A DNA stretch of 64,000 bases from NCBI RefSeq assembly GCF_947623445.1, contig NC_135242.1, forward strand, positions 24,738,001-24,802,000. Direction: 5' to 3'. The notes under the pieces are model-generated. The model had not been told where the DNA came from and did no database searches. It saw only the letters and a list, made by a program, of their open reading frames with translations. Positions within the stretch are counted from its first letter, which is position 1, and the number at the start of each line of letters is the position of its first letter. This DNA comes from Clavelina lepadiformis (lineage: Eukaryota; Chordata; Ascidiacea; Aplousobranchia; Clavelinidae). A program made the position numbers and the translations under genes. Of this stretch, positions 1 through 64,000 are shown piece after piece.

Positions 1-676
1 TACAAAACGCGTCGAGTAATGCGTGAGTCATCATAATGTCTACAACACTTTTCTGAATCGCACTTTCTGCAAAGAACATTACCCCATTTGTACTATCCAA
101 CTGAAAACAATCCCAAATGTGTATAATTATATACATATGAAATAAAATGTGACAAAAGGGCGTAATAAAAATTTTTTTGACAATGACCCTGGTACTTGTG
201 CTTTTTAGCCCAAAATTATACAGACTTCTCTTTTAAGTTGTTGCGTGCTTTTAAATTTTCACCATTTGATATAATTGGAACTTTAGTTTATTGGGATAAT
301 GTTGCACCAGAAAGGTTCGGGTCTCGTCATTATCATTGCTGTCCACTTGGTGGTGTGGTGGACATCGAGGTGGCACAGTTAATATTTAAAATTGCCGTTG
401 TAGTGATCCCAGGCGTTGATATAATGCTTGCTCTTGTCTAGAAGTCCTGGTACAGTATATATATAATATATACTCCTCCCAATTGGTGCAAGACCATATA
501 AAATAATTTGTCAGATTGAAGATTCTACAGATAAGCGACGACTTAAGCTGTAGCTGCGAGAAATCATTGCTGAAGTGTTGTGAAGAGTTTCTCCGTCGCG
601 AGGATAAAAATTCCAATATCATACTAACACATTTTTGTGCAGATTATTCTAAACAACCAACATTTGTTAATTCCAG
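1..676. other. Sequence upstream of the first recognisable XPO7 exon
   Basis: No exon could be recognised here. It should be intronic sequence of the exportin-7 gene that enters from the left edge, because the first recognisable exon begins at 677 in mid-codon. The open frames at 196-441 and 516-676 resemble no part of exportin-7. An upstream exon with weak similarity could have been missed. Confidence 0.4.
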
Positions 677-3600
677 GACAATGTCGTCTCACGCTGTCCG
701 CACACTTCTTGGGGTAACAAGGGACTGTCGGGGGCTCGCTTACGCTTTCAACACGAAAAGCTCGTACATGATGCTATTTGATATCATGTGAGTGACAGCG
801 GTATGAGATGTCTATGTGATAAGTTAATGGGATGGAATTATATTTAGTGGTTTATTTGGTTAAATTTTTTATTTCTAGATATCCGACTTTCACCGACATT
901 CTTCAAAAATCGATTGAACTGTGGTCACATGACCCGGATGTGACAACCCCAGTTTTAAAGGTCGGTAGAAAATCCGCTGCTTAGCGCCCTCAAGTGATCT
1001 TTGCTTCGTGCAAATTTTAAAGTAAAAAATGTTTTTGTCATTGTCAAGTGCAATGCATAGCTTTCCAGTTGTGTATCCCATCGTCCATCTTTATTTGTTT
1101 TTGTTATCCCCAACTGCATGTCCAATCCCCCATCAATATATTCGTGCCAATGTGCTTGACATCTTCATCTTTAAACAGCTTTTTGCTGAGATGGTTTTGA
1201 AGCGAGGACAACGTTTGGACTTTGACGTCGCCTCCCCGAATGGAATATTGTTGTTCAAGGAAGCCAGCAAGCTTGTCTGTGGATATGGTAGGTCAAGTGT
1301 GATCATCATCTGGGAAGTTTAAAATGATTTGATTTCAGGTGTGTAAGTTTGGTATCTCGACAATTCTAAGAATTACGGTCAGGTTTCAAATTGTTAAAAA
1401 TTCCGAGGGGCGAGAGTTGGAATTGATAAGTTTCTATTGCCGGGTAACCTGGCAAATTTGTGTGCCATGTAGACTTGAAGATAAATTTGTTTGCTAATTT
1501 CCAAGAATATTTCACAGATAAGTTACAGAATTCAGAGTTAATGCGACCAACTTATATCCGGCAGGTAATCGTATTCTCGCAATGGGGGAGCCACCAAAAG
1601 ATCAAGTATTTTCTGACCGTTTGAAGGGGATGTCGCTTTGTTTCCGCTTGCTCAAGAACGCGCTTTGTGCCGGCTTGGTCAACTTTGGTGTTTTTCAACT
1701 CTACAACGACCCGACGTTGGAAGATGCTCTCAATGTATTTGTGAAGCTCGCGACATCAACCGACAGCTCACATTTTCTAGTAAGCGTACAACAACTGTTT
1801 TCTATAAGGTTTAATAACTTGGGTGTGTCTGTATTTATGGGTTGGGGTTAAGTTTGAGTTAAACTCTCTGCACATTCCCTGAGCTGTAATGTACATAATC
1901 AAACAAACAGGATTAAACACCTGAAAGTTTACAATGCATTGATATATTTTTACACTTCTATACCAGGACTATCCTAAGTTAAGTTCGTCGTACTACTCCC
2001 TGCTTGAAGTTGCAATGCAGGATCACATGAACTTCGTTAGTGGGCTGCCTCCATCTGTCGTATATCACTTATTGAAGACTCTCACTGATGGACTTACTGG
2101 CCTGGGTAGGCGGCCTGGTTACTTAAATGTTGATGTGTTTGTTTATTTATATGCCAGGGTTTGAAAGAGATCATGGAAACATTGTTTGAAAGATTTTGCT
2201 GTTGGTCTTAATCTTGCCGTACTTTTTGACATCTAGCTATTTCTTTTGGGTTCAGCTGGTCATTTAGCTTCGTGATCAACTTCTCCTTCACCTTCCATTA
2301 TTTGTTTTTCCTTAGTTTTGAATTATGACTGGTTCGAATTTCTTGATAAAAGTTTTCTTTTAGTTATTATGGCTAACGGGATGTGACGTATTTTTGGGCA
2401 ATCTGACTGAGATATCCAAAAAAATAAGTAAATGCCAGAAAGCGGTTTTTCTAAATTATGCATTTTTCACTGTCACTACTGTAGCCGGCCATTTGAAAAC
2501 TTGCCAAGTATATTCCTTGTTAAGAAACACTTCCTTTGCAATCACATAACAATCACTCCATTCGCTACATCACTATAAGATAGAACTGACCCAAACCGCA
2601 GAAAGACCCATACTATAGCAGTTGATGAAGTTCGGGCTTATAAAATATGATGCTTGCTTTCAGACACTGTGATATGCACTTGCTGTTGCAATACCTTGGA
2701 CCACTTGGTCACTTATCTCTTTCGCATCGGCAGCCGGTCTCCAGCGCTCTCTAACGGCGACATCACGTCTGCCGTATCCCTCAAGCGGCGACATAATGAA
2801 GTGGACCGCCAACGCGAGCAACACTTTCTTCAAATGATGATTGACAGGCCGGACATATTACAAACGGTGACGTGGCTTCAACTTTAACAGAATATTTGTC
2901 GGTTCCACAACGTTATTGTAGTTGCTAAGATAATAACTGTCTTATTTTTCAGGCGTTGTCGACCGTGCTTCACACAATTATGTTTGAAGATTGCCGGAAC
3001 CAGTGGAGCATGTCCAGGCCTTTGTTGGGTCTTATCCTGCTCAACGAAGAGGTACTGGACGCGTGGTGGCGCTCTGGTGCCCATAAACCACTTGTCGAGA
3101 TTGCGACTCTCGGCCAAGTCCATGAAAGTTTTCCTAAAATGGGACAAAAAAATCTAATTCGTAGCAAATTGTTGAGTTATGTTGTTGTTAGTGCAAGAAC
3201 TACTAAGCCGTAGCTACATCGAGGCATTTCCTACAGTTCTGGCGCAAAACATTTTTAAATGCTTGACTACATGTAACTACGTGGTTAACCAGGAGCGTAC
3301 TTGGCATGTTTGCCTCTGGGGAAATTTCCACCTTAAACTTACGAGGATAACTTCCTTCCCACAGCACATGCCAACGCTGCAGAAGACACTCTGCGAGCCC
3401 GGGGTCGAACACGGGCGGCTGAATCTCGAGTCGGTGTCGAATTGTTTTAACCAATTGATGTTTTGCGTCGATAAGAATCTTCATTCCAAGACACGTGACA
3501 GGTGCAATTTGCGTTGCTTCTTTAAGCTTGACATGATCATGTGGTTGAATACCTTCTGCTTTTTCAGATTTACGCAAAATCTTTCTATGTTTCGACGAGA

Positions 3601-3691
3601 GGTGAACGATATGATGAAAGCAGCAAGTTCAGGTCAAAACACTGGAGACGGACTCGATTTAACCGCAAACAGTTCAAATATGATGACATGA
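677..3691 (+). CDS. XPO7: Exportin-7, C-terminal part (nine 3' exons)
   Basis: Nuclear transport receptor of the importin-beta superfamily; it carries cargo through the nuclear pore with Ran-GTP. The window holds the last roughly 405 residues of a protein that is usually near 1,090 residues. Exons: 677-787, 879-960, 1179-1287, 1565-1779, 1967-2105, 2664-2866, 2953-3051, 3365-3501 and 3568-3691 (TGA at 3689-3691). All introns are GT-AG and the phases join without a break. Recognisable family blocks are [75 protein letters not shown] and [15 protein letters not shown], with the family's usual Asn-Met-Met ending. The frame also stays open past 3051 into the following intron, but joining 3051 to 3365 restores the family spacing. 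The 5' exons lie outside the window. Identification is firm; the exact edge of the first exon is less so. Confidence 0.93.
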
Positions 3692-4899
3692 CAAGCGCTT
3701 CTTTGACGTAATTCGCTATGCTGTAAACTGTGACTTTCCACTGTTTTGTCGTCGTTTATCGCGCATATTAACAACGTTTTCATTCGGTTAAAATTTGAGT
3801 GTGAAATAGCACAAGTGACATCTCATCGCAATTACCTGTCATTATTGAGCAATCATTTTAGCGGCTAAAAATTGTTTGATTCGTCAGTTTTCCGCTGATT
3901 TCCTTTGCAATAATCTGTGCTGAATGGGGCTTGTTCTACAGCGAGTTAAATAATGTGCCGGACAATAAACGACCGTGAAAACGCGTTCTTTTCAAATACA
4001 ACGACATAATTAATGCTTTGTTTGTTGCTTTATACAACTTGCTGTGGTCCGTACAGTAGCTTAGGCTGCTTGTTTCACTTCGTCTGATGATCATGTCAGT
4101 GCAGGGCTTGAAATTCGGCGACGTTGAGGATGGATTTTCTTGGTCTTGCCGCAGAGTGGAATTTTGTTTACTTTGGAACTGTTTGAAAATAGGTTTAGTT
4201 TCATGTAAACACAATCACCCATCTCCAAGTGCAGTACTAATTACTTAAAATTAACACATCAAAAAGTGTATGCGTCTGGTTTTGGTATATTTTGCTCAGA
4301 ATCATATGAAACAAAAATTAAAAAAAATAATTATGTTAAAATGTCGAACAAGGCCAATGCAGTAAGTTATATGAAAACGTTTCTTTCACCACTAAAGAAT
4401 ATGTTTACTTTAATTATTTTGTTTCATATTTACCGTTTATGACTTTGTGGCCACAAATGTTCACTTCTAAACTTTAATAAATGATTTTGAAACGTCATAC
4501 CAGATTTAATCGTCCAGTGCTGTGCTGCGGAAGGGAACAAACACCCGAAGATTCGCTTGAATCCAAACTGAACGTTTTAAACTCTGCGTATATGTTTAAA
4601 ACAAGTCAACGTCTGTCAATCAAACACTGGCGGATATGACGTTTTAACTGGTAATAAAAGAGGAGAAATTTGACCCAGATTAGATTAATGCCTTAACAAG
4701 TTAAACGTTTGATAACATAGCGATGACGTCATATTGTTATACAATGTCTTTATCAATGGCGGAAATTTTAGTGGTGGATTTTGTCTGGAAGACATTAATA
4801 CTGGAAGGAAAAACTGGGCAAAGTCAACTCATAGCGCACATGTTCACTTCAAATCACTTTAAATTTTTCGGTGTTAGTTTTTTTAATTTTTTGCAGCGT
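3692..4899. other. XPO7 3' flank
   Basis: AT-rich sequence with no supportable gene. It includes the probable XPO7 3' untranslated region. The whole stretch recurs, with small changes, at about 51439-52660 in unit D, so it belonged to the block that was duplicated together with the XPO7 3' exons. Confidence 0.5.
3964..3969 (+). promoter_or_regulatory. Candidate polyadenylation signal of XPO7
   Basis: AATAAA lies 273 bases after the XPO7 stop. A second AATAAA lies at 4476-4481. The duplicate in unit D has AACAAA at the place matching the first one. Either could end the transcript; only RNA data could decide. Confidence 0.3.
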
Positions 4900-7800
4900 T
4901 ACAAAACTAATTGATCGCCTACCAGTGCAAGCGCATACAGAACAGCAGCAACTTACTTACTTCCTTGTTATTTGAATATGCTTATCGCTGGTGTATTACC
5001 AACATGTAAAAAAGTGCTATAATTATGATGATATTGCCACCACCTGCATCAGCACAATTTTTTCTTTCCACACGTTGAAGACAAATAATAAAATGAACGA
5101 AATCCATTTCCTTCTACTTTCTGGTGAATCCCCCAATGTGCTTCTTTTTTCTGTAAGCTCCTTGTCTGATCCAGACTTCCAAAATAATGTGACATCCTTT
5201 TCACTGCATGACCTTCTCCATCCTTCTCTGTTCTATGCTATTTTATGCAGTGTGCTTGCGTTTGTAACAAACACAGTAAGTAGTTTCATAGCCTCGAAGC
5301 TGAAGGCAGCGTCGATGAATCCGAGTTAAATTGTTTAAAACTTTTTTGCAGATAAACAATTCCAACTGCAGTAATATTTCTAATGACATGTTTATTAAAT
5401 TTCTATGGCTTAACAGTTCCAATTCCATACTGGAACTAGAAGACAGTGCGATTTATTACAGAGATAGATTTTTCAAACGTAGATCTGTTGTCAGATAACT
5501 GGTCCTAGGCTGATTTACATAGGCCTGTTGTGAAATCAGGATATGATTGGATATGCAATACCATCATAAACATTAAAATGCATTTGTTTGCAAGCGATTT
5601 TACTTGCATAAGAATGTAACTCCACGTCAGTTGCAGTAGTAGCTTTAGGGTTAAACGAGCAAGGCAGTCGCCTCGTGCCCTCCTCCGAGAGACACCCCAT
5701 GATTGAGTATACGAGTTCTAAACGAACAAACATTGAATACGAATATTATTGTTAACTATTCGCAGTTTTTCAAGACAGGAGTCATTCCTTGGTTCATGCT
5801 AATTAGCTGTATGAGCTGTAAATAGAACGTTGTGTAAATCGAAACTCTGTGTAAATTGGTTCCCCTCCTGTTATAAAATTACTTTCATGTAAGTTGATGT
5901 TTAAACGGTCACGTGATTGAAACATCATTTCAAGATGAAAACAATTGTGTTCTTTAGCAATTTTAGGCAGCGAAAAACTGAGAAGAAATGAACAAGAAAA
6001 TGTTGAGCAGTTTGTTTTTTGAAAGAAAAGCAAAATTTTACGCGTTTCTACAAAATGTAAATTCAAAATTTCGGAGGATCATGTCCTCAGACTTACTAAA
6101 ATAAACTGCTGCGTCTCTCCTAATTTTGTGGCCACCAAACGTAAGTGGCGCCATACTTCACCTCGCCCTCCACAAACCGAGAGATACCACTGGCTAGTTG
6201 TCACACTGGCCACAATACAACACGCAAAGATTTGGTTAACTTTTTAAAACTTTCTCGTGCATTTGCTGATGTTTAATTCTTGAAATGATAAACGTAGATA
6301 GACGTCATCTGCTCTGCTTATTTGACCATGACTAATACATTGGCTTCACAGTCAAGCGAAACAATATCATGATATATGAAAAAATAAATAAACGCTTTAT
6401 ACTCTATATGCAGATGAAGTAGTCTATATCTATTAACAAACTAAAGCTGCGTGGAACCACAGAAATCAACAGATTGACAAAAGTGCAACGAAAAATGCAA
6501 TTCCACAAACAAATTAATAAAGTCTATCTCACGTGAATAAAAAAACACATTAAGTTATAAGATAGATTACTAGAGCAACCAAATATTCTGCTAAATCATC
6601 AAAGATTTCTTAACTTTCAATTACAAAGTTCTGTAGTACTTCAATGATATTTTGACATAAATTGAACGATCGCTTTGTGCTTTGTTTTACGACTGATGTT
6701 TTAGTTTGTTGCGTAATTTGGTTAAATGAACGCCGCCAGATAATGAACCCGGGTCGTATTAATTATAGTTTATCTTCTGTCCTGCCGTTTTATCCTCTCT
6801 GCCACCGAGCCAACTATGTCGATGGTCACTATTATAGACCTCATTAATCGCAACCTACAATAGAAACCGCGTCGTATACTCACAGATCTTTTTGTGACCA
6901 TTTGGGTTGAATTCCGGGTAATTTTGTCAAAACTATACGTTTAATATGAGCAAAGATTAAGCGTTGGGGCCAACTAATTTTTCCTTTGCATCCATGATCT
7001 TTCTTTCTCGACGCTGAGTGGTTGCATTTGGGCGCTTTCTTATTGATTTCGTGGCCGTCACATGTCAATCCTTAGGACTATTATGTTCTTTTCTGCGTGT
7101 TTCTACCTGCGTTGCTGCATTTGTAACAAATGTGGCTTCAATACAATTATTCTTGTTACTATATTTAGTCTGTGTTTGAGCACTATTTTGGATTTTGGCA
7201 TCGTTTGGGTTATCACTTATGCATTTGTGTTATTTGGTTTATTGATTGGTTGGTTTGTTTCTTGATTTTAGTTCTTCTCTGTACTCAAAAGGTTTTGTTT
7301 TTTGAATATAAATTTGCTTGATTTGCGTTTGTATTTGTTATCTTGGAGCTTTGCGTTATTATGATTGGTTTATTTTGTCGCCGGTAGGTGTCGTGTTTGC
7401 TTTTATTTTTATAGTATTGGGATTTAACAATGTTGAAATGTGTTCTTGTCGCATTTGTTGCGCGCACCAGGGGTGCCGCCGCTTCTCCCGCTAATTACAA
7501 AATTCCCCGTCCAGTTTCTTTCTAAAATGTTCAGAGTACATGGGGCAGTTCGTTTAGTAAGTGTTGGTGACAGGGCTTTGTCTCTATTGCTTTTACAAAG
7601 ATCTTTTCTCGTCTAATTTTTGCGATAAATCGATGCATCTGTTGTGTTCAGTTTTTAAATGTAAGTTGTCACCAACACTCAAGACTACAACTCAAAACAA
7701 GTTTTAGGTAACACCTTTTGCATGCTTGCTTTATACCAGGGGTTCCCAACCGGTGGTACGCGGGAGCTTTTCAGGTGGTACGCGAGCAGCTCTCCGTTGC

Positions 7801-8401
7801 ATGCGATATACAGTATAGTAGTATAACAATTTAATTTTGAGTTGCTAAAATATGCGAACAACACTTTTATTTCTTTCCGTACTAAATTCTCTGCACTCAG
7901 TAAGCTACTTTTATCGATCTTGCTCCCTGCTGTCATTGTTTTTAATACAATGCTGCTGTGCGAATATTGGATCAAATTAGTTGTTTTGAAAATAGTGGTA
8001 CGTGTTGACAATCCGTGGTGGCTAAGTGGTACGAGAACATAAAAAGGTTGGGAACCCCTGTTTTATGCTGCATGACTTGGTGTCAATCTGTAACACAGTT
8101 TACTTTCTTGTTACGTCAGCGTTGATTGATAAACTTGGCATAAAACAAGTAGCTTATGCGCAAATAACTGAAAGAAATTTTTTGGTCCTTTAATGGTTAA
8201 CTATGTCGATCCAGGTCTAGTTGTGTGGCGTCGGGTGTTGGACCGAAATATATCGGTCCCTGTATTAAGCGTGTCCTTCTATATTTGCATAATTGGGCAC
8301 ATATAACTCACTCGTATGTATGCTGGTCTGCTGTTTATAACAAAACATCGTTTATATCGTCTGCACGGCTTTGTATTTATCGGTTCATAAACAAATGTCT
8401 T
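4900..8401. repeat. Unit A left flank of the lectin array
   Basis: Mostly non-coding sequence shared in the same order with units B (about 20865-24730) and D (about 52660-55430). One segment near 5040-5330 stays open on the plus strand in all three copies (A to 5329, B to 21126, D to 53050), but the frames differ in start, end and small indels and resemble no known family, so it is not called as a gene. Other conserved pieces lie at 5560-6190 and 7020-7680. The copies differ by insertions: a solo LTR in B at 21478 and a hAT-like element in A at 7737. Confidence 0.7.
7737..8060. mobile_element. Non-autonomous hAT-like element
   Basis: Terminal inverted repeats CAGGGGTTCCCAACC at the left and its near-exact complement GGTTGGGAACCCCTG at the right bound 324 bases. 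Flanks ctttatac and ttttatgc are a decayed 8-bp target duplication. The sister units have the uninterrupted site gctttatgctg (B near 24389, C near 44759, D near 55092), so insertion followed the unit duplications. No transposase is encoded. The ends match the consensus style of hAT (Charlie-type) elements. Confidence 0.85.
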
Positions 8402-8409
8402 GTAAAAAC

Positions 8410-8749
8410 TAGGGCTGGAACAATTTGACCGGTTAATATTAGCCGCTAGCTAAGAGCTCTTAATTACTAAAGATTTTGTCCGCCATTAACCGAAAACGTA
8501 CAAGTAGGAAAGAATTTGGAACAAAATTGTTGATAATTCGATAATTCAAGGAAATATGTTACTCTGTTAATCATTTTAATGCTGGAATGCCAACTTTGTG
8601 GGCTGGCATAACATAAGTTGCTAATATAACACTTTTCATCACATTTATTAATAATGTAGCAGTTTTGCGTGCGATTGACAACGTGACATGACAATTAGCG
8701 ACTATGGTGGCTAACGGTAAAAGAAAATCAGCTAAAATTCCCAGCCCTA
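8410..8749. mobile_element. Non-autonomous hAT-like element, unit A copy
   Basis: Begins TAGGGCTGGAAC and ends TTCCCAGCCCTA (inverted repeats), flanked on both sides by the exact 8-bp repeat gtaaaaac. The same insertion occupies the same place in units B, C and D, so it predates the duplication of the lectin units and marks their common origin. The open frames inside it are not genes. Confidence 0.85.
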
Positions 8750-9183
8750 GTAAAAACATGGCGAATATATTCACGTGGAAAGTATAATTGAATGACGGTG
8801 TGGTGCCAAATTTGTACTGGGGATTGTGACGTAAAAATGTCGCATGACTCAGAGTTTGTCTTCCTACAAACTTCTTCATGTTTGTTTTGTTATTTGTAAG
8901 TTAAATTTGTATCTTTAAGTTTTACCTGAATACGACCGCAAAATCTAACATTTTAAATGAAAAACTTATTCTGAGTCATGTGACATTAGCAAGTCACAAT
9001 GCCCCGAACAAATTTGGCAAGACAACCTTATATCATATTATGACATACAATATAACGGAATGACAGTATTAATACATTATGACGTAATACACGTGGCAAC
9101 GTATAGTTGCAGTTTTCTGCGTTGCCGGTCTAAATACAATTCATTGTTTACTTGGTTGGTTAAAATCAACTCGTGGATTTCAT

Positions 9184-11269
9184 TCAGTCGCAACGAAGTT
9201 TCATTTTACTTTCTTTAAGAGGTTCACGATATCCCTTCCAATGATACCAAATAATTCCATGAGAATATCCACTTGATTGACGCATCCAGACTCCATTGAG
9301 GAATGAAAAGCCGCAGCCACCAAACCACCATCCCTGAGATCCTCCATTGTAAGTTGCGCAGTTTGCATCACTAATATATTAAAATATGAAAGATTAAAAT
9401 TACTTTGTTGCATCTATTTATATTCTATCTTATACGTTACTGGCAGGATATAACTGAAAATCCTACTGAGGTTGTGGCACTTAATGTTTATTAAGTTGAA
9501 CATGTTTGTTCCTGAACATTAGATGACGTACATGGAATCGCTATCTTCTGTCGAGAATGGGCGACCATTGTGATATGATAAACTGTCCCCTGCATTTCCG
9601 CTCTATCCGGAAACACGAAGTCGATATAAATTGTCAGCAGATCCGATCGAAAACGAGCTGCAAAAACAACAAATTGCTTTAAAAGGTTCGAATCCAGACA
9701 ACTAAGTTGTAATTTAATCATCATAGTTTTACGTTGATTAATAAATGTAAGATTTTTAACATCTTCGTTATTTATGTCACAACAATCGTTTTATGACCTA
9801 TAATCGGCGTGACGTTGGTTTCCATCGAAATCCCACAGTTCTATCTTGAGTCTGCATCCTCCTCCACGCGTCATCTCGTGGATGTTGTCGAGTCCTGTAA
9901 GTAATGAAGCACGAATAATAAGAACAAAAACTATCAAAATAAAATGCGTTTAAGTTGAACAAAACTTCCTCTTACCAAGCCAAAATTCCCCATCAATCTG
10001 GCCAAAACCGTTCGCGTAGTCGTCCCATTGTCGCCCGAAATTAACACTTCCGTCAATTCTTCGTTGAAAAATTTGTTGGTAATTTGATTTTACATTTTAG
10101 CACAAGTGTAATACGTTTAATTTATATGTTTAAATAATCTTCAGTTTATTACGTCATAATACAAGAAGTACGGCAATATTTACACCTCGCTTACAATACG
10201 CAAGATATATCTCTTTAAGTTATCTCTTATTCCAGTGGCATGTTCATATTTTTGCTAAAAATTTCAAGTTATGAAAAGTTCAAACTCATATTATAAGCAG
10301 CTGTTTGCTGCAGGTGATTTGGATGAAATAAATCAGGTTTACGTGGCGCTGGTTGAATTTCGCCCGTTTTCACTGCAAGCGACTTATGCAGTTCAATGCA
10401 ATTGTTTCGCATGTTGCATAAACGAAGCGAATTAGGCACAACAATAATGTTGGCATGCAACACGGCAATTATTAGCGTGCATTAATTTTTATGCATCGTA
10501 GCATGTGACTCAATGTGGGATTATGATCGTCTATACACAATCGCACACGACTAACACTCACACAGCAATCATTGTTCCATTGTTGCAGATACTTGAAAAG
10601 TGGAAAAGGCAGATTTGAAAAAGCGCGAATGCGTGTGAAAACAAATTTATTGTCTCTTGTATTTTCTTACATTCTTGCTACAATGCAAATGAATCGCACA
10701 CAACGCACTGTCACCTTAAAGTCCACACAACTTGCGTAATATTAAGTTTCATAGTTTGTGGAATTCCTCTTATGAACGTGGAAAGATTTTCACTCACTGT
10801 CCATCCATCCTCGCAATAAACTTCAACACCACTTGTCAGATTTCTGGGACCGTTGTTTAATGACGTAGCACATGACGTAATACTAGATGTTGTTGTCGTG
10901 GTAACATTGGTAGTAGCCATGGTCGTTTTACTGGGAGATGTAAGAAGCTCCTCGATTTCTGGAAAGAAATGTTGACAGGAAATAAAAATATTTGACATAC
11001 GTTTGCTTGTACTTGAACTTACTGGTCAGCCTGGTGACTACGTCGGTTCTTAGCGGTCCCAGGTTGCAACATGCGGTTTGGTTGTCATTCTCTTCATCTT
11101 CGTTCATTTCCCCGTCTTCAGGACCTGCGACGTCACTTTTGTCAAGATTTCGAGTCCAAGTGAACGTTGTGTCGTCATCACAGATTGTCTTCACAGATTG
11201 ACGGCATCGTTGCGAGTAGGTCATCGTGACGTAACACACCAAGAGCAACAAAAGAAAAACCCCTTTCAT
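9184..11269 (-). pseudogene. Ficolin-like fibrinogen-domain gene, copy A (broken)
   Basis: Six-exon gene of the array, high to low: 11023-11269, 10798-10958, 9976-10072, 9798-9894, 9532-9657, 9184-9370. Exon 1 encodes a signal peptide (MKGVFLLLLLVCYVTMTYS) and a short Cys-containing segment, then an acidic stretch (GPEDGEMNEDEEND) where B and D have collagen. Exon 2 holds a Thr-rich linker and the start of the fibrinogen domain ([12 protein letters not shown]). Exons 3-6 complete the domain, with [34 protein letters not shown] and FLNGVWM. Two lesions are visible. The acceptor before exon 3 reads AA rather than AG, because + position 10073 is t where B, C and D have c. A TAG at 9603-9605 replaces the Tyr codon of SGYSGNAG. 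Exon 5 is also two codons shorter than in B. The next AGs after the lost acceptor would shift the frame. Probably a pseudogene, unless the 5' half alone is expressed. Confidence 0.85.
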
Positions 11270-13131
11270 AGTTCAGTTGAAATTTTACGCATAAATGTTT
11301 CAATTAAATAGAAGTCTTATAACAAAACTGTTGACTATGACGAAGTCATATGACAGAATCTTGTAAATTAATTGTGTTAATTGTAACGTAATAAATCAAG
11401 GCACATAAGATTTGTGCCTTCTAATTAAGCATCGAGCGTTTTCTTTTGATTCAGCCAGGAAGTCAGGTTTCAGAAGCAGGAAACTCGCTTCAACATGGTG
11501 CCACCTATTCACGAATCGCGCTAATCTTCTGTCGTTTTGCATCAGCTCGATGTGTTTTGTAAAATGTTGTGCCAGACAGATTTTCAAATTTACCAGCTTT
11601 AGATTAAATGATTCGTGATGGGTTTATGATGAATTTAGCAATTGTTTGTTTATTCGCATAAAACCGCTGCATTTCTGTTTGATTATGTTAACATCTAAAG
11701 CATTGCTGACAATCTTTACTCTAACCATTTCCAAAACAAGCACTATGGTTAGAAATGCACCTTATACTCGTGCAAATAAAAGGAACCTTAATTAACCCTA
11801 TCTATCCCGCCGCACAAATCGCTCAATTACATTAAGATAGAGTAAAACAAACTATCTTATCGCGATTAAATGCAAAAGCACTTTTGACATGTAACACAAT
11901 TTTCCTTTATACCATACCTAAGCTGTGATCTTACACGTTTGCATAAAGTAACATACAATCATATTGTAGCCTATTGTAAAATCGCCTAAGACGATCCATT
12001 CGTCAAACACAAACTCACCAGAAAGCTTTGTTGTGCTATTGTGTTAGTTTTAATTAAATTAAAGCCTGACAATGTTCCATTTTGCTGATGCTTCTCTACT
12101 TATGATTTCTAGAAAAACTGTTTTCTAAAACCAAACCTATTTTAAATATTTCGACCAACTTAGTGACGATTAAACGTAGCTGTGTAACAAGCTTCCTCAA
12201 AACAAATCATCTAATTGCAAGAATAAAACAATTTAATACCCGTGAGATATCTGCTGCCTTCTCATTTGCGTCGTTTCTTGTGATTCAGTCAGGAAGTCAG
12301 GTGTCTGGACCAGGAAACTCGCTGCAACATGGTGCTATTGTTATATTCACGAAACGCGATAATCTTCGGTCTTTGGAAGTCAGCTCATTAGAGTATGCAC
12401 AATGAGTTGATGAAATCACAAGCTTTAGATTAAATGCACCACAATGGTTCTTACCATTATTTCAGGAAAGATCTGATTTATGGGAACGAAGCCGCTGCAT
12501 ATCTCTTTGACAAAATATTATTATGGCAATTAATGACTTGAGACAGGGATCTTATTTCTTAACCGAAAAGATGATAACTATACAAAAGTTAAACTGAAAG
12601 AACAACAAAAGTTAACTATATGAAAGTTTTTATAATTACCACCATAAGAGTGCTCTTTTTATGGAAGACTCCACAGAATAATATCAATTTCCACTGAAAA
12701 AAGGATAACTATAGAAAGCACAACCGTCATCGTCACATGATGGACATTGGTAAAGAGCACTGTAGCCTGATTATAGGTTAACTGAATGAAACACACGTCA
12801 GGCCAGAAAAAAAAAGTTGCCACTTACGCAAGTGTCGAAACAATATTTGACTCATTCGCCACGTCAGTAATTTCCAACAGCGGTGTAAGTTGGTATTGTT
12901 TACATAAACAGAGTTTTAAACAAAAAAGTTACAAAAGTTAAGACTAAAAAAATCATTTTGTTTTTCGTCATTGGCGCGGTGGGTACGAAGAACAGTGCTA
13001 GTTGGTAATCATGCGCTAATGCACGGGATACGTGGCAAAGCTTAAACCGTGAAGGAAATAATGATGGTGTCAACTTGCTGATGACAACTAGCACGGCCAT
13101 TAAACACAGAAATACAGAAGCCAAATATTCC
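11270..13131. repeat. Unit A right flank (upstream of lectin copy A)
   Basis: Non-coding sequence nearly identical to 48579-50420 upstream of copy C. It includes a possible TATA-like box (TTATAA, 11317-11322) about 50 bases upstream of the copy A start codon. Two internal segments, near 11410-11620 and 12240-12450, resemble each other (shared motifs caggaagtcaggt, caggaaactcgct and caacatggtgc), a small ancient internal duplication. Similarity to unit C ends at 13131/50420, where unit D's XPO7 fragment begins. Confidence 0.75.
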
Positions 13132-14400
13132 ACATTTAAAGCCAGGTTATCCAGACTATATCAAACGAGCAGGTGATATGTTCAAGCAACAGATTGCTGA
13201 TGCTTAAAAAGTCCAATGTTTTACATCAGTGGATGGGAAAATAAAACCCACCGTAAAAGAAACCACATCCCGAGCGAGAGCCCGAATTCTTATTGCCATA
13301 TATGGTAATAATGTTGGGCGTTGGTGTCGAGATCTAGCTTGTACAGCACAATTGCACACCGATGACGAACTCTGAATAGATGTGATGGCGTTGCTGCTCG
13401 CTGCTTAATGGATTCTTTGTCAGGCACATCGACAATGATGCATCAGAATCTTGATGTAGCAGGATCATCTTTAAATCAAATGATCGGATCTGCAAACTAC
13501 GATCTAGATCTATGCACTACGACCTATGCACTACAACTACGATCTATGATCAAGCTGGATGCTTACTGCCTTGTGATTAAACTTTGACAACTACAATTTA
13601 GTGGTAAATGAAGAGCAGCTTGTGTAGATAAACAATTAATTTCAAATCGTTTAGGTCTTTAGGATAATACAGGATAATAATCGTTTAGGATAATACACAA
13701 AATGAAATTAAACGGTAGGCTTATAAGCAGGGTTGCCATCAGTGTCAACTCAAAAATAAGGACGACTAGAAAATCAACGATGAATACCACCTTAAACAGT
13801 GTACAATAAGAGAAAGCAACCAATGTTCCTAAAAAAAAAAAAAAAAAACAAGACACTATCTGCATGTTCATAATTTTAGTATCTCTTTGGTACAAAATGG
13901 TATCGTAAGGTGACAAAATGCCCAAAATAAGGACAAAAGTGCCCACATCCGCCCTAAAAATAAGGACGAAAGTGAAAATAAGGACATTTCTTAGAAATAA
14001 GGACAAACATATTTTCTAAGACACGGACCTTTAAAATAAGGACAAATCTTATAAATAAGGACGGTATGGCAACCCTGCTTATAAGCCATATCATAAAGAC
14101 GGTATACAAATAATATTCATATAGCTTGCATATAAAAGTATTTAACCTTTGTCACTAGATGGCAGGAGTGCATTCCTGTGTATGTTCCAACATCAGAAGA
14201 TTGAAATACTGTCTCCGATTCCACTGCAACCATGGTCTGCTGCTTCTTTCATGTTTTCAACAGTAAGACAGAATTCGGGTCCGTGCAGACTGGTCGGTTT
14301 CACTTGCTGTCCACTTTTTGGGCGAAAGTTTGAAAATTTTCTGAAAATTCAATTGAAGACCATTAAGAAGGAGTTGATATATAGTTCAGAAATAGGGGTG
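13132..14400. repeat. Segment shared with 39780-40935
   Basis: With the end of the preceding segment (from about 12950), this stretch matches 39780-40935 in order, for example around tcgtcattggcg, catcagtggatgggaaaat and agaagattg. It continues the duplicated flank beyond the 13131 breakpoint. The main difference is the 350-bp hAT-like insertion at 13728, absent from the other copy. No gene is supported. Confidence 0.65.
13728..14077. mobile_element. Non-autonomous hAT-like element with internal AAATAAGGAC repeats
   Basis: A perfect 12-bp inverted repeat, CAGGGTTGCCAT and ATGGCAACCCTG, bounds 350 bases, with exact 8-bp target duplication cttataag on both sides (13720-13727 and 14078-14085). 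The matching empty site is near 40660-40670 (gtaagcttatagg). The interior holds about seven copies of aaataaggac and an 18-base A run near 13830. The perfect ends and target duplication imply recent insertion. Confidence 0.92.
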
Positions 14401-14599
14401 TGCACTTTGGATGAATGAAGGTATTTCTATTGACTCTGTTACTACTGAATTACTTGGATCATCATCTCTGATGTCATAAACTAATTATCTGAGGCGCCAA
14501 TGAAGTATTTGTTGTAGGGAGGGGAAGGCCTCTGTGAAGAAAGTCATTTTAAAATGTTAAAATTTAAGTTTTTAAACCTTTTCTGTAAGTGTTTTTTTC

Positions 14600-16593
14600 T
14601 GTAAGTCTAAGAAAGACAACCAGTGTAACACACATTGGACATGCTAGTTTTTATCTGCTTAGATTTATTACCTTGGCAAACATCAGGACGACTTTTGGGG
14701 TTGAAATCCCTACATTGAGTGACAATGCTTTTCAGTGTTATAAAGATGTACAGATCTTCAGGATTGCTTTCCAACGATGCTTCTATGTTTTATAGATAAC
14801 TCTCTTCAGGTTTTTGTCCTTTCTATTTGATCGATTGAAGGATCGAATCAAATGGATCTCCGTGAAATACCGGATGTCTGGTGATGATTTCGTATCCAAT
14901 CATCCCAAGACTGAAAATAGATGCATTTGTTATATTATATATGTTGCAATGACTGCACAACAACATAAATTTGCAGTTTGAACCGTCGTACAATGTGAAT
15001 ATACTTGGCAGTTACATTATTCATTATGACAAACTTTGCATGCATTAAGTTACATTAATTATTATCTTCCCTGTTCTCTAGAAATAAAGCTGCATTTTAT
15101 ATATATATTTGTGCTTAAAAATCAGGCAGCAACTAATCTTTGAATGGCCCAAGGTGATTATTACTGAAAACATATTCTTTACCCAGAGAAACTTGCAAGT
15201 TACTTATAATAGCACAATTTCCACATCAATCACTACAAATTCCTATGATTCATAGTTTCTTAAAAAACAATTTTCCCACCGGAATTTTTATGTTTATTCA
15301 TAATTGGCATAATCTACTACATACACTAGGGGTTGGCAACCTTTTAAACCCGAGAGCCACTTTGGTTGTTAAATTTTTACTGACGAGCCAAGTCATAAGA
15401 AATTATGACGTCATAAATAGTTTATGTCGTTTAATTGTTCCATATCTGCATTCCTCAATCGAAAAATATCATTAAATTTGGATAATTAACAACTTGTCAT
15501 CAATGCTGGCCTAAGTAAGGAAAAGAAAAAGATAGAAACGTTCATAAACAGTACTCTTGGTAGCCTTTACGATTTTTTTGAAATTTTACGATTCGACTAG
15601 AAGAGCCACAAAAAACATGCCGGAGAGCCGCAGTTTGCCCACGTCTGACATACACTAACAGCACAGTATCCATTTTACACATCCAGACAGTAACATCTGA
15701 CATGAACTTCAAGTGCAACAGAAAAACAAGTTTGTACGGCTCAAAGCAATTTTAATCAAAACTGGATTGTCACAAGCATTTTGTCATAACAGTTTATGCA
15801 GAGCGGTGCAAAAAAAATTTTGGGCAAGTACCGGTAAAGCATGCAAAGAAATATATTAATTTTGAAATTGTCGGCAACTTTTGTAGCACTTTCTGCCATA
15901 TTTGAACATCGGATTTGGTCGTTCATTGTCTCTCAGTTTAACAATCAATAAAAGTGAATTTTGCTTTAATCTGTATTAATTTATTTGCAATAACAGGTCG
16001 CATATATCAGCACTTCTTTCCAATTCTCTTTGAAGTGCTATTATAGGCAATCTCTAGTGTATGTCTACTCTTTAGTTTAGGAATTATTTCCACAGAAACA
16101 CAGCTATGAAAACACTTATTGCAATATTTTAAATAGCAAGAGCTAGTAAGTACGTGAGGAATCAAAGCAAACTAACCTCAACTGTATACATCCATTTCTG
16201 CAGTTCTTTTGAGTAATTTGATACTTCGAGAACTCTGGAGCAGTGTAGTAAGGAGTGTATTGTGTATTTATTACACCATCTACTGATACTGAGCCAAATC
16301 TGATGTTAACGGGATATTTTGAGGCTTCAGGTTTCAATGAACAAATGATTTTGTTTCATCGTAGCAATGCAGATATGACAATGCATTTGCAATTTCATAA
16401 ACAAAACGCATCCTTGGCACCCTGGGTATTTCTGTCACATGTTTAGACATCAACAGATCCTTAAGGTTGCCGCTATCCAGTATCCACACACTTCATGATG
16501 ATGCCAATGCAGTTGGCCCATTTCGTAGTTTCAACAATTTGTACGATGTTGTTGTGATGTAAGCGATAAAGAACATCGATCTCTCGTTGAATC
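14600..16593 (-). pseudogene. Decayed protein kinase gene
   Basis: Pieces of a Ser/Thr or Tyr-like protein kinase domain lie in order on the minus strand. Segment 16177-16593 reads REIDVLYRLHHNNIVQIVE, then IGIIMKCVDTG, a stop at the join, GNLKDLLMSK and YEIANALSYLHCYDE. The catalytic-loop region is H-stop-NLKP where active kinases have HxDLKPEN, and the next part reads FGSVSVDGV and TPYYTAPEF, close to the DFG and APE motifs, with sequence missing between. Segment 14800-14910, after a good acceptor, reads SLGMIGYEIITRHPVFHGD followed by a stop. A piece near 14680-14740 reads CRDFNPKSRPDV, like the C-lobe end. The style recalls RIPK/TKL-type kinases. Premature stops, loss of the catalytic Asp context and an inserted hAT element (15327-15647) show that it is dead. 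The DNA between is intron remnant and transposon. Confidence 0.7.
15327..15647. mobile_element. Non-autonomous hAT-like element inside the kinase pseudogene
   Basis: Begins TAGGGGTTGGCAACC and ends GTTTGCCCACGTCTG (imperfect inverted repeats). It is flanked by exact 8-bp repeats acatacac at 15319-15326 and 15648-15655. It contains repeated gagcca / gagccgc motifs near both ends. No coding capacity. Confidence 0.85.
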
Positions 16594-16744
16594 CTAAACA
16601 TAAACTCACACAATGAACACTCATACCATGTTAATGAAGTGGTCATATTGGAACTCATGGTAGGAGAGGGAATACAAAATATTTTCAAAAAAATTGCGAT
16701 TGCTCCGGGGGGAAATGCTAAAATATGTTTAAATGTCCGGAATT

Positions 16745-17109
16745 TCACCCCATTCGTCTACTTTCTGCCCATTGAAGTGGTCCAGAGTACGGGAATTTCT
16801 TCCCATTGTAATGGTTGAAAGTATGCCTTTTTTACCCTAGAGTAAGATATATGCCTTTGGAATGGGGAGAATTTTACTTCGGCACAAGTATGGTTTGTGA
16901 ACCCCATCCATCTATTTTTTCCACCCATTAAAATGGACCTGATTTCAGCAACGGGGTTTCCCACAAACCACATTTCTGCCGAAGTAAACATCTCCCCATT
17001 CCAATTGGACATTTCTTACTCTAGACTAGAGTAAGAAAGGCATACTTCCTGCCATTGAATGGGAAAATATTACCGCATTTTCACCCATTTCAATGGGCGG
17101 AGAGCAGAG
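16745..17109. repeat. Long inverted repeat (foldback element)
   Basis: Two arms of about 150 bases face each other around a loop near 16905-16951. The strongest pairing is 16838-16904 (ctagagtaag, ggaatggggaga, tttacttcggca, tggtttgtg) with the reverse complement at 16952-17025. Outer parts also pair, for example the cccattgaa motifs at 16768 and 17088. The 16758-17012 open frame is a by-product of the symmetry. Probably a snapback MITE; no target duplication was found with certainty. Confidence 0.75.
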
Positions 17110-18264
17110 GAATCGGGTGGGAACTTTTTAATAATTTCATTGTTATGTCATAAACGACAATACAGCGCTCTATTTGGGATACAATCATACATGGATGAGT
17201 GGAGCTAGGCTAGTAGCTCAAGGCCTTATATCTTGGTCGATATTGCAAAATTTAGAACATGAGTGAACAGAACAAAGAGTGTCCGGATTTTAGGCCAAGA
17301 AAATATGGTAACCCTACTCTATGACATAAACTGATTTTGTGTAAGGGCTAGCCAACTTATGTCGATTATTCTCTAAATAACAGTTGTTGTATAAAATACT
17401 TGTAAAATCAGAATCCAGTACTCTCTTCTGCCTTGTAGGCAAAATATAATGTTTAAACTAAAAACTAAATATTGTGTTTAGAATAGAAACAGAAAGAGAA
17501 AGATTTTCAATTGAACAAAAAGACTCATTTACACCCTGGTAAAGAAGCCTTAACCATGAAAAATGGAGTTTCAAGATCGCTTGCTGCAAGACCCAACCGG
17601 GCATTAAATATGTTCATCTCTTCCTTGCACTTACATCACTGTCGATGCATGCATCTTTAAACAAACTGATCAAACCATCTGGCTAGGTATGAGTGACGTA
17701 GCTAACCATCTTCTACTTCCGCTCATAACCGACTTGTGTAAAGGATTCTTACCGTGTACACAGGCCACCTTAACATGATTCTTGTGCCATGGATGGAGTT
17801 CTCATTAGTGGGGCTTTTATTCTTCCATCCAAACCTCAAATTCAAATTAAATTAACAAAAATCTCATATTAAATTAAATTAAATCTCAAATTAACAAAAT
17901 GTAAATTAAATTAAGTAAATTTCCCCAGCATTTGTTCAAACCTGCCAAAAACCTTACCTGTCAAAAATGTATAATTACATATGTATTAAATTAATTGATA
18001 TACAAAAATGTCACTAATTTATTAAATTTGAATTATTACCAGATGACTGATGTTAAAATAAAGCATTATGTCGCGGGATTATTTTTATGCATCTGTTTTG
18101 TAGACACCACATTATACACCGTCTTTTCTTTGCATTGTGTTGTTTTTATGCATGTTCACTGTCTGCAGTATTTTACTTGTTTATGTTCTTTTACATGTTC
18201 TTGTACACCTATTTTTATCAAATTTCTTGTGACGTCTGACGTAGTTACCCCAAAGGCCTAATTA

Positions 18265-18500
18265 GTATCGTGTTTTACGTTCCACGTTGATTCCTTCATT
18301 GCGTGGAATTTGTTTGGTGTAGTACTGTGCTCGGCTGGGCGACGGTTGTCGGCAGTTACGTTTTGGTTTTAGAGTAAGGTGGATGTTTTTATGAAAGAAA
18401 ATGCCATTAAACGTTAACAAGGCAAAACCGGCTGAGTGACTAGCCGTTAAGGCGGGAAGATTCCTGGCTAAGGAAAATTTTGGTTACAATTATACCCTTA
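18265..18500 (-). mobile_element. LTR fragment
   Basis: The right part (tgagtgactagccgttaag, gcgggaagattcctggcta and ttttggttaca) matches the reverse complement of the LTR end at 44247 and 40936 and the end of the solo LTR at 21986. The rest fades leftward. It is a truncated or diverged solo LTR in the same orientation as the 21478 copy. Confidence 0.6.
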
Positions 18501-18875
18501 GTTTCCAATTATCTGAACGAGCCAATTTGACTGGCATCTTTTACTTTAATAGTGACAATCACACATGCGTTCAGAAACCTTGTTATGGTAATATGATTCA
18601 CAGCTTACAGTTTAATTGAATCATCCAATCAATCAATAATTCTGTTTATCATAAGTAATATGTTACAAAAAACTTTATACTTATTCCATGTATTGCATAG
18701 ACCTGTCACATGGTATAATGTATTTAAGATTAAACTGAACTTACCTTGCCCACAAAATTCGCAAAATAAACGTTTTGAAGAGAGTACTTTTGCACAGTTT
18801 GTGCAATACATTGTGCAGATCATTAAATATTCTAATGTACTGGAATCTGACAATTTGTCAACAAGTGAAACTGAC

Positions 18876-18998
18876 TATGAGCACTTTTTTATGTAAGTAA
18901 ACTGACGATTATACGATATACCATTAGACGATGAGCCATGAGACCATGAGCACTTTTTTATATAAGTAAACTGACGATTATACGATATACCATTATAG
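18876..18998. repeat. 53-bp tandem duplication
   Basis: The segment from gagcactttttta through acgatataccatta occurs at about 18876-18928 and again at 18945-18997, nearly unchanged, followed by a third partial acgatataccatt. Confidence 0.8.
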
Positions 18999-20209
18999 AC
19001 GATATACCATTGTGTCGTTACTAAAGTGTATAAATGTTTCTCAAATCTCTAGTGTATTTCATGACATTTTTATGTGAATTTCATATACCGGTAACAAGTT
19101 ATTTGTATATAGTGTTGAAATTGTCATCATTATTCTTGGATGCGACCAGTAATCTCAAGTTGCACCAACAAAAATGAAACAATTATGAAAAATAATGACC
19201 AAAATATAATAGTTTCAATGTTTTAGGGAACTTTCAAGCATGCTGGGCTTTTTGTTGCTGTTTTAAAGTAACAGGCTCAATTTTCTGCTTCTTTTGAAAC
19301 CAAAATCAGCCCAAAAGCTTGACTGGAAGTAAATTTATTGCAGATTTGTCAATTTGTATGGCGGCCATCTTGAATTTTTCATATAAAGTCCGGGCTCCAT
19401 CCGGAATTTGAACAAAATCAAAAAAATTTTTTTGCACGTTCCTAGGTATGTCCATAGGCACCTTTTAAACTCCAGTTCTGTTGTTTTACTTGAAAAAAGT
19501 CAAAGTCACCCCAGTATAGCCCACTGCTATTTTAAGGATGTTTGCTGATGTCACATTTACAAGAATATTTAACAAAACATGTTCAAAAAACTTGATAAAA
19601 ATACCCAATCGTGTCGAAGAGTTATAAGAAGAAGCTGGGAAAGGGAAGCTGAGCACACAGCTATTTTGGAGAATTGGTGACAGAAATTACACAACTGCAC
19701 TTAAAAAAAGTGACAATCATATATTATGTGGGTATAGTTGTAGTATATATGTGCACAACCACATGATGCTTTTGTAAAATGAAACCCAACTACTCAAACT
19801 ATGTCGTCAACTGCAAGGTTGTATACTACACCCTTATTAATTTGGGAAGGCTACAATATCTTTAACTTTTCGTTGAAACGTATCTATAGCGTTTGGTCCT
19901 GTTCCAGGTAACTTTTTATAATGTTCCACCCAGCTTTGGCCTATATACCTAATAGTAATCAAGACAAAAGCCTTCAACATTTTCTTTGCAAGTTTGTTAG
20001 CATACTGAACTTGCAAAAGATCTTACAATGTTTAACGTGTAGCCTACACCTAAGCTTGTTAAGGCTTGCAAAAGCTTACTATCTCTCACTATTTGTGGCT
20101 GTGACCGGTAACCTTATTCCTTTACCGAAGACCTCATCAACTACGCCTACCATACGGTAAGCACACATTTTCCAATGTTGCGATGAGATTCTGAAATATT
20201 GTGCGATGA

Positions 20210-20465
20210 ATTTATATTTGTTGCGGTAGTGGAAGTTTCACAACGAAATATATTTCGACCTCGCAAAATATTTGGAAGTCGCAATATTTTTTCAAGGCAC
20301 AAAATAATTTCAACGCACAAAATAATTTTAGAGGAGACAAAATATATATTGTGAGTTTCTAAAAGATTTTGCTGAGAAAAATATATATTTTGTGGTGATC
20401 ATAAATATTTTGCGCTAACGTGAAATATTTTTGTGGTGATCATAAATATTTTGCGGAATCCAAAT
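20210..20465. repeat. AT-rich block of short symmetric repeats
   Basis: Repeated short words such as gcaaaatattt, cacaaaataattt, aaatatatattttgtg and gtggtgatcataaatattttgcg (the last present twice) alternate in both orientations, so the left and right halves are roughly complementary. Likely a foldback-type element or diverged satellite. No coding potential. Confidence 0.55.
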
Positions 20466-20540
20466 TATAATTGTTGTGGCCTTTACAGGCTACCGTAGAG
20501 TTCTCATTAGTGGGGCTTTTATTCTTCCATCCAAACCATA

Positions 20541-20612
20541 GACACCTTAAATAGCGAATAAATATAATATATATATTTATATATAAATATTGAAATAAAT
20601 CTATTTAAGGTG
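20541..20612. repeat. AT-rich palindrome with caccttaaatag arms
   Basis: The inverted ends gacaccttaaatag and ctatttaaggtgt enclose an almost purely A/T core (atatatatttatatataaat). The structure would form a strong cruciform or hairpin of about 70 bases. Confidence 0.7.
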
Positions 20613-20864
20613 TTTATGATCCAAACACATAGGTCAGTTACATCTTGACAGTGAAACAACGCTAATGTCCTGCCAAACTATCAGCGTAACTTCTGTTTTA
20701 TATTAAACGTTTTTAAATTATGGGTTTTGAAGTTTAGGTTTGGTTGCCGTGCTGTCGCTAATGAGTCTGTTGTATTCTCTTATTGGTCTGTAATACACGT
20801 TTTTGCTCTCAAGGCCTTGTCACATTTTCCCATCAAATTTTTGGAAATTATTGCCATTAACTGC

Positions 20865-23800
20865 TAATATGTTTGCCACCACCTGCGTCAGCACAAGTTT
20901 TTCTTTCCCCACGTTGAAGTCAAATAATAAAATGAATGAAATCTACTTCATTCTACTTTCTGGTGAATCCCCTATAATGTGCTTCTTTTTTTCTGTAAGC
21001 TCCTTGCCTGATCCAGGCTTCCGAAATAATGTGACATCCTTTTCACTGCATGACCTTTTCCATCCTTCTCTGTTCTTAGCTATTTTATGCAGTGTTCTTG
21101 CGTTTTGTAACAAACACAGTAAGTAGTTTCATAGCCTCGAAGCTAATCGCAGCGTCGATGAATCCAAGTTGAATTGTTTAAAACTTTTTTGCAGATAAAC
21201 AATTCCAACTGCAGTAACATTTCTAATGACATGTTTAATAAATTTCTATGGCATAACAGTTCCAATTCCATACTGGAACTAGAAGACAGTGCGATTTATT
21301 GCAGAGATAGATTTTTCAATCGTAGATCTGTTTTCAGATAACTGGTCCTGGGCTGACTTAAATAGGCCTGTTGTGAATTTAGGATATGATTGGATTTGCA
21401 ATACAATGCAATATCTGTTGTCAGATAACTGGTTGTCGGCTGATTAATATAAGCTTGTTGGGAATTCAGGATATGATTATTTCACGAGAATATCTTTACG
21501 CACTTGTTTTAAGAAGCACTGCATTTTAATGTTATATGATCCAATTGTTAAGGCACTAGTTTGGGTTGTAGTTTGTTGTTGTGTAGTAATGTTTTACCGT
21601 TGTGGCACTTGTGACCGTTATCGTTTTTAGGAAATTGTAGTTCTATATACACGCCCACGTACCCCTCTTGTTCCCTACAGTTCTTCCCCAAAGCTTGTCC
21701 GCTACCCGCGAATTCTTTTTCCTCGTTGATTGAGATGGAAATAAATGTACGACTGTTTGGTGACCACTTGTGTAAATGTGACAACTGACAACTGTTGACA
21801 ACTGTTTGGTGACCACTTTGGTGAATGTATAAATGGTACGATAGTTGGTGCAGTCTACGTTTTAACTTTGTAGTGAAAAGATGGATGTTTTTACCTAAGA
21901 TATGCGATTAAAAGTTAAGAAAGCAAAAAGAGCTAAGTGACTAGCCGTAAAGCGGGAAGGTTCCTGGTAGGGAAAAAGTTTGGTTGCAATTGGATATGCA
22001 ATAACATCATAAATATTAAAACGCATTTGTTTGCAAGCAATTTTACTTGCATAAGAATGTAAATCCACGTCAGTTGCAGTAGTAGCTTTAGGGTTAAACG
22101 AGCAAGGCAGTCGCCTCGGGCCCTCCTCCGAGAGACACTCCATGTTTGAGTATACGCGCTCTAAACAAACAAACAAACGTTGAATACGAATATTATTGTT
22201 AACTATTCGCAGTTTTTCAGGACAGGAGTCATTCATTGGTTCATGCTAATTAGTTGTATAAACTGTATATAAAACGTTGTGTAAATCGAAACTCTGTGTA
22301 AATTGGTCCCCTCCTGTTATAAAATTACTTTCATGTAAGTTGATGTTTAAACGGTCACGTGATTTAAAACATCATGTCAAGATGAAAACATTTGTGTTCC
22401 TTAGCAATTTTAGGCCGGGAAAAACTGAGAAGAAATGAACAAGAATATGTTGAGCAATTTGTTTTTTGAAAGAAAAGCAAAATTTTACGCGTTCTACAAC
22501 ATGTAAATTCAAAATTTCGGAGGATCATGTCCTCAGACTTACTAAAATAAATTGCTGCGTCTCTCCTAATTTTGTGGCCACCAAACGTAAGTGGCGCCAT
22601 ACTTCACCTCGCCCTCCACAAACCGAGAGATACCACTGGTCAGTTGCTTTGTTCATTTAACCTTAATTTGGGCAAAAAGGTTTTTTACCCCCTCACTGTT
22701 ATTGTCTCGTGAAAGCAAAATACAACATGCAAAGACTTTGTAAATTTTTTAAAACTTCCTCGTGCATTTGCTGATGTTTTATTCTTGAAATGATAAACGT
22801 AGATATACGTCATTTGCTCTGCTTATTTGACCATGACTAATACATTGGCTTCACGAAAGCAAAGGTTTTGCTTCCAAGCTCACATTTTCATTCTTTACTT
22901 ATGGGTAGGCTTATACCATTCAACAGACACTCCAACTGTCAGTATATCTGACATCTTACTTTATTCTTGCGAAGAACTATAATTGCCACTGTACATCGCA
23001 ATAAATAATAATATGAGTTTGTATTAAAATTTTTCAGTACTGTGCATTTTCTGTTGTTTTTGATAAGATATTGCGTATGAATGACCTCAACGCTGATTGA
23101 CGTTAATCGGCTTGTGAACAAGTAGATTACTTTAAAAGAACATTTAAAGCCGATATCTTTTAACAAACTAAAGATGCGTGGAACCACAGAAATCAACAGA
23201 CTGACAAAAGTGCAACGAAAAATGAAATTCCACAAACAAAGTAATAAAGTCTATCTTACATGAATAAAAAAACATTAAGTTATCTAATAAATTACTGGAG
23301 CAACTAAATATTCTGCTAAATCATCAAACATTTCTTAACTTTTAATTGCAATGTTCTGCAGTACTTCAATGATATTTTGACATAAATTAAACGATCGCTT
23401 GTCGCTTTATTTTCCGACTGATGTTTTAGTTTGTTGCGTAATTTGGTTAAATGAACGCCGCCAGACAATGAACCCGGGTCACATTATAGTTTATCCTCTG
23501 AGCTGGCGTTTTATCCTCTCTGCTACCGAGCCCAACTATGTCGATGGTCACTATATTATAGACTTCATTAATCGCAACCTATAATAGAAGCCGCGTCATA
23601 TACTCACAGATCGTTTTGTGACCTTTTTTTGCATTTGGGCGTTATCTTAATGATTTCGTGGTCATATCATGTCAGTCTTTAGGACTATTTTGTTATTTTC
23701 CGCGTGCTGTTACCTGCGTTTCTGCATGTGTAACAAATGTGACTTTACCTATATTTACTCTTGTTACTATATTTAGTCTGTGTTTGAGCACTAGTTTGGA

Positions 23801-24729
23801 TTTTGGCACCGTTTGGGACTTAGGTTATCATTTGCGCATTTGTGTTATTTGGTTTATTGGTTGGTTGGTTTGTTTGTTTGTTTTAATTCTTCTCTGTACT
23901 TAAAAGGGTTTCTTTAGTTATATAATTTTCTTTTTTGCGTTTGTATTTGTTGTCTTGGAGCTTTGCATTAATATGATTGGTTAATTTTGCCGCGTGTAGG
24001 TGTCGTGTTTGCTTTAATTTTTACAGTATTGAGGTTTAACAATGTTGAAATGTGTTCTTGTCGCAATTGTTGCGCGCATCAGTGGTACCGCCGCTTCTCC
24101 CGCTAATTACAAAATTCCCCGTCCAGTTTTTCCCTAAAATGTTCAGAGTACATGGAGTAGTTCGGTTAGTGAGTATTTGTGACAGGGCGTTGTCTCTACT
24201 CAATGCTTTTACAGTGATTTTTTTCTGCTTATTTTAACGTTAAGTCGATGCCTCTGTTGTGTGAAGTTTTTAAATATAAGTTCTCACCAACACTCAGGTG
24301 TAACTCTTTCACTGGGGTTCGTCGTGAAAAGAGCTACTGACCTGTTAGATATCTGCGTTTTACGTAACAGATGTTTTTTGCGTGCTTGCTTTATGCTGTG
24401 TGACTTGCTTTCAAACTGTAACACAGTTTACGTTCTTGTGACGTCAGCGTTGGTTGATGAACTTGGCATAAAACAAGCAGCTTATGCGCAAATAACTAAA
24501 ACAAATTTCTTGGTCCTTTGATGGTTAACTATGTCGATTTAGGTCTAGTTGTAAGGCGTCGGGTGTTGGACCGAAATATATCGGTCCCTGTATTAAGCGA
24601 GTCCTTCAATATTTGCATAGTTGGGTTCATATAACTCACTCGTATGTATGCTGGTCTGCTGTTTATTACAAAACATCGTTTATATTGTGTGCACGGCTTT
24701 GTATTTATCGGTTTATAAACCAATGTCTT
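20865..24729. repeat. Unit B left flank of the lectin array
   Basis: Collinear with unit A from about 5030 onward and with unit D from about 52790. It starts abruptly near 20865, so the XPO7-derived part of the block is absent here. The solo LTR at 21478 and a local duplication of about 90 bases near 21370-21470 interrupt it. No gene is called; the open frames at 20803-21126 and 24261-24521 also occur in sister units but with shifted ends. Confidence 0.7.
21478..21986 (-). mobile_element. Solo LTR
   Basis: About 505 bases present here but missing from the matching place in units A (5550, ggatatgattggatatgc) and D (53315). On the reverse strand it begins tgcaaccaaactttttccc and matches the LTR-like sequences at 40936-41330 and 42832-43121, ending near gatattctcgtg. 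A short att repeat flanks it. No internal region is present, consistent with LTR-LTR recombination. Confidence 0.75.
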
Positions 24730-24737
24730 GTAAAAAC

Positions 24738-25079
24738 TAGGGCTGGAACAATTTGGCCGGTTAATATTAGCCGCTAGCGACTAAGAGCTCTTGGCGACTA
24801 AAGATTTTGTCCGCCATTAACCGACAGCGTACAAGTACGAAAGAATTGGGAACAAAATTGTTGATAATTGATTAATTTAAGGAAATGTGTTACTCTGTTA
24901 ATCATTTTATTGCTGGAATACCAACTTTGTGGGCTAGCATAATATAAGTTGCTTATATAACACTTTTCATCACATTTATTAATAATGTAGCAGTTTTGCA
25001 TGCGATTGACAACGTGACATGACAATTAGCGACTATGGTGGCTAACGGTAAAAGAAAATCAGCTAAATTCCCAGCCCTA
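24738..25079. mobile_element. Non-autonomous hAT-like element, unit B copy
   Basis: Orthologous copy of the insertion at 8410-8749, with the same TAGGGCTGG ends and exact gtaaaaac target duplication. It sits about 450 bases from the stop codon of lectin gene B. Confidence 0.85.
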
Positions 25080-25521
25080 GTAAAAACATGGCGAATATTT
25101 ACAAGTGGAGCGTATAACTATAAATGAATGACGGCGTGGTGCCAAGTTTGTACCGGGCATTGTGACGTAAAAATGTCGCATATGACTCAGAGTTTGTCTT
25201 CCTACAAACTTTTGAAGGTTTGTTTCGTTATTTGTAAGTTAAATTTGTATCTTTAAGTTTTACCTGAATACGACGGCAATCTCTAAGATTTTAAATGAAA
25301 AACTTACTCTGAGTCATGCGTCATTAACACGTCACAATGCCCGGAACAAATTTGGCAAGACAACCTTATATCATATTATGACGTACAATACAACGGAATG
25401 ATAGAATTAATACATTATGACGTAATACACGTGGCAACGTATAGTTACAGTTTGCGGCGTTGCCGGTCTATATACAGTTCAATGTTTACGTGGTTGGTTA
25501 AAATCAACTCGTGGATTTCAT

Positions 25522-28116
25522 TCAGTCGCAACGAAGTTTCATTTTACTTTCTTTAAGAGGTTCACGCAGTCCCTTCCAATCACCCCAAATAATTCCATGC
25601 TGATATCCACTTGATTGACGCATCCAGACTCCATTGAGGAATGAATAGCCGCAGCTACGGAACCACCATCCCTGAGATCCTCCACGGTTAGTTGCGCAGT
25701 TTACACGTCTAATATATTAAAATATGAAAGATTAAAATCACTTTGTTGCATCTATTTATATTCTATCTTATACGTTACTGGCAGGATATAACTGAAAATC
25801 CTACTGAGGTTGTGGCACTTAATGTTTATTGAGTTGAACATATTTGTTCCTGAACATAAGATGACGTACTGGGAATCGTTGTTGCTATCTTCTGTCGAGA
25901 ATGGACGACCATTGTGATATGATAAACTGTCCCCTGCATTTCCGCTGTATCCGGAAACACGAAGTCGATATAAATTTTCAGCGGATTCGATCGAAAACGA
26001 GCTGCAAAAACAACAACTTGCTTTAAAAGATTCGGATCCAGACAACTAAGTTGTAATTTACTCAACAAAGTTTTACGTTGATTAATAAATGTAAGATTTT
26101 TAACATCTTCGTTATTTATGTCACAACAATCGTCTTATGACCTATAATCTGCGTGACGTTGGTTTCCATCGAAATCCCACAGCTCTATCTTGAGTCTGCA
26201 TCCTCCTCCACGCGTCATCTTGTGGATGTTGTCGAGTCCTGTAAGTAATGAAGCACGAATAATAAGAACGAAAAACATCAAAATAAAATGCGTTTAAGTT
26301 GAACTAACTTCTTCTTACCAAGCCAAAATTCTCCATCAATCTGGCCAAAACCGTTCGCGTAGTCGTCCCATCGTCGCCCGAAACTAACACTTCCGTCAAT
26401 TCTTCTTTGAAAAATCTGTTAGTAATTTGATTTTACATTTTAGCACAAGTGTAATACGTTTAATTTATACGTTTAAATAATCTTCAGTTTATTACGTCAT
26501 AATACAAGAAGTACGGCAATATTTACGCTTCGCTTACAATACGCAAGATATATCTTGTCAAGTTGGATCTCTTATTGCAGTGGCATGTTCATATGTTTGC
26601 TAAAAATTTGAAGTTAAGAAAAGTATAAACTCATATTATAGGTAGCTGTTTGCTGCAGGTGATTTGGGTGAAATAAATCAGGTTTACGTGGCGCTGGTTG
26701 AATTTCGCCCGTTTTCACTGCAAGCGACTTATGCAGATCAATGCAATTGTATCGCATGCTGCATAAACGAAGCGAATTAGACGCAACAGTAATGTTGGCA
26801 TGCAACACAGTAATTACTAGCGTACAGTGATTTTTATGCATCGTGGCATGTGACTCAATGTGGGCTTATGATCGTCTATACACAACCGCACACGACTAAC
26901 ACTCCCACAGCAACCATTGTTCCATTGTTGCGGATAGTTGCATTAAACTTACAAATACACGGTTATATTAAACAGTTTTCAACCCAATTGTTTGAGTTTG
27001 TCGGTAAGCGTTTTCGAATCAACCTCAAGTTGGCAAACAACCTTCATTCAACGTTTTGGGAATTAAGTTTCAGAAAAGTGGAAAAAGCACATTTAAAAAA
27101 GCGCGAATGCGTGTGGAAACAAATTCATTGTCGTTTGTGTTTTCTTACTTTCTTGCTACAATGCAAATGAATAGTACACAACGCATTGCCGCCTTGAAAT
27201 CCACACAACTTGATAACTATAGCTTCAATACTACACAGTAAGTGTTTACTTTTATGTATACGGTTATACCTTTCAATACTACTGTAAGTTCAATATAATT
27301 TGTAATCTAATCCACTTTGGAAAATCTTTCACTCACCGTCCATCCATCCTCGCAGTAAACTTCAACACCACTCGTCAAAGTGTGGGCACCGTTGCTTGAT
27401 GACGGAGAACATGACGTAATACTAGATGTTGTTGTCGTGGTAACAGTGCTGGTTGCAGTAGATGGCGTTGTCGTGGCAACTGTGGTAGTAGCCATGGTCG
27501 TGGTACTGGGAGGTGTAAGAAGCTCCTCGATTTCTGGAAACAATTTTTTGTTGTAAACAAGATTGAACTTTTCCAGCAAGGTTCCAGGCAATACTTGCTC
27601 GTAATTAGCAATAAACATACAATTAAACAAGACAACAAGCATAGACCATAGCGTATGAGATCTGTATAAGTGGTTGCGCGTAGATTGTAAAGTTTCTGTA
27701 GTTTACATCTTTTGGTTTGCCAGATGCTTTTAAAATAAAAAAGTCATCAATTTTACTACGAAGTTTGTTATGCTCTCAGGAGAAATGACGATGATTAAAG
27801 TAATTAGTCTATGATCTGAAATCAACTTACTTGCCAGTCTGGTGACTATGTCGGTCCCTAGCGACCCCAAAGCGCACGATTCTCCTTGTATCCCCTTCTG
27901 ACCAACTCCTCCGGGTTCTCCTTTGGCTCCTGGATCCCCCTGAGCTCCGGGAATTCCGGATTTTCCGGGTCTACCAATATCACCTTTGTCTCCTTTCTGC
28001 ATGCTTGAATTGACGACGTCATCATCACAGACAGTGGTAAGGACTTGACGACATTGTTGCGAGTAGGTCATGATGACGAAACAAGCCAAGGATAACAGAA
28101 GAGTCACTCCTCTCAT
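25522..28116 (-). CDS. Ficolin-like secreted lectin, collagen type, copy B (intact)
   Basis: Predicted 331-residue secreted recognition lectin. Exons, high to low: 27831-28116, 27337-27533, 26319-26415, 26142-26238, 25870-26001, 25522-25708; all introns are GT-AG with matching phases. Domains: signal peptide 1-19 ([19 protein letters not shown]); Cys22 and Cys30, which could link chains; collagen-like 42-80, 13 unbroken Gly-X-Y triplets; Thr/Ser-rich linker about 102-135, a likely O-glycosylation site; fibrinogen C-terminal domain about 137-331. Cysteines fit the usual pairs Cys137/Cys156 and Cys274/Cys289, with extra ones in GGGCRLKIE and at the C-terminus (KLRCD). The acidic [10 protein letters not shown] loop matches the calcium site of the family. 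Residues 284-289 (WWFRSC) border the ligand pocket known from tachylectin-5A and ficolins. Collagen plus fibrinogen domain is the ficolin architecture; ficolins bind acetylated sugars and trigger the complement lectin pathway. Ligand and role here are unknown. Confidence 0.9.
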
Positions 28117-28178
28117 GGTTGACTATGAAGATCTTCCGTTGAAGTTGATCATATGAAATCCTACCAAATCGCTGCTCG

Positions 28179-28185
28179 TTATATA
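28179..28185 (-). promoter_or_regulatory. TATA box of lectin gene B
   Basis: TATATAA on the minus strand lies about 63 bases upstream of the ATG. The same box is at the same distance in copy D. Confidence 0.55.
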
Positions 28186-28204
28186 GCCAACTTCGCTTGT
28201 ACAT

Positions 28205-28212
28205 TGACGTCA
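28205..28212. promoter_or_regulatory. CRE-like palindrome upstream of lectin gene B
   Basis: TGACGTCA, the full CREB/ATF-type site, lies about 20 bases upstream of the TATA box. Copy D has only TGACGTAA at a similar place (58801-58808). Such words are frequent in this DNA, so function is uncertain. Confidence 0.3.
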
Positions 28213-28299
28213 TATAGGCTTGGAAATATGATACCAAATCTTCAAAATGTTTTCTACGAAATATCGAAATTCCTTTCTTGACGAAAAACATGTTTTGAA

Positions 28300-30015
28300 C
28301 AAACACAATCAAATCTCAGATGTTTAAAAGAAGCGTAAGTATTAAGAAAGCTTGTACGTCAAGAAGCGTGAGAAAGTGACGATAAACATGTAGTTTCTGT
28401 GCTGGAGAACATTTTAATAAGATCATTGACGTCACAAGAAGCTTGTTTTTGACAGAAATATTTTCACCGCAAGCGATGACGACAAAAGATTAAAATTTTT
28501 ACTTAAGGACATGAACCGCATTTGCGTCAGTAACAGAACAATTGACGCTGAATATGAGGTATGCAGTAGTTCAACCCAAATTAACCTTTCCCAGAACATT
28601 TTCTAAAGTGACAATTAGCATGATTTATTATTATGGGTATTTTATTATCATTTCCTCAATGTTTCAAAAGTGTTTTAATTTGATCAACAAAGGTTTTACT
28701 TTCATATAATGTATAGGCAACATGGATATATGCAGCATCCTACGTCGAACTCACTCTCTTAATGCACTACTTTGACACAGATTCTTTCATTACTTTTTGT
28801 AGTTCAACTGTGGTAATGTGCATGCATGACCTGATATATATTGATGGTCGTCGACTCATATTAATCTCTTTATTGGTCCGTACAAGTTATACCAAATGTC
28901 GGCAAGATTGAACTAATTCACTGAACTCAAAAGTCATTGTTTTTGGCGCAGTAGCTCAATGCATTGTAATTATCGTCGCATTTCTTTTCTGTTGTCATTG
29001 CATTATTTCATTGTACTCTGGGGCCTGGGTTATAAAAACGCTCACAAATTCAGTGCAAAATCACGGTCAACATTCAAAGTGTTTTAAGCATGGAGGTAAT
29101 TGAGTCAAAGATAAGCTTTCATCGCATTTTATTATATTCTATAGTTGTGTTATAAAGAGCTAAATATCACAGCAATTGATGGAACCGACACCAGGTGAGA
29201 AAGTTTAACAGCTAGAAACTGTTATTGATCGTTTATCGGTTTATCCTTTCAGGTAATAGCAACTTTATCAAACACGCACCTTCTGATCTGGAGTTCACAT
29301 AAAGTTTACACAACAACCAACTACGCATAAGAGAATTTAATTGCTTGAGACAACGCATTTTTTCTCTGCTGATAATTCTAAGGTTACCTGATGGCATCAT
29401 CATCGTAGCATCAGTTGATTTCCTGGTTTTGGTTTACTTTCAATGATTTTTTCTCGGAGTTTCATGTTATCATTGAACCATTTAGCCATTTAGCTTTATC
29501 TTTATGTTACCGTAATTTTGTAATTCGTCAGAGCAATGTTGAACTTTTTAGATCGACTTGTTCATGTTTTATTTTTAGATTTTAGCATTTTGCGCCATTG
29601 TTTAGCAAATTGGTCGCATCGTATCCATTGTGTTACCTCGCAAAACAATTATCAATTTTTCAAAAAAACTTTATCATTTGCAACCACTTCTGAATGAAGC
29701 CTTTATATACAATTGACCATTTTATTTTCACATATTTATTTCAACATTTCACTGGCGCAGGACAAAAGTATGTTCGAAACTAATCATTTTAACAAAATCA
29801 TGTTTTTATTGCAGTTGTTGTGCTTTTAACAAGCTTGTGGTAAAGGATTAAAACTTTGCGACTATAAATGTTATTGTATTAAACTTTTTTAGGATGTTGT
29901 TAAGTTTTTATTTAATTGTTTTGATTATCCGACAGTTTTAGGATTTTTTACAGGCGACATTATTTTCGAAGCTAAATCGTGGCTACCTACCAACCAAGGC
30001 CATGTTAATCGCAGA
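28300..30015. repeat. Tandem duplicate, copy 1
   Basis: About 1.7 kb repeated directly to the right as copy 2 (30016-30316 plus 36057-38060). Matching landmarks are tgaggtatgcagtagttcaa, gcctgggttataaaaacgct and gaccattttattttcac. Copy 2 is split by the 5.74-kb transposon and by a hAT-like element. The right end (catgttaatcgcag) is the same in both, so the tandem junction is near 30016. Confidence 0.85.
29031..29302 (+). other. Possible small spliced gene with TATA box
   Basis: TATAAAAA at 29031-29038 is followed 51 bases later by ATG GAG with a GT donor (29096), a 22-base exon (29173-29194) between a CAG acceptor and a gtgag donor, and an acceptor at 29251-29252 opening a frame to TAA (29302). 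Spliced, it would encode only 25 residues starting MEQLMEPTPG. Copy 2 keeps the TATA box (36962-36969), ATG GAG, donor and second exon (37119-37141, one base longer), but the third acceptor is lost. It may be the 5' end of a larger or dead gene. Unrecognised; low confidence. Confidence 0.2.
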
Positions 30016-30316
30016 CAATATTTTCCTAGAAACTCTTTTCTTGACGACAAACATGTTTGTTACAAACACAACCAAAGCTCAAGCGTTTAAACAAAGCGTA
30101 ATTATTAAGAAAACTGTTACGTAAAGAAACGTGAGAAAGTGACGATAAACATCTAATTTCTGCGTCGGAGAATATTTTAATAAGACGATTGACGTCACAA
30201 GATGCTTATTTTTGACAAAAATATTTCCGCCGCAAGCGATGACGAAAAAGGATTAACTTTTTCACTTTACCGCATAAACCGCATTTGTGTCAGTAACAGA
30301 ACACATGACGCTGCAT
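30016..30316. repeat. Tandem duplicate, copy 2, left part
   Basis: Matches 28270-28550 (tcttgacga, gtgagaaagtgacgataaac, attgacgtcacaaga). It is interrupted at 30317 by the transposon and resumes at 36057. Confidence 0.85.
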
Positions 30317-30726
30317 CCCAGTCAGAAATTTATCTTTGGCCTTACTATGTGATATCTACCGCACATGTTAAGAACAAAGTTGGCCCAAGGTACGTCCGCC
30401 ATTCAACAGCTAGAGATATATGTTAGAAAGAGGTCAGGAAATTTGACAATGGGCAATGCTTGGGCCAAGTATGGCGACCGATCATAAGCCTTATATAACC
30501 ATGCAAGAGCCTGAGAAAATTTATCTTATATTTTTCTCTGGGCCTAGTCTTTACCTGACATAAAACCCTTTCATGCAGTAACATTACTATAATAGCTACG
30601 ATCATTTGCGACTTAATACAACGTATACGTTTTAAATGGCATTTATTGAAAGTTGAAAATAGCAAGAACGCAGAAAATTAGAAAAAGAAACGAAGATAAA
30701 ATACAAAGTAAAATAGGAGTTCTTAA

Positions 30727-32637
30727 TTATAGGTAAGTGTCTTCATCTTGCCCACTGCTGCAAGACTCCTCCTCAGACAAAACGTGAGACTCTAATGCGG
30801 CTCTTTTGGTCGGTAGGACATTGTCAAAGCTGCAGTCTACTGCAACCCTCTTTGTCCTCCCACCATCCCAATCTCCGACTCCACTAAATACAAACTTTGC
30901 CGCCGTGGCAATATCAGCATGTAGTGCTTTGCAGTGGGATGTGTAGTGTATTGTGTCTTGAAATAAAAATGCAAATATCAGTACAAGTCATAACGTTTGC
31001 TAATAAATATGTACTGTATACTATACATACATACAAACAAGCATAATTAAAAACAAAACATTTCCAACAGGCCACTCCATGTTAATACAAGTTTGGAATA
31101 ATTATTCAGTTGTTAGAAAACTTGTCTACCAACTAAATATCACAATATTAATTGAAATTTGTAGTTAAAGCCTTACCAAGAAAAACATTATATAACTTGT
31201 GATCTTTGAAGGCATTCTTTATTTTCATTCTTTTTTGACCCAGGCCGCTCCACAAAAATTGTGAAGCTAACGATTTTGTCATAAAAACTCTGACAAAATT
31301 CCTGAGTGTTGCACGTAAGGACTGTACGTCGACTTTTCTTGCAATTAATTCAATACCCTACAAAAAGAAAATGCATTAGCAAATCTAACAAACAATGTGC
31401 GCAGATATGAGTTACATTGATTATTTGTTTGGCATACCTTTTTAAACAACTTTATCTTAAAATTTGATTTAACGTAAGCTTGTTTTAGCACTTGATCGTA
31501 ATGTTATATAATTTCTCCAAAAGTGTCAGTAAAGCTTACATGTAGATCCTGCAGAGACTTGTCCAATTCTTCCATTGTTTCCGATCTTTTAGGAAGAACT
31601 GGGGCCTGGTAAGTCGACTGGTGACCACACTGTGATAAGCCAGGTTTGTCTAAAATCGATTTGATAGCATGCAACTGCTGGCTTATTACATCCAATCTAG
31701 ATGCAACGTCTTTTGAATGAGCCTGCAGCAATTCTGTTGTGGAACTATTAGGATTTGCAGCACCGCAGTTCACAGCCACAGTCTTTTGCATTGTCTTTCC
31801 TGGTCTTATGAATACACTGCAATAAATAATGTGTACCCAATATCATACAACAACGAAAAGGCTGTTACATCATTTATAACATCACATAGTAAGTTTACAG
31901 GAACTTCTTACGGAAAATTAGACAGTTTTTTCATCTGCTGGTGGTTTTAAACATTGACATTACGTTTAACATGGACTAAAAAATTAAACATTTTCAAATA
32001 CCTACAACAAACAGAAAACACACACCAACCAAGAATGAATGCCATGCAGCAATTTAACAGTAAATGGAAGAGTATTTACCTTTCATCATCAGTTCGTACA
32101 AGACTTGATCTTGCATTTTCGTTATACTGTTCATCTGGCTCACTGGACAGCTCACTGGTTGAGCACTGCTGCGTAGTATATGCTAATCGGCAGCACTTTT
32201 CATACAAACCTAATAAAAATAATGAAACAGGTAAGTCTCGTTAATCTAAATGAGTTTACACAAAAAGGTTGGCTTTGGGTAAAATGATATTTCTGTGATG
32301 TTTTGTTTCTCCTGTTAGCGAGTTACATGCTACAAGATTACAAAACCTCACAAAAATGTCTCAGTAATGCCAAATAAACAATATTTGTATTACCTGCTTA
32401 TAGTCATACACAACAATTAATACTTATGTACTCACTTGACTGACACAATACATTGCAGTTAAATAACTTCCAATTTTTTTGTGGGGGGAATTCTTGTTTT
32501 CTCATAATCGCAATGTCCACAGACGAATTTGTAGGCCATTTGCATAACTTGCCTTCATCACATTTCCAACTTCGTGGCACCACATCATTTGTACCACCTT
32601 TAAACTTTACACACACAAATCTCTTAAATTTTTTCAT
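30727..32637 (-). CDS. DUF4806-like protein of the transposon
   Basis: Predicted 339 residues from five exons: 32436-32637, 32080-32209, 31540-31816, 31177-31357, 30727-30956; GT-AG borders and phases all fit. The N-terminus (FVCVKFKGGTNDVVPRSW, then KLCKWP) is the short module found at the start of DUF4806 proteins, followed by YEKCCRLAYTTQQ. The third exon is likely helical and ends LPKRSETMEELDKSLQDL. The last two exons form the DUF4806-like domain (FLWSGLGQKRMKIKNAF). The tail is acidic. A start 12 bases higher (32649) is possible, and a ttgttgcag acceptor just upstream hints at a 5' untranslated exon. In animals such genes often accompany tnp2-like transposases. Molecular role unknown; a transposition accessory role is an inference from location. 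Confidence 0.8.
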
Positions 32638-32782
32638 GATCTGCAACAAAGTAACGTTATCACTGTACCAACTTTAGTGAAAGGGCAACCAGTCAAACCA
32701 TTACATAAATTTGTCTGTTACAAAGTTTTTATACATCAAAAGTACTGTACAAGCGCAGTGCACCAGAACACAAATGTTGAAA

Positions 32783-35086
32783 TTATACAGAATGAATGAC
32801 TTCACACGCAACAAATTTGCTTTTAAAAGGCAATAAAATGCATTTCTTGATTGAAGAAGTAACCTTGATAGCCTCATAGCGCTTACTAATTTCGCTTACC
32901 TCATATATTCCAACTAATTTCGAAGAAACAGGATTCGTAAAAAAAGCATTCGTATTTTTGTACCTTTTAACAATAAAGTACATCCCACCCTCACATTGTA
33001 TAATATTGAAAACTCTGTAAACGGTAGAAGAGATACTAATTATGGAATCAGCAATGGAATTACGCTTTATAGAGCAGTTGCTATGGGGTAGTTGAACATT
33101 ACAAAAATGCAACAGACATGACCTTTCAAACTGAGGAGTAATTACACCTGTTTCTACACATGGAGTTAATTCACAAGTAATGTTGCTACGTAAGCATTTT
33201 GATGTAAACAAACAATTTTCATTATCATGAAAAGCATGTTTTGCAACTTGTTGCGGTGGTTTGAAACCAGATCTTACACAGTTTTTAAGCACTCCTAAAT
33301 AACTTTCAAATGGAAAACTATTCACATTTTCAAGAGACCCATACAACACATAATCATCAACGAGGTGTAGCAAACTATGAACATTATAAGATACAAAACT
33401 TTTCCCATATAACGTTGCAGATTCGCTTACAAATTCACGCAAAAGATTTGAACAAACTTGCAAGTGTTGAGGACTAGTGTTTTGATATAACAGAAAACGC
33501 ATCGCAACAGTCAACTTTAAAAAGTGAAAGTATCTTGATTGCGATAAAACGTTCTCATCATGTAGCATAACACAACCCACGTATAACATAAACAACCTAT
33601 ATTCCGAAGCTTTCCAATATGGCAAATCAGAAACAGGTCGCAATTTCCTATTAAACTCCATAGCAATGAAAGGCTTCATCTGAACCACTTTCATGCTAAT
33701 TCTTGCAATAGCATCAGAAGAAAGTTTAGCTTTACGTTGTCTGCAAATTAATTAATGCAAACGATTATTTACTGATTTTAAAGTTTCTCAAGTATTATCT
33801 GTAAATAAATTTAAACCAAAAATTTATAGCTTAGGCCTATACAGTACTCACAATAACATGCAGCTTGTTTACCTTCGCACACCTTTCCACCAAGTCATAA
33901 GCCTCTTTGTGACACCAAGGCAGGAGAGGTGCATATAATCCAGCACAAAATGCGAAACCATATCTACTCCAAAATCAGTTAATGCTGAATGCCCTTTGTG
34001 ATGTTCTGGATCACTTTGCAGCACAAAATCAACATCACTTCGTCGTATACAATTAGTATTTACAAAACAAACCCGGCCTTCAATGTATTCTCCATGGACA
34101 GTGCATCGTTCACAGCTATTATAGCCAGTGTGAGATTTTCTAGCTTTCAACGATGATCTTGCTGGTGCATCACAGACAAATATACCACGATTGGCTAAAT
34201 GATAAGACAATCCTTTGGTAGTTACTGGGGTGTTTTCAAGGAACCTTAAGTCATCCATCAAAGCTTTTAAAAATACATCTGCCGAAGGCATTTCACGATT
34301 AGGTGATTGCTCGGAACAATAAATGCCTGCACACAAGGGTCTCATTGGTACTTTATGAAGAGAAATTAAAATAGGATACAACTTGTAATTCGGAGAAGAT
34401 TTAAATAATGGTAAACCATCAATATTTATAATGAGATGATAAACTGTTTGATGGTTGACATTTGAAGACAAGATATCTTGAAGACCCTTTTTCCAGTTAG
34501 AAAGATGCACATAGCTTCGTCCAGCCATTGTTTCATATTGCAACCGTGGTGGTGGTAATAAAGTTTTATATGAGCACGGTAAACTATTATTTACAGTGCG
34601 TAACTGGTGAAGAAGCCTGGTGACTGCAGCATTTGGCACATTTTTCTCCAATATTACCCAATTAATAATTGCTTGACGCATAGTTACATTTTCGGAAATC
34701 TGCGCTAAAGGAGAGTCAACTTTTTCATTTGGGTGAAAGCTTGTAGTTTCAATGAAATCACAACCTTCGTTACTAGTGTCAGTTGAAATTGAGCTACAGC
34801 TAGCAGACTCGTCACTTGAAGAGGTTAAGTCATTTACGCTGCTATCTGCAGAAGTTGAAACACAACTGACAGACTCATCACATGAAGAACTCGTTTCATT
34901 CTCAACAAAATTAGGAATGCAACCGACAGATTTATTACTTAAAGATGAAGACATGCTATTTTCTAGATTTGGTTCATTTTGACATTGTTTATCTTTTTCG
35001 CAAATCTTTCGTCGTTTCCACTTTTGCTGTCTTGACAACTCTTCATAGCGTTTATAACATATTCGAGAAGATCGTTTCTTAGGCAT
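32783..35086 (-). CDS. tnp2-like transposase of the transposon
   Basis: Two exons, 33873-35086 and 32783-33740, joined in phase (AG|A), give 723 residues. Start chosen at MPKKRSS because the upstream in-frame stretch reads as leader. Order: basic N-terminus; low-complexity Ser/Asp-rich region; transposase region with NIDGLPLFKSS, CDAPAR, a likely zinc-binding GYNSCERC, HHKGHS and DYMHLSCLGVTKRL; a C-terminal DUF4218-like part with DLPYWKASEYRLFMLY, YNVHSLLHLVDDY and FPFESYLG. These motifs typify the Transposase_21 (tnp2) family of cut-and-paste elements in invertebrates. No stop or frameshift was seen. It may still be active, or supply enzyme to small relatives. Confidence 0.85.
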
Positions 35087-36056
35087 AATTATCTCAAGCT
35101 TAGTTACTGAAAAAGGAATAAACATAAGCTGTATTCTGTAAGACTGCTGATTGATGACGCTAACTAATACTGGCAAACAAGTCACGGCTTATCAGATCTA
35201 AGGACAGGAATTCAAGACAAAGAAAAGGAATTCCCATGAGGCTAGATTTCGTACAAAAAAGCGCGGAATAAATCAATGCCACGCGATTGGTCAAGGGGAA
35301 AGACCTCATTGGTAGAACTATGGGTAGAGTGATGACGTAGAAATACTCTCTCGGCGTAAATAGAGCAACTATAAAGGTTTGCGATTTGGTCGCCATGTTG
35401 AAAATGAATATTGTGTTCGAGCTGTTGAAAGCGTGGCAGTGAGTTAGGTTTTATAACTACAAATGATTCCAAAAGTAACAATTTTTGCGTTTTTACAGAA
35501 AATTTTGAAAATGTACATTCCATCTTATAATAATAATTTATAATTAAGTGAACCGGTTAATTATTCTACTTGCGCCTTGCATTTTATCGCTACTTATTGT
35601 AATATCGCACTACCACAATTATCATTACAATACAGTGCCTACTGTGTGATCATTATCACATTATACAATTTTCACACCTACAATGTTGGTAATCAATAAT
35701 CATCTATAGTCCCAATACAATTAATTGTTTCCAATTACCTGGTAAGCCTACAGTGACATGCAGAAATAAGGTCTTTCAAGTTTGGTGAAAGGATACGTAA
35801 ATAACAATACAATATTTTTGATAAAACGTACATAAAACATTTCGATTTTTATACCAACATTATGCAAGAAATTCTTACTTGAGGCAAGGTTTGGAAAGGT
35901 ACCATGAACCATCGGTGGGCTGTTTATGATAAACTAGGATATATGTAAGATTATGTACCTTTTTCTTACGAACAAACATAATACACACATAATCTGTTAT
36001 AATCAGACATAAGTGATCAAATGGCCATACATAATCTGGTATAATTTCCGACTGGG

Positions 36057-38060
36057 ATATGAGGTATGCAGTAGTTCAACCCAAATTAAACTTTTCCCAG
36101 AACATTTTATAAAGTGACAATTAACATGATTTCTTATTATCGGCATTTTATTATTATTTCCTCAATGTTTGAAAAGTGTCTTTGATCAAGAAATTTTTTA
36201 CTTGCATATAGGCAACATGGATATATGCAGTATCTTACGTCGAACTCACTCTGTCAATGCACTATTTTGACACAGATTCCATCATGAATTTTGTAGTCCA
36301 ACTGTGGTAATGTGCATGCATGAGCTGATAAGTATTGATCGTCGTCGGCCCATATTCATCTCTTTATTGGTCCGCACAAGTTATGCCAAATGTCTGCAAG
36401 ATTGAGCCAATTCCCTGAAGTCAACTCAAAAGTCATTGTTTTTGGCGCAGTAACTCAATACATTGTAATTAAGGATTTGCCGCGAGGAAGTTTATTCGGG
36501 CTCGTGCGAACCCAAATATCATGAAGGTCGACACGAACGAATCCCGAATCTATTCGTATTAGTACCAAACAATAGAATTTCATCCAAAATTTGTCAAGTC
36601 TTGCTTGTAAAATGACATAATCGATAAACAAATCGCTTTCTTTCAAAAACTAGTGTTTAAAAAACGATTGAAAAAGCAAAATCGTTTGGAAAACGACGTT
36701 CATTGTAAGTATTGCTGATTCTAGTTTAGCTCTGTCGGGAAACTACACCAACGTTTTTAACTAAATTCAGTAAATTTATAAGTAATATTGTATTCGGGTT
36801 CGCCATTTTTGGTATTCGTGTTCGTCCGAATCTTCCATAAAGGTGATATTCGGCGAATCTATTTGGGTTTGGGTTCATATCGGCCCATCCCTAATTGTTA
36901 TTATCGTCGCATTTCTTTTCTGTTGTCATTGTATTATTTTATTGTACTCTGGGGCCTGGGTTATAAAAACGCTCACAAGTGCAAAATCACAGTGCAAAAT
37001 CACAATCAACAATGAACGTTTTTAAGCATGGAGGTACGTGAGTTGTCTCACCAAAGATAAGCTTTTAGCTCATGTTGTTATATTCTGTAAAGTCGTTATA
37101 AAGAGCTTAATGTCATAGCCATTGATGGAACCGACAGCCAGGTAAGCAAGTTTAACAGCTAGAAACAGTTATAGATCGCTTCTCGGTTTGAACCGGCCAT
37201 GTAATAGCAACTTTATCGAACAAGCATCTTCCAATCTGGAGATCACAAAAAGTTTACACAACAACCACCTACGCATAAGAGAAATTAATTGCTTGAGGCA
37301 ACGCATTTTTTCTCCGCTGATATTTCTCAGATTACCTGATGATATCATCATCGTGGTATCACTTGATTTCCTGGTATTGTTTTACTTTTAATGTATTTTT
37401 TCTCGGAGTTCCATGTTATCATTGAACCATTTAGCCATTTAGCTTTATCTTTTTGTTACCATACGTTTTACATACTTTACTTTCGTCAGAGCAATGTTGA
37501 ACTATATATATTTCAAAATCCTCCCGTTTAGCTGGATTCTGAAAGTGTCGCCTCTTTTCTTTCAGTAATTTCCCAGAACAGGTCATCCCACTTTTATTTG
37601 AACGAGCTTTTAATCTTTTATTTGGAGACACAAAATTTTGCGCCATTGTTTAGCACTTTGTTGCATCCATTGTCCATTGTGCTACCTCGCACAACAATTA
37701 ACAATTAATCGCCTTAAACTCTATCACTTGCAACCACATCTGAATGAAGCCTTTATATACAATCGACCATTTGATTTTCACATTTTTATTCGAACATTTC
37801 ACTGGTTCAGGAGAAAAGTATGTTTGAAACTAATCATTTTATTTAAACCATGTTTTTATTGCAGTTTTTTTGCTTTTATCAAGCTTGTGGTAAAGTATTA
37901 GAAATTGCGACTATAGATGTTATTGTACTAAACTATTTTAGGATATTTTTAAGCTTTTATTTAACTGTTTTGATTATCTGACAGTTTTAAGAATTTTTAC
38001 AGGCGACATTATTTTCGAAGCCAGATCGTGGCTACCTACCTACCAAGGCCATGTTAATCG
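36057..38060. repeat. Tandem duplicate, copy 2, right part
   Basis: Continues the 28550-30015 repeat after the transposon, with a hAT-like insertion at 36470-36893. The end gctacctacctaccaaggcc to catgttaatcgcag matches copy 1 and sits after an intact acceptor-like ttttacag, so a small coding exon may lie at about 38002-38060. No product is recognised. Confidence 0.85.
36470..36893. mobile_element. Non-autonomous hAT-like element
   Basis: 424 bases absent from the matching place in copy 1 (near 28970). Ends are TAAGGATTTGCCG and the complement of CGGCCCATCCCTA (10 of 13 paired). Flanking 8-mers attgtaat and attgttat form a target duplication with one mismatch. The interior has repeated attcg/cgaat words. 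No coding capacity. Confidence 0.85.
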
Positions 38061-39779
38061 CAGGCGTTTGGGCGGTTACCTAAGTTCAGTTCATGTAGAT
38101 TTGTGGAGACTTACTTGCTACTATATCAGCATTGATCACGACTACTTGCCTGAGGGTGTTATTATAAATATCACATGACTTGGACGACCGCATGCTCAGT
38201 GATTAAGGACTGAAATCATCAAAATATACCGCATGTCATTTTATTGTTGTTTGTACGATAAATACGTTTAATATAAGTTATTTTTATTTTCGAAATTTCG
38301 CGATTTTTTAAAAGCAAACGTTTGTTTGTTTGCCAGTCACTTTTTGTGTGTTGTCGGCCTGTACTTGGAACCCTACTAGCTTTAATTAAAGCAAAACTAC
38401 CGTTTTATATTTGGCATAATTTTGAGACTTCTTAAACCTTTCTTTTATCGTTCATATAGTTCCGATGGTCAAAAGTATATAAGGTTTACTTATTTTGCTG
38501 GTGCTATAATAATTAAAGGTTTTGTAAGGTTTTAGGGACGCAGCATATTTCTACTCATTTTACCATAAATCTTCCAAACACGATTGCAAACTAATCATCA
38601 ATTTTCACTTTGTTCCTTTGAATTAGTTTTCGCTGCAGGTTTTCATTTTAAAGCTAAGTCTTTTCTATTCTTTAAATTGAAGTTCAGCGGAATTATTCGG
38701 TCTTTCATATTGATGGTTATTTGCCTGAACCATCTCAGCATCGTGGTTTATGAGACTGGCAGCGGCGAAGAGGAAATAAATCATTACGAGTGCAAAGATT
38801 ACATCGGAGACGGTGGCAACATTATTGCTCCTTTTCTTGACGACTCTGCCACTGGCATCGTTATTTGTTTTTCCCAATGTTTGTGTTTATGAGACTGGCA
38901 GCGGTGAAGCAGAACCACCCGATGCGATGACAAGCTTTGATGGTGGTTTCCCTGAACCGATCTCAGCATCGTCTGTTTCCATTGCGATGGCCAGCTTTGC
39001 CTTGATGACAAATATTACATCATTGGAAATTTAAAACACTGGACGTGAAAGATGTAGGACTTCGATAGCTACATTGAGGTGCATCAGCAATGAACAACAA
39101 GCTTTCAAAGACACTGTACCGGGTTCAGCAGTAAGTGCCAGGTGCGAAAGTTTGGCGAAATCTGTCAGGCCTACCTGCATCTGGCCAGTCCGGAAAGGGA
39201 AATGACGCATCCTTTCCAATCTTTGTCGAGTGTCATCCTGCCCGGAGTAATGTCCAACAGTTCATAACGTATTGTATCTGAAGGTTCCGTTCACACGGTA
39301 GGAATGAAAACCGATCTCGTAGTCGACGTTCAAGTGTCATCGCCTATCTGCTTAAAATTTTTCGAAGCGCAAAATTATCAAAGTCATCTTTTGTTGTCAT
39401 CTTTTTCCCAATTAACGATTTTTGCTCTTATTTAAAACCATGCTTGTATGCACGTTCGTGTGCAGGAAGTGTGATTACAAATGTGGTAAAATAAGAAGCA
39501 GGATATAGTTTGGCATTCTTAAGGTTAACTTTATATTTTTCGACACGAGCTTGAACGTGTGATTAGAAATGTGGTAAAGTGTGAGCAAAATTAGACACTC
39601 ATTGTTTTTAAACCTAAGTCCGAAACCGACCAGAAGAGCCAGGTCTGGCTTACATCATCATTGTTAATCATATACAGGCCAGTAAGTCCATGAACACTTG
39701 TATTTATAGTTTTATAAATAAACAATAAGCAGATTTCTACTGTACATAGCATGAGGAGTTAACATTCAATCAATCATTT
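38061..39779. other. Spacer with a small imperfect repeat cluster
   Basis: Mostly unremarkable AT-rich DNA. Between 38716 and 39035, pieces are repeated: tttatgagactggcagcgg at about 38747 and 38886, and cctgaacc-atctcagcatcgt at about 38722 and 38951. The plus-strand open frames across them (38584-38892 and 38813-39034) share VYETGSGE. No family is recognised and no splice structure is clear, so no gene is called. Confidence 0.4.
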
Positions 39780-40935
39780 TATTTTTCGTCATTGGCGTGG
39801 TGGGGACGAACAAACAGTGCAAGATATTAACATGCGCTAATGCACGGAAAAAGTGACAAAGCCTAGAAGGTTTAAAATTTGCTTAAAAAATTAAAGGAAA
39901 ATAATCATGGTGTCAACTTGCTGATGACAACTAGCATGGCCACGAAACACAGAAATACAGCAGCTAAAAGTTCCACCTAGCCAGGTTATCCAGATTAAAG
40001 CAGACGAGCAGGCGATATTTTCAAGCAACAGATTGCTAATCTTTTATAGGTCCAATGCTGTACATCAGTGGATGGGAAAATAAAACACACCGTAAAAGAA
40101 ACCTCATCCCAGACGAAAGCCCGGTTTCTTGTGGCCATATATATTGTAACAATATTGGGCGTTGGTGTCGACACCTAGATTGTACAGCACAATTGCACAC
40201 TGATGATGACCTCTGTATAGATGTGATGACGTTGCTACTCGCTACATGATGAAATCTTCTTTGTCAGGCACATCGACAACTATGAATCAGAAAGAGAAGT
40301 TATGACGTTGTCGTGATAGGTGGTGGTGTTGTGGAAAATCTTTTTATCTGAAACCGATGGATCGAAAGGTGTTTCAGGATCATTTTTCAATCAAATGACC
40401 AGATCTGTAAACTCCGATCTGGACCAAAAACCTATCCGTAATTATTACACGAAATTTATCTTATAGTCTATTTTAATTTCAGATTTTTTATCATATAGCA
40501 ATCAGTCTCAAAGTGCAAAATAATCATGCACATGCTGGATGCTTACTGATTTGTGGTTAAACTTTGACAACTTCAATTTAGTAATAGATGGAGAGGCAGC
40601 TTGTGCAAATAAACAGCTACTTTCAAATCGTTGAAGAAATCACATAGAATAATATGGTAAGCTTATAGGCGATATATAAATACACTAACTTGCACGTAAT
40701 TGATCCTTTGTTAGTCGGAGGCCGGGATGAATTCCTGAGTGTGTTCCATCTTCAGAAGATTGGAATGCTCTGTCTCCGATTTTAGGCTACTGCAGCCATG
40801 GTATGCTGCTTCCTTCATGTTCAAGACAATAAGACAGAATTTTGTTGGTTTCACTTGACTCGCTGTCTATTTCTTGGGCGAAGGGTTGAAAACCTTTCTG
40901 AGAATTCAACTGAAGATCATTTAGTAGGAGTGTAA
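39780..40935. repeat. Second copy of the 12950-14400 segment
   Basis: Collinear with unit A's right flank beyond the breakpoint (landmarks tcgtcattggcg, atggccac, acatcagtggatgggaaa, cagaagattg). It lacks the hAT-like insertion of the first copy. Similarity stops exactly where the LTR end begins at 40936. Confidence 0.7.
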
Positions 40936-42831
40936 CGAAGATTTTCCTTGGCCAGGAAACGTCCCGATTTTAGGGCTAGTCGATTAGCCGATTTATGCTC
41001 TCCTATCTTTTATGCAATCCTTTAATAAAAACAAACGTCTTTCTTGTACTAAAACCAAATGTAGACTGAATCAACTCTTGGTCACCAAACCATCGTACCA
41101 TCCATCATCATTAATCAACGAGAAAAAGGAAAACGGATATATGACATGCTTCGGGGAAGATTTGTAGGGAACAAAGAAAAACGTGTATGTGCATCTACAA
41201 CTACAATTTCCTAAAAAAGATAAAAAGGGCCAAAACGGTAAACTATTACTACACAATAACAAACTACAACGCAAACTAGTGCCTTAAAAATTTGGATTGT
41301 GAATTGAATGAAGGTCCAAGAACCAAATCTCAATTAATCAAAAATCAGTTTTTCTTTTGGCAATTCGTAAAAAAGTGTTTCCTTCATACTTAAACGCATT
41401 TATTGGAATAGGCAACCGAAATATTTGTTCAATTTGAGTTTACATCGCGAAACCAAGCTTACACGAGTCGCCATGAAATAAACCACATCATGCCAATTTG
41501 ACACTTTCAAATAAAAATAAAACTTATGAGATCTGTGGTGGCCTACTTGCTTGAAACCCGGTATTTAAATATAAGGGGTCGTTATCCTATTTAAAGAGAT
41601 AGGGCATGAAATTTTCAATGCAGAAAACACTAAATCAACAACCTGTTATAGGCAGTAGTGGCTTTTGGGTGAAGCGACCGAGGTGTTCGCCTCTGGTCCC
41701 CATTCTACAGCCTCCCTGTTTGTGTATACACGTGCTCTAAAACAATAAGCGTTTGTTACGATAAATGTAAATTAAAAGCCAGGTTCATTATCACTATAAC
41801 GGCGGGTCGTGTCACCACGAAGATTAAAATGGATTTGATAGAAACATTAGAAATAGTATAACGATAAAAACTAACAGTTAAATGGAACAAGTCAACATAC
41901 ACTCAGGCTCGGGCCCCGGCCACACAACTGTCCTAAAACAATCAACCGACAGCACGAATAACTATATCCAGATCGCTCTCCTCCTTCTCTGTCAGTCTCT
42001 CCAAACCAATCAGCAATCTGACTCTTAGAAAGGTAGCGACAGTTGACGCCAAGACGGGAAGTATTAAAAATGTGTGTGGTGCAAAACAAACTCTTCTTAA
42101 ATACACAATTTTGCCGAAGGCTGAAACACATGTAAAAAAACATAAACCTAAAAACGCAATAAATTTTGTTAAAAGAACAAACAAACAGAAACGAGCTAGC
42201 AGCATCGAAAACACAATAAATCATCACAGTCGAACTTTTCGTCATGCCTTCGCTAATGCTCCAAATAGCGCGTTTCAATCCCCACGACTTGCAATAAGGC
42301 ACTCTTGGGTCTTACTCGACGTCCGCGTAGAGCTGTGTCTGCTTTCGCATACGCTGTGATCGCTGAGACAGCGATGCCTGTCAATTCGCTTCTACCGGGC
42401 TTGGGTCGATTGCGAAGCTCTCAATATGGTCGCATAGTCTTTTTTGCTCACCGCCTGATTGAAGAGTTTCCGTTTCTTCATCTCTCGAAACCGTCGGTGA
42501 AGGTCTTGGTTCGCTCATTGCAGTGGCATTGTCACCAAATTTCACGTTTGTTATATCTTTGTATATTAACCATGCTGACAGGCGTGTTAATGTAGCACTG
42601 TACTTTGATATCTTTTTAGGTTTATAGTTAGATGTATTCTACGATGTGTTTTTAAATGTGTATTAAGATGTATTCTGCCGGTATTGTTGCCGCCATTCTT
42701 GCACACAATGTGTGACTGCGTGTTTAGTATAAGTAATTCATCAATATGTTACTTGTGACTCTTTTTATTGTTTTTTATATGTTTTTTGCATACGTACACG
42801 GTTTACGTCTTTACCCACAACTGAATCAACT

Positions 42832-43121
42832 CTTGGTCACCAAACCATCGTACCATCCACCATCATTAATCAACGTGAAAAAGGATTCGCGGGTAGCGTG
42901 ACATTCTTCGAGAAGAGTTGTAGGGAACAAAGAAAAACGTGTACGTTTGTTTATAACTACAATTTCCTAAAAACGATAAAAAGGGTCACAAGTGCCACAA
43001 CGGTAAAATATTACTAAACAACAACAAACTACACCGCAAACTAGTGCCTTAAAAATTGGATTATACAACATTAAAATGCAGTGCTTCTTAAAACAAGTGC
43101 GTAAAGATATTCTCGTTACAT
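42832..43121. mobile_element. Nested LTR fragment
   Basis: Matches 41065-41330 (gaatcaactcttggtcacc, caaactagtgccttaaaaa) and extends to aaagatattctcgttaca, giving the other end of the LTR family seen at 21478. It lacks the tgtaac end, so it is truncated. Confidence 0.65.
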
Positions 43122-43311
43122 CTCCTACTTTCCCGCTGTCATTTCCCGCACTCGGGAAAACTAATTTCTCTAACTCACATATTCCGAACGATTGCGTTTT
43201 CTTTTTAATCATCAGGCGTGCCGTTATTGACTCTCACCGCTACATAAGCGTGGCACTCCTCAGTCAGTATTGTATAGATTTTGCAGTTGTATAATGCTAT
43301 CAATAAGCAAC

Positions 43312-44232
43312 CTAAGGCTGGCAACAGTCCGAAGAAATGATCCAGTTTGATCTCTTTCTTTTATTGATCAGTGAGCCAGTATTTATCTCTGAAACGCTTT
43401 TGACCAGCCACCACCTGTCTGCCGGCGCCGTACCCTGAATGGTGCAAATCATATTTTGCGGCAAAGAATCCTTCCTTCTTTTCGCCGTGAACTGGGCGTC
43501 ACCCTGTGAGGTCACTTGACACCGGGCACTTTTATTGAAATTTCTGATTCTCCTTTGTGCCCCGGCAATTTCGTTTTCAACCAGAGTGATCACTTCTTTC
43601 TGACTGCTTTGTTCCAGTCGTGGATGTGCGTTGAACATCAATTCATCCCGCGAATATTCCTTTATGCAAACATCAAATGCAATGGCCTGTCTGCTGGCAG
43701 CGAAGAAATTCCTGCCTATTACCAAATTTGCGGATAAAGCTTCTGACGATTTGTGGCTCTTCAGGCCACGTAGCAATGCCAAGTAAAGTATTTCGTTCTT
43801 TATGGTGTCTTGGTTTTCTCCCCTGTAGGCCATGTTGCCCAGCTTCTTTAAGGCATTGACAAATGAGCGTGTTGACTCGTTCGGTCCTTGTACCTTCTCA
43901 AACAAGTTGTTCTTCAGCTTGTTTATTACAACATTGGATTTTCGAATTTCTAAAATTCTTTTTATCAGTTCACCGTATGGCAGATCAAACAGCAAAGCAT
44001 CTCTCCCTCGTACGTCCCAGCTTAAATCTTCATCGAAGCTGTTAATTAGTAGATGCTTCTTCAAAGCAGAATTTGCTTCAATAGTCATACAATAAGAGTC
44101 GAAACGTTTGAGAAAACTTTGGAAATCCTCTTTGGACTTATACTTAGATGGAGGAATAACGAAATAGATAACAATCGTCAAATTCCAACAAGTTAGACGA
44201 TTAATTTCAGTGGCTGCGGAATCCAGGCGCAT
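43312..44232 (-). CDS. Gag-like protein of the LTR retroelement
   Basis: A 306-residue open frame immediately downstream of the LTR end. The region IPPSKYKSKEDFQSFLKRFD to KLGNMAYRGE resembles the capsid-type gag domain of LTR retrotransposons: aromatic and helical blocks, with ETRSF-like STRSFVNALKKLGN. A CCHC zinc knuckle is not visible, and the C-terminus (after about residue 230) looks like readthrough. No pol follows. Uninterrupted for 306 codons, so either young or retained. A domesticated gag gene cannot be excluded, but the adjacent LTR argues for a plain element. Confidence 0.6.
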   Translation of the reverse strand: MRLDSAATEINRLTCWNLTIVIYFVIPPSKYKSKEDFQSFLKRFDSYCMTIEANSALKKHLLINSFDEDLSWDVRGRDALLFDLPYGELIKRILEIRKSNVVINKLKNNLFEKVQGPNESTRSFVNALKKLGNMAYRGENQDTIKNEILYLALLRGLKSHKSSEALSANLVIGRNFFAASRQAIAFDVCIKEYSRDELMFNAHPRLEQSSQKEVITLVENEIAGAQRRIRNFNKSARCQVTSQGDAQFTAKRRKDSLPQNMICTIQGTAPADRWWLVKSVSEINTGSLINKRKRSNWIISSDCCQP

Positions 44233-44749
44233 TCGCCAATTGTAACCAAGATTTTCCTTAGCCGGGAAAGTTCTCGCTTTTACGGCTAGTCGATTAGTCG
44301 GTTTCTGCTTTTCTAACTTTTATTAGCATTTCTTTGATAAAAAAAAACCATCTACTTCCATCAAAAAACCTTCTATTAAATCACAATGTAGACTGACCCA
44401 ACACTTCCCCAGCCGAGCGCAAGACCACACAAACACAGATTCCACCGTTGCCAAGCACTGAGAAAATAAACGCGGGGCGCTAAATAGAAATTAGGCCTTA
44501 GAGGTAGCGATGTAAGACGTCACAGACTAAAAATATGTGTACAAATGAATAGGTAAAATACGTCAGCACGTGAGCAAACATTAGAAAACTAGACGAGCAT
44601 GCATACGAATGAGACAATGCACAACGCGAATAAAAACAGAAGTTGACTCACACATTGAACTAAATTAACCTACAAGAGTGGTGCGAACAAACCGTGTACA
44701 ATGTGAACAATTGACTCCCTGATTGGGTAATTAAAATGCAGTTTATCTT

Positions 44750-45890
44750 TTGCGTGCTTGCTTTATGCTGTGTGACTTGCTTTCAAACTGTAACACAGTT
44801 TACGTTCTTGTGACGTCAGCGTTGATTGATGAACTTAGCATAAAACAAGTAATTTATGCGCAAATAACTAAAACAAATTTTTTGGTCTTTTAATGGTTAA
44901 CTATGTCGACCCAGGTCTAGTTGTATGGCGTCGGGTGTTGGACCTAAATATATCGGTCCCTGTATTAAGCGAGTCCTTCAATATTTGCATAGTTGGGTTC
45001 ATATAACTCACTCGTATTTATGCTGGTCTGCTGTTTATTACAAAACATCGTTTATATCGTCTGCATGGCTTTGTATTTATCGGTTCATAAACAAATGTCT
45101 TGTAAAATCTAGGGCTGGAACAATTTGGCCGGCAAATATTAGCCGCTAGTGACAAAGAGCTCTTGGCGACTAAAGATTTTGTCCGCCATTAACCGAAAGC
45201 GTACAAGTAGGAAAGAATTGGGAACAAAATTGTTGATAATTCATTAATTCAAGGAAATGTGTTACACTGTTAATCATTTTAATGATTGAATAACAACTTT
45301 GTGGGCTAGCATAACATAAGTTGCTAATATTACACTTTTCATCACATTTATCAATAATATAGCAGTTTTGCATGCGATTGACAATGTGACATGACAATTA
45401 GCGACTATGGTGGCTAACGGTAAAAGAAAATCAGCTAAATTCCCAGCCCTAGTAAAAACATGGCGAATATTTACACGTGGATCGTATAATTGAATGACGG
45501 TGTGGTGCCAAATTTTTACCGGGTATTGTGACGTAAAAATATCGCATGACTCAGAGTTTGTCTTCCTACAAATTTTCAAGGTTTGTTTTGTTATTTATAA
45601 CTTAAATTTGTATCTTTAAGTTTTACCTGAATATGACTGCAATCTCTAACATTTTAAATGAAAAACTTACTCTGAGTCATTCGACATTTTACGTCACAAT
45701 GCCCCGAACAAATTTGGCAAGACAACCTTATATCATATAATGACGTACAATATAACGGAATGACAGAATGTATATGTTATGACTTATGACGTAATACACG
45801 TGGCAGCTTATAGTTACAGTTTGCTGCGTTGCCGGTCTAAATACAGTTCAATGTTTACTTGGTTGGTTAAAATCAACTCGTGGATTTCAT
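44750..45890. repeat. Unit C left flank
   Basis: Starts abruptly near 44750 (tgcgtgcttgctttatgctg), matching 24378 in B and 55085 in D. It contains the shared hAT-like element (45110-45451). The part matching 4900-7680 of unit A is absent, replaced by the LTR element. Confidence 0.75.
45110..45451. mobile_element. Non-autonomous hAT-like element, unit C copy
   Basis: Same insertion as in units A, B and D. The left flank reads gtaaaatc and the right gtaaaaac, one change in the 8-bp target duplication. Confidence 0.85.
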
Positions 45891-48578
45891 TCAGTCGCAA
45901 CGAAGTTTCATTTTAGTTTCTTTAAGAGGTTCATTAGTTCCCTTCCACTCCTGCCAAATAATTCCATGCCAACTTCCACTTGATTGACGCATCCAGACTC
46001 CATTGAGGAATGAATAGCCGCAGTTATTAAACCACCATCCCTGAGATCCTCCAAAGTCAGTTGCGCAGTTCCAAGAACTAATATATTAAAATATGAAAGA
46101 TTAAAATTACTTTGTTGCATCTATTTATATTCTATCTTATACGTTACTGGCAGGATATAACTGAAAATCCTACTGAGGTTGAGGCACTTAATGTATATTA
46201 AGTTGAACATACAGTCGGATCCGCTTAATTCGGACACTTTGGTTCCGCTCACTTTTGGCCGAATTAAGCGGAGAAACGGCTTTGTCCGAATTAAGCGGAA
46301 CATCAATTGTTCGTTTCATGGTCACGCGTAAAGGCAAAAAACGCATTTAAAATACTATAGTGTTGCGTAATAAATGAATTGCAGCTGCGCTATACTGCAG
46401 TAACTGGCACTGATCGCATAAAACGTCTTGGTTTACTTTAGTGAGCAATTTCAATTTTCGTGCTAAACTTTTCTGTACAATATTGTCCTACAAGACTATG
46501 AAGCTGGCACGGCGTTATATGAGTTCATTGTCGATTGTTACTGCATGGATCGTCATTGTTTCATCATAATCACTCATAATGCAACTGCATCTTGTGTTAA
46601 AACGAACAAAGTACTGTTTATTGTGTCATAACCTAACGATAGGAATTGCGAGCCTGTGTCCGAATTAAGCGGAGAATTGTCCGAATTAACAGGATTTTTT
46701 ACGTTCAATTTTTACTTTTGTTCCGTTCCTGAGCATTTTGGCCGAAAAAAGCGGTTGTCCGGGTTATCCGGTGTCCGAATTAAGCCGATTCGACTGTATT
46801 TGTTCCTGAACATAAGATGACGTACTCGGAATCGTTATCGCTATCTTCCGTCGAGAATGGGTGACCATTGCTATTTGTCAAACTGTCCTATGCATTTCCG
46901 CTGTATCCGGAAACACGAAGCCGATATAAATTTTCAGCAGATTCGATCGAAAACGAGCTGCAAAAACAACAACTTGCTTTAAAAGGTTCGAATCCAGACA
47001 ACTAAGTGGTAATTTACTCATCAAAGTTTTACGTTGATTAAAAAATGTAAGATTTTTTAAATCTTCCTTATTCATGTCACAACAATCGTCTTGTGACCTA
47101 TAATCGGCGTGACGTTGGTTTCCATGGAAATCCCACAGCTCTATCTTGAGTCTGCATCCCCCTCCACGCGTCATCTCGTGGATGTTGTCGAGTCCTGTAA
47201 GTAATGAAGCACGAATAATTAATAGAACAAAAAACATCAAAATAAAATGCGTTTAAGTTGAACTAACTTCCTCTTACCAAGCCAAAATTCCCCATCAATC
47301 TGACCAAAACCGTTCGCGTAGTCGTCCCATCGTCGCTCGAAACTAACACTTCCGTCAATTCTTCTTTGAAAAATCTGTTAGTAATTTGAGTTTACATTTT
47401 AGCACAAGTGTAATACGTTTAATTTATATGTTTAAATAACCTTCAATCAATTACGTCATAATACAAGAAGTACGGCAATATTTACACTTCGCTTACAATA
47501 CGCAAAATATATCTTGTTAAGTTGGATCTCTTATTCCAGTGGCATGTTCATATTTTTGCTAATAATTTCAAGTTAAGAGAAGTCTAAAGTCATATTATAG
47601 GTAGCTGTTTTCTGCATGTGATTTGGGTGAAATAAATCTGGTTTTCGTGGCGCTGGTTGACTTTCGCTCGTTTTCACTGCGAACGACTTACGCAGTTCAA
47701 TGCAATTGTTTCGCATGCTGCATAAACGAAGTGAGTTAGGCACAACAGTAATGTTGGCATGCAACACAGTAATTATTAGCGTACAGTGATTTTTATGCAT
47801 CGTAGCATGTGACTCAATGTAGGCTTATGATCGGCTCTGCACAACCGCACACGACTAACACTCCCACAGCAATCATTGTTCCACTGTTGCAGATACTTGA
47901 AAAGTGGAAAAAGCAGATTTAAAAAAGCGCGAATGTGTGTGAAAACAAATTTATTGTCTCTTGTATTTTCTTACATTCTTGCTACAATGCAAATGAATTG
48001 CACACAACGCAACGCACTGTCACCTTAAAGTCCACACAGCTTGCGTAATATTACGTTTCCTAGTTTGTGGAGTTCCTCTTATGAACGTGGAAAGATTTTC
48101 ACTCATCGTCCATCCATCCTCGCAATAAACTTCAACACCACTTGTCAGATTTCTGGTACCGTTGTTTAATGACATAGAACATGACGTAATACTAGATGTT
48201 GTTGTCGTGGTAACAGTGGTAGTAGCCATGGTCGTGGTACTGGGAGATGTAAGAAGCTCCTCGATTTCTGGAAAGAAATGTTGACAGGAAATAAAAATAT
48301 TTGACATACGTTTGCTTGTACTTGAACTTACTGGTCAGCCTCGTGACTATGTCGGTTCTAAGCGGTCCCAGGTTGCAACATGCGGTTTGGTTGTCATTCT
48401 CTTCATCTTCGTTCATTTCCCCATCTTCAGGACATGCGACGTCACTTTTGTCAAGATTTCGAGTCCAAGTGAACGTTGTGTCGTCATCACAGATTGTCAT
48501 CACAGATTGACGGCATCGTTGCGAGTAGGTCATCGTGACGTAATACACCAAGAGCAACAAAAGAAAAACCCCTTTCAT
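45891..48578 (-). pseudogene. Ficolin-like fibrinogen-domain gene, copy C (broken)
   Basis: Same six-exon plan: 48332-48578, 48107-48267, 47278-47374, 47098-47194, 46826-46957, 45891-46077. Exon 1 is almost identical to copy A (signal peptide, acidic stretch, no collagen). The fibrinogen part has its own binding-face residues ([22 protein letters not shown]). Lesions: the donor after exon 2 reads ATGAGT in place of GTGAGT (+ position 48106 is t where the others have c), and GGG of NAGDS is TAG at 46888-46890. A 585-bp element sits in intron 5 (46212-46796). Reading through the lost donor gives a short tail and a stop, leaving only the secreted linker. Lesions differ from those of copy A, so loss was independent. 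Confidence 0.85.
46212..46796. mobile_element. pogo/Tc1-like MITE in intron 5 of copy C
   Basis: Inverted ends CAGTCGGATCCGCTTAATT and the complement of AATTAAGCCGATTCGACTG, pairing over about 24 bases, flanked by TA on both sides (46210-46211 and 46797-46798). Absent from the same intron in A, B and D. The word gtccgaattaagcgg recurs inside near both ends. TA target and CAGT-type ends fit non-autonomous pogo/Tigger-like elements. Confidence 0.9.
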
Positions 48579-50420
48579 AGTTCAGTTGAAATTTTTCTCA
48601 TAAATGTTTCAATTTAAATAGAAGTCTTATAACAAAACTGTCGACTATGACGAAGTCATATGACAGAATCTTGTAAATTAATTGTGTTAATTGTAACGAA
48701 ATAAATCAAGGCACATAAGATTTGTGCCTTCTAATTAAGCATCGCGCGTTTTTTTTTGATTCAGCCAGGAAGTCAGGTTTCAGAAGCAGGAAACTCGCTT
48801 CAACATGGTGCCACCTATTCACGAATCGCGCTAATCTTCTGTCGTTTTGCATCAGCTCGATGTGTTTTGTAAAATGTTGTGCCAGACAGATTTTCAAATT
48901 TACCAGCTTTAGATTGAATGAATCGTGATGGTTTTATGATGAATTTAGCAATTGTTTGTTTATTTGCATAAAACCGCTGCATATCTGTTTGATTATGTTG
49001 ACATCTAAAGCATTGCTGACAATCTTTACTCTAACCATTTCCAAAACAAGCACTATGGTTAGAAATGCATCCTATACACATGCAAATAAAAGGAACCTTA
49101 ATTAACCCTATCTATCCCGCCGCACAAATCGCTCAATTACATCAAGATAGAGTAAAACAAACTATCTTATCGCGATTAAATGCAAAAGCACTTTTGACTC
49201 TTAACGCAATTTTCATTTATACCATAAGCTGTGATCTTACACGTTTACATAAAGTAACATACAATCATATTGTAGCCTATTGTAAAATCGCCTAAGACGA
49301 TCCATTCGTCAAACACAAACTCACTGGAATACTTTGTTGTGCTAATGTGTTTGTTTTAATTAAATTAAAGCCTGACAATGTTCCATTTTGCTGATGCTTC
49401 TCTACCATTGATTTCTAGAAAAACTGTTTTCTAAAACCAAAAGTATTTTAAATATTTCGACCAACTTAGTGACGATTAAACGTAGCTGTGTAACAAGCTT
49501 CCTCAAAACAAATCATCTAATTGCAAGAATAAAACAATTTAATACCCATGAGATATCTGCTGCCTTCTCATTTGCGTCGTTTCTTGTGATTCAGTCAGGA
49601 AGTCAGGTGTCTGGACCAGGAAACTCGCTGCAACATGGTGCTATTGTTATATTCACGAAACGCGATAATCTTCGGTCTTTGGGAGTCAGCTCATTAGAGT
49701 ATGCACAATGAGTTGATGAAATCACAAGCTTTAGATTAAACGCACCACAATGGTTCTTAGGATGATTTCAGGAAATGTCTGATTTATGGGAACGAAGCCG
49801 CTGCATATCTCTTCGACAAAATATTATTATGGCAATTAATGACTTGAGACAGGGATCTTATTTCTTAACCGAAAAGATGATAACTATACAAAAGTTAAAC
49901 TAAAAGAACAAAAAAAGTTAACTATATGAAAGTATATTTATAGATAACTATATTTATAGAAGACTCCACAGTATAATATAAATTTCCACTGAAAAAAGGA
50001 TAACTATAGAAAGCACAACCGTCATCGTCACATGATGGACATTGGTAAAGAGCACTGTAGCCTGATTATAGGTTAACTGAATGAAACAGACGTCATGCCA
50101 GAAAAAAAAAGTTGCCACTTACGCAAGTGTCGAAACAATATTTGACTGATTCGCCACGTCAGTAATTTCCAACAGCGGTGTAAGTGGGTATTCTTTACAT
50201 AAACAGAGTTTTAAACAAAAAAGTTACAAAAGTTAAGACTAAAAAAATCATTTTGTTTTTCGTCATTGGCGCGGTGGGTACGAAAAACAGTGCTAGTTGC
50301 TAATCATGCGCTAATGCACGGGATACGTGGCAAAGCTTAAACCGTGAAGGAAATAATGGTGGTGTCAACTTGCTGATGACAACTAGCATGGCCACTAAAC
50401 ACAGAAATACAGAAGCCAAA
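48579..50420. repeat. Unit C right flank
   Basis: Near-identical to 11270-13131 upstream of copy A. It ends at 50420 in the words acagaagccaaat, which in unit A lead into different sequence. No gene is supported. Confidence 0.75.
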
Positions 50421-51438
50421 TGGACCACTGGGTCACTTATCTCTTTCGCATCGGCAGCCGGGCTCTAGCGCTCTCTAACGGCGACATCACGTCTGCCGTA
50501 TCCCTCAAGCGGCGACATAAGGAAGTTGACCGCCAACGCGAACAACACTTTCTTCAAATGATGATTGACAGGCCGGACATATTACAAACGGTGACGTGGC
50601 TTCAACTTTAACAGAATATTTGTCGGTTCCAGAACGTTATTGTAGTTGTTAAAATAATAACTGTCTTATGTTTCAGGCGTTGTCAACCGTGCTTCACACA
50701 ATTATGTTTGAAGATTGCCGGAATCAGTGGAGCATGTCCAGGCCTTTGTTGGGTCTTATCCTGCTCAACGAAGAGGTACTGGACGCGTGGTGGCGCTCTG
50801 GTGCCCACAAATCACTTGTCGAGATTGCAACTCTCGGCCAAGTCCATGAAAGTTTTCCTAAAATGGGACAAAAAAATCTAATTCGTAGCAAATTGTTAAG
50901 CTATGTTGTTATTAGTGCAAGAACTATTAAGCCGTAGCTACATCGAGGCATTTCCTGCAGTTTTGGCGCAAAAAATGTTTAAATGCTAGACTACATTTAA
51001 CTACGTAGTTAACCAGGAACGTACTTGACATGTTTGCCTCTGGTGAAATTTCCACCTTAAACTTACGAGGATAACTTCCTTTCCACAGCACATGCCGACA
51101 CTGCAGAAGACACTTTGCGAGCCCGGGGTCGAACACGGGCAACTGAACCTGGAGTCGATCTCGAATTGTTTTAACCAATTGATGTTTTGCGTCGATAAGA
51201 ATCTTCATTCCAAGACACGTGATAGATGCAATTTGTGTTGTTTCTTTAAGCTTGACATGAGCATGTGGTTGCATTTGCTGGTAGAATAATTGTGGGTTTA
51301 ACCTGGTTTTTCAGATTTACGCAAAATCTTTCCATGTTTCGACGAGATGTGAACGATATAATCAAAGCAGCAAGTTCAGGTCAAAACACTGGAGCCGGAC
51401 TCGATTTAACCGCGAACAGTTCAAATATGATGACGTGA
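50421..51438 (+). pseudogene. Truncated XPO7 duplicate (last four exons)
   Basis: Copy of the real gene from 2697 to 3691. It starts inside exon 6 (ggaccactgggtcac) with no upstream exons. Exon matches are 50421-50590, 50677-50775, 51089-51225 and 51315-51438. The protein remains open in each piece, but the donor after 51225 reads AT instead of GT (gatagatgca for gacaggtgca), and there is no promoter or first exon. It marks the right edge of one duplication junction. Non-functional, though near-identical to the real gene in places. Confidence 0.9.
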
Positions 51439-54400
51439 CAAGCGCTTCTGTGACGTAATTCGCTATGCAGTAAACTGTGACTTTCCACTGTTTTGTCGTC
51501 GTTTATCGCGCATATTAACAACGCTTTCATTGGGTTAAAATTTGAGTTTGAAATATCACAAGTGACATCTCGCCACAATTACCTGTCATTATTGAGCAAT
51601 CATTTTCGCGGCTAAAAATAGTTTGATTCGTCAGTTTTCCGCCGATTTCCTTTGCAATAATCTGTGCTGAATGGTGCTTGTTCTACAGTGAGTTAAATAA
51701 TGTGCTGGACAACAAACGACCGTGAAAACGCGTTTCTTTTCAAATACAACGACATAATTAATGCTTTGTTTGTTGCTTTATACAACTTGCTGTGGTCCGT
51801 ACAGTAGCTTAGACTGCTTGTTTCACTTCGTCTGATGTTCACGTGAGTGCAGGGCTTGAAATTCGGCGACGTTTTGCACGAATTGTCTTGGTCTTGTCGC
51901 AGAGTGGAAATTTGTTTACTTTGGAACTGCTTGAAAAGAGGTTAAGTTTCATGAAAACACAATCACCCATCTCCAAGTGCAGTACTAATTACTTAAAACT
52001 GTCACATCAAAAAGTATATGCGCCTGGTTTTGGTTTATTTTGCTCATAATCATTTGAAACAAAAATTTAAAAAAATAATTATGTTAAAATGTCGAACAAG
52101 GCGAATGCAGTAAGTTATGAAAACGTTTATTTCACAACTAAAGAATGTGCTTACTTTAATTATCTCGTTTTAGAATTACCGTTTATGGCCACAAATGTTC
52201 ACTTCATAACTTTAATAAATGATTTTGAAACGTCATGGCACCTTCTGCCATGACAGATTTAATCGTCCAGTGCTGTGCTGCGGAAGGGAACGAAATACCC
52301 GAAGATTCTTGAATTCAAACTGAACGTTTTAAACTCTTCGTGAATGTTTAAAACAAGTCAACGTCTGTCAATCCAACACTGGTGGATATGACGTTTTAAC
52401 TGGTAATAAAAGAGGATAAATTTGAACCAGATTAGATTAATGCCTTAACAAGTTAAACGTTTGATAACATAGCAATGACGTCATATTGTTAAGCAATGTG
52501 TTTATCAATGGCGGAAATTTTAGTGGTGGAATTAGTTTGGAAGACATTAATACTGGAAGGAAAAAGTGGGCAAAGTCAACTCATAGGGCACATGTTCACT
52601 TCAAATCACTTTAAAATTATTCGATGTTGGTTTATTTTGATTTTTTAATTTTTTGCAACGTTACAAAACTTATTGATCGCGCACCAGTGCAAGCGCATAC
52701 AGAACAGCAGCAACTTACTTACATCCTTGTTATTTGAATATGCTTATCGCTGGTGTATTAACAACATGTAAAAAAGTTCTATAATTATGATGATATTGCC
52801 ACCACCTGCGTCAGCACAATTTTTTCTTTCCCCACATTGAAGATAAATAATAAAATGAATGAATGAAATCCATTTCCTTCTACTTTCTGGTAAATCCCCC
52901 AATGTGCTTCTTTTTTCTGTAAGCTCCTTGCCTGATCCAGACTTCCGAAGTAATGTGACATCCTTTTCACTGCATGACCTTCTCCATCCTTCTCTGTTCT
53001 TAGCTATTTTATGCAGTGTTCTTGCGTTTTGTAACAAATACAGTAAGTAGTTTCATAGCCTCGAAGCTGAAGGCAGCGTCGATGAATCCAAAATAAATTT
53101 TTGAAAACTTTTTTGCAGATAAACAATTCCAACTGCTGTAACATTTCCAATGACATGTTTATTAAATTTCTATGGCATAACAGTTCCAGTTCCATACTAG
53201 AAGAAAATTAGAAGACAGTGTGATTTATTACAGAGATAGATTTTACAATCGTGGATCTGTTGTCAGATAGCTGGTTCTAGGCTGATTTATATAGGCCTGT
53301 TGTGAATTCAGGATATGATTGGATATGCAATACCATCATAAACATTAAAACGCATTTGTTTGCAAGAGATTTTACTTGCATAAGAATGTAACTCCATGTC
53401 AGTTGCAGTAGTAGCTTTAGGGTTAGGCGAGCAAGGCGGCCGCCTCGGGCCCTCCTCCGAGAGACACCCCATGTTTTAGTACGCGCTCTAAACGAACAAA
53501 CGTTGAATACGAATATTATTGTTAACTATTTGCAGTTTTTCAGGACAGGAATCATTCATTAGTTCATGCTAATTAGTTGTATGAACTGTAAATAGGAAGT
53601 TGTGTGAATCGAAATTCTGTGTATATTTGTCCCCTCCTGTTATAAAATTACTTTCATATAAGTTGATGCTTAAACGGTCACGTGATTTAAGAAATCATGC
53701 CAAGACGAAAACAGTTGTGTTCTCTGCTGGTATTAGCGTTCCATATCAATAAAGAAATGAAGGGATAATTTAAGATCTGGAGCGCCATAGAGCAATTTTA
53801 GGAAGCAAACAACTGAGAAGAAATACACAAAAAAATGTTGAGCAGTTTTTTTTTTGAAAGAAAAGCAAAATTTTACGCGTTCTACAACATGTAAATTCAA
53901 AATTTCGAAGGATCATGTCCTCAGACTTACTAAAATAAATTGCAGCGTTTCTCCTAATTTTGAAGCTCCCAAACGTAAGTGGCGCCATACTTCATCTCGC
54001 CCTCCACAAACCGAGAGATACCACTGGCCAGTTGCTTTGTTCATTTAACCTTAATTTGGGCAAAAAGGTTTTTAACCCCTCACTGTTATTGTCTCGTGAA
54101 AGCAAAATACATCACGCAAAGACTTTGTAAATTTTTTAAAACTTCCTCGTGAATTTGCTGATGTTTTATTCTTGAAATAATAAACGTAGATTTATTTCGG
54201 GTGGTTTTGTCAAAACTATACGTTTAATATGAGCAAAGGTTAAGCGTTAAAGCCATTTAATTTTTCCTTCGCATCCATGATCTTTCTACCTCGATGCTGA
54301 GTGGTTGCATTTGGGCGCCATCTTATTGATTTCGTGGCTGTCACATGTCAGTCCTTAGGACTATCATGTTCTTTTCTGCGTGTTTCTACCTGCGTTGCTG

Positions 54401-55442
54401 TATGTGTAACAAATGTGGCTTTAACTATATTTATTCTTGTTACGATATTTAGTCTGTGTTTGAGCACTAGTTTGGATTTTGGCACCGTTTGGGACTTAGG
54501 TTATCATTTGCGCATTTGTGTTATTTGGTTTATTGATTGGTTTGTTTGTTTGTTTGTTTGTTTGTTTGTTTGTTTATTTGTTTGTTTTGATTCTTCTCTG
54601 TACTTAGAAGGATTTGTTTAGTGAATATAATTTTCTTTTTTGCGTTTGTATTTGTTGTCTTGGAGCTTTGAATTATTATGATTAGTTTATTTTGCCGCGT
54701 GTAGGTGTCGTGTTTGCTTTAATTTTTACAGAATTGGGGTTTAACAGCGTTAAAAGTTGTTCTTGTCGCATTTGTTGCGCGCACCAGTGGTACCGCCGCT
54801 TCTCCCGCTAATTACAAAATTCCCCGCCCAGTTTTTCCCTAAAATGTTCAGGGTACATGGGGCAGGTCGGTTAGTGAGTGTTGGTGACAGGGCGTTGTCT
54901 ATACTCAATGCTTTTACAGTGATTTTTTTCTGCTTATTTTAGCGTTAAGTCGATGCCTCTGTTGTGTGCAGTTTTTAAATATAAGTTCTCACCAACACTC
55001 AGGTGTGACTCTTTCACTGGGGTTCGTCGTGAAAAGAGCTACTGACCTGTTAAATACCTGCGTTTTACGTAACAGATGTTTCTTGCGTGCTTGCTTTATG
55101 CTGTGTGACTTGCTTTCAAACTGTAACACAGTTGACGTTCTTGTGACGTCAGCGTTGATTGATGAACTTAGCATAAAACAAGCAGTTTATGCGCAAATTA
55201 CTAAAACAAATTTTTTGGTCCTTTAATGGTTAACTATGTCGATCCAGGTCTAGTTGTGTGGCGTCGGGTGTTGGACCGAAATATATCGGTCCCTGTATTA
55301 AGCGAGTCCTTCAATATTTGCATAGTTGTGTTCATATAACTCACTCGTATGTATGTTGGTCTGCTGTTTATAACAAAACATCGTTTATATCATCTGCACG
55401 GCTTTGTATTTAGCTGTTTATAAACAATTGTCTTTTAAAAAC
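51439..55442. repeat. Unit D left flank
   Basis: Collinear with 3692-8400 in unit A, including the 5040-5330 segment (52800-53050). In places it is closer to unit B (53800-54130 matches 22420-22760, including gaacctt/ttaatttgggcaaaaagg). This mixed similarity suggests exchange between units. No gene is supported. Confidence 0.7.
54540..54588. repeat. (GTTT)n microsatellite
   Basis: About eleven gttt units, one changed to attt. Units A and B have only two to five units at the same place, so the run expanded in unit D. Confidence 0.9.
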
Positions 55443-55785
55443 TAGGGCTGGAACAATTTGGCTGGAACAATATTAGCCGCTAGCGACTAAGAGCTCTTGG
55501 CGACTAAAGATTTTGTCCGCCATTAACCGAAAGCGTACAAGTAGGAAAGAATTGGGAACAAAATTGTTGATAATTCATTAATTCAAGGGAATTTATTATT
55601 CTATTAATCATTTTAATGCTGGAATACCAACTTTGTGGGCTAGCATAACATAAGTTGCAAATATAATACTTTTCATCACATTTATCAATAATATAGCAGT
55701 TTAGTATACAATTAACAACGTGACATGTCAATTAGCGACTATGGTGGCTAACGGTAAAAGAAAATCAGCTAAATTCCCAGCCCTA
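55443..55785. mobile_element. Non-autonomous hAT-like element, unit D copy
   Basis: Same insertion as in units A, B and C. It carries a short extra repeat of ggctggaacaa near its left end, and the left flank is altered to ttaaaaac. Confidence 0.85.
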
Positions 55786-56206
55786 GTAAAAACATGGCGA
55801 ACATTTCCACGTGCAACATATAATGGAATGACGGTGTGGTGCCAAATTTGCTGAAGGTATTGTGACGTAAAAATGTTGCATGACTCAGAGTTTGTCTTCC
55901 TACAAACTTCTTAAGGTTTGTTTCGTTATTTTCAAGTTAAATTTGTATCTTTGAGTTGAATACGACGGCAATCTTCAAGGTTTTGAATGAAAATCTTACA
56001 CTGAGTCATGCGACGTCCACACGTCACAATGCCCCGAACTAATGTTACATAATAACCGCATAATGACGTACGGTATAAGAAATTGACAGAATTAATATAT
56101 TATGACGTAACAGAGGTGGCAACTTATATTTACAGTTTGCTGCGTTGCCGGTCTAAATACAGTTCAATGTTTACTTGGTTGGTTAAAATCAACTCGTGGA
56201 TTTCAT

Positions 56207-58701
56207 TCAGTCGCAACGAAGTTTCATTTTAGTTTCTTTAAGAGGTTCAGTAGTTCTCTTCCAATGATACCAAATAATTCCATGCCAACTTCCACTTGAT
56301 TGACGCATCCAGACTCCATTGAGGAATGAATGGGCGCAGTCACTAAACCACCATCCCTGAGATCCTCCATTGCTAGTTGCGCAGTCACCACTAATATATT
56401 AAAACATGAAAGATTAAAATTACTTTGTTGCATCTATTTATATTCTATCTTATACGTTACTGGCAGGATATAACTGAAAATCCTACTGAGGTTGTGGCAC
56501 TTAATGTTTATTGAGTTGAACATATTTGTTCCTGAACATAACATGACGTACTTCCAGGAATCGTTATCGTTATCTTCCGTCGAGAATGGGTAACCATTGC
56601 TAAGCGCTAAACTATCCCCGGCATTTCCGCTGTATCCGGAAACATGAAGCCGATATAAATTTTCAGCGGATTCGATCGAAAACGAGCTGCAAAAACAACA
56701 ACTTGCTTTAAAGGATTCGAATCCAGACAACTAAGTGGTAATTTACTCAACAAAGTTTTACGTTGATTAATAAATGTAAGATTTGTAACTTCTTTGTTAT
56801 TTATGTCACAACAATCGTCTTATGACCTATAATCGGCGTGAGCTTGGTTTCCAGCGAAGTCCCACAGCTCTATCTTGAGTCTGCATCCTCCTCTACGCGT
56901 CATCTCGTGGATGTTGTCGAGTCCTGTAAGTAATGAAGCACGAATAATAGAACAAAAAACATCAAAATAAAATGCGTTTAAGTTGAACAAACTTCCTCTT
57001 ACCAAGCCAAAATTCCCCATCAATCTGGCCAAAACCGTTCGCGTAGTCGTCCCATGGTCGACTAAAATTCACACTTCCGTCAATTCTTCTTTGAAAAATC
57101 TGTTAATAATTTGATTTTACATTTTAGCACAAGTGTAACATGTTTAATTTATATGTTTAAATAATCTTCAGTTTATTACGTCATAATACAAGAAGTACGG
57201 CAATATTTACACTTCGCTTACAATACGCAAGATATATCTTGATAAGTTAGATCACTTATTCCAGTGGCATGTTCATATTTTTGCTAAAAATTTCAAGTTA
57301 AGAAAATTTTAAACTCATATTATAGGTAGCTGTTTGCTGCAGGTGATTTGGGTGAAATAAATCAGTTTTACGTGACGCTGGTTGAATTTCGCCCGTTTTC
57401 ACTGCAAGCGACTTACGCAGTTCAATGCAATTGTTTCGCATGCTGCATAAACGAAGCGAATTAGACACAACAATAATGTTGGCATGCAACACAATAATAA
57501 TTATTAGCGTACAGTGATTTTTATGCATCGTGGCATGCGACCCAATGTGGGCTTATAATCGTCTCTGCACAACCGAACACGACTAACACTCCCACAGCAA
57601 TCATTGTTCTCACAAGTTGGCAAACAAACTTCATTCAACGTTTTAGAAATTTAATTTCAGAAAAGTGGAAAAAGACAAATTTAAAAAAGCGCGAATGCGT
57701 GTGGAAACAAATCCATTGTCGTTTGTGTTTTCTTACTTTCTTGCTATAATGCAAATAAATAGCACACAACGCATTACCGCCTTGAAGTCAACACAACTTA
57801 ATAACTATCGCTTCAATACTACACAGTAAGTGTATAAACTTCTATGTATACGTTTATACCTTTCAATACTACTGTAAGTTCAATATAATTTGTAAGCTAT
57901 TCCACTTATAACTGTGGTAAATCTTTCACTCACCGTCCATTCATCCTCGCAGTAAACTTCAACACCACTCGTCAAAGTGTGGGGACCGTTGCTTGATGAC
58001 GTAGTAGAACATGACGTAATACTAGATGTTGTTGTCGTGGTAACAGTGGTAGTAGCCATGGTCGTGGTACTGGGAGGTGTAAGGAGCTCCTCGATTTCTG
58101 GAAACAATATTTTGTTGTAGAGAAGATTGAACTTTTCCAGCAAAGTTCCAGTTAAAACTCGATCGTATTAAGCAATAAAAATACAACTAAACAAGACAAC
58201 AAGCATAGACCATAGCGTATGAGTTCTATATAAGTGGTTGCAAGTAGATTGTAATGTTTCTTTAGTTTACATTTTTTGGTTTGCCAGATGCTTAATAACA
58301 AAGTCGCAATAATAATTTAATCGATTAAGACATTAGTTTATTGCAGAGTTCTTTATGTTCGCATGAAAATTGACGATGATTAAAATAATTAGTCTATGAT
58401 CAGAAATCAACTTACTTGCCAGTCTGGTGACTATGTCGGTTCCTAACAACCCCAGATCGCACGATTCTCCTTGCATCCCCTTCTGTCCAACTCCTCCGGG
58501 TTCTCCTTTGGATCCTGGATGCCCCTGAGCTCCAGGAATTCCGGATTTTCCAGATCTGCCGACATCACCTTTGTCTCCTTTCTGCATGTTGGAATTGACG
58601 ACGTCATCATCACAAACAGTGGTAAGGACTTGACGACATTGTTGCGAGTAGGTCATCATGACGAAACAAGCCAATGAAAACAGAAGAATCACTCCTTTCA
58701 T
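56207..58701 (-). CDS. Ficolin-like secreted lectin, collagen type, copy D (intact)
   Basis: Predicted 320 residues. Exons, high to low: 58416-58701, 57934-58097, 57003-57099, 56827-56923, 56552-56686, 56207-56390; all splice sites GT-AG, phases match copy B. Signal peptide 1-19 ([19 protein letters not shown]), paired N-terminal Cys22/Cys30, 13 Gly-X-Y triplets (42-80), Thr-rich linker shorter than in B by 11 residues, fibrinogen domain to the C-terminus. Differences from B cluster on the binding face: [28 protein letters not shown], and an extra codon in the acidic loop ([13 protein letters not shown]). The usual domain start CEDGWT is CEDEWT. Likely a secreted pattern- or self-recognition lectin with specificity unlike B; ligand unknown. 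Confidence 0.9.
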
Positions 58702-58762
58702 GGTTGACTATGAAGATCTTCCGTTGAAGTTGACGATATGAAATCCCACCAAATCGCTGCTC

Positions 58763-58770
58763 TGTATATA
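58763..58770 (-). promoter_or_regulatory. TATA box of lectin gene D
   Basis: TATATACA on the minus strand, about 62 bases upstream of the ATG, placed as in copy B. A TGACGTAA word follows at 58801-58808. Confidence 0.5.
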
Positions 58771-61404
58771 GCCGTCTGTTGAAGCTCGTGGCTTCCAAGA
58801 TGACGTAAAAAGTTCTCGGAAATAAGGTCGTCAAATTCGAAGATCACGTCATCATGGCGCCTTATCCAGACCAAAACTATGTTGTTTGTGAACACAAAAG
58901 CAGTAAAAAGAAAGAAAGGAAGTGAGAAAGTTTTACGTCAAGAAATGTGAGAAAGTTGCGAAAATTACCTGTTTTATTTTCGGGTCATGCTCAAAACAGA
59001 TTCATTGACGTAATAACTTGATTGTTTTCCGGGAATATTCACAAAACACATTTCCAACAACTTTGCTTGTGACGCAAGATTGCTTATCCAATCATAGTCT
59101 GGCTCCGGTTCTGCATCATCACAAGCTTATATGACGCAATCCAACTCATTGTGACGTTATTTTCGAACATTATGGAAAGTTGAATTGCTTTGAAAACGAT
59201 AGAAATAAGTTTGATTGTTATTATCAGGTTTCATTATTGGCTTTTCTTGGCTACAAAAAACCTACTCGAACGTCAAATAACAAAATGCTTATTGTTTCGT
59301 ATTACAGTGATATTAGCAAAGAAAGCATCAGCCAATTTCTTTACGAGATGTTTTTTCAGCAACGTAGCAAATTATTTCCTCAAGTCAACGAATATGTTTC
59401 TGCCGGTAATTATTCTATGGCTGTGCTAGGATTTGTTTCAGAACATCTTATTGGTTAATTGCTTGCTAAGAACACCAACACCTGTTAAACCATGCAATTT
59501 CGATTCAATCATTTGGATAAGAAACATAAATTGTGGAAACATATCACTTAAGTTTACACGACACGCAAATTCCTATTTGAGGCGGCAAGGGTCGGCATGC
59601 TTAGTGGGTATTTCACGGGCACATGAAGCGTGTGTTTAGGTTACATGCTCGGTCGCTTAAAACGGATAAGAAAAAATGTATTCCGGCTGATGGTGGTTTC
59701 GACTTAGGTAATTCCCCATAAACATATAAGCCGGTTTAGCAAATTGACTTTTATAGCGCTTGTTTGTGTGCCCAAAGCGCTGACGACGTCCGAAATAAAT
59801 GGCGTAAAACTTTGCATATGTAACGTATATGTCCATAGTACACTGTCAGGTTCTTATCGAGGTAACAGCTGCCGCAACAACCAGGCTTTCTTCAGTCACT
59901 ACTGCAATGACTCGCACGGTCAATCCCACCATTTAGTAAAACGGGAACAACGAGTAGAAAGTTAACTGCGCGCTGGAATGTCAACTAAAATACTCGTTCA
60001 TGGGCCACGACTAAGAAAACGTCTCTACCCAAGCCAGTCACATCTCGAATCCTTCCTATCAAAGTCAGTCACCCTTCCCGTTTTAACGTGCGGTACCTCG
60101 ACCTAATCAACCGAAGCGAGAGAATGAAATCAAAGTGTCGACCTTAGGAGTTAGGACCAAGCAAATGAAACTTGCGTGTGAACAAAACAAACGGTACAGA
60201 GCAGGGATGGCGAACCAATAACCTGCGTTTTCAGTGACCTACTTGTGGTTTCAAAAATTATAACAAAATATGAACAAATGTTTCAGTGACAAACATGGTA
60301 ATAAATATTTGCAACTAGGCCCAGCCTAATTTTAATCTAGTACCGGACTGAATTTCCGTACAGCACGCTGGCACTACTACTCGGCCCGTAGTATTGCGTT
60401 ATCATGCCTAGTCTTGGCGTTTGTGACGTAACAAGACTCTTGTGCTGTTCATCGTTAGTATTTTGATGATTTATACCCTTTGTAGAATTTCATAAAATCA
60501 AGGACCGGGAATCGCCTCATCCCAGATATAAGGCTGCAGGTGTTAAGCTGAAAACTACACATTACCAGTCCAGGAACCCATAAAACTTGCAGAGAAGATG
60601 CAGCAGCAAGTTTCTCATCGATATTGACATTTAAATAAATCCATGACCCCACTTGTATTTTTTCCAGGTTAAAGTCTCATTTGTGACTCGTTCAATTAAA
60701 AAGGTTCGTCACTCTAACGCCACCCATAGGGTCTAACTTCATTTTCAAAACAACGAAAAGTGCAGTAAACTCATACTGTGAAACTCACAATTACGTAAAT
60801 AAATACTCAAAGAGTGAACGCAAATTGAAATAAGAAAAATATATCGTTACACATGCAATTAAAATAGGTTTTGGTCAGCTACTAATAAAATGGTTAATTG
60901 TAACTTTCGCTTAGAATTTGAAAATAGAAGGACATCGATGGTCGCACTTACTCCAAAGGCACCGCATGCTACTTGCAACTTTGACGTGCCTGGTGAGAAT
61001 AGAGAAATGAAATTATGCTTAAGTACAGAAATAACTGAAGGTAGAACAAGGTGCTATCACGGTGTGTTCTGTTGTTTTTTTATTGAGAAAGGTATAAGTT
61101 TAAACTCCCACAAGAATTTTTGAGGAGGAAAATGTAACTTTCAACAACCCACTAAATAGAGAATTTGCAAAAACAATGATGAAATACATTTAGCCAGTTC
61201 AAATTACAAGTTATGTGAACTTTCATAAAAATTATGCAGATCTTTGGTTGAAATCCTGTGCGAAGGTTTATGTCAGGGCAGGAAATCAATCAAGTTTTTC
61301 AAGGTATGTTGTGACTTGCACACTGTCAAGAGTCGTTTTACATATACAGTGAATTCCTCCTTGAGTAAGATACAGGAGGTAGAGAAAAAATTATAATCGG
61401 CGAT
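58771..61404. other. Spacer right of the lectin array
   Basis: Weak similarity to 28350-28470 persists to about 59050 (acgtcaagaa-gtgagaaagt), then unit similarity ends. Open frames at 59180-59458, 59744-59965 and 60890-61123 resemble no family and have no convincing splice partners. A hAT-like left end (cagggatggcgaacc) occurs at 60204 without a detectable right end. No gene is called. Confidence 0.45.
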
Positions 61405-61429
61405 TGAACCCGGCCAAAGAACTTGAAAC

Positions 61430-62330
61430 CAGGGATTTGGAAGATGCAAATTTTGCTGAACTGGTTCTTGAATGAGCTGAATGAAAAGCTCAATCGAAAA
61501 AAGTAAGTAATTGAAGAGATTTCTCAACAGAATCAAACCTACTAACTCAATTTGAATAATACTCGTTTTAAGAAAATGCAGCAAATATTAATTTCAATCT
61601 AAGGCTATGACACCTGATAGTTTGTAAATAATATTCGTTTTTCAGTTGTATTACCTTATCGGTAGTGGCTGAATTAAACATCAAATGCATTGAAACGTTG
61701 GTTTATAAAAAAAAAACAATACTTGACAGATTTGTTATTATTAGGACGCGCATACACGCTAACAGAGCACAAGGTCAATGAACAAAACAACAACATGCTT
61801 TGTCATAACTTGGAACTCACCGACAGGAAACAATCAAAACTTTTGAATGAAGCAAACTGTTCCACAAACTTAAATGACGACAGGCCCACAGCATTTGAGG
61901 TGATGATAATATACAATACCCATTATGCTATAGCAGGAGCGTGTAAACGTTATATTAGTGCTTTAATATAAATCGAATCTAACAATCTTAGTTTGTGTTA
62001 TTTCGACAAAACTTACACAAAATCGAATGATTTCATAAACTTTACCTTGTGTACTTTTCAAGAACCGCGCTTAATACTTTGGTGATCATTCATGCGCGAC
62101 GCGATATATTTTTCATGATTTGTCATTGTTGTTGACAAGTGATTATAAAATAAACTTACCGTATACACTAAGTTGGGTTGTTTGTTGATTTCTCAAATTT
62201 TAATTGTTATATTCTTTCTATTTCTAACGCATATTGCTTACAGAAAGACGTTTGCAACATTAAATTATTATGTTGTAATTCTTAGATACCAGAATGGTTA
62301 TGATCCGCATTTCTTGTCGTGATCCTCTTA
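61430..62330. repeat. Direct repeat, copy 1
   Basis: Matches 63085-64000 in order (landmarks ttctcaacagaatca, cgcgcatacacgctaacagag, aagaaccgcgcttaatac, gcatttcttgtcgtgatcct). The first half is more diverged than the second. No gene could be recognised, although the right part follows an acceptor-like ttcttag. Confidence 0.8.
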
Positions 62331-62483
62331 CTTTCCACGTGACCATAGATGACGGGGATTCGGCAGCCATGGCATTCTGTAGATCATGGAGTTCCTCAAA
62401 CTTGATACCCAGACTGACCAGAGTCATGGTCCATTGGCATCCCTATAATGAGACTTATCAATCTAGAAACTATAGACGTTTCT

Positions 62484-62990
62484 CAGAGGTGGGCAGTCTG
62501 AACTTTGAAAGTACCGTCGGTAACGGTACCGGTACTTGGCAAAAAATATACCGACGGTTCTGGTATTCGCTACTATTTTAAAAAAGTGGTTCGGTACTCG
62601 GTACCGGTACGTTTTGTTTAAAAAATGCTGCTGTAAATGCAATGTTTGCCGCTATTATGACCCGGTAAAGGTTACTCCAGGCCAAAACATATGTGACGTT
62701 ACTCGCTTGCAATTTTAGTTGGTATTTCCAGATTAAAAAACAAATAGGTGCTAAAATTAGCATTAACGGTTAATTAACACGTATTTTTGAAAACACACTC
62801 GTTAAAGTTATGAAATAATCACGTGAAAAGTACCAAATACCTTGACGGATTGAAATATTTTGAAAAAGGAATTCGGTACAGAGATTTGGCATTTCTTTTT
62901 CAAAAATACCGACGGTAACGTTACTGGTACTAACAAAGTACCGTGGTACAGTAATTCGTTACTATAGTACTGCGGTACTGCCCACCTATG
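62484..62990. mobile_element. Non-autonomous hAT-like element rich in ggtac words
   Basis: Ends CAGAGGTGGGCAGT and the complement of ACTGCCCACCTATG; flanks acgtttct and acacttct are a decayed 8-bp target duplication. The ends are rich in accg, ggtacc and cggtac repeats in both orientations (gtaccgtcggtaacggtac, gtactcggtaccggtac). Confidence 0.85.
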
Positions 62991-63084
62991 ACACTTCTTT
63001 AGACGCAGAAATGCACCAACTGGACACTTAATAAAGTGATCCAAATGTTTCAGGCAGAAACCGGGTCAGACGCTGAGTACGTAT

Positions 63085-64000
63085 TTGGAGTAGAGATTTA
63101 GAAGATGCGCATTTTGCTGATCAGATTCTTGAATAAGCAGAAGGAAAAACTCAATCCTAAAAAGTAAGTAATTAAGGAATTTTCTCAACAGAATCAACCT
63201 ACTAACTTAGTTGGAATAATGCTCGTTTAAAGAAAATGCAGCAAGTTTTAATTTCATTCTATGACTATGACACTTGATAGTTTGTGAATAATATTCATAC
63301 ATCAGGTGTATTACCTTATGGATGGTGGCTGATTCAAACAGCAAATGCATTGCAACGTTGTTTTTTGTTTTTTAATAAATCTCAATACTTGATAATTTGT
63401 TATTATTAGAACGCGCATACACGCTAACAGAGCACAAGGTTAATGAGGAAACAACAACGTACTCCGTCATAGCCTGGAACTCTCCGACAGGAAACAATCA
63501 AACGTTCGAATGAAGCGAACTGTTCCACAAACGACGACAGCCTGCCCACAGCATTTGAGGTGACGATAATATAAAGTAAAGATTATGCTATAGCAAGGCG
63601 TATAAACTTTATATTAGCGCTTTATTATAAATCGACTCTTAGTAAACAAAAAAAATCTTAGTTTGTGTTATTTCTACAAAACTTTCAGAAAATCGAATGG
63701 TTTCATGAACTTTATTTTGTGTACTTTTCAAGAACCGCGCTTAATACTTTGGTGATCACTCATGCGCGACGCGATATATTTTTCATGATTTGTCATTGTT
63801 GTTGACCAGTGATTATAAAATAAACTTACCGTATACACTAAGTTGGCTTGTTTGTTGATTTCTCAAATTTTAATTGTTATATTCTTTCTATTTCTAACGC
63901 ATATTGCTTACAGAAAGACGTTTACAACATTAAATTATTATGTTGTAATTCTTAGATACCGGAATGGTTATGTTACGCATTTCTTGTCGTGATCCTCTTA
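63085..64000. repeat. Direct repeat, copy 2, cut by the window edge
   Basis: Second copy of 61430-62330, in the same orientation, reaching the last base. The window may therefore end inside a longer tandem series. Confidence 0.8.

Follow-up and report, generated by a model that had tools for sequence, protein, structure and literature searches.

Tunicates, the sister group of the vertebrates, are not known to have rearranging antigen receptors. Ficolins combine a collagen-like stem, which forms trimers, with a fibrinogen-like domain bearing a Cys pair and flanking motifs, and stem, domain, Cys pair and motifs recur in the Clavelina genes described here; compared with vertebrate and ascidian ficolins, the large tandem cluster is a feature of Clavelina. 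In MHC class I, ligand-site codons are more diverse than introns and the introns are homogenised. The diversity of class I is allelic and found at few loci, whereas that of Clavelina is spread over many paralogs.

The available portions of the reports on FIBCD1 describe an acetyl group held by Tyr405, His415, Tyr431 and Trp443, with Ala432 at the base of the pocket, together with the backbone NH of Cys414 and His415 and a cis-peptide Asn413-Cys414; Lys381 is given as the counterpart of the ligand-binding Arg186 of tachylectin-5A (TL5A) (PMC3908420), and His382, Asn413, Arg412 and His396 make adjoining pockets (PMC10825690). The S1 ligand residues of FIBCD1 and TL5A align with the variable sites of Clavelina. 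According to the same partial text, FIBCD1, TL5A, L-ficolin and M-ficolin conserve the pocket residues, Trp443 excepted (PMC3908420), whereas in the Clavelina array these are variable and none of 42 genes has the His.

The FREPs of Biomphalaria form a diversified fibrinogen-domain family for which point mutation and gene conversion have been invoked and somatic diversification is reported in the text available (PMC12074976); the variation of Clavelina lies in germline copies, at the pocket of the fibrinogen domain. FREPs are described in another partly available text as carrying one or two Ig domains (PMC7588048), whereas protein P0001, the Clavelina protein considered below, has collagen and fibrinogen domains only. 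Nearer in phylogeny, the v-Themis proteins of Ciona are fibrinogen-like ascidian proteins with a hypervariable region and thus resemble the Clavelina genes, although they are encoded at few loci nested in sperm-receptor genes and no large array is described in the available part of the report (PMC7018956). For exchange among paralogs combined with balancing selection, the closest analogue that we found is RPP8 of Arabidopsis; as far as the source text extends, RPP8 is of another protein class and has three loci (PMC6771003), against 60 exon-6 matches near linkage equilibrium in Clavelina.

We consider it probable that secreted lectins of ficolin type form a germline repertoire in Clavelina, with extreme diversifying selection on their ligand-site codons, a function that we infer. 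Among the titles and abstract openings of the literature matches listed, with subscription papers outside this set, there is no account of the Clavelina array or of hypervariable ficolin pockets in tunicates. Fibrinogen is not mentioned in the available text of the Clavelina genome report (PMC10884593), and neither ficolin nor fibrinogen appears in a lancelet pangenome paper in which Clavelina proteins were used.

The stretch of DNA analysed (the window, 64,000 nucleotides) corresponds to bases 24738001-24802000 of contig C3, in a genome of 209 Mb in 95 contigs. The published Clavelina lepadiformis assembly is given in the accessible part of its report as 210.1 Mb on 9 chromosomes, from a single Plymouth animal at 117-fold HiFi coverage (PMC10884593). 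The window holds four related genes, A to D. Gene B lies on the minus strand (25522-28116); its six exons, with AG/GT junctions, encode in order a leader, a collagen repeat, a Thr-rich stalk and a fibrinogen-like domain. The six-exon model yields a product of 331 amino acids identical to P0001 of Clavelina lepadiformis, and exon 6 has exactly the 187 bases that an earlier note on this DNA had given for the last exon.

25522..25708, minus strand: exon 6 of gene B, with the Cys pair, the acetyl-pocket subdomain, the C terminus, the stop codon and 16 of the 20 hypervariable codons; placed by its AG acceptor, stop codon and identity to P0001, with diversity data
25709..25869, minus strand: intron 5 of gene B, 161 bases, the low-divergence reference
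25870..26001, minus strand: exon 5 of gene B, holding hypervariable residues 253-255 and 258
26142..26238, minus strand: exon 4 of gene B, conserved
26319..26415, minus strand: exon 3 of gene B, conserved apart from column 13
27337..27533, minus strand: exon 2 of gene B, Thr-rich stalk and start of the fibrinogen-like domain
27831..28116, minus strand: exon 1 of gene B, N-terminal leader (by eye) and collagen-like repeat (PF01391, E 3.9e-07 in the covering ORF)

The precomputed domains of P0001 are PF01391 and PF00147, that is, a collagen-like region followed by a C-terminal fibrinogen-like domain. PF01391 exceeds the cut-off in the exon-1 ORFs of genes B and D and is not present in every listed relative of P0001. 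The recognition domain of gene B matches chains of ficolin-1, -2 and -3, and Cys columns 115 and 131 are invariant in all 42 genes aligned below. By its predicted architecture gene B is a ficolin, a name used here with no claim of acetyl binding; the source name of P0001 and gene B is microfibril-associated glycoprotein 4-like.

A genome search with the exon-6 peptide of gene B gave 108 matches, of which 60, plus one 23-residue fragment, lie on C3 at 21.96-25.12 Mb; they span 3.2 Mb of one chromosome, and 49 of the 60 show at least 70% identity. Genes A to D are four members of this predicted germline cluster of ficolin-like lectin genes with its 60 exon-6 matches. The features of the three other genes in the window are as follows.

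9187..9366, minus strand: gene A exon 6, the part matching the exon-6 peptide of gene B
9603..9605, minus strand: in-frame TAG in gene A exon 5, from the frame check
45894..46070, minus strand: gene C exon 6, the part matching the exon-6 peptide of gene B
46212..46797, minus strand: insertion of 586 bases in gene C intron 5, with terminal inverted repeats of about 26 bases
46888..46890, minus strand: in-frame TAG in gene C exon 5, from the frame check
56210..56386, minus strand: gene D exon 6, the part matching the exon-6 peptide of gene B, in an open frame

Gene A furthermore has AA where the AG of the exon-3 acceptor is expected, and genes A and C are probably pseudogenes. Other broken copies are L017 (stop in exon 4) and L022 and L032 (frameshift and stop in exon 6); L047 is without its stop codon, and the exon-3 acceptor of L044 reads AT. 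Given the HiFi depth of the assembly, sequencing error is an unlikely origin of the stop codons, a judgement made from the assembly and not from the reads themselves.

We obtained 51 of the 60 matches (50 loci, plus gene B from the window); the nine others may not be whole genes. Loci L050 and L058, without a BLAST match to exon 3, were set aside, leaving 49. The codon alignment comprises 42 genes, after omission of L022 and L032 (frameshift), L036, L041 and L055 (near-identical duplicates), and L034 and L053. Site models were run on 36 of these, without L010, L016, L017 and L047 (internal stop or stop lost), L044 and L021. L034 and L053 were omitted in error: extraction had placed the G of the acceptor AG in exon 6 and so broken the frame, whereas both exon-6 frames are open. 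L021 was set aside for an unusual acceptor that is likewise an extraction shift; its product is P0032.

Some 20 codons, of which exon 6 holds 16, take 4 to 15 amino acids each across the 42 genes and stand between invariant blocks. In gene B numbering, the exon-6 sites are residues 270-272, 277-278, 287-288, 290-291, 293, 305-306, 312-313 and 317-318, and those of exon 5 are 253-255 and 258. The earlier note, comparing the four genes of the window, had listed 270-273, 277-278, 287-288, 290-291, 305-306, 312-313 and 316-318; these match the columns of the wider alignment, save that 273 and 316 are nearly fixed. The variability that it saw in the last exon of four genes is real but belongs to the whole cluster, and exon 5 carries four sites as well. 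Column 111 takes 15 amino acids, column 135 takes 13, and columns 113, 118, 149, 150, 157 and 162 take 12 each; others hold a single amino acid in all 42 genes. A scan of 39 genes in 3-base windows, made with no choice of sites, puts diversity above 0.8 in 29 of 181 windows of exon 6 and in 2 of 134 of the 3' flank, with none in introns 3-5 (0/354), the 3' end of intron 2 (0/217) or exons 3-5 (0/313). The strings formed by the 20 sites all differ across the 42 genes. Tyr, Gly, His, Arg, Ser and Ala are frequent at these sites, and neither Cys nor a stop occurs there. The sites are listed below with their counterparts in FIBCD1.

25914..25922, minus strand: residues 253-255; 254 and 255 align with Lys381 and His382; columns 94 and 95, in this group, have posteriors of 0.95 or less
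25702..25708, minus strand: residues 270-272; 271 aligns with Glu398, and codon 270 spans the exon 5/6 junction
25684..25689, minus strand: residues 277-278; 278 corresponds to pocket residue Tyr405
25654..25659, minus strand: residues 287-288; Arg412 and Asn413, the latter of the cis-peptide
25645..25650, minus strand: residues 290-291; 290 corresponds to pocket residue His415
25639..25641, minus strand: residue 293, from diversity and site models
25600..25605, minus strand: residues 305-306; Tyr431 (after moving a one-residue gap) and Ala432, the pocket base
25579..25584, minus strand: residues 312-313, from diversity and site models
25564..25569, minus strand: residues 317-318; 317 corresponds to pocket residue Trp443

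The earlier note had placed the variable sites near the pocket, not scattered, and the alignment with FIBCD1 bears this out as a predicted location: of 12 ligand residues named in the available reports, 11 reach a column of the 42 proteins, and 8 of these 11 rank in the top 20 for variability (p 1.4e-6, or 3.7e-4 when the overlap is restricted to the 77 C-terminal columns). The residues outside the top 20 are His382 (rank 22), His396 (rank 38, beside a length-variable site) and Cys414 (invariant, structural). Tyr431 stands beside a one-residue gap; once the gap is moved, it falls on variable column 149, which is Tyr in the amphioxus protein P0103. About half of the variable sites are sequence neighbours and not listed FIBCD1 contacts, and all are placed by alignment only.

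Conservation of the acetyl (S1) pocket, which is expected of ficolins, is not what we find: pocket columns are among the most variable. Five-residue pocket combinations come in 38 distinct forms among 42 genes. The pocket His is kept in none of the 42, and an aromatic residue at column 119, a small one at 150 and an aromatic one at 161 occur together in only 6; because of these two counts, most copies are not expected to bind acetyl groups in the usual way. Ancestral acetyl binding may thus have been lost.

The contrast between the last exon and its intron, which the earlier note had estimated for genes A and B at about 20 and about 4 differences, is confirmed by exact counts, with 20 differences over the 187 bases of exon 6 and 4 over the 161 of intron 5 (Fisher p 0.003). 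Nearly all of the exon changes alter the protein, as claimed (16.8 nonsynonymous against 2.2 synonymous by codon counting), and genes C and D follow the same pattern (17/184 in exon 6, 6/161 in intron 5, p 0.051). Each of these two pairs sets one broken gene beside one open gene. For exon 6, pN/pS exceeds 1 in all six pairs among A to D (1.7 to 8.7), and among 41 genes exon 6 is more divergent than intron 5 in 782 of 820 pairs. Mean divergence in these 41 genes, with region limits a few bases away from the true splice sites, is 0.173 in the 3' flank, 0.149 in exon 6, 0.090 in intron 4, 0.087 in intron 5, 0.085 in exon 5, 0.067 in exon 3, 0.051 in intron 3 and 0.050 in exon 4. By these values, exon 3 through intron 5 appears to form the centre of a homogenised region.

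Since the 3' flank matches exon 6 in divergence, an excess of exon over intron change is by itself weaker evidence than it seems. The earlier note had taken this excess as a sign of selection; the excess is real, but alone it is no proof, intron 5 being a homogenised baseline and not a clean neutral clock. We may therefore ask whether exons merely appear fast because conversion has made the introns alike, as could be read from a flank close to exon 6 and introns 3-5 below both. We judge this very improbable. Conserved codons lying amid the variable ones are as alike as the introns: between loci L014 and L024 there are 8 differences over 356 intron positions, 2 at other exon-6 positions, and 29 at 18 variable columns, of which 16 differ (two of the 18 are length-variable). 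Homogenisation would need to skip codons a few bases apart. Furthermore, amino-acid change is favoured over silent change, and pN at the variable codons (0.60) far exceeds the flank. Intron divergence was also tried as a clock for the variable codons and abandoned, for these codons approach saturation however close or distant the introns are. Variable-site difference is weakly rank-correlated with intron distance (0.15), and intron distance grows with physical distance (0.30).

Together with the shared framework, the contrast in L014/L024 indicates that the variable codons are largely decoupled from the framework. Loci L054 and L056 differ at 18 of 361 intron positions and at few variable columns, and in the recent duplicates L027, L036 and L041, exon 6 is 2-6 bases apart with no amino-acid change at variable sites, which counts against the selection reading. 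For 46 two-state sites compared across 45 genes, r2 falls from 0.162 within 10 bases to 0.038 at 11-25 and is 0.026-0.041 at longer distances (permutation p 0.0005); at 11-25 bases, 77% of site pairs show all four combinations. We read the near-independence of variants beyond about 10 bases as a probable result of frequent sequence exchange among copies. In the window, genes A and C are 0.035 apart in their 5' parts, both about 30% from B and D there; in the 3' parts the distance of A and C to B and D is 0.064-0.093, with A-B at 0.064 against 0.082 for A-C. We infer ectopic gene conversion and crossing over among copies as the likely processes. Shuffling of two-codon cassettes finds little support, mean linkage z being 1.24 for neighbouring codons and 0.3-1.2 further apart. 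Codons 149-150 (z 2.9) and 134-137 (z 5.0) are exceptions.

The earlier note had also looked to the dN/dS of exon 6. Pooled over the full alignment, this is about 1, neither above nor clearly below: 1.05 for 861 pairs of 42 genes and 0.98 for the 630 pairs among the 36 genes retained as intact (pN/pS 0.67-1.38 by codon bootstrap), against 0.30, 0.61 and 0.49 over all pairs for exons 3, 4 and 5. It is at the variable codons, and not in the exon mean, that the ratio is high: 3.2-3.4 for 15 hypervariable codons, which were chosen after the fact, and 0.28-0.29 for the 49 others. Site models M1a and M2a, with no sites picked in advance, were compared over 36 genes and 170 codons. M2a gives omega 8.0 for 10.7% of codons on the exon tree (2 delta lnL 624) and 16.1 for 11.6% on the tree of introns 3-5 (2 delta lnL 1013), values that are magnitudes and not exact tests since the models assume one tree without recombination and the linkage data contradict this. 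Posteriors exceed 0.95 for 16 codons on the exon tree and 19 on the intron tree, and for 18 of the 20 hypervariable columns on at least one; columns 94 and 95 do not exceed it on either. The intron tree, and not the exon tree, also supports column 13, an exon-3 site remote from the listed pocket residues.

Copies that are redundant or decaying could vary through relaxed constraint, and some are indeed broken (A, C, L017, L022 and L032, and L047 in lacking a stop). Such an explanation is scarcely credible here: relaxed codons would reach the neutral level (0.05-0.09 in introns 3-5, 0.17 in the flank) and not the pN of the variable codons, the other exon-6 codons retain the low dN/dS just given, and neither Cys nor stops appear at the variable sites.

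A directed mutator, DGR-like, deaminase-driven or similar, could instead strike the variable codons, with selection merely clearing failures. First and second positions of these codons are near saturation and the third base is the commonest of its site in 80% of cases (671/839), a superficially NNY-like pattern; linkage of variable sites is weak even in neighbouring pairs; and pathway-counted pS is raised, at 0.28-0.30 against 0.11-0.13 for other exon-6 codons. We attribute this last rise to the method, which shares steps between classes at saturated codons, and a tree-free check of third bases was made for that reason. Silent T/C heterozygosity stands somewhat higher at 17 hypervariable codons (0.094) than at the 31 conserved codons in that stretch (0.075, p 0.26) or in exons 3-5 (0.061, p 0.10). 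A whole-codon mutator should clearly raise this silent class, and the lack of a significant rise points to selection on amino acids. At hypervariable codons, moreover, third-base changes are mostly to purines (96 against 32 minor pyrimidines), the reverse of conserved codons (54 against 126). With 96 purines in 713 third-base cells, change confined to NNY is disfavoured, and most sites are retained in close duplicates and between probable alleles. A mutator is thus improbable, if somewhat less so than homogenised introns or relaxed constraint, and we reject each of the three as sole cause. The codon comparisons show some 20 codons driven apart by very strong selection for amino-acid change. 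Diversifying selection on specificity, as the earlier note proposed, is supported by the site models, the third-base check and the pocket overlap; specificity itself would be a matter of predicted function.

Each gene keeps a near-fixed frame of collagen, stalk and fibrinogen-like domain while about 20 codons at or beside the predicted ligand residues diverge. Exchange among copies would keep introns and framework alike and decouple both from the variable codons. Different copies may then bind different ligands, so that the animal would secrete a repertoire of multimeric lectins. New specificities would probably arise through point mutation and short exchange and be retained because rare specificities are favoured. 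Ascidian ficolins are described, in the text available, as acting in the lectin pathway of complement (PMC5465252); this and the collagen stem suggest microbial surface glycans or other non-self ligands as the most likely targets. A large germline cluster of ficolins, with ligand-site omega of 8-16 and a scaffold shared by exchange, would, for an innate lectin, amount to a very strong signal of diversification focused on particular sites. It may also provide a testable system for how innate recognition repertoires arise and persist, with named predicted contacts and dozens of natural variants per animal.

Seventeen subfamily-like proteins from other Clavelina contigs, which by length and naming we treated as a second assembly, were compared with the 42 genes. 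For three of the 17 there is a probable allele, with 2-4 changes at the 20 variable residues and 2-6 at the 150 others (9/60 hypervariable against 11/450 others in sum). The other 14 match none of the 42, differing at 11-14 of 20 variable sites and 3-14 of 144-150 others, a fraction biased upward by the clustering of the protein database at 90% identity and by the nine array matches left unfetched. Going further, we may hypothesize an antibody-like germline repertoire, with one frozen scaffold and about 20 contact positions freely recombined and selected, that would be a largely private set in each individual; we put the chances of this fuller version at a little under even. The main rival supposes v-Themis-like labels for allorecognition or gamete recognition, whose diversity would stem from self/non-self discrimination among members of the species and not from microbes. 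The 14 proteins without a counterpart at the variable sites would fit such labels, as would the ascidian precedent of fibrinogen-like v-Themis with hypervariable regions (PMC7018956) and the upregulation of Botryllus ficolin genes in allorejection (PMC5465252), both as given in the partial texts. Within the available text, however, v-Themis genes are few and lie inside intron 1 of s-Themis (PMC7018956), whereas the Clavelina genes form a large array with collagen stems, and we regard allorecognition as unlikely, though the least so of the rivals. Outside the 17 proteins, P0123 bears the exon-6 string of locus L030.

A and C, two of the four ficolin-like lectin genes in the window, are mosaic genes, in which a divergent 5' part is joined to a less divergent 3' part, with the junction in intron 2. 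The 5' part, common to both genes (positions 26990-28224 in coordinates aligned to gene B), diverges by about 30% from B and D, and the 3' parts diverge from them by 6-9%. Both reading frames are broken, and gene A also has a non-AG exon-3 acceptor. The stop codons are listed here with two further features of the window:

9603-9605, minus strand: in-frame stop codon, gene A
46888-46890, minus strand: in-frame stop codon, gene C
46212-46797, minus strand: 586-base insertion, gene C intron 5
32783-33694: open frame of 303 aa, weak DUF4218 match below the cut-off

The insertion, which carries terminal inverted repeats of about 26 bases each and is absent from all other array copies among the 51 obtained, looks like a small DNA transposon. 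DUF4218 is a domain known from transposon proteins.

Elsewhere on the contig (C3:23771915-23811701), six matches to the B exon-6 peptide, spaced 7-9 kb apart with near-identical scores, probably represent a recent local amplification. They are more distant from B; one of the six (L057) was fetched.

A separate, single-exon family of fibrinogen-domain genes (L001-L008, on C5, C9 and C3) was also observed. By eye, variation in these eight genes resembles in style that of the array to which A-D belong: they have a near-invariant N-terminal stretch and variable patches, including residues that adjoin the second Cys as well as the WxxW motif.
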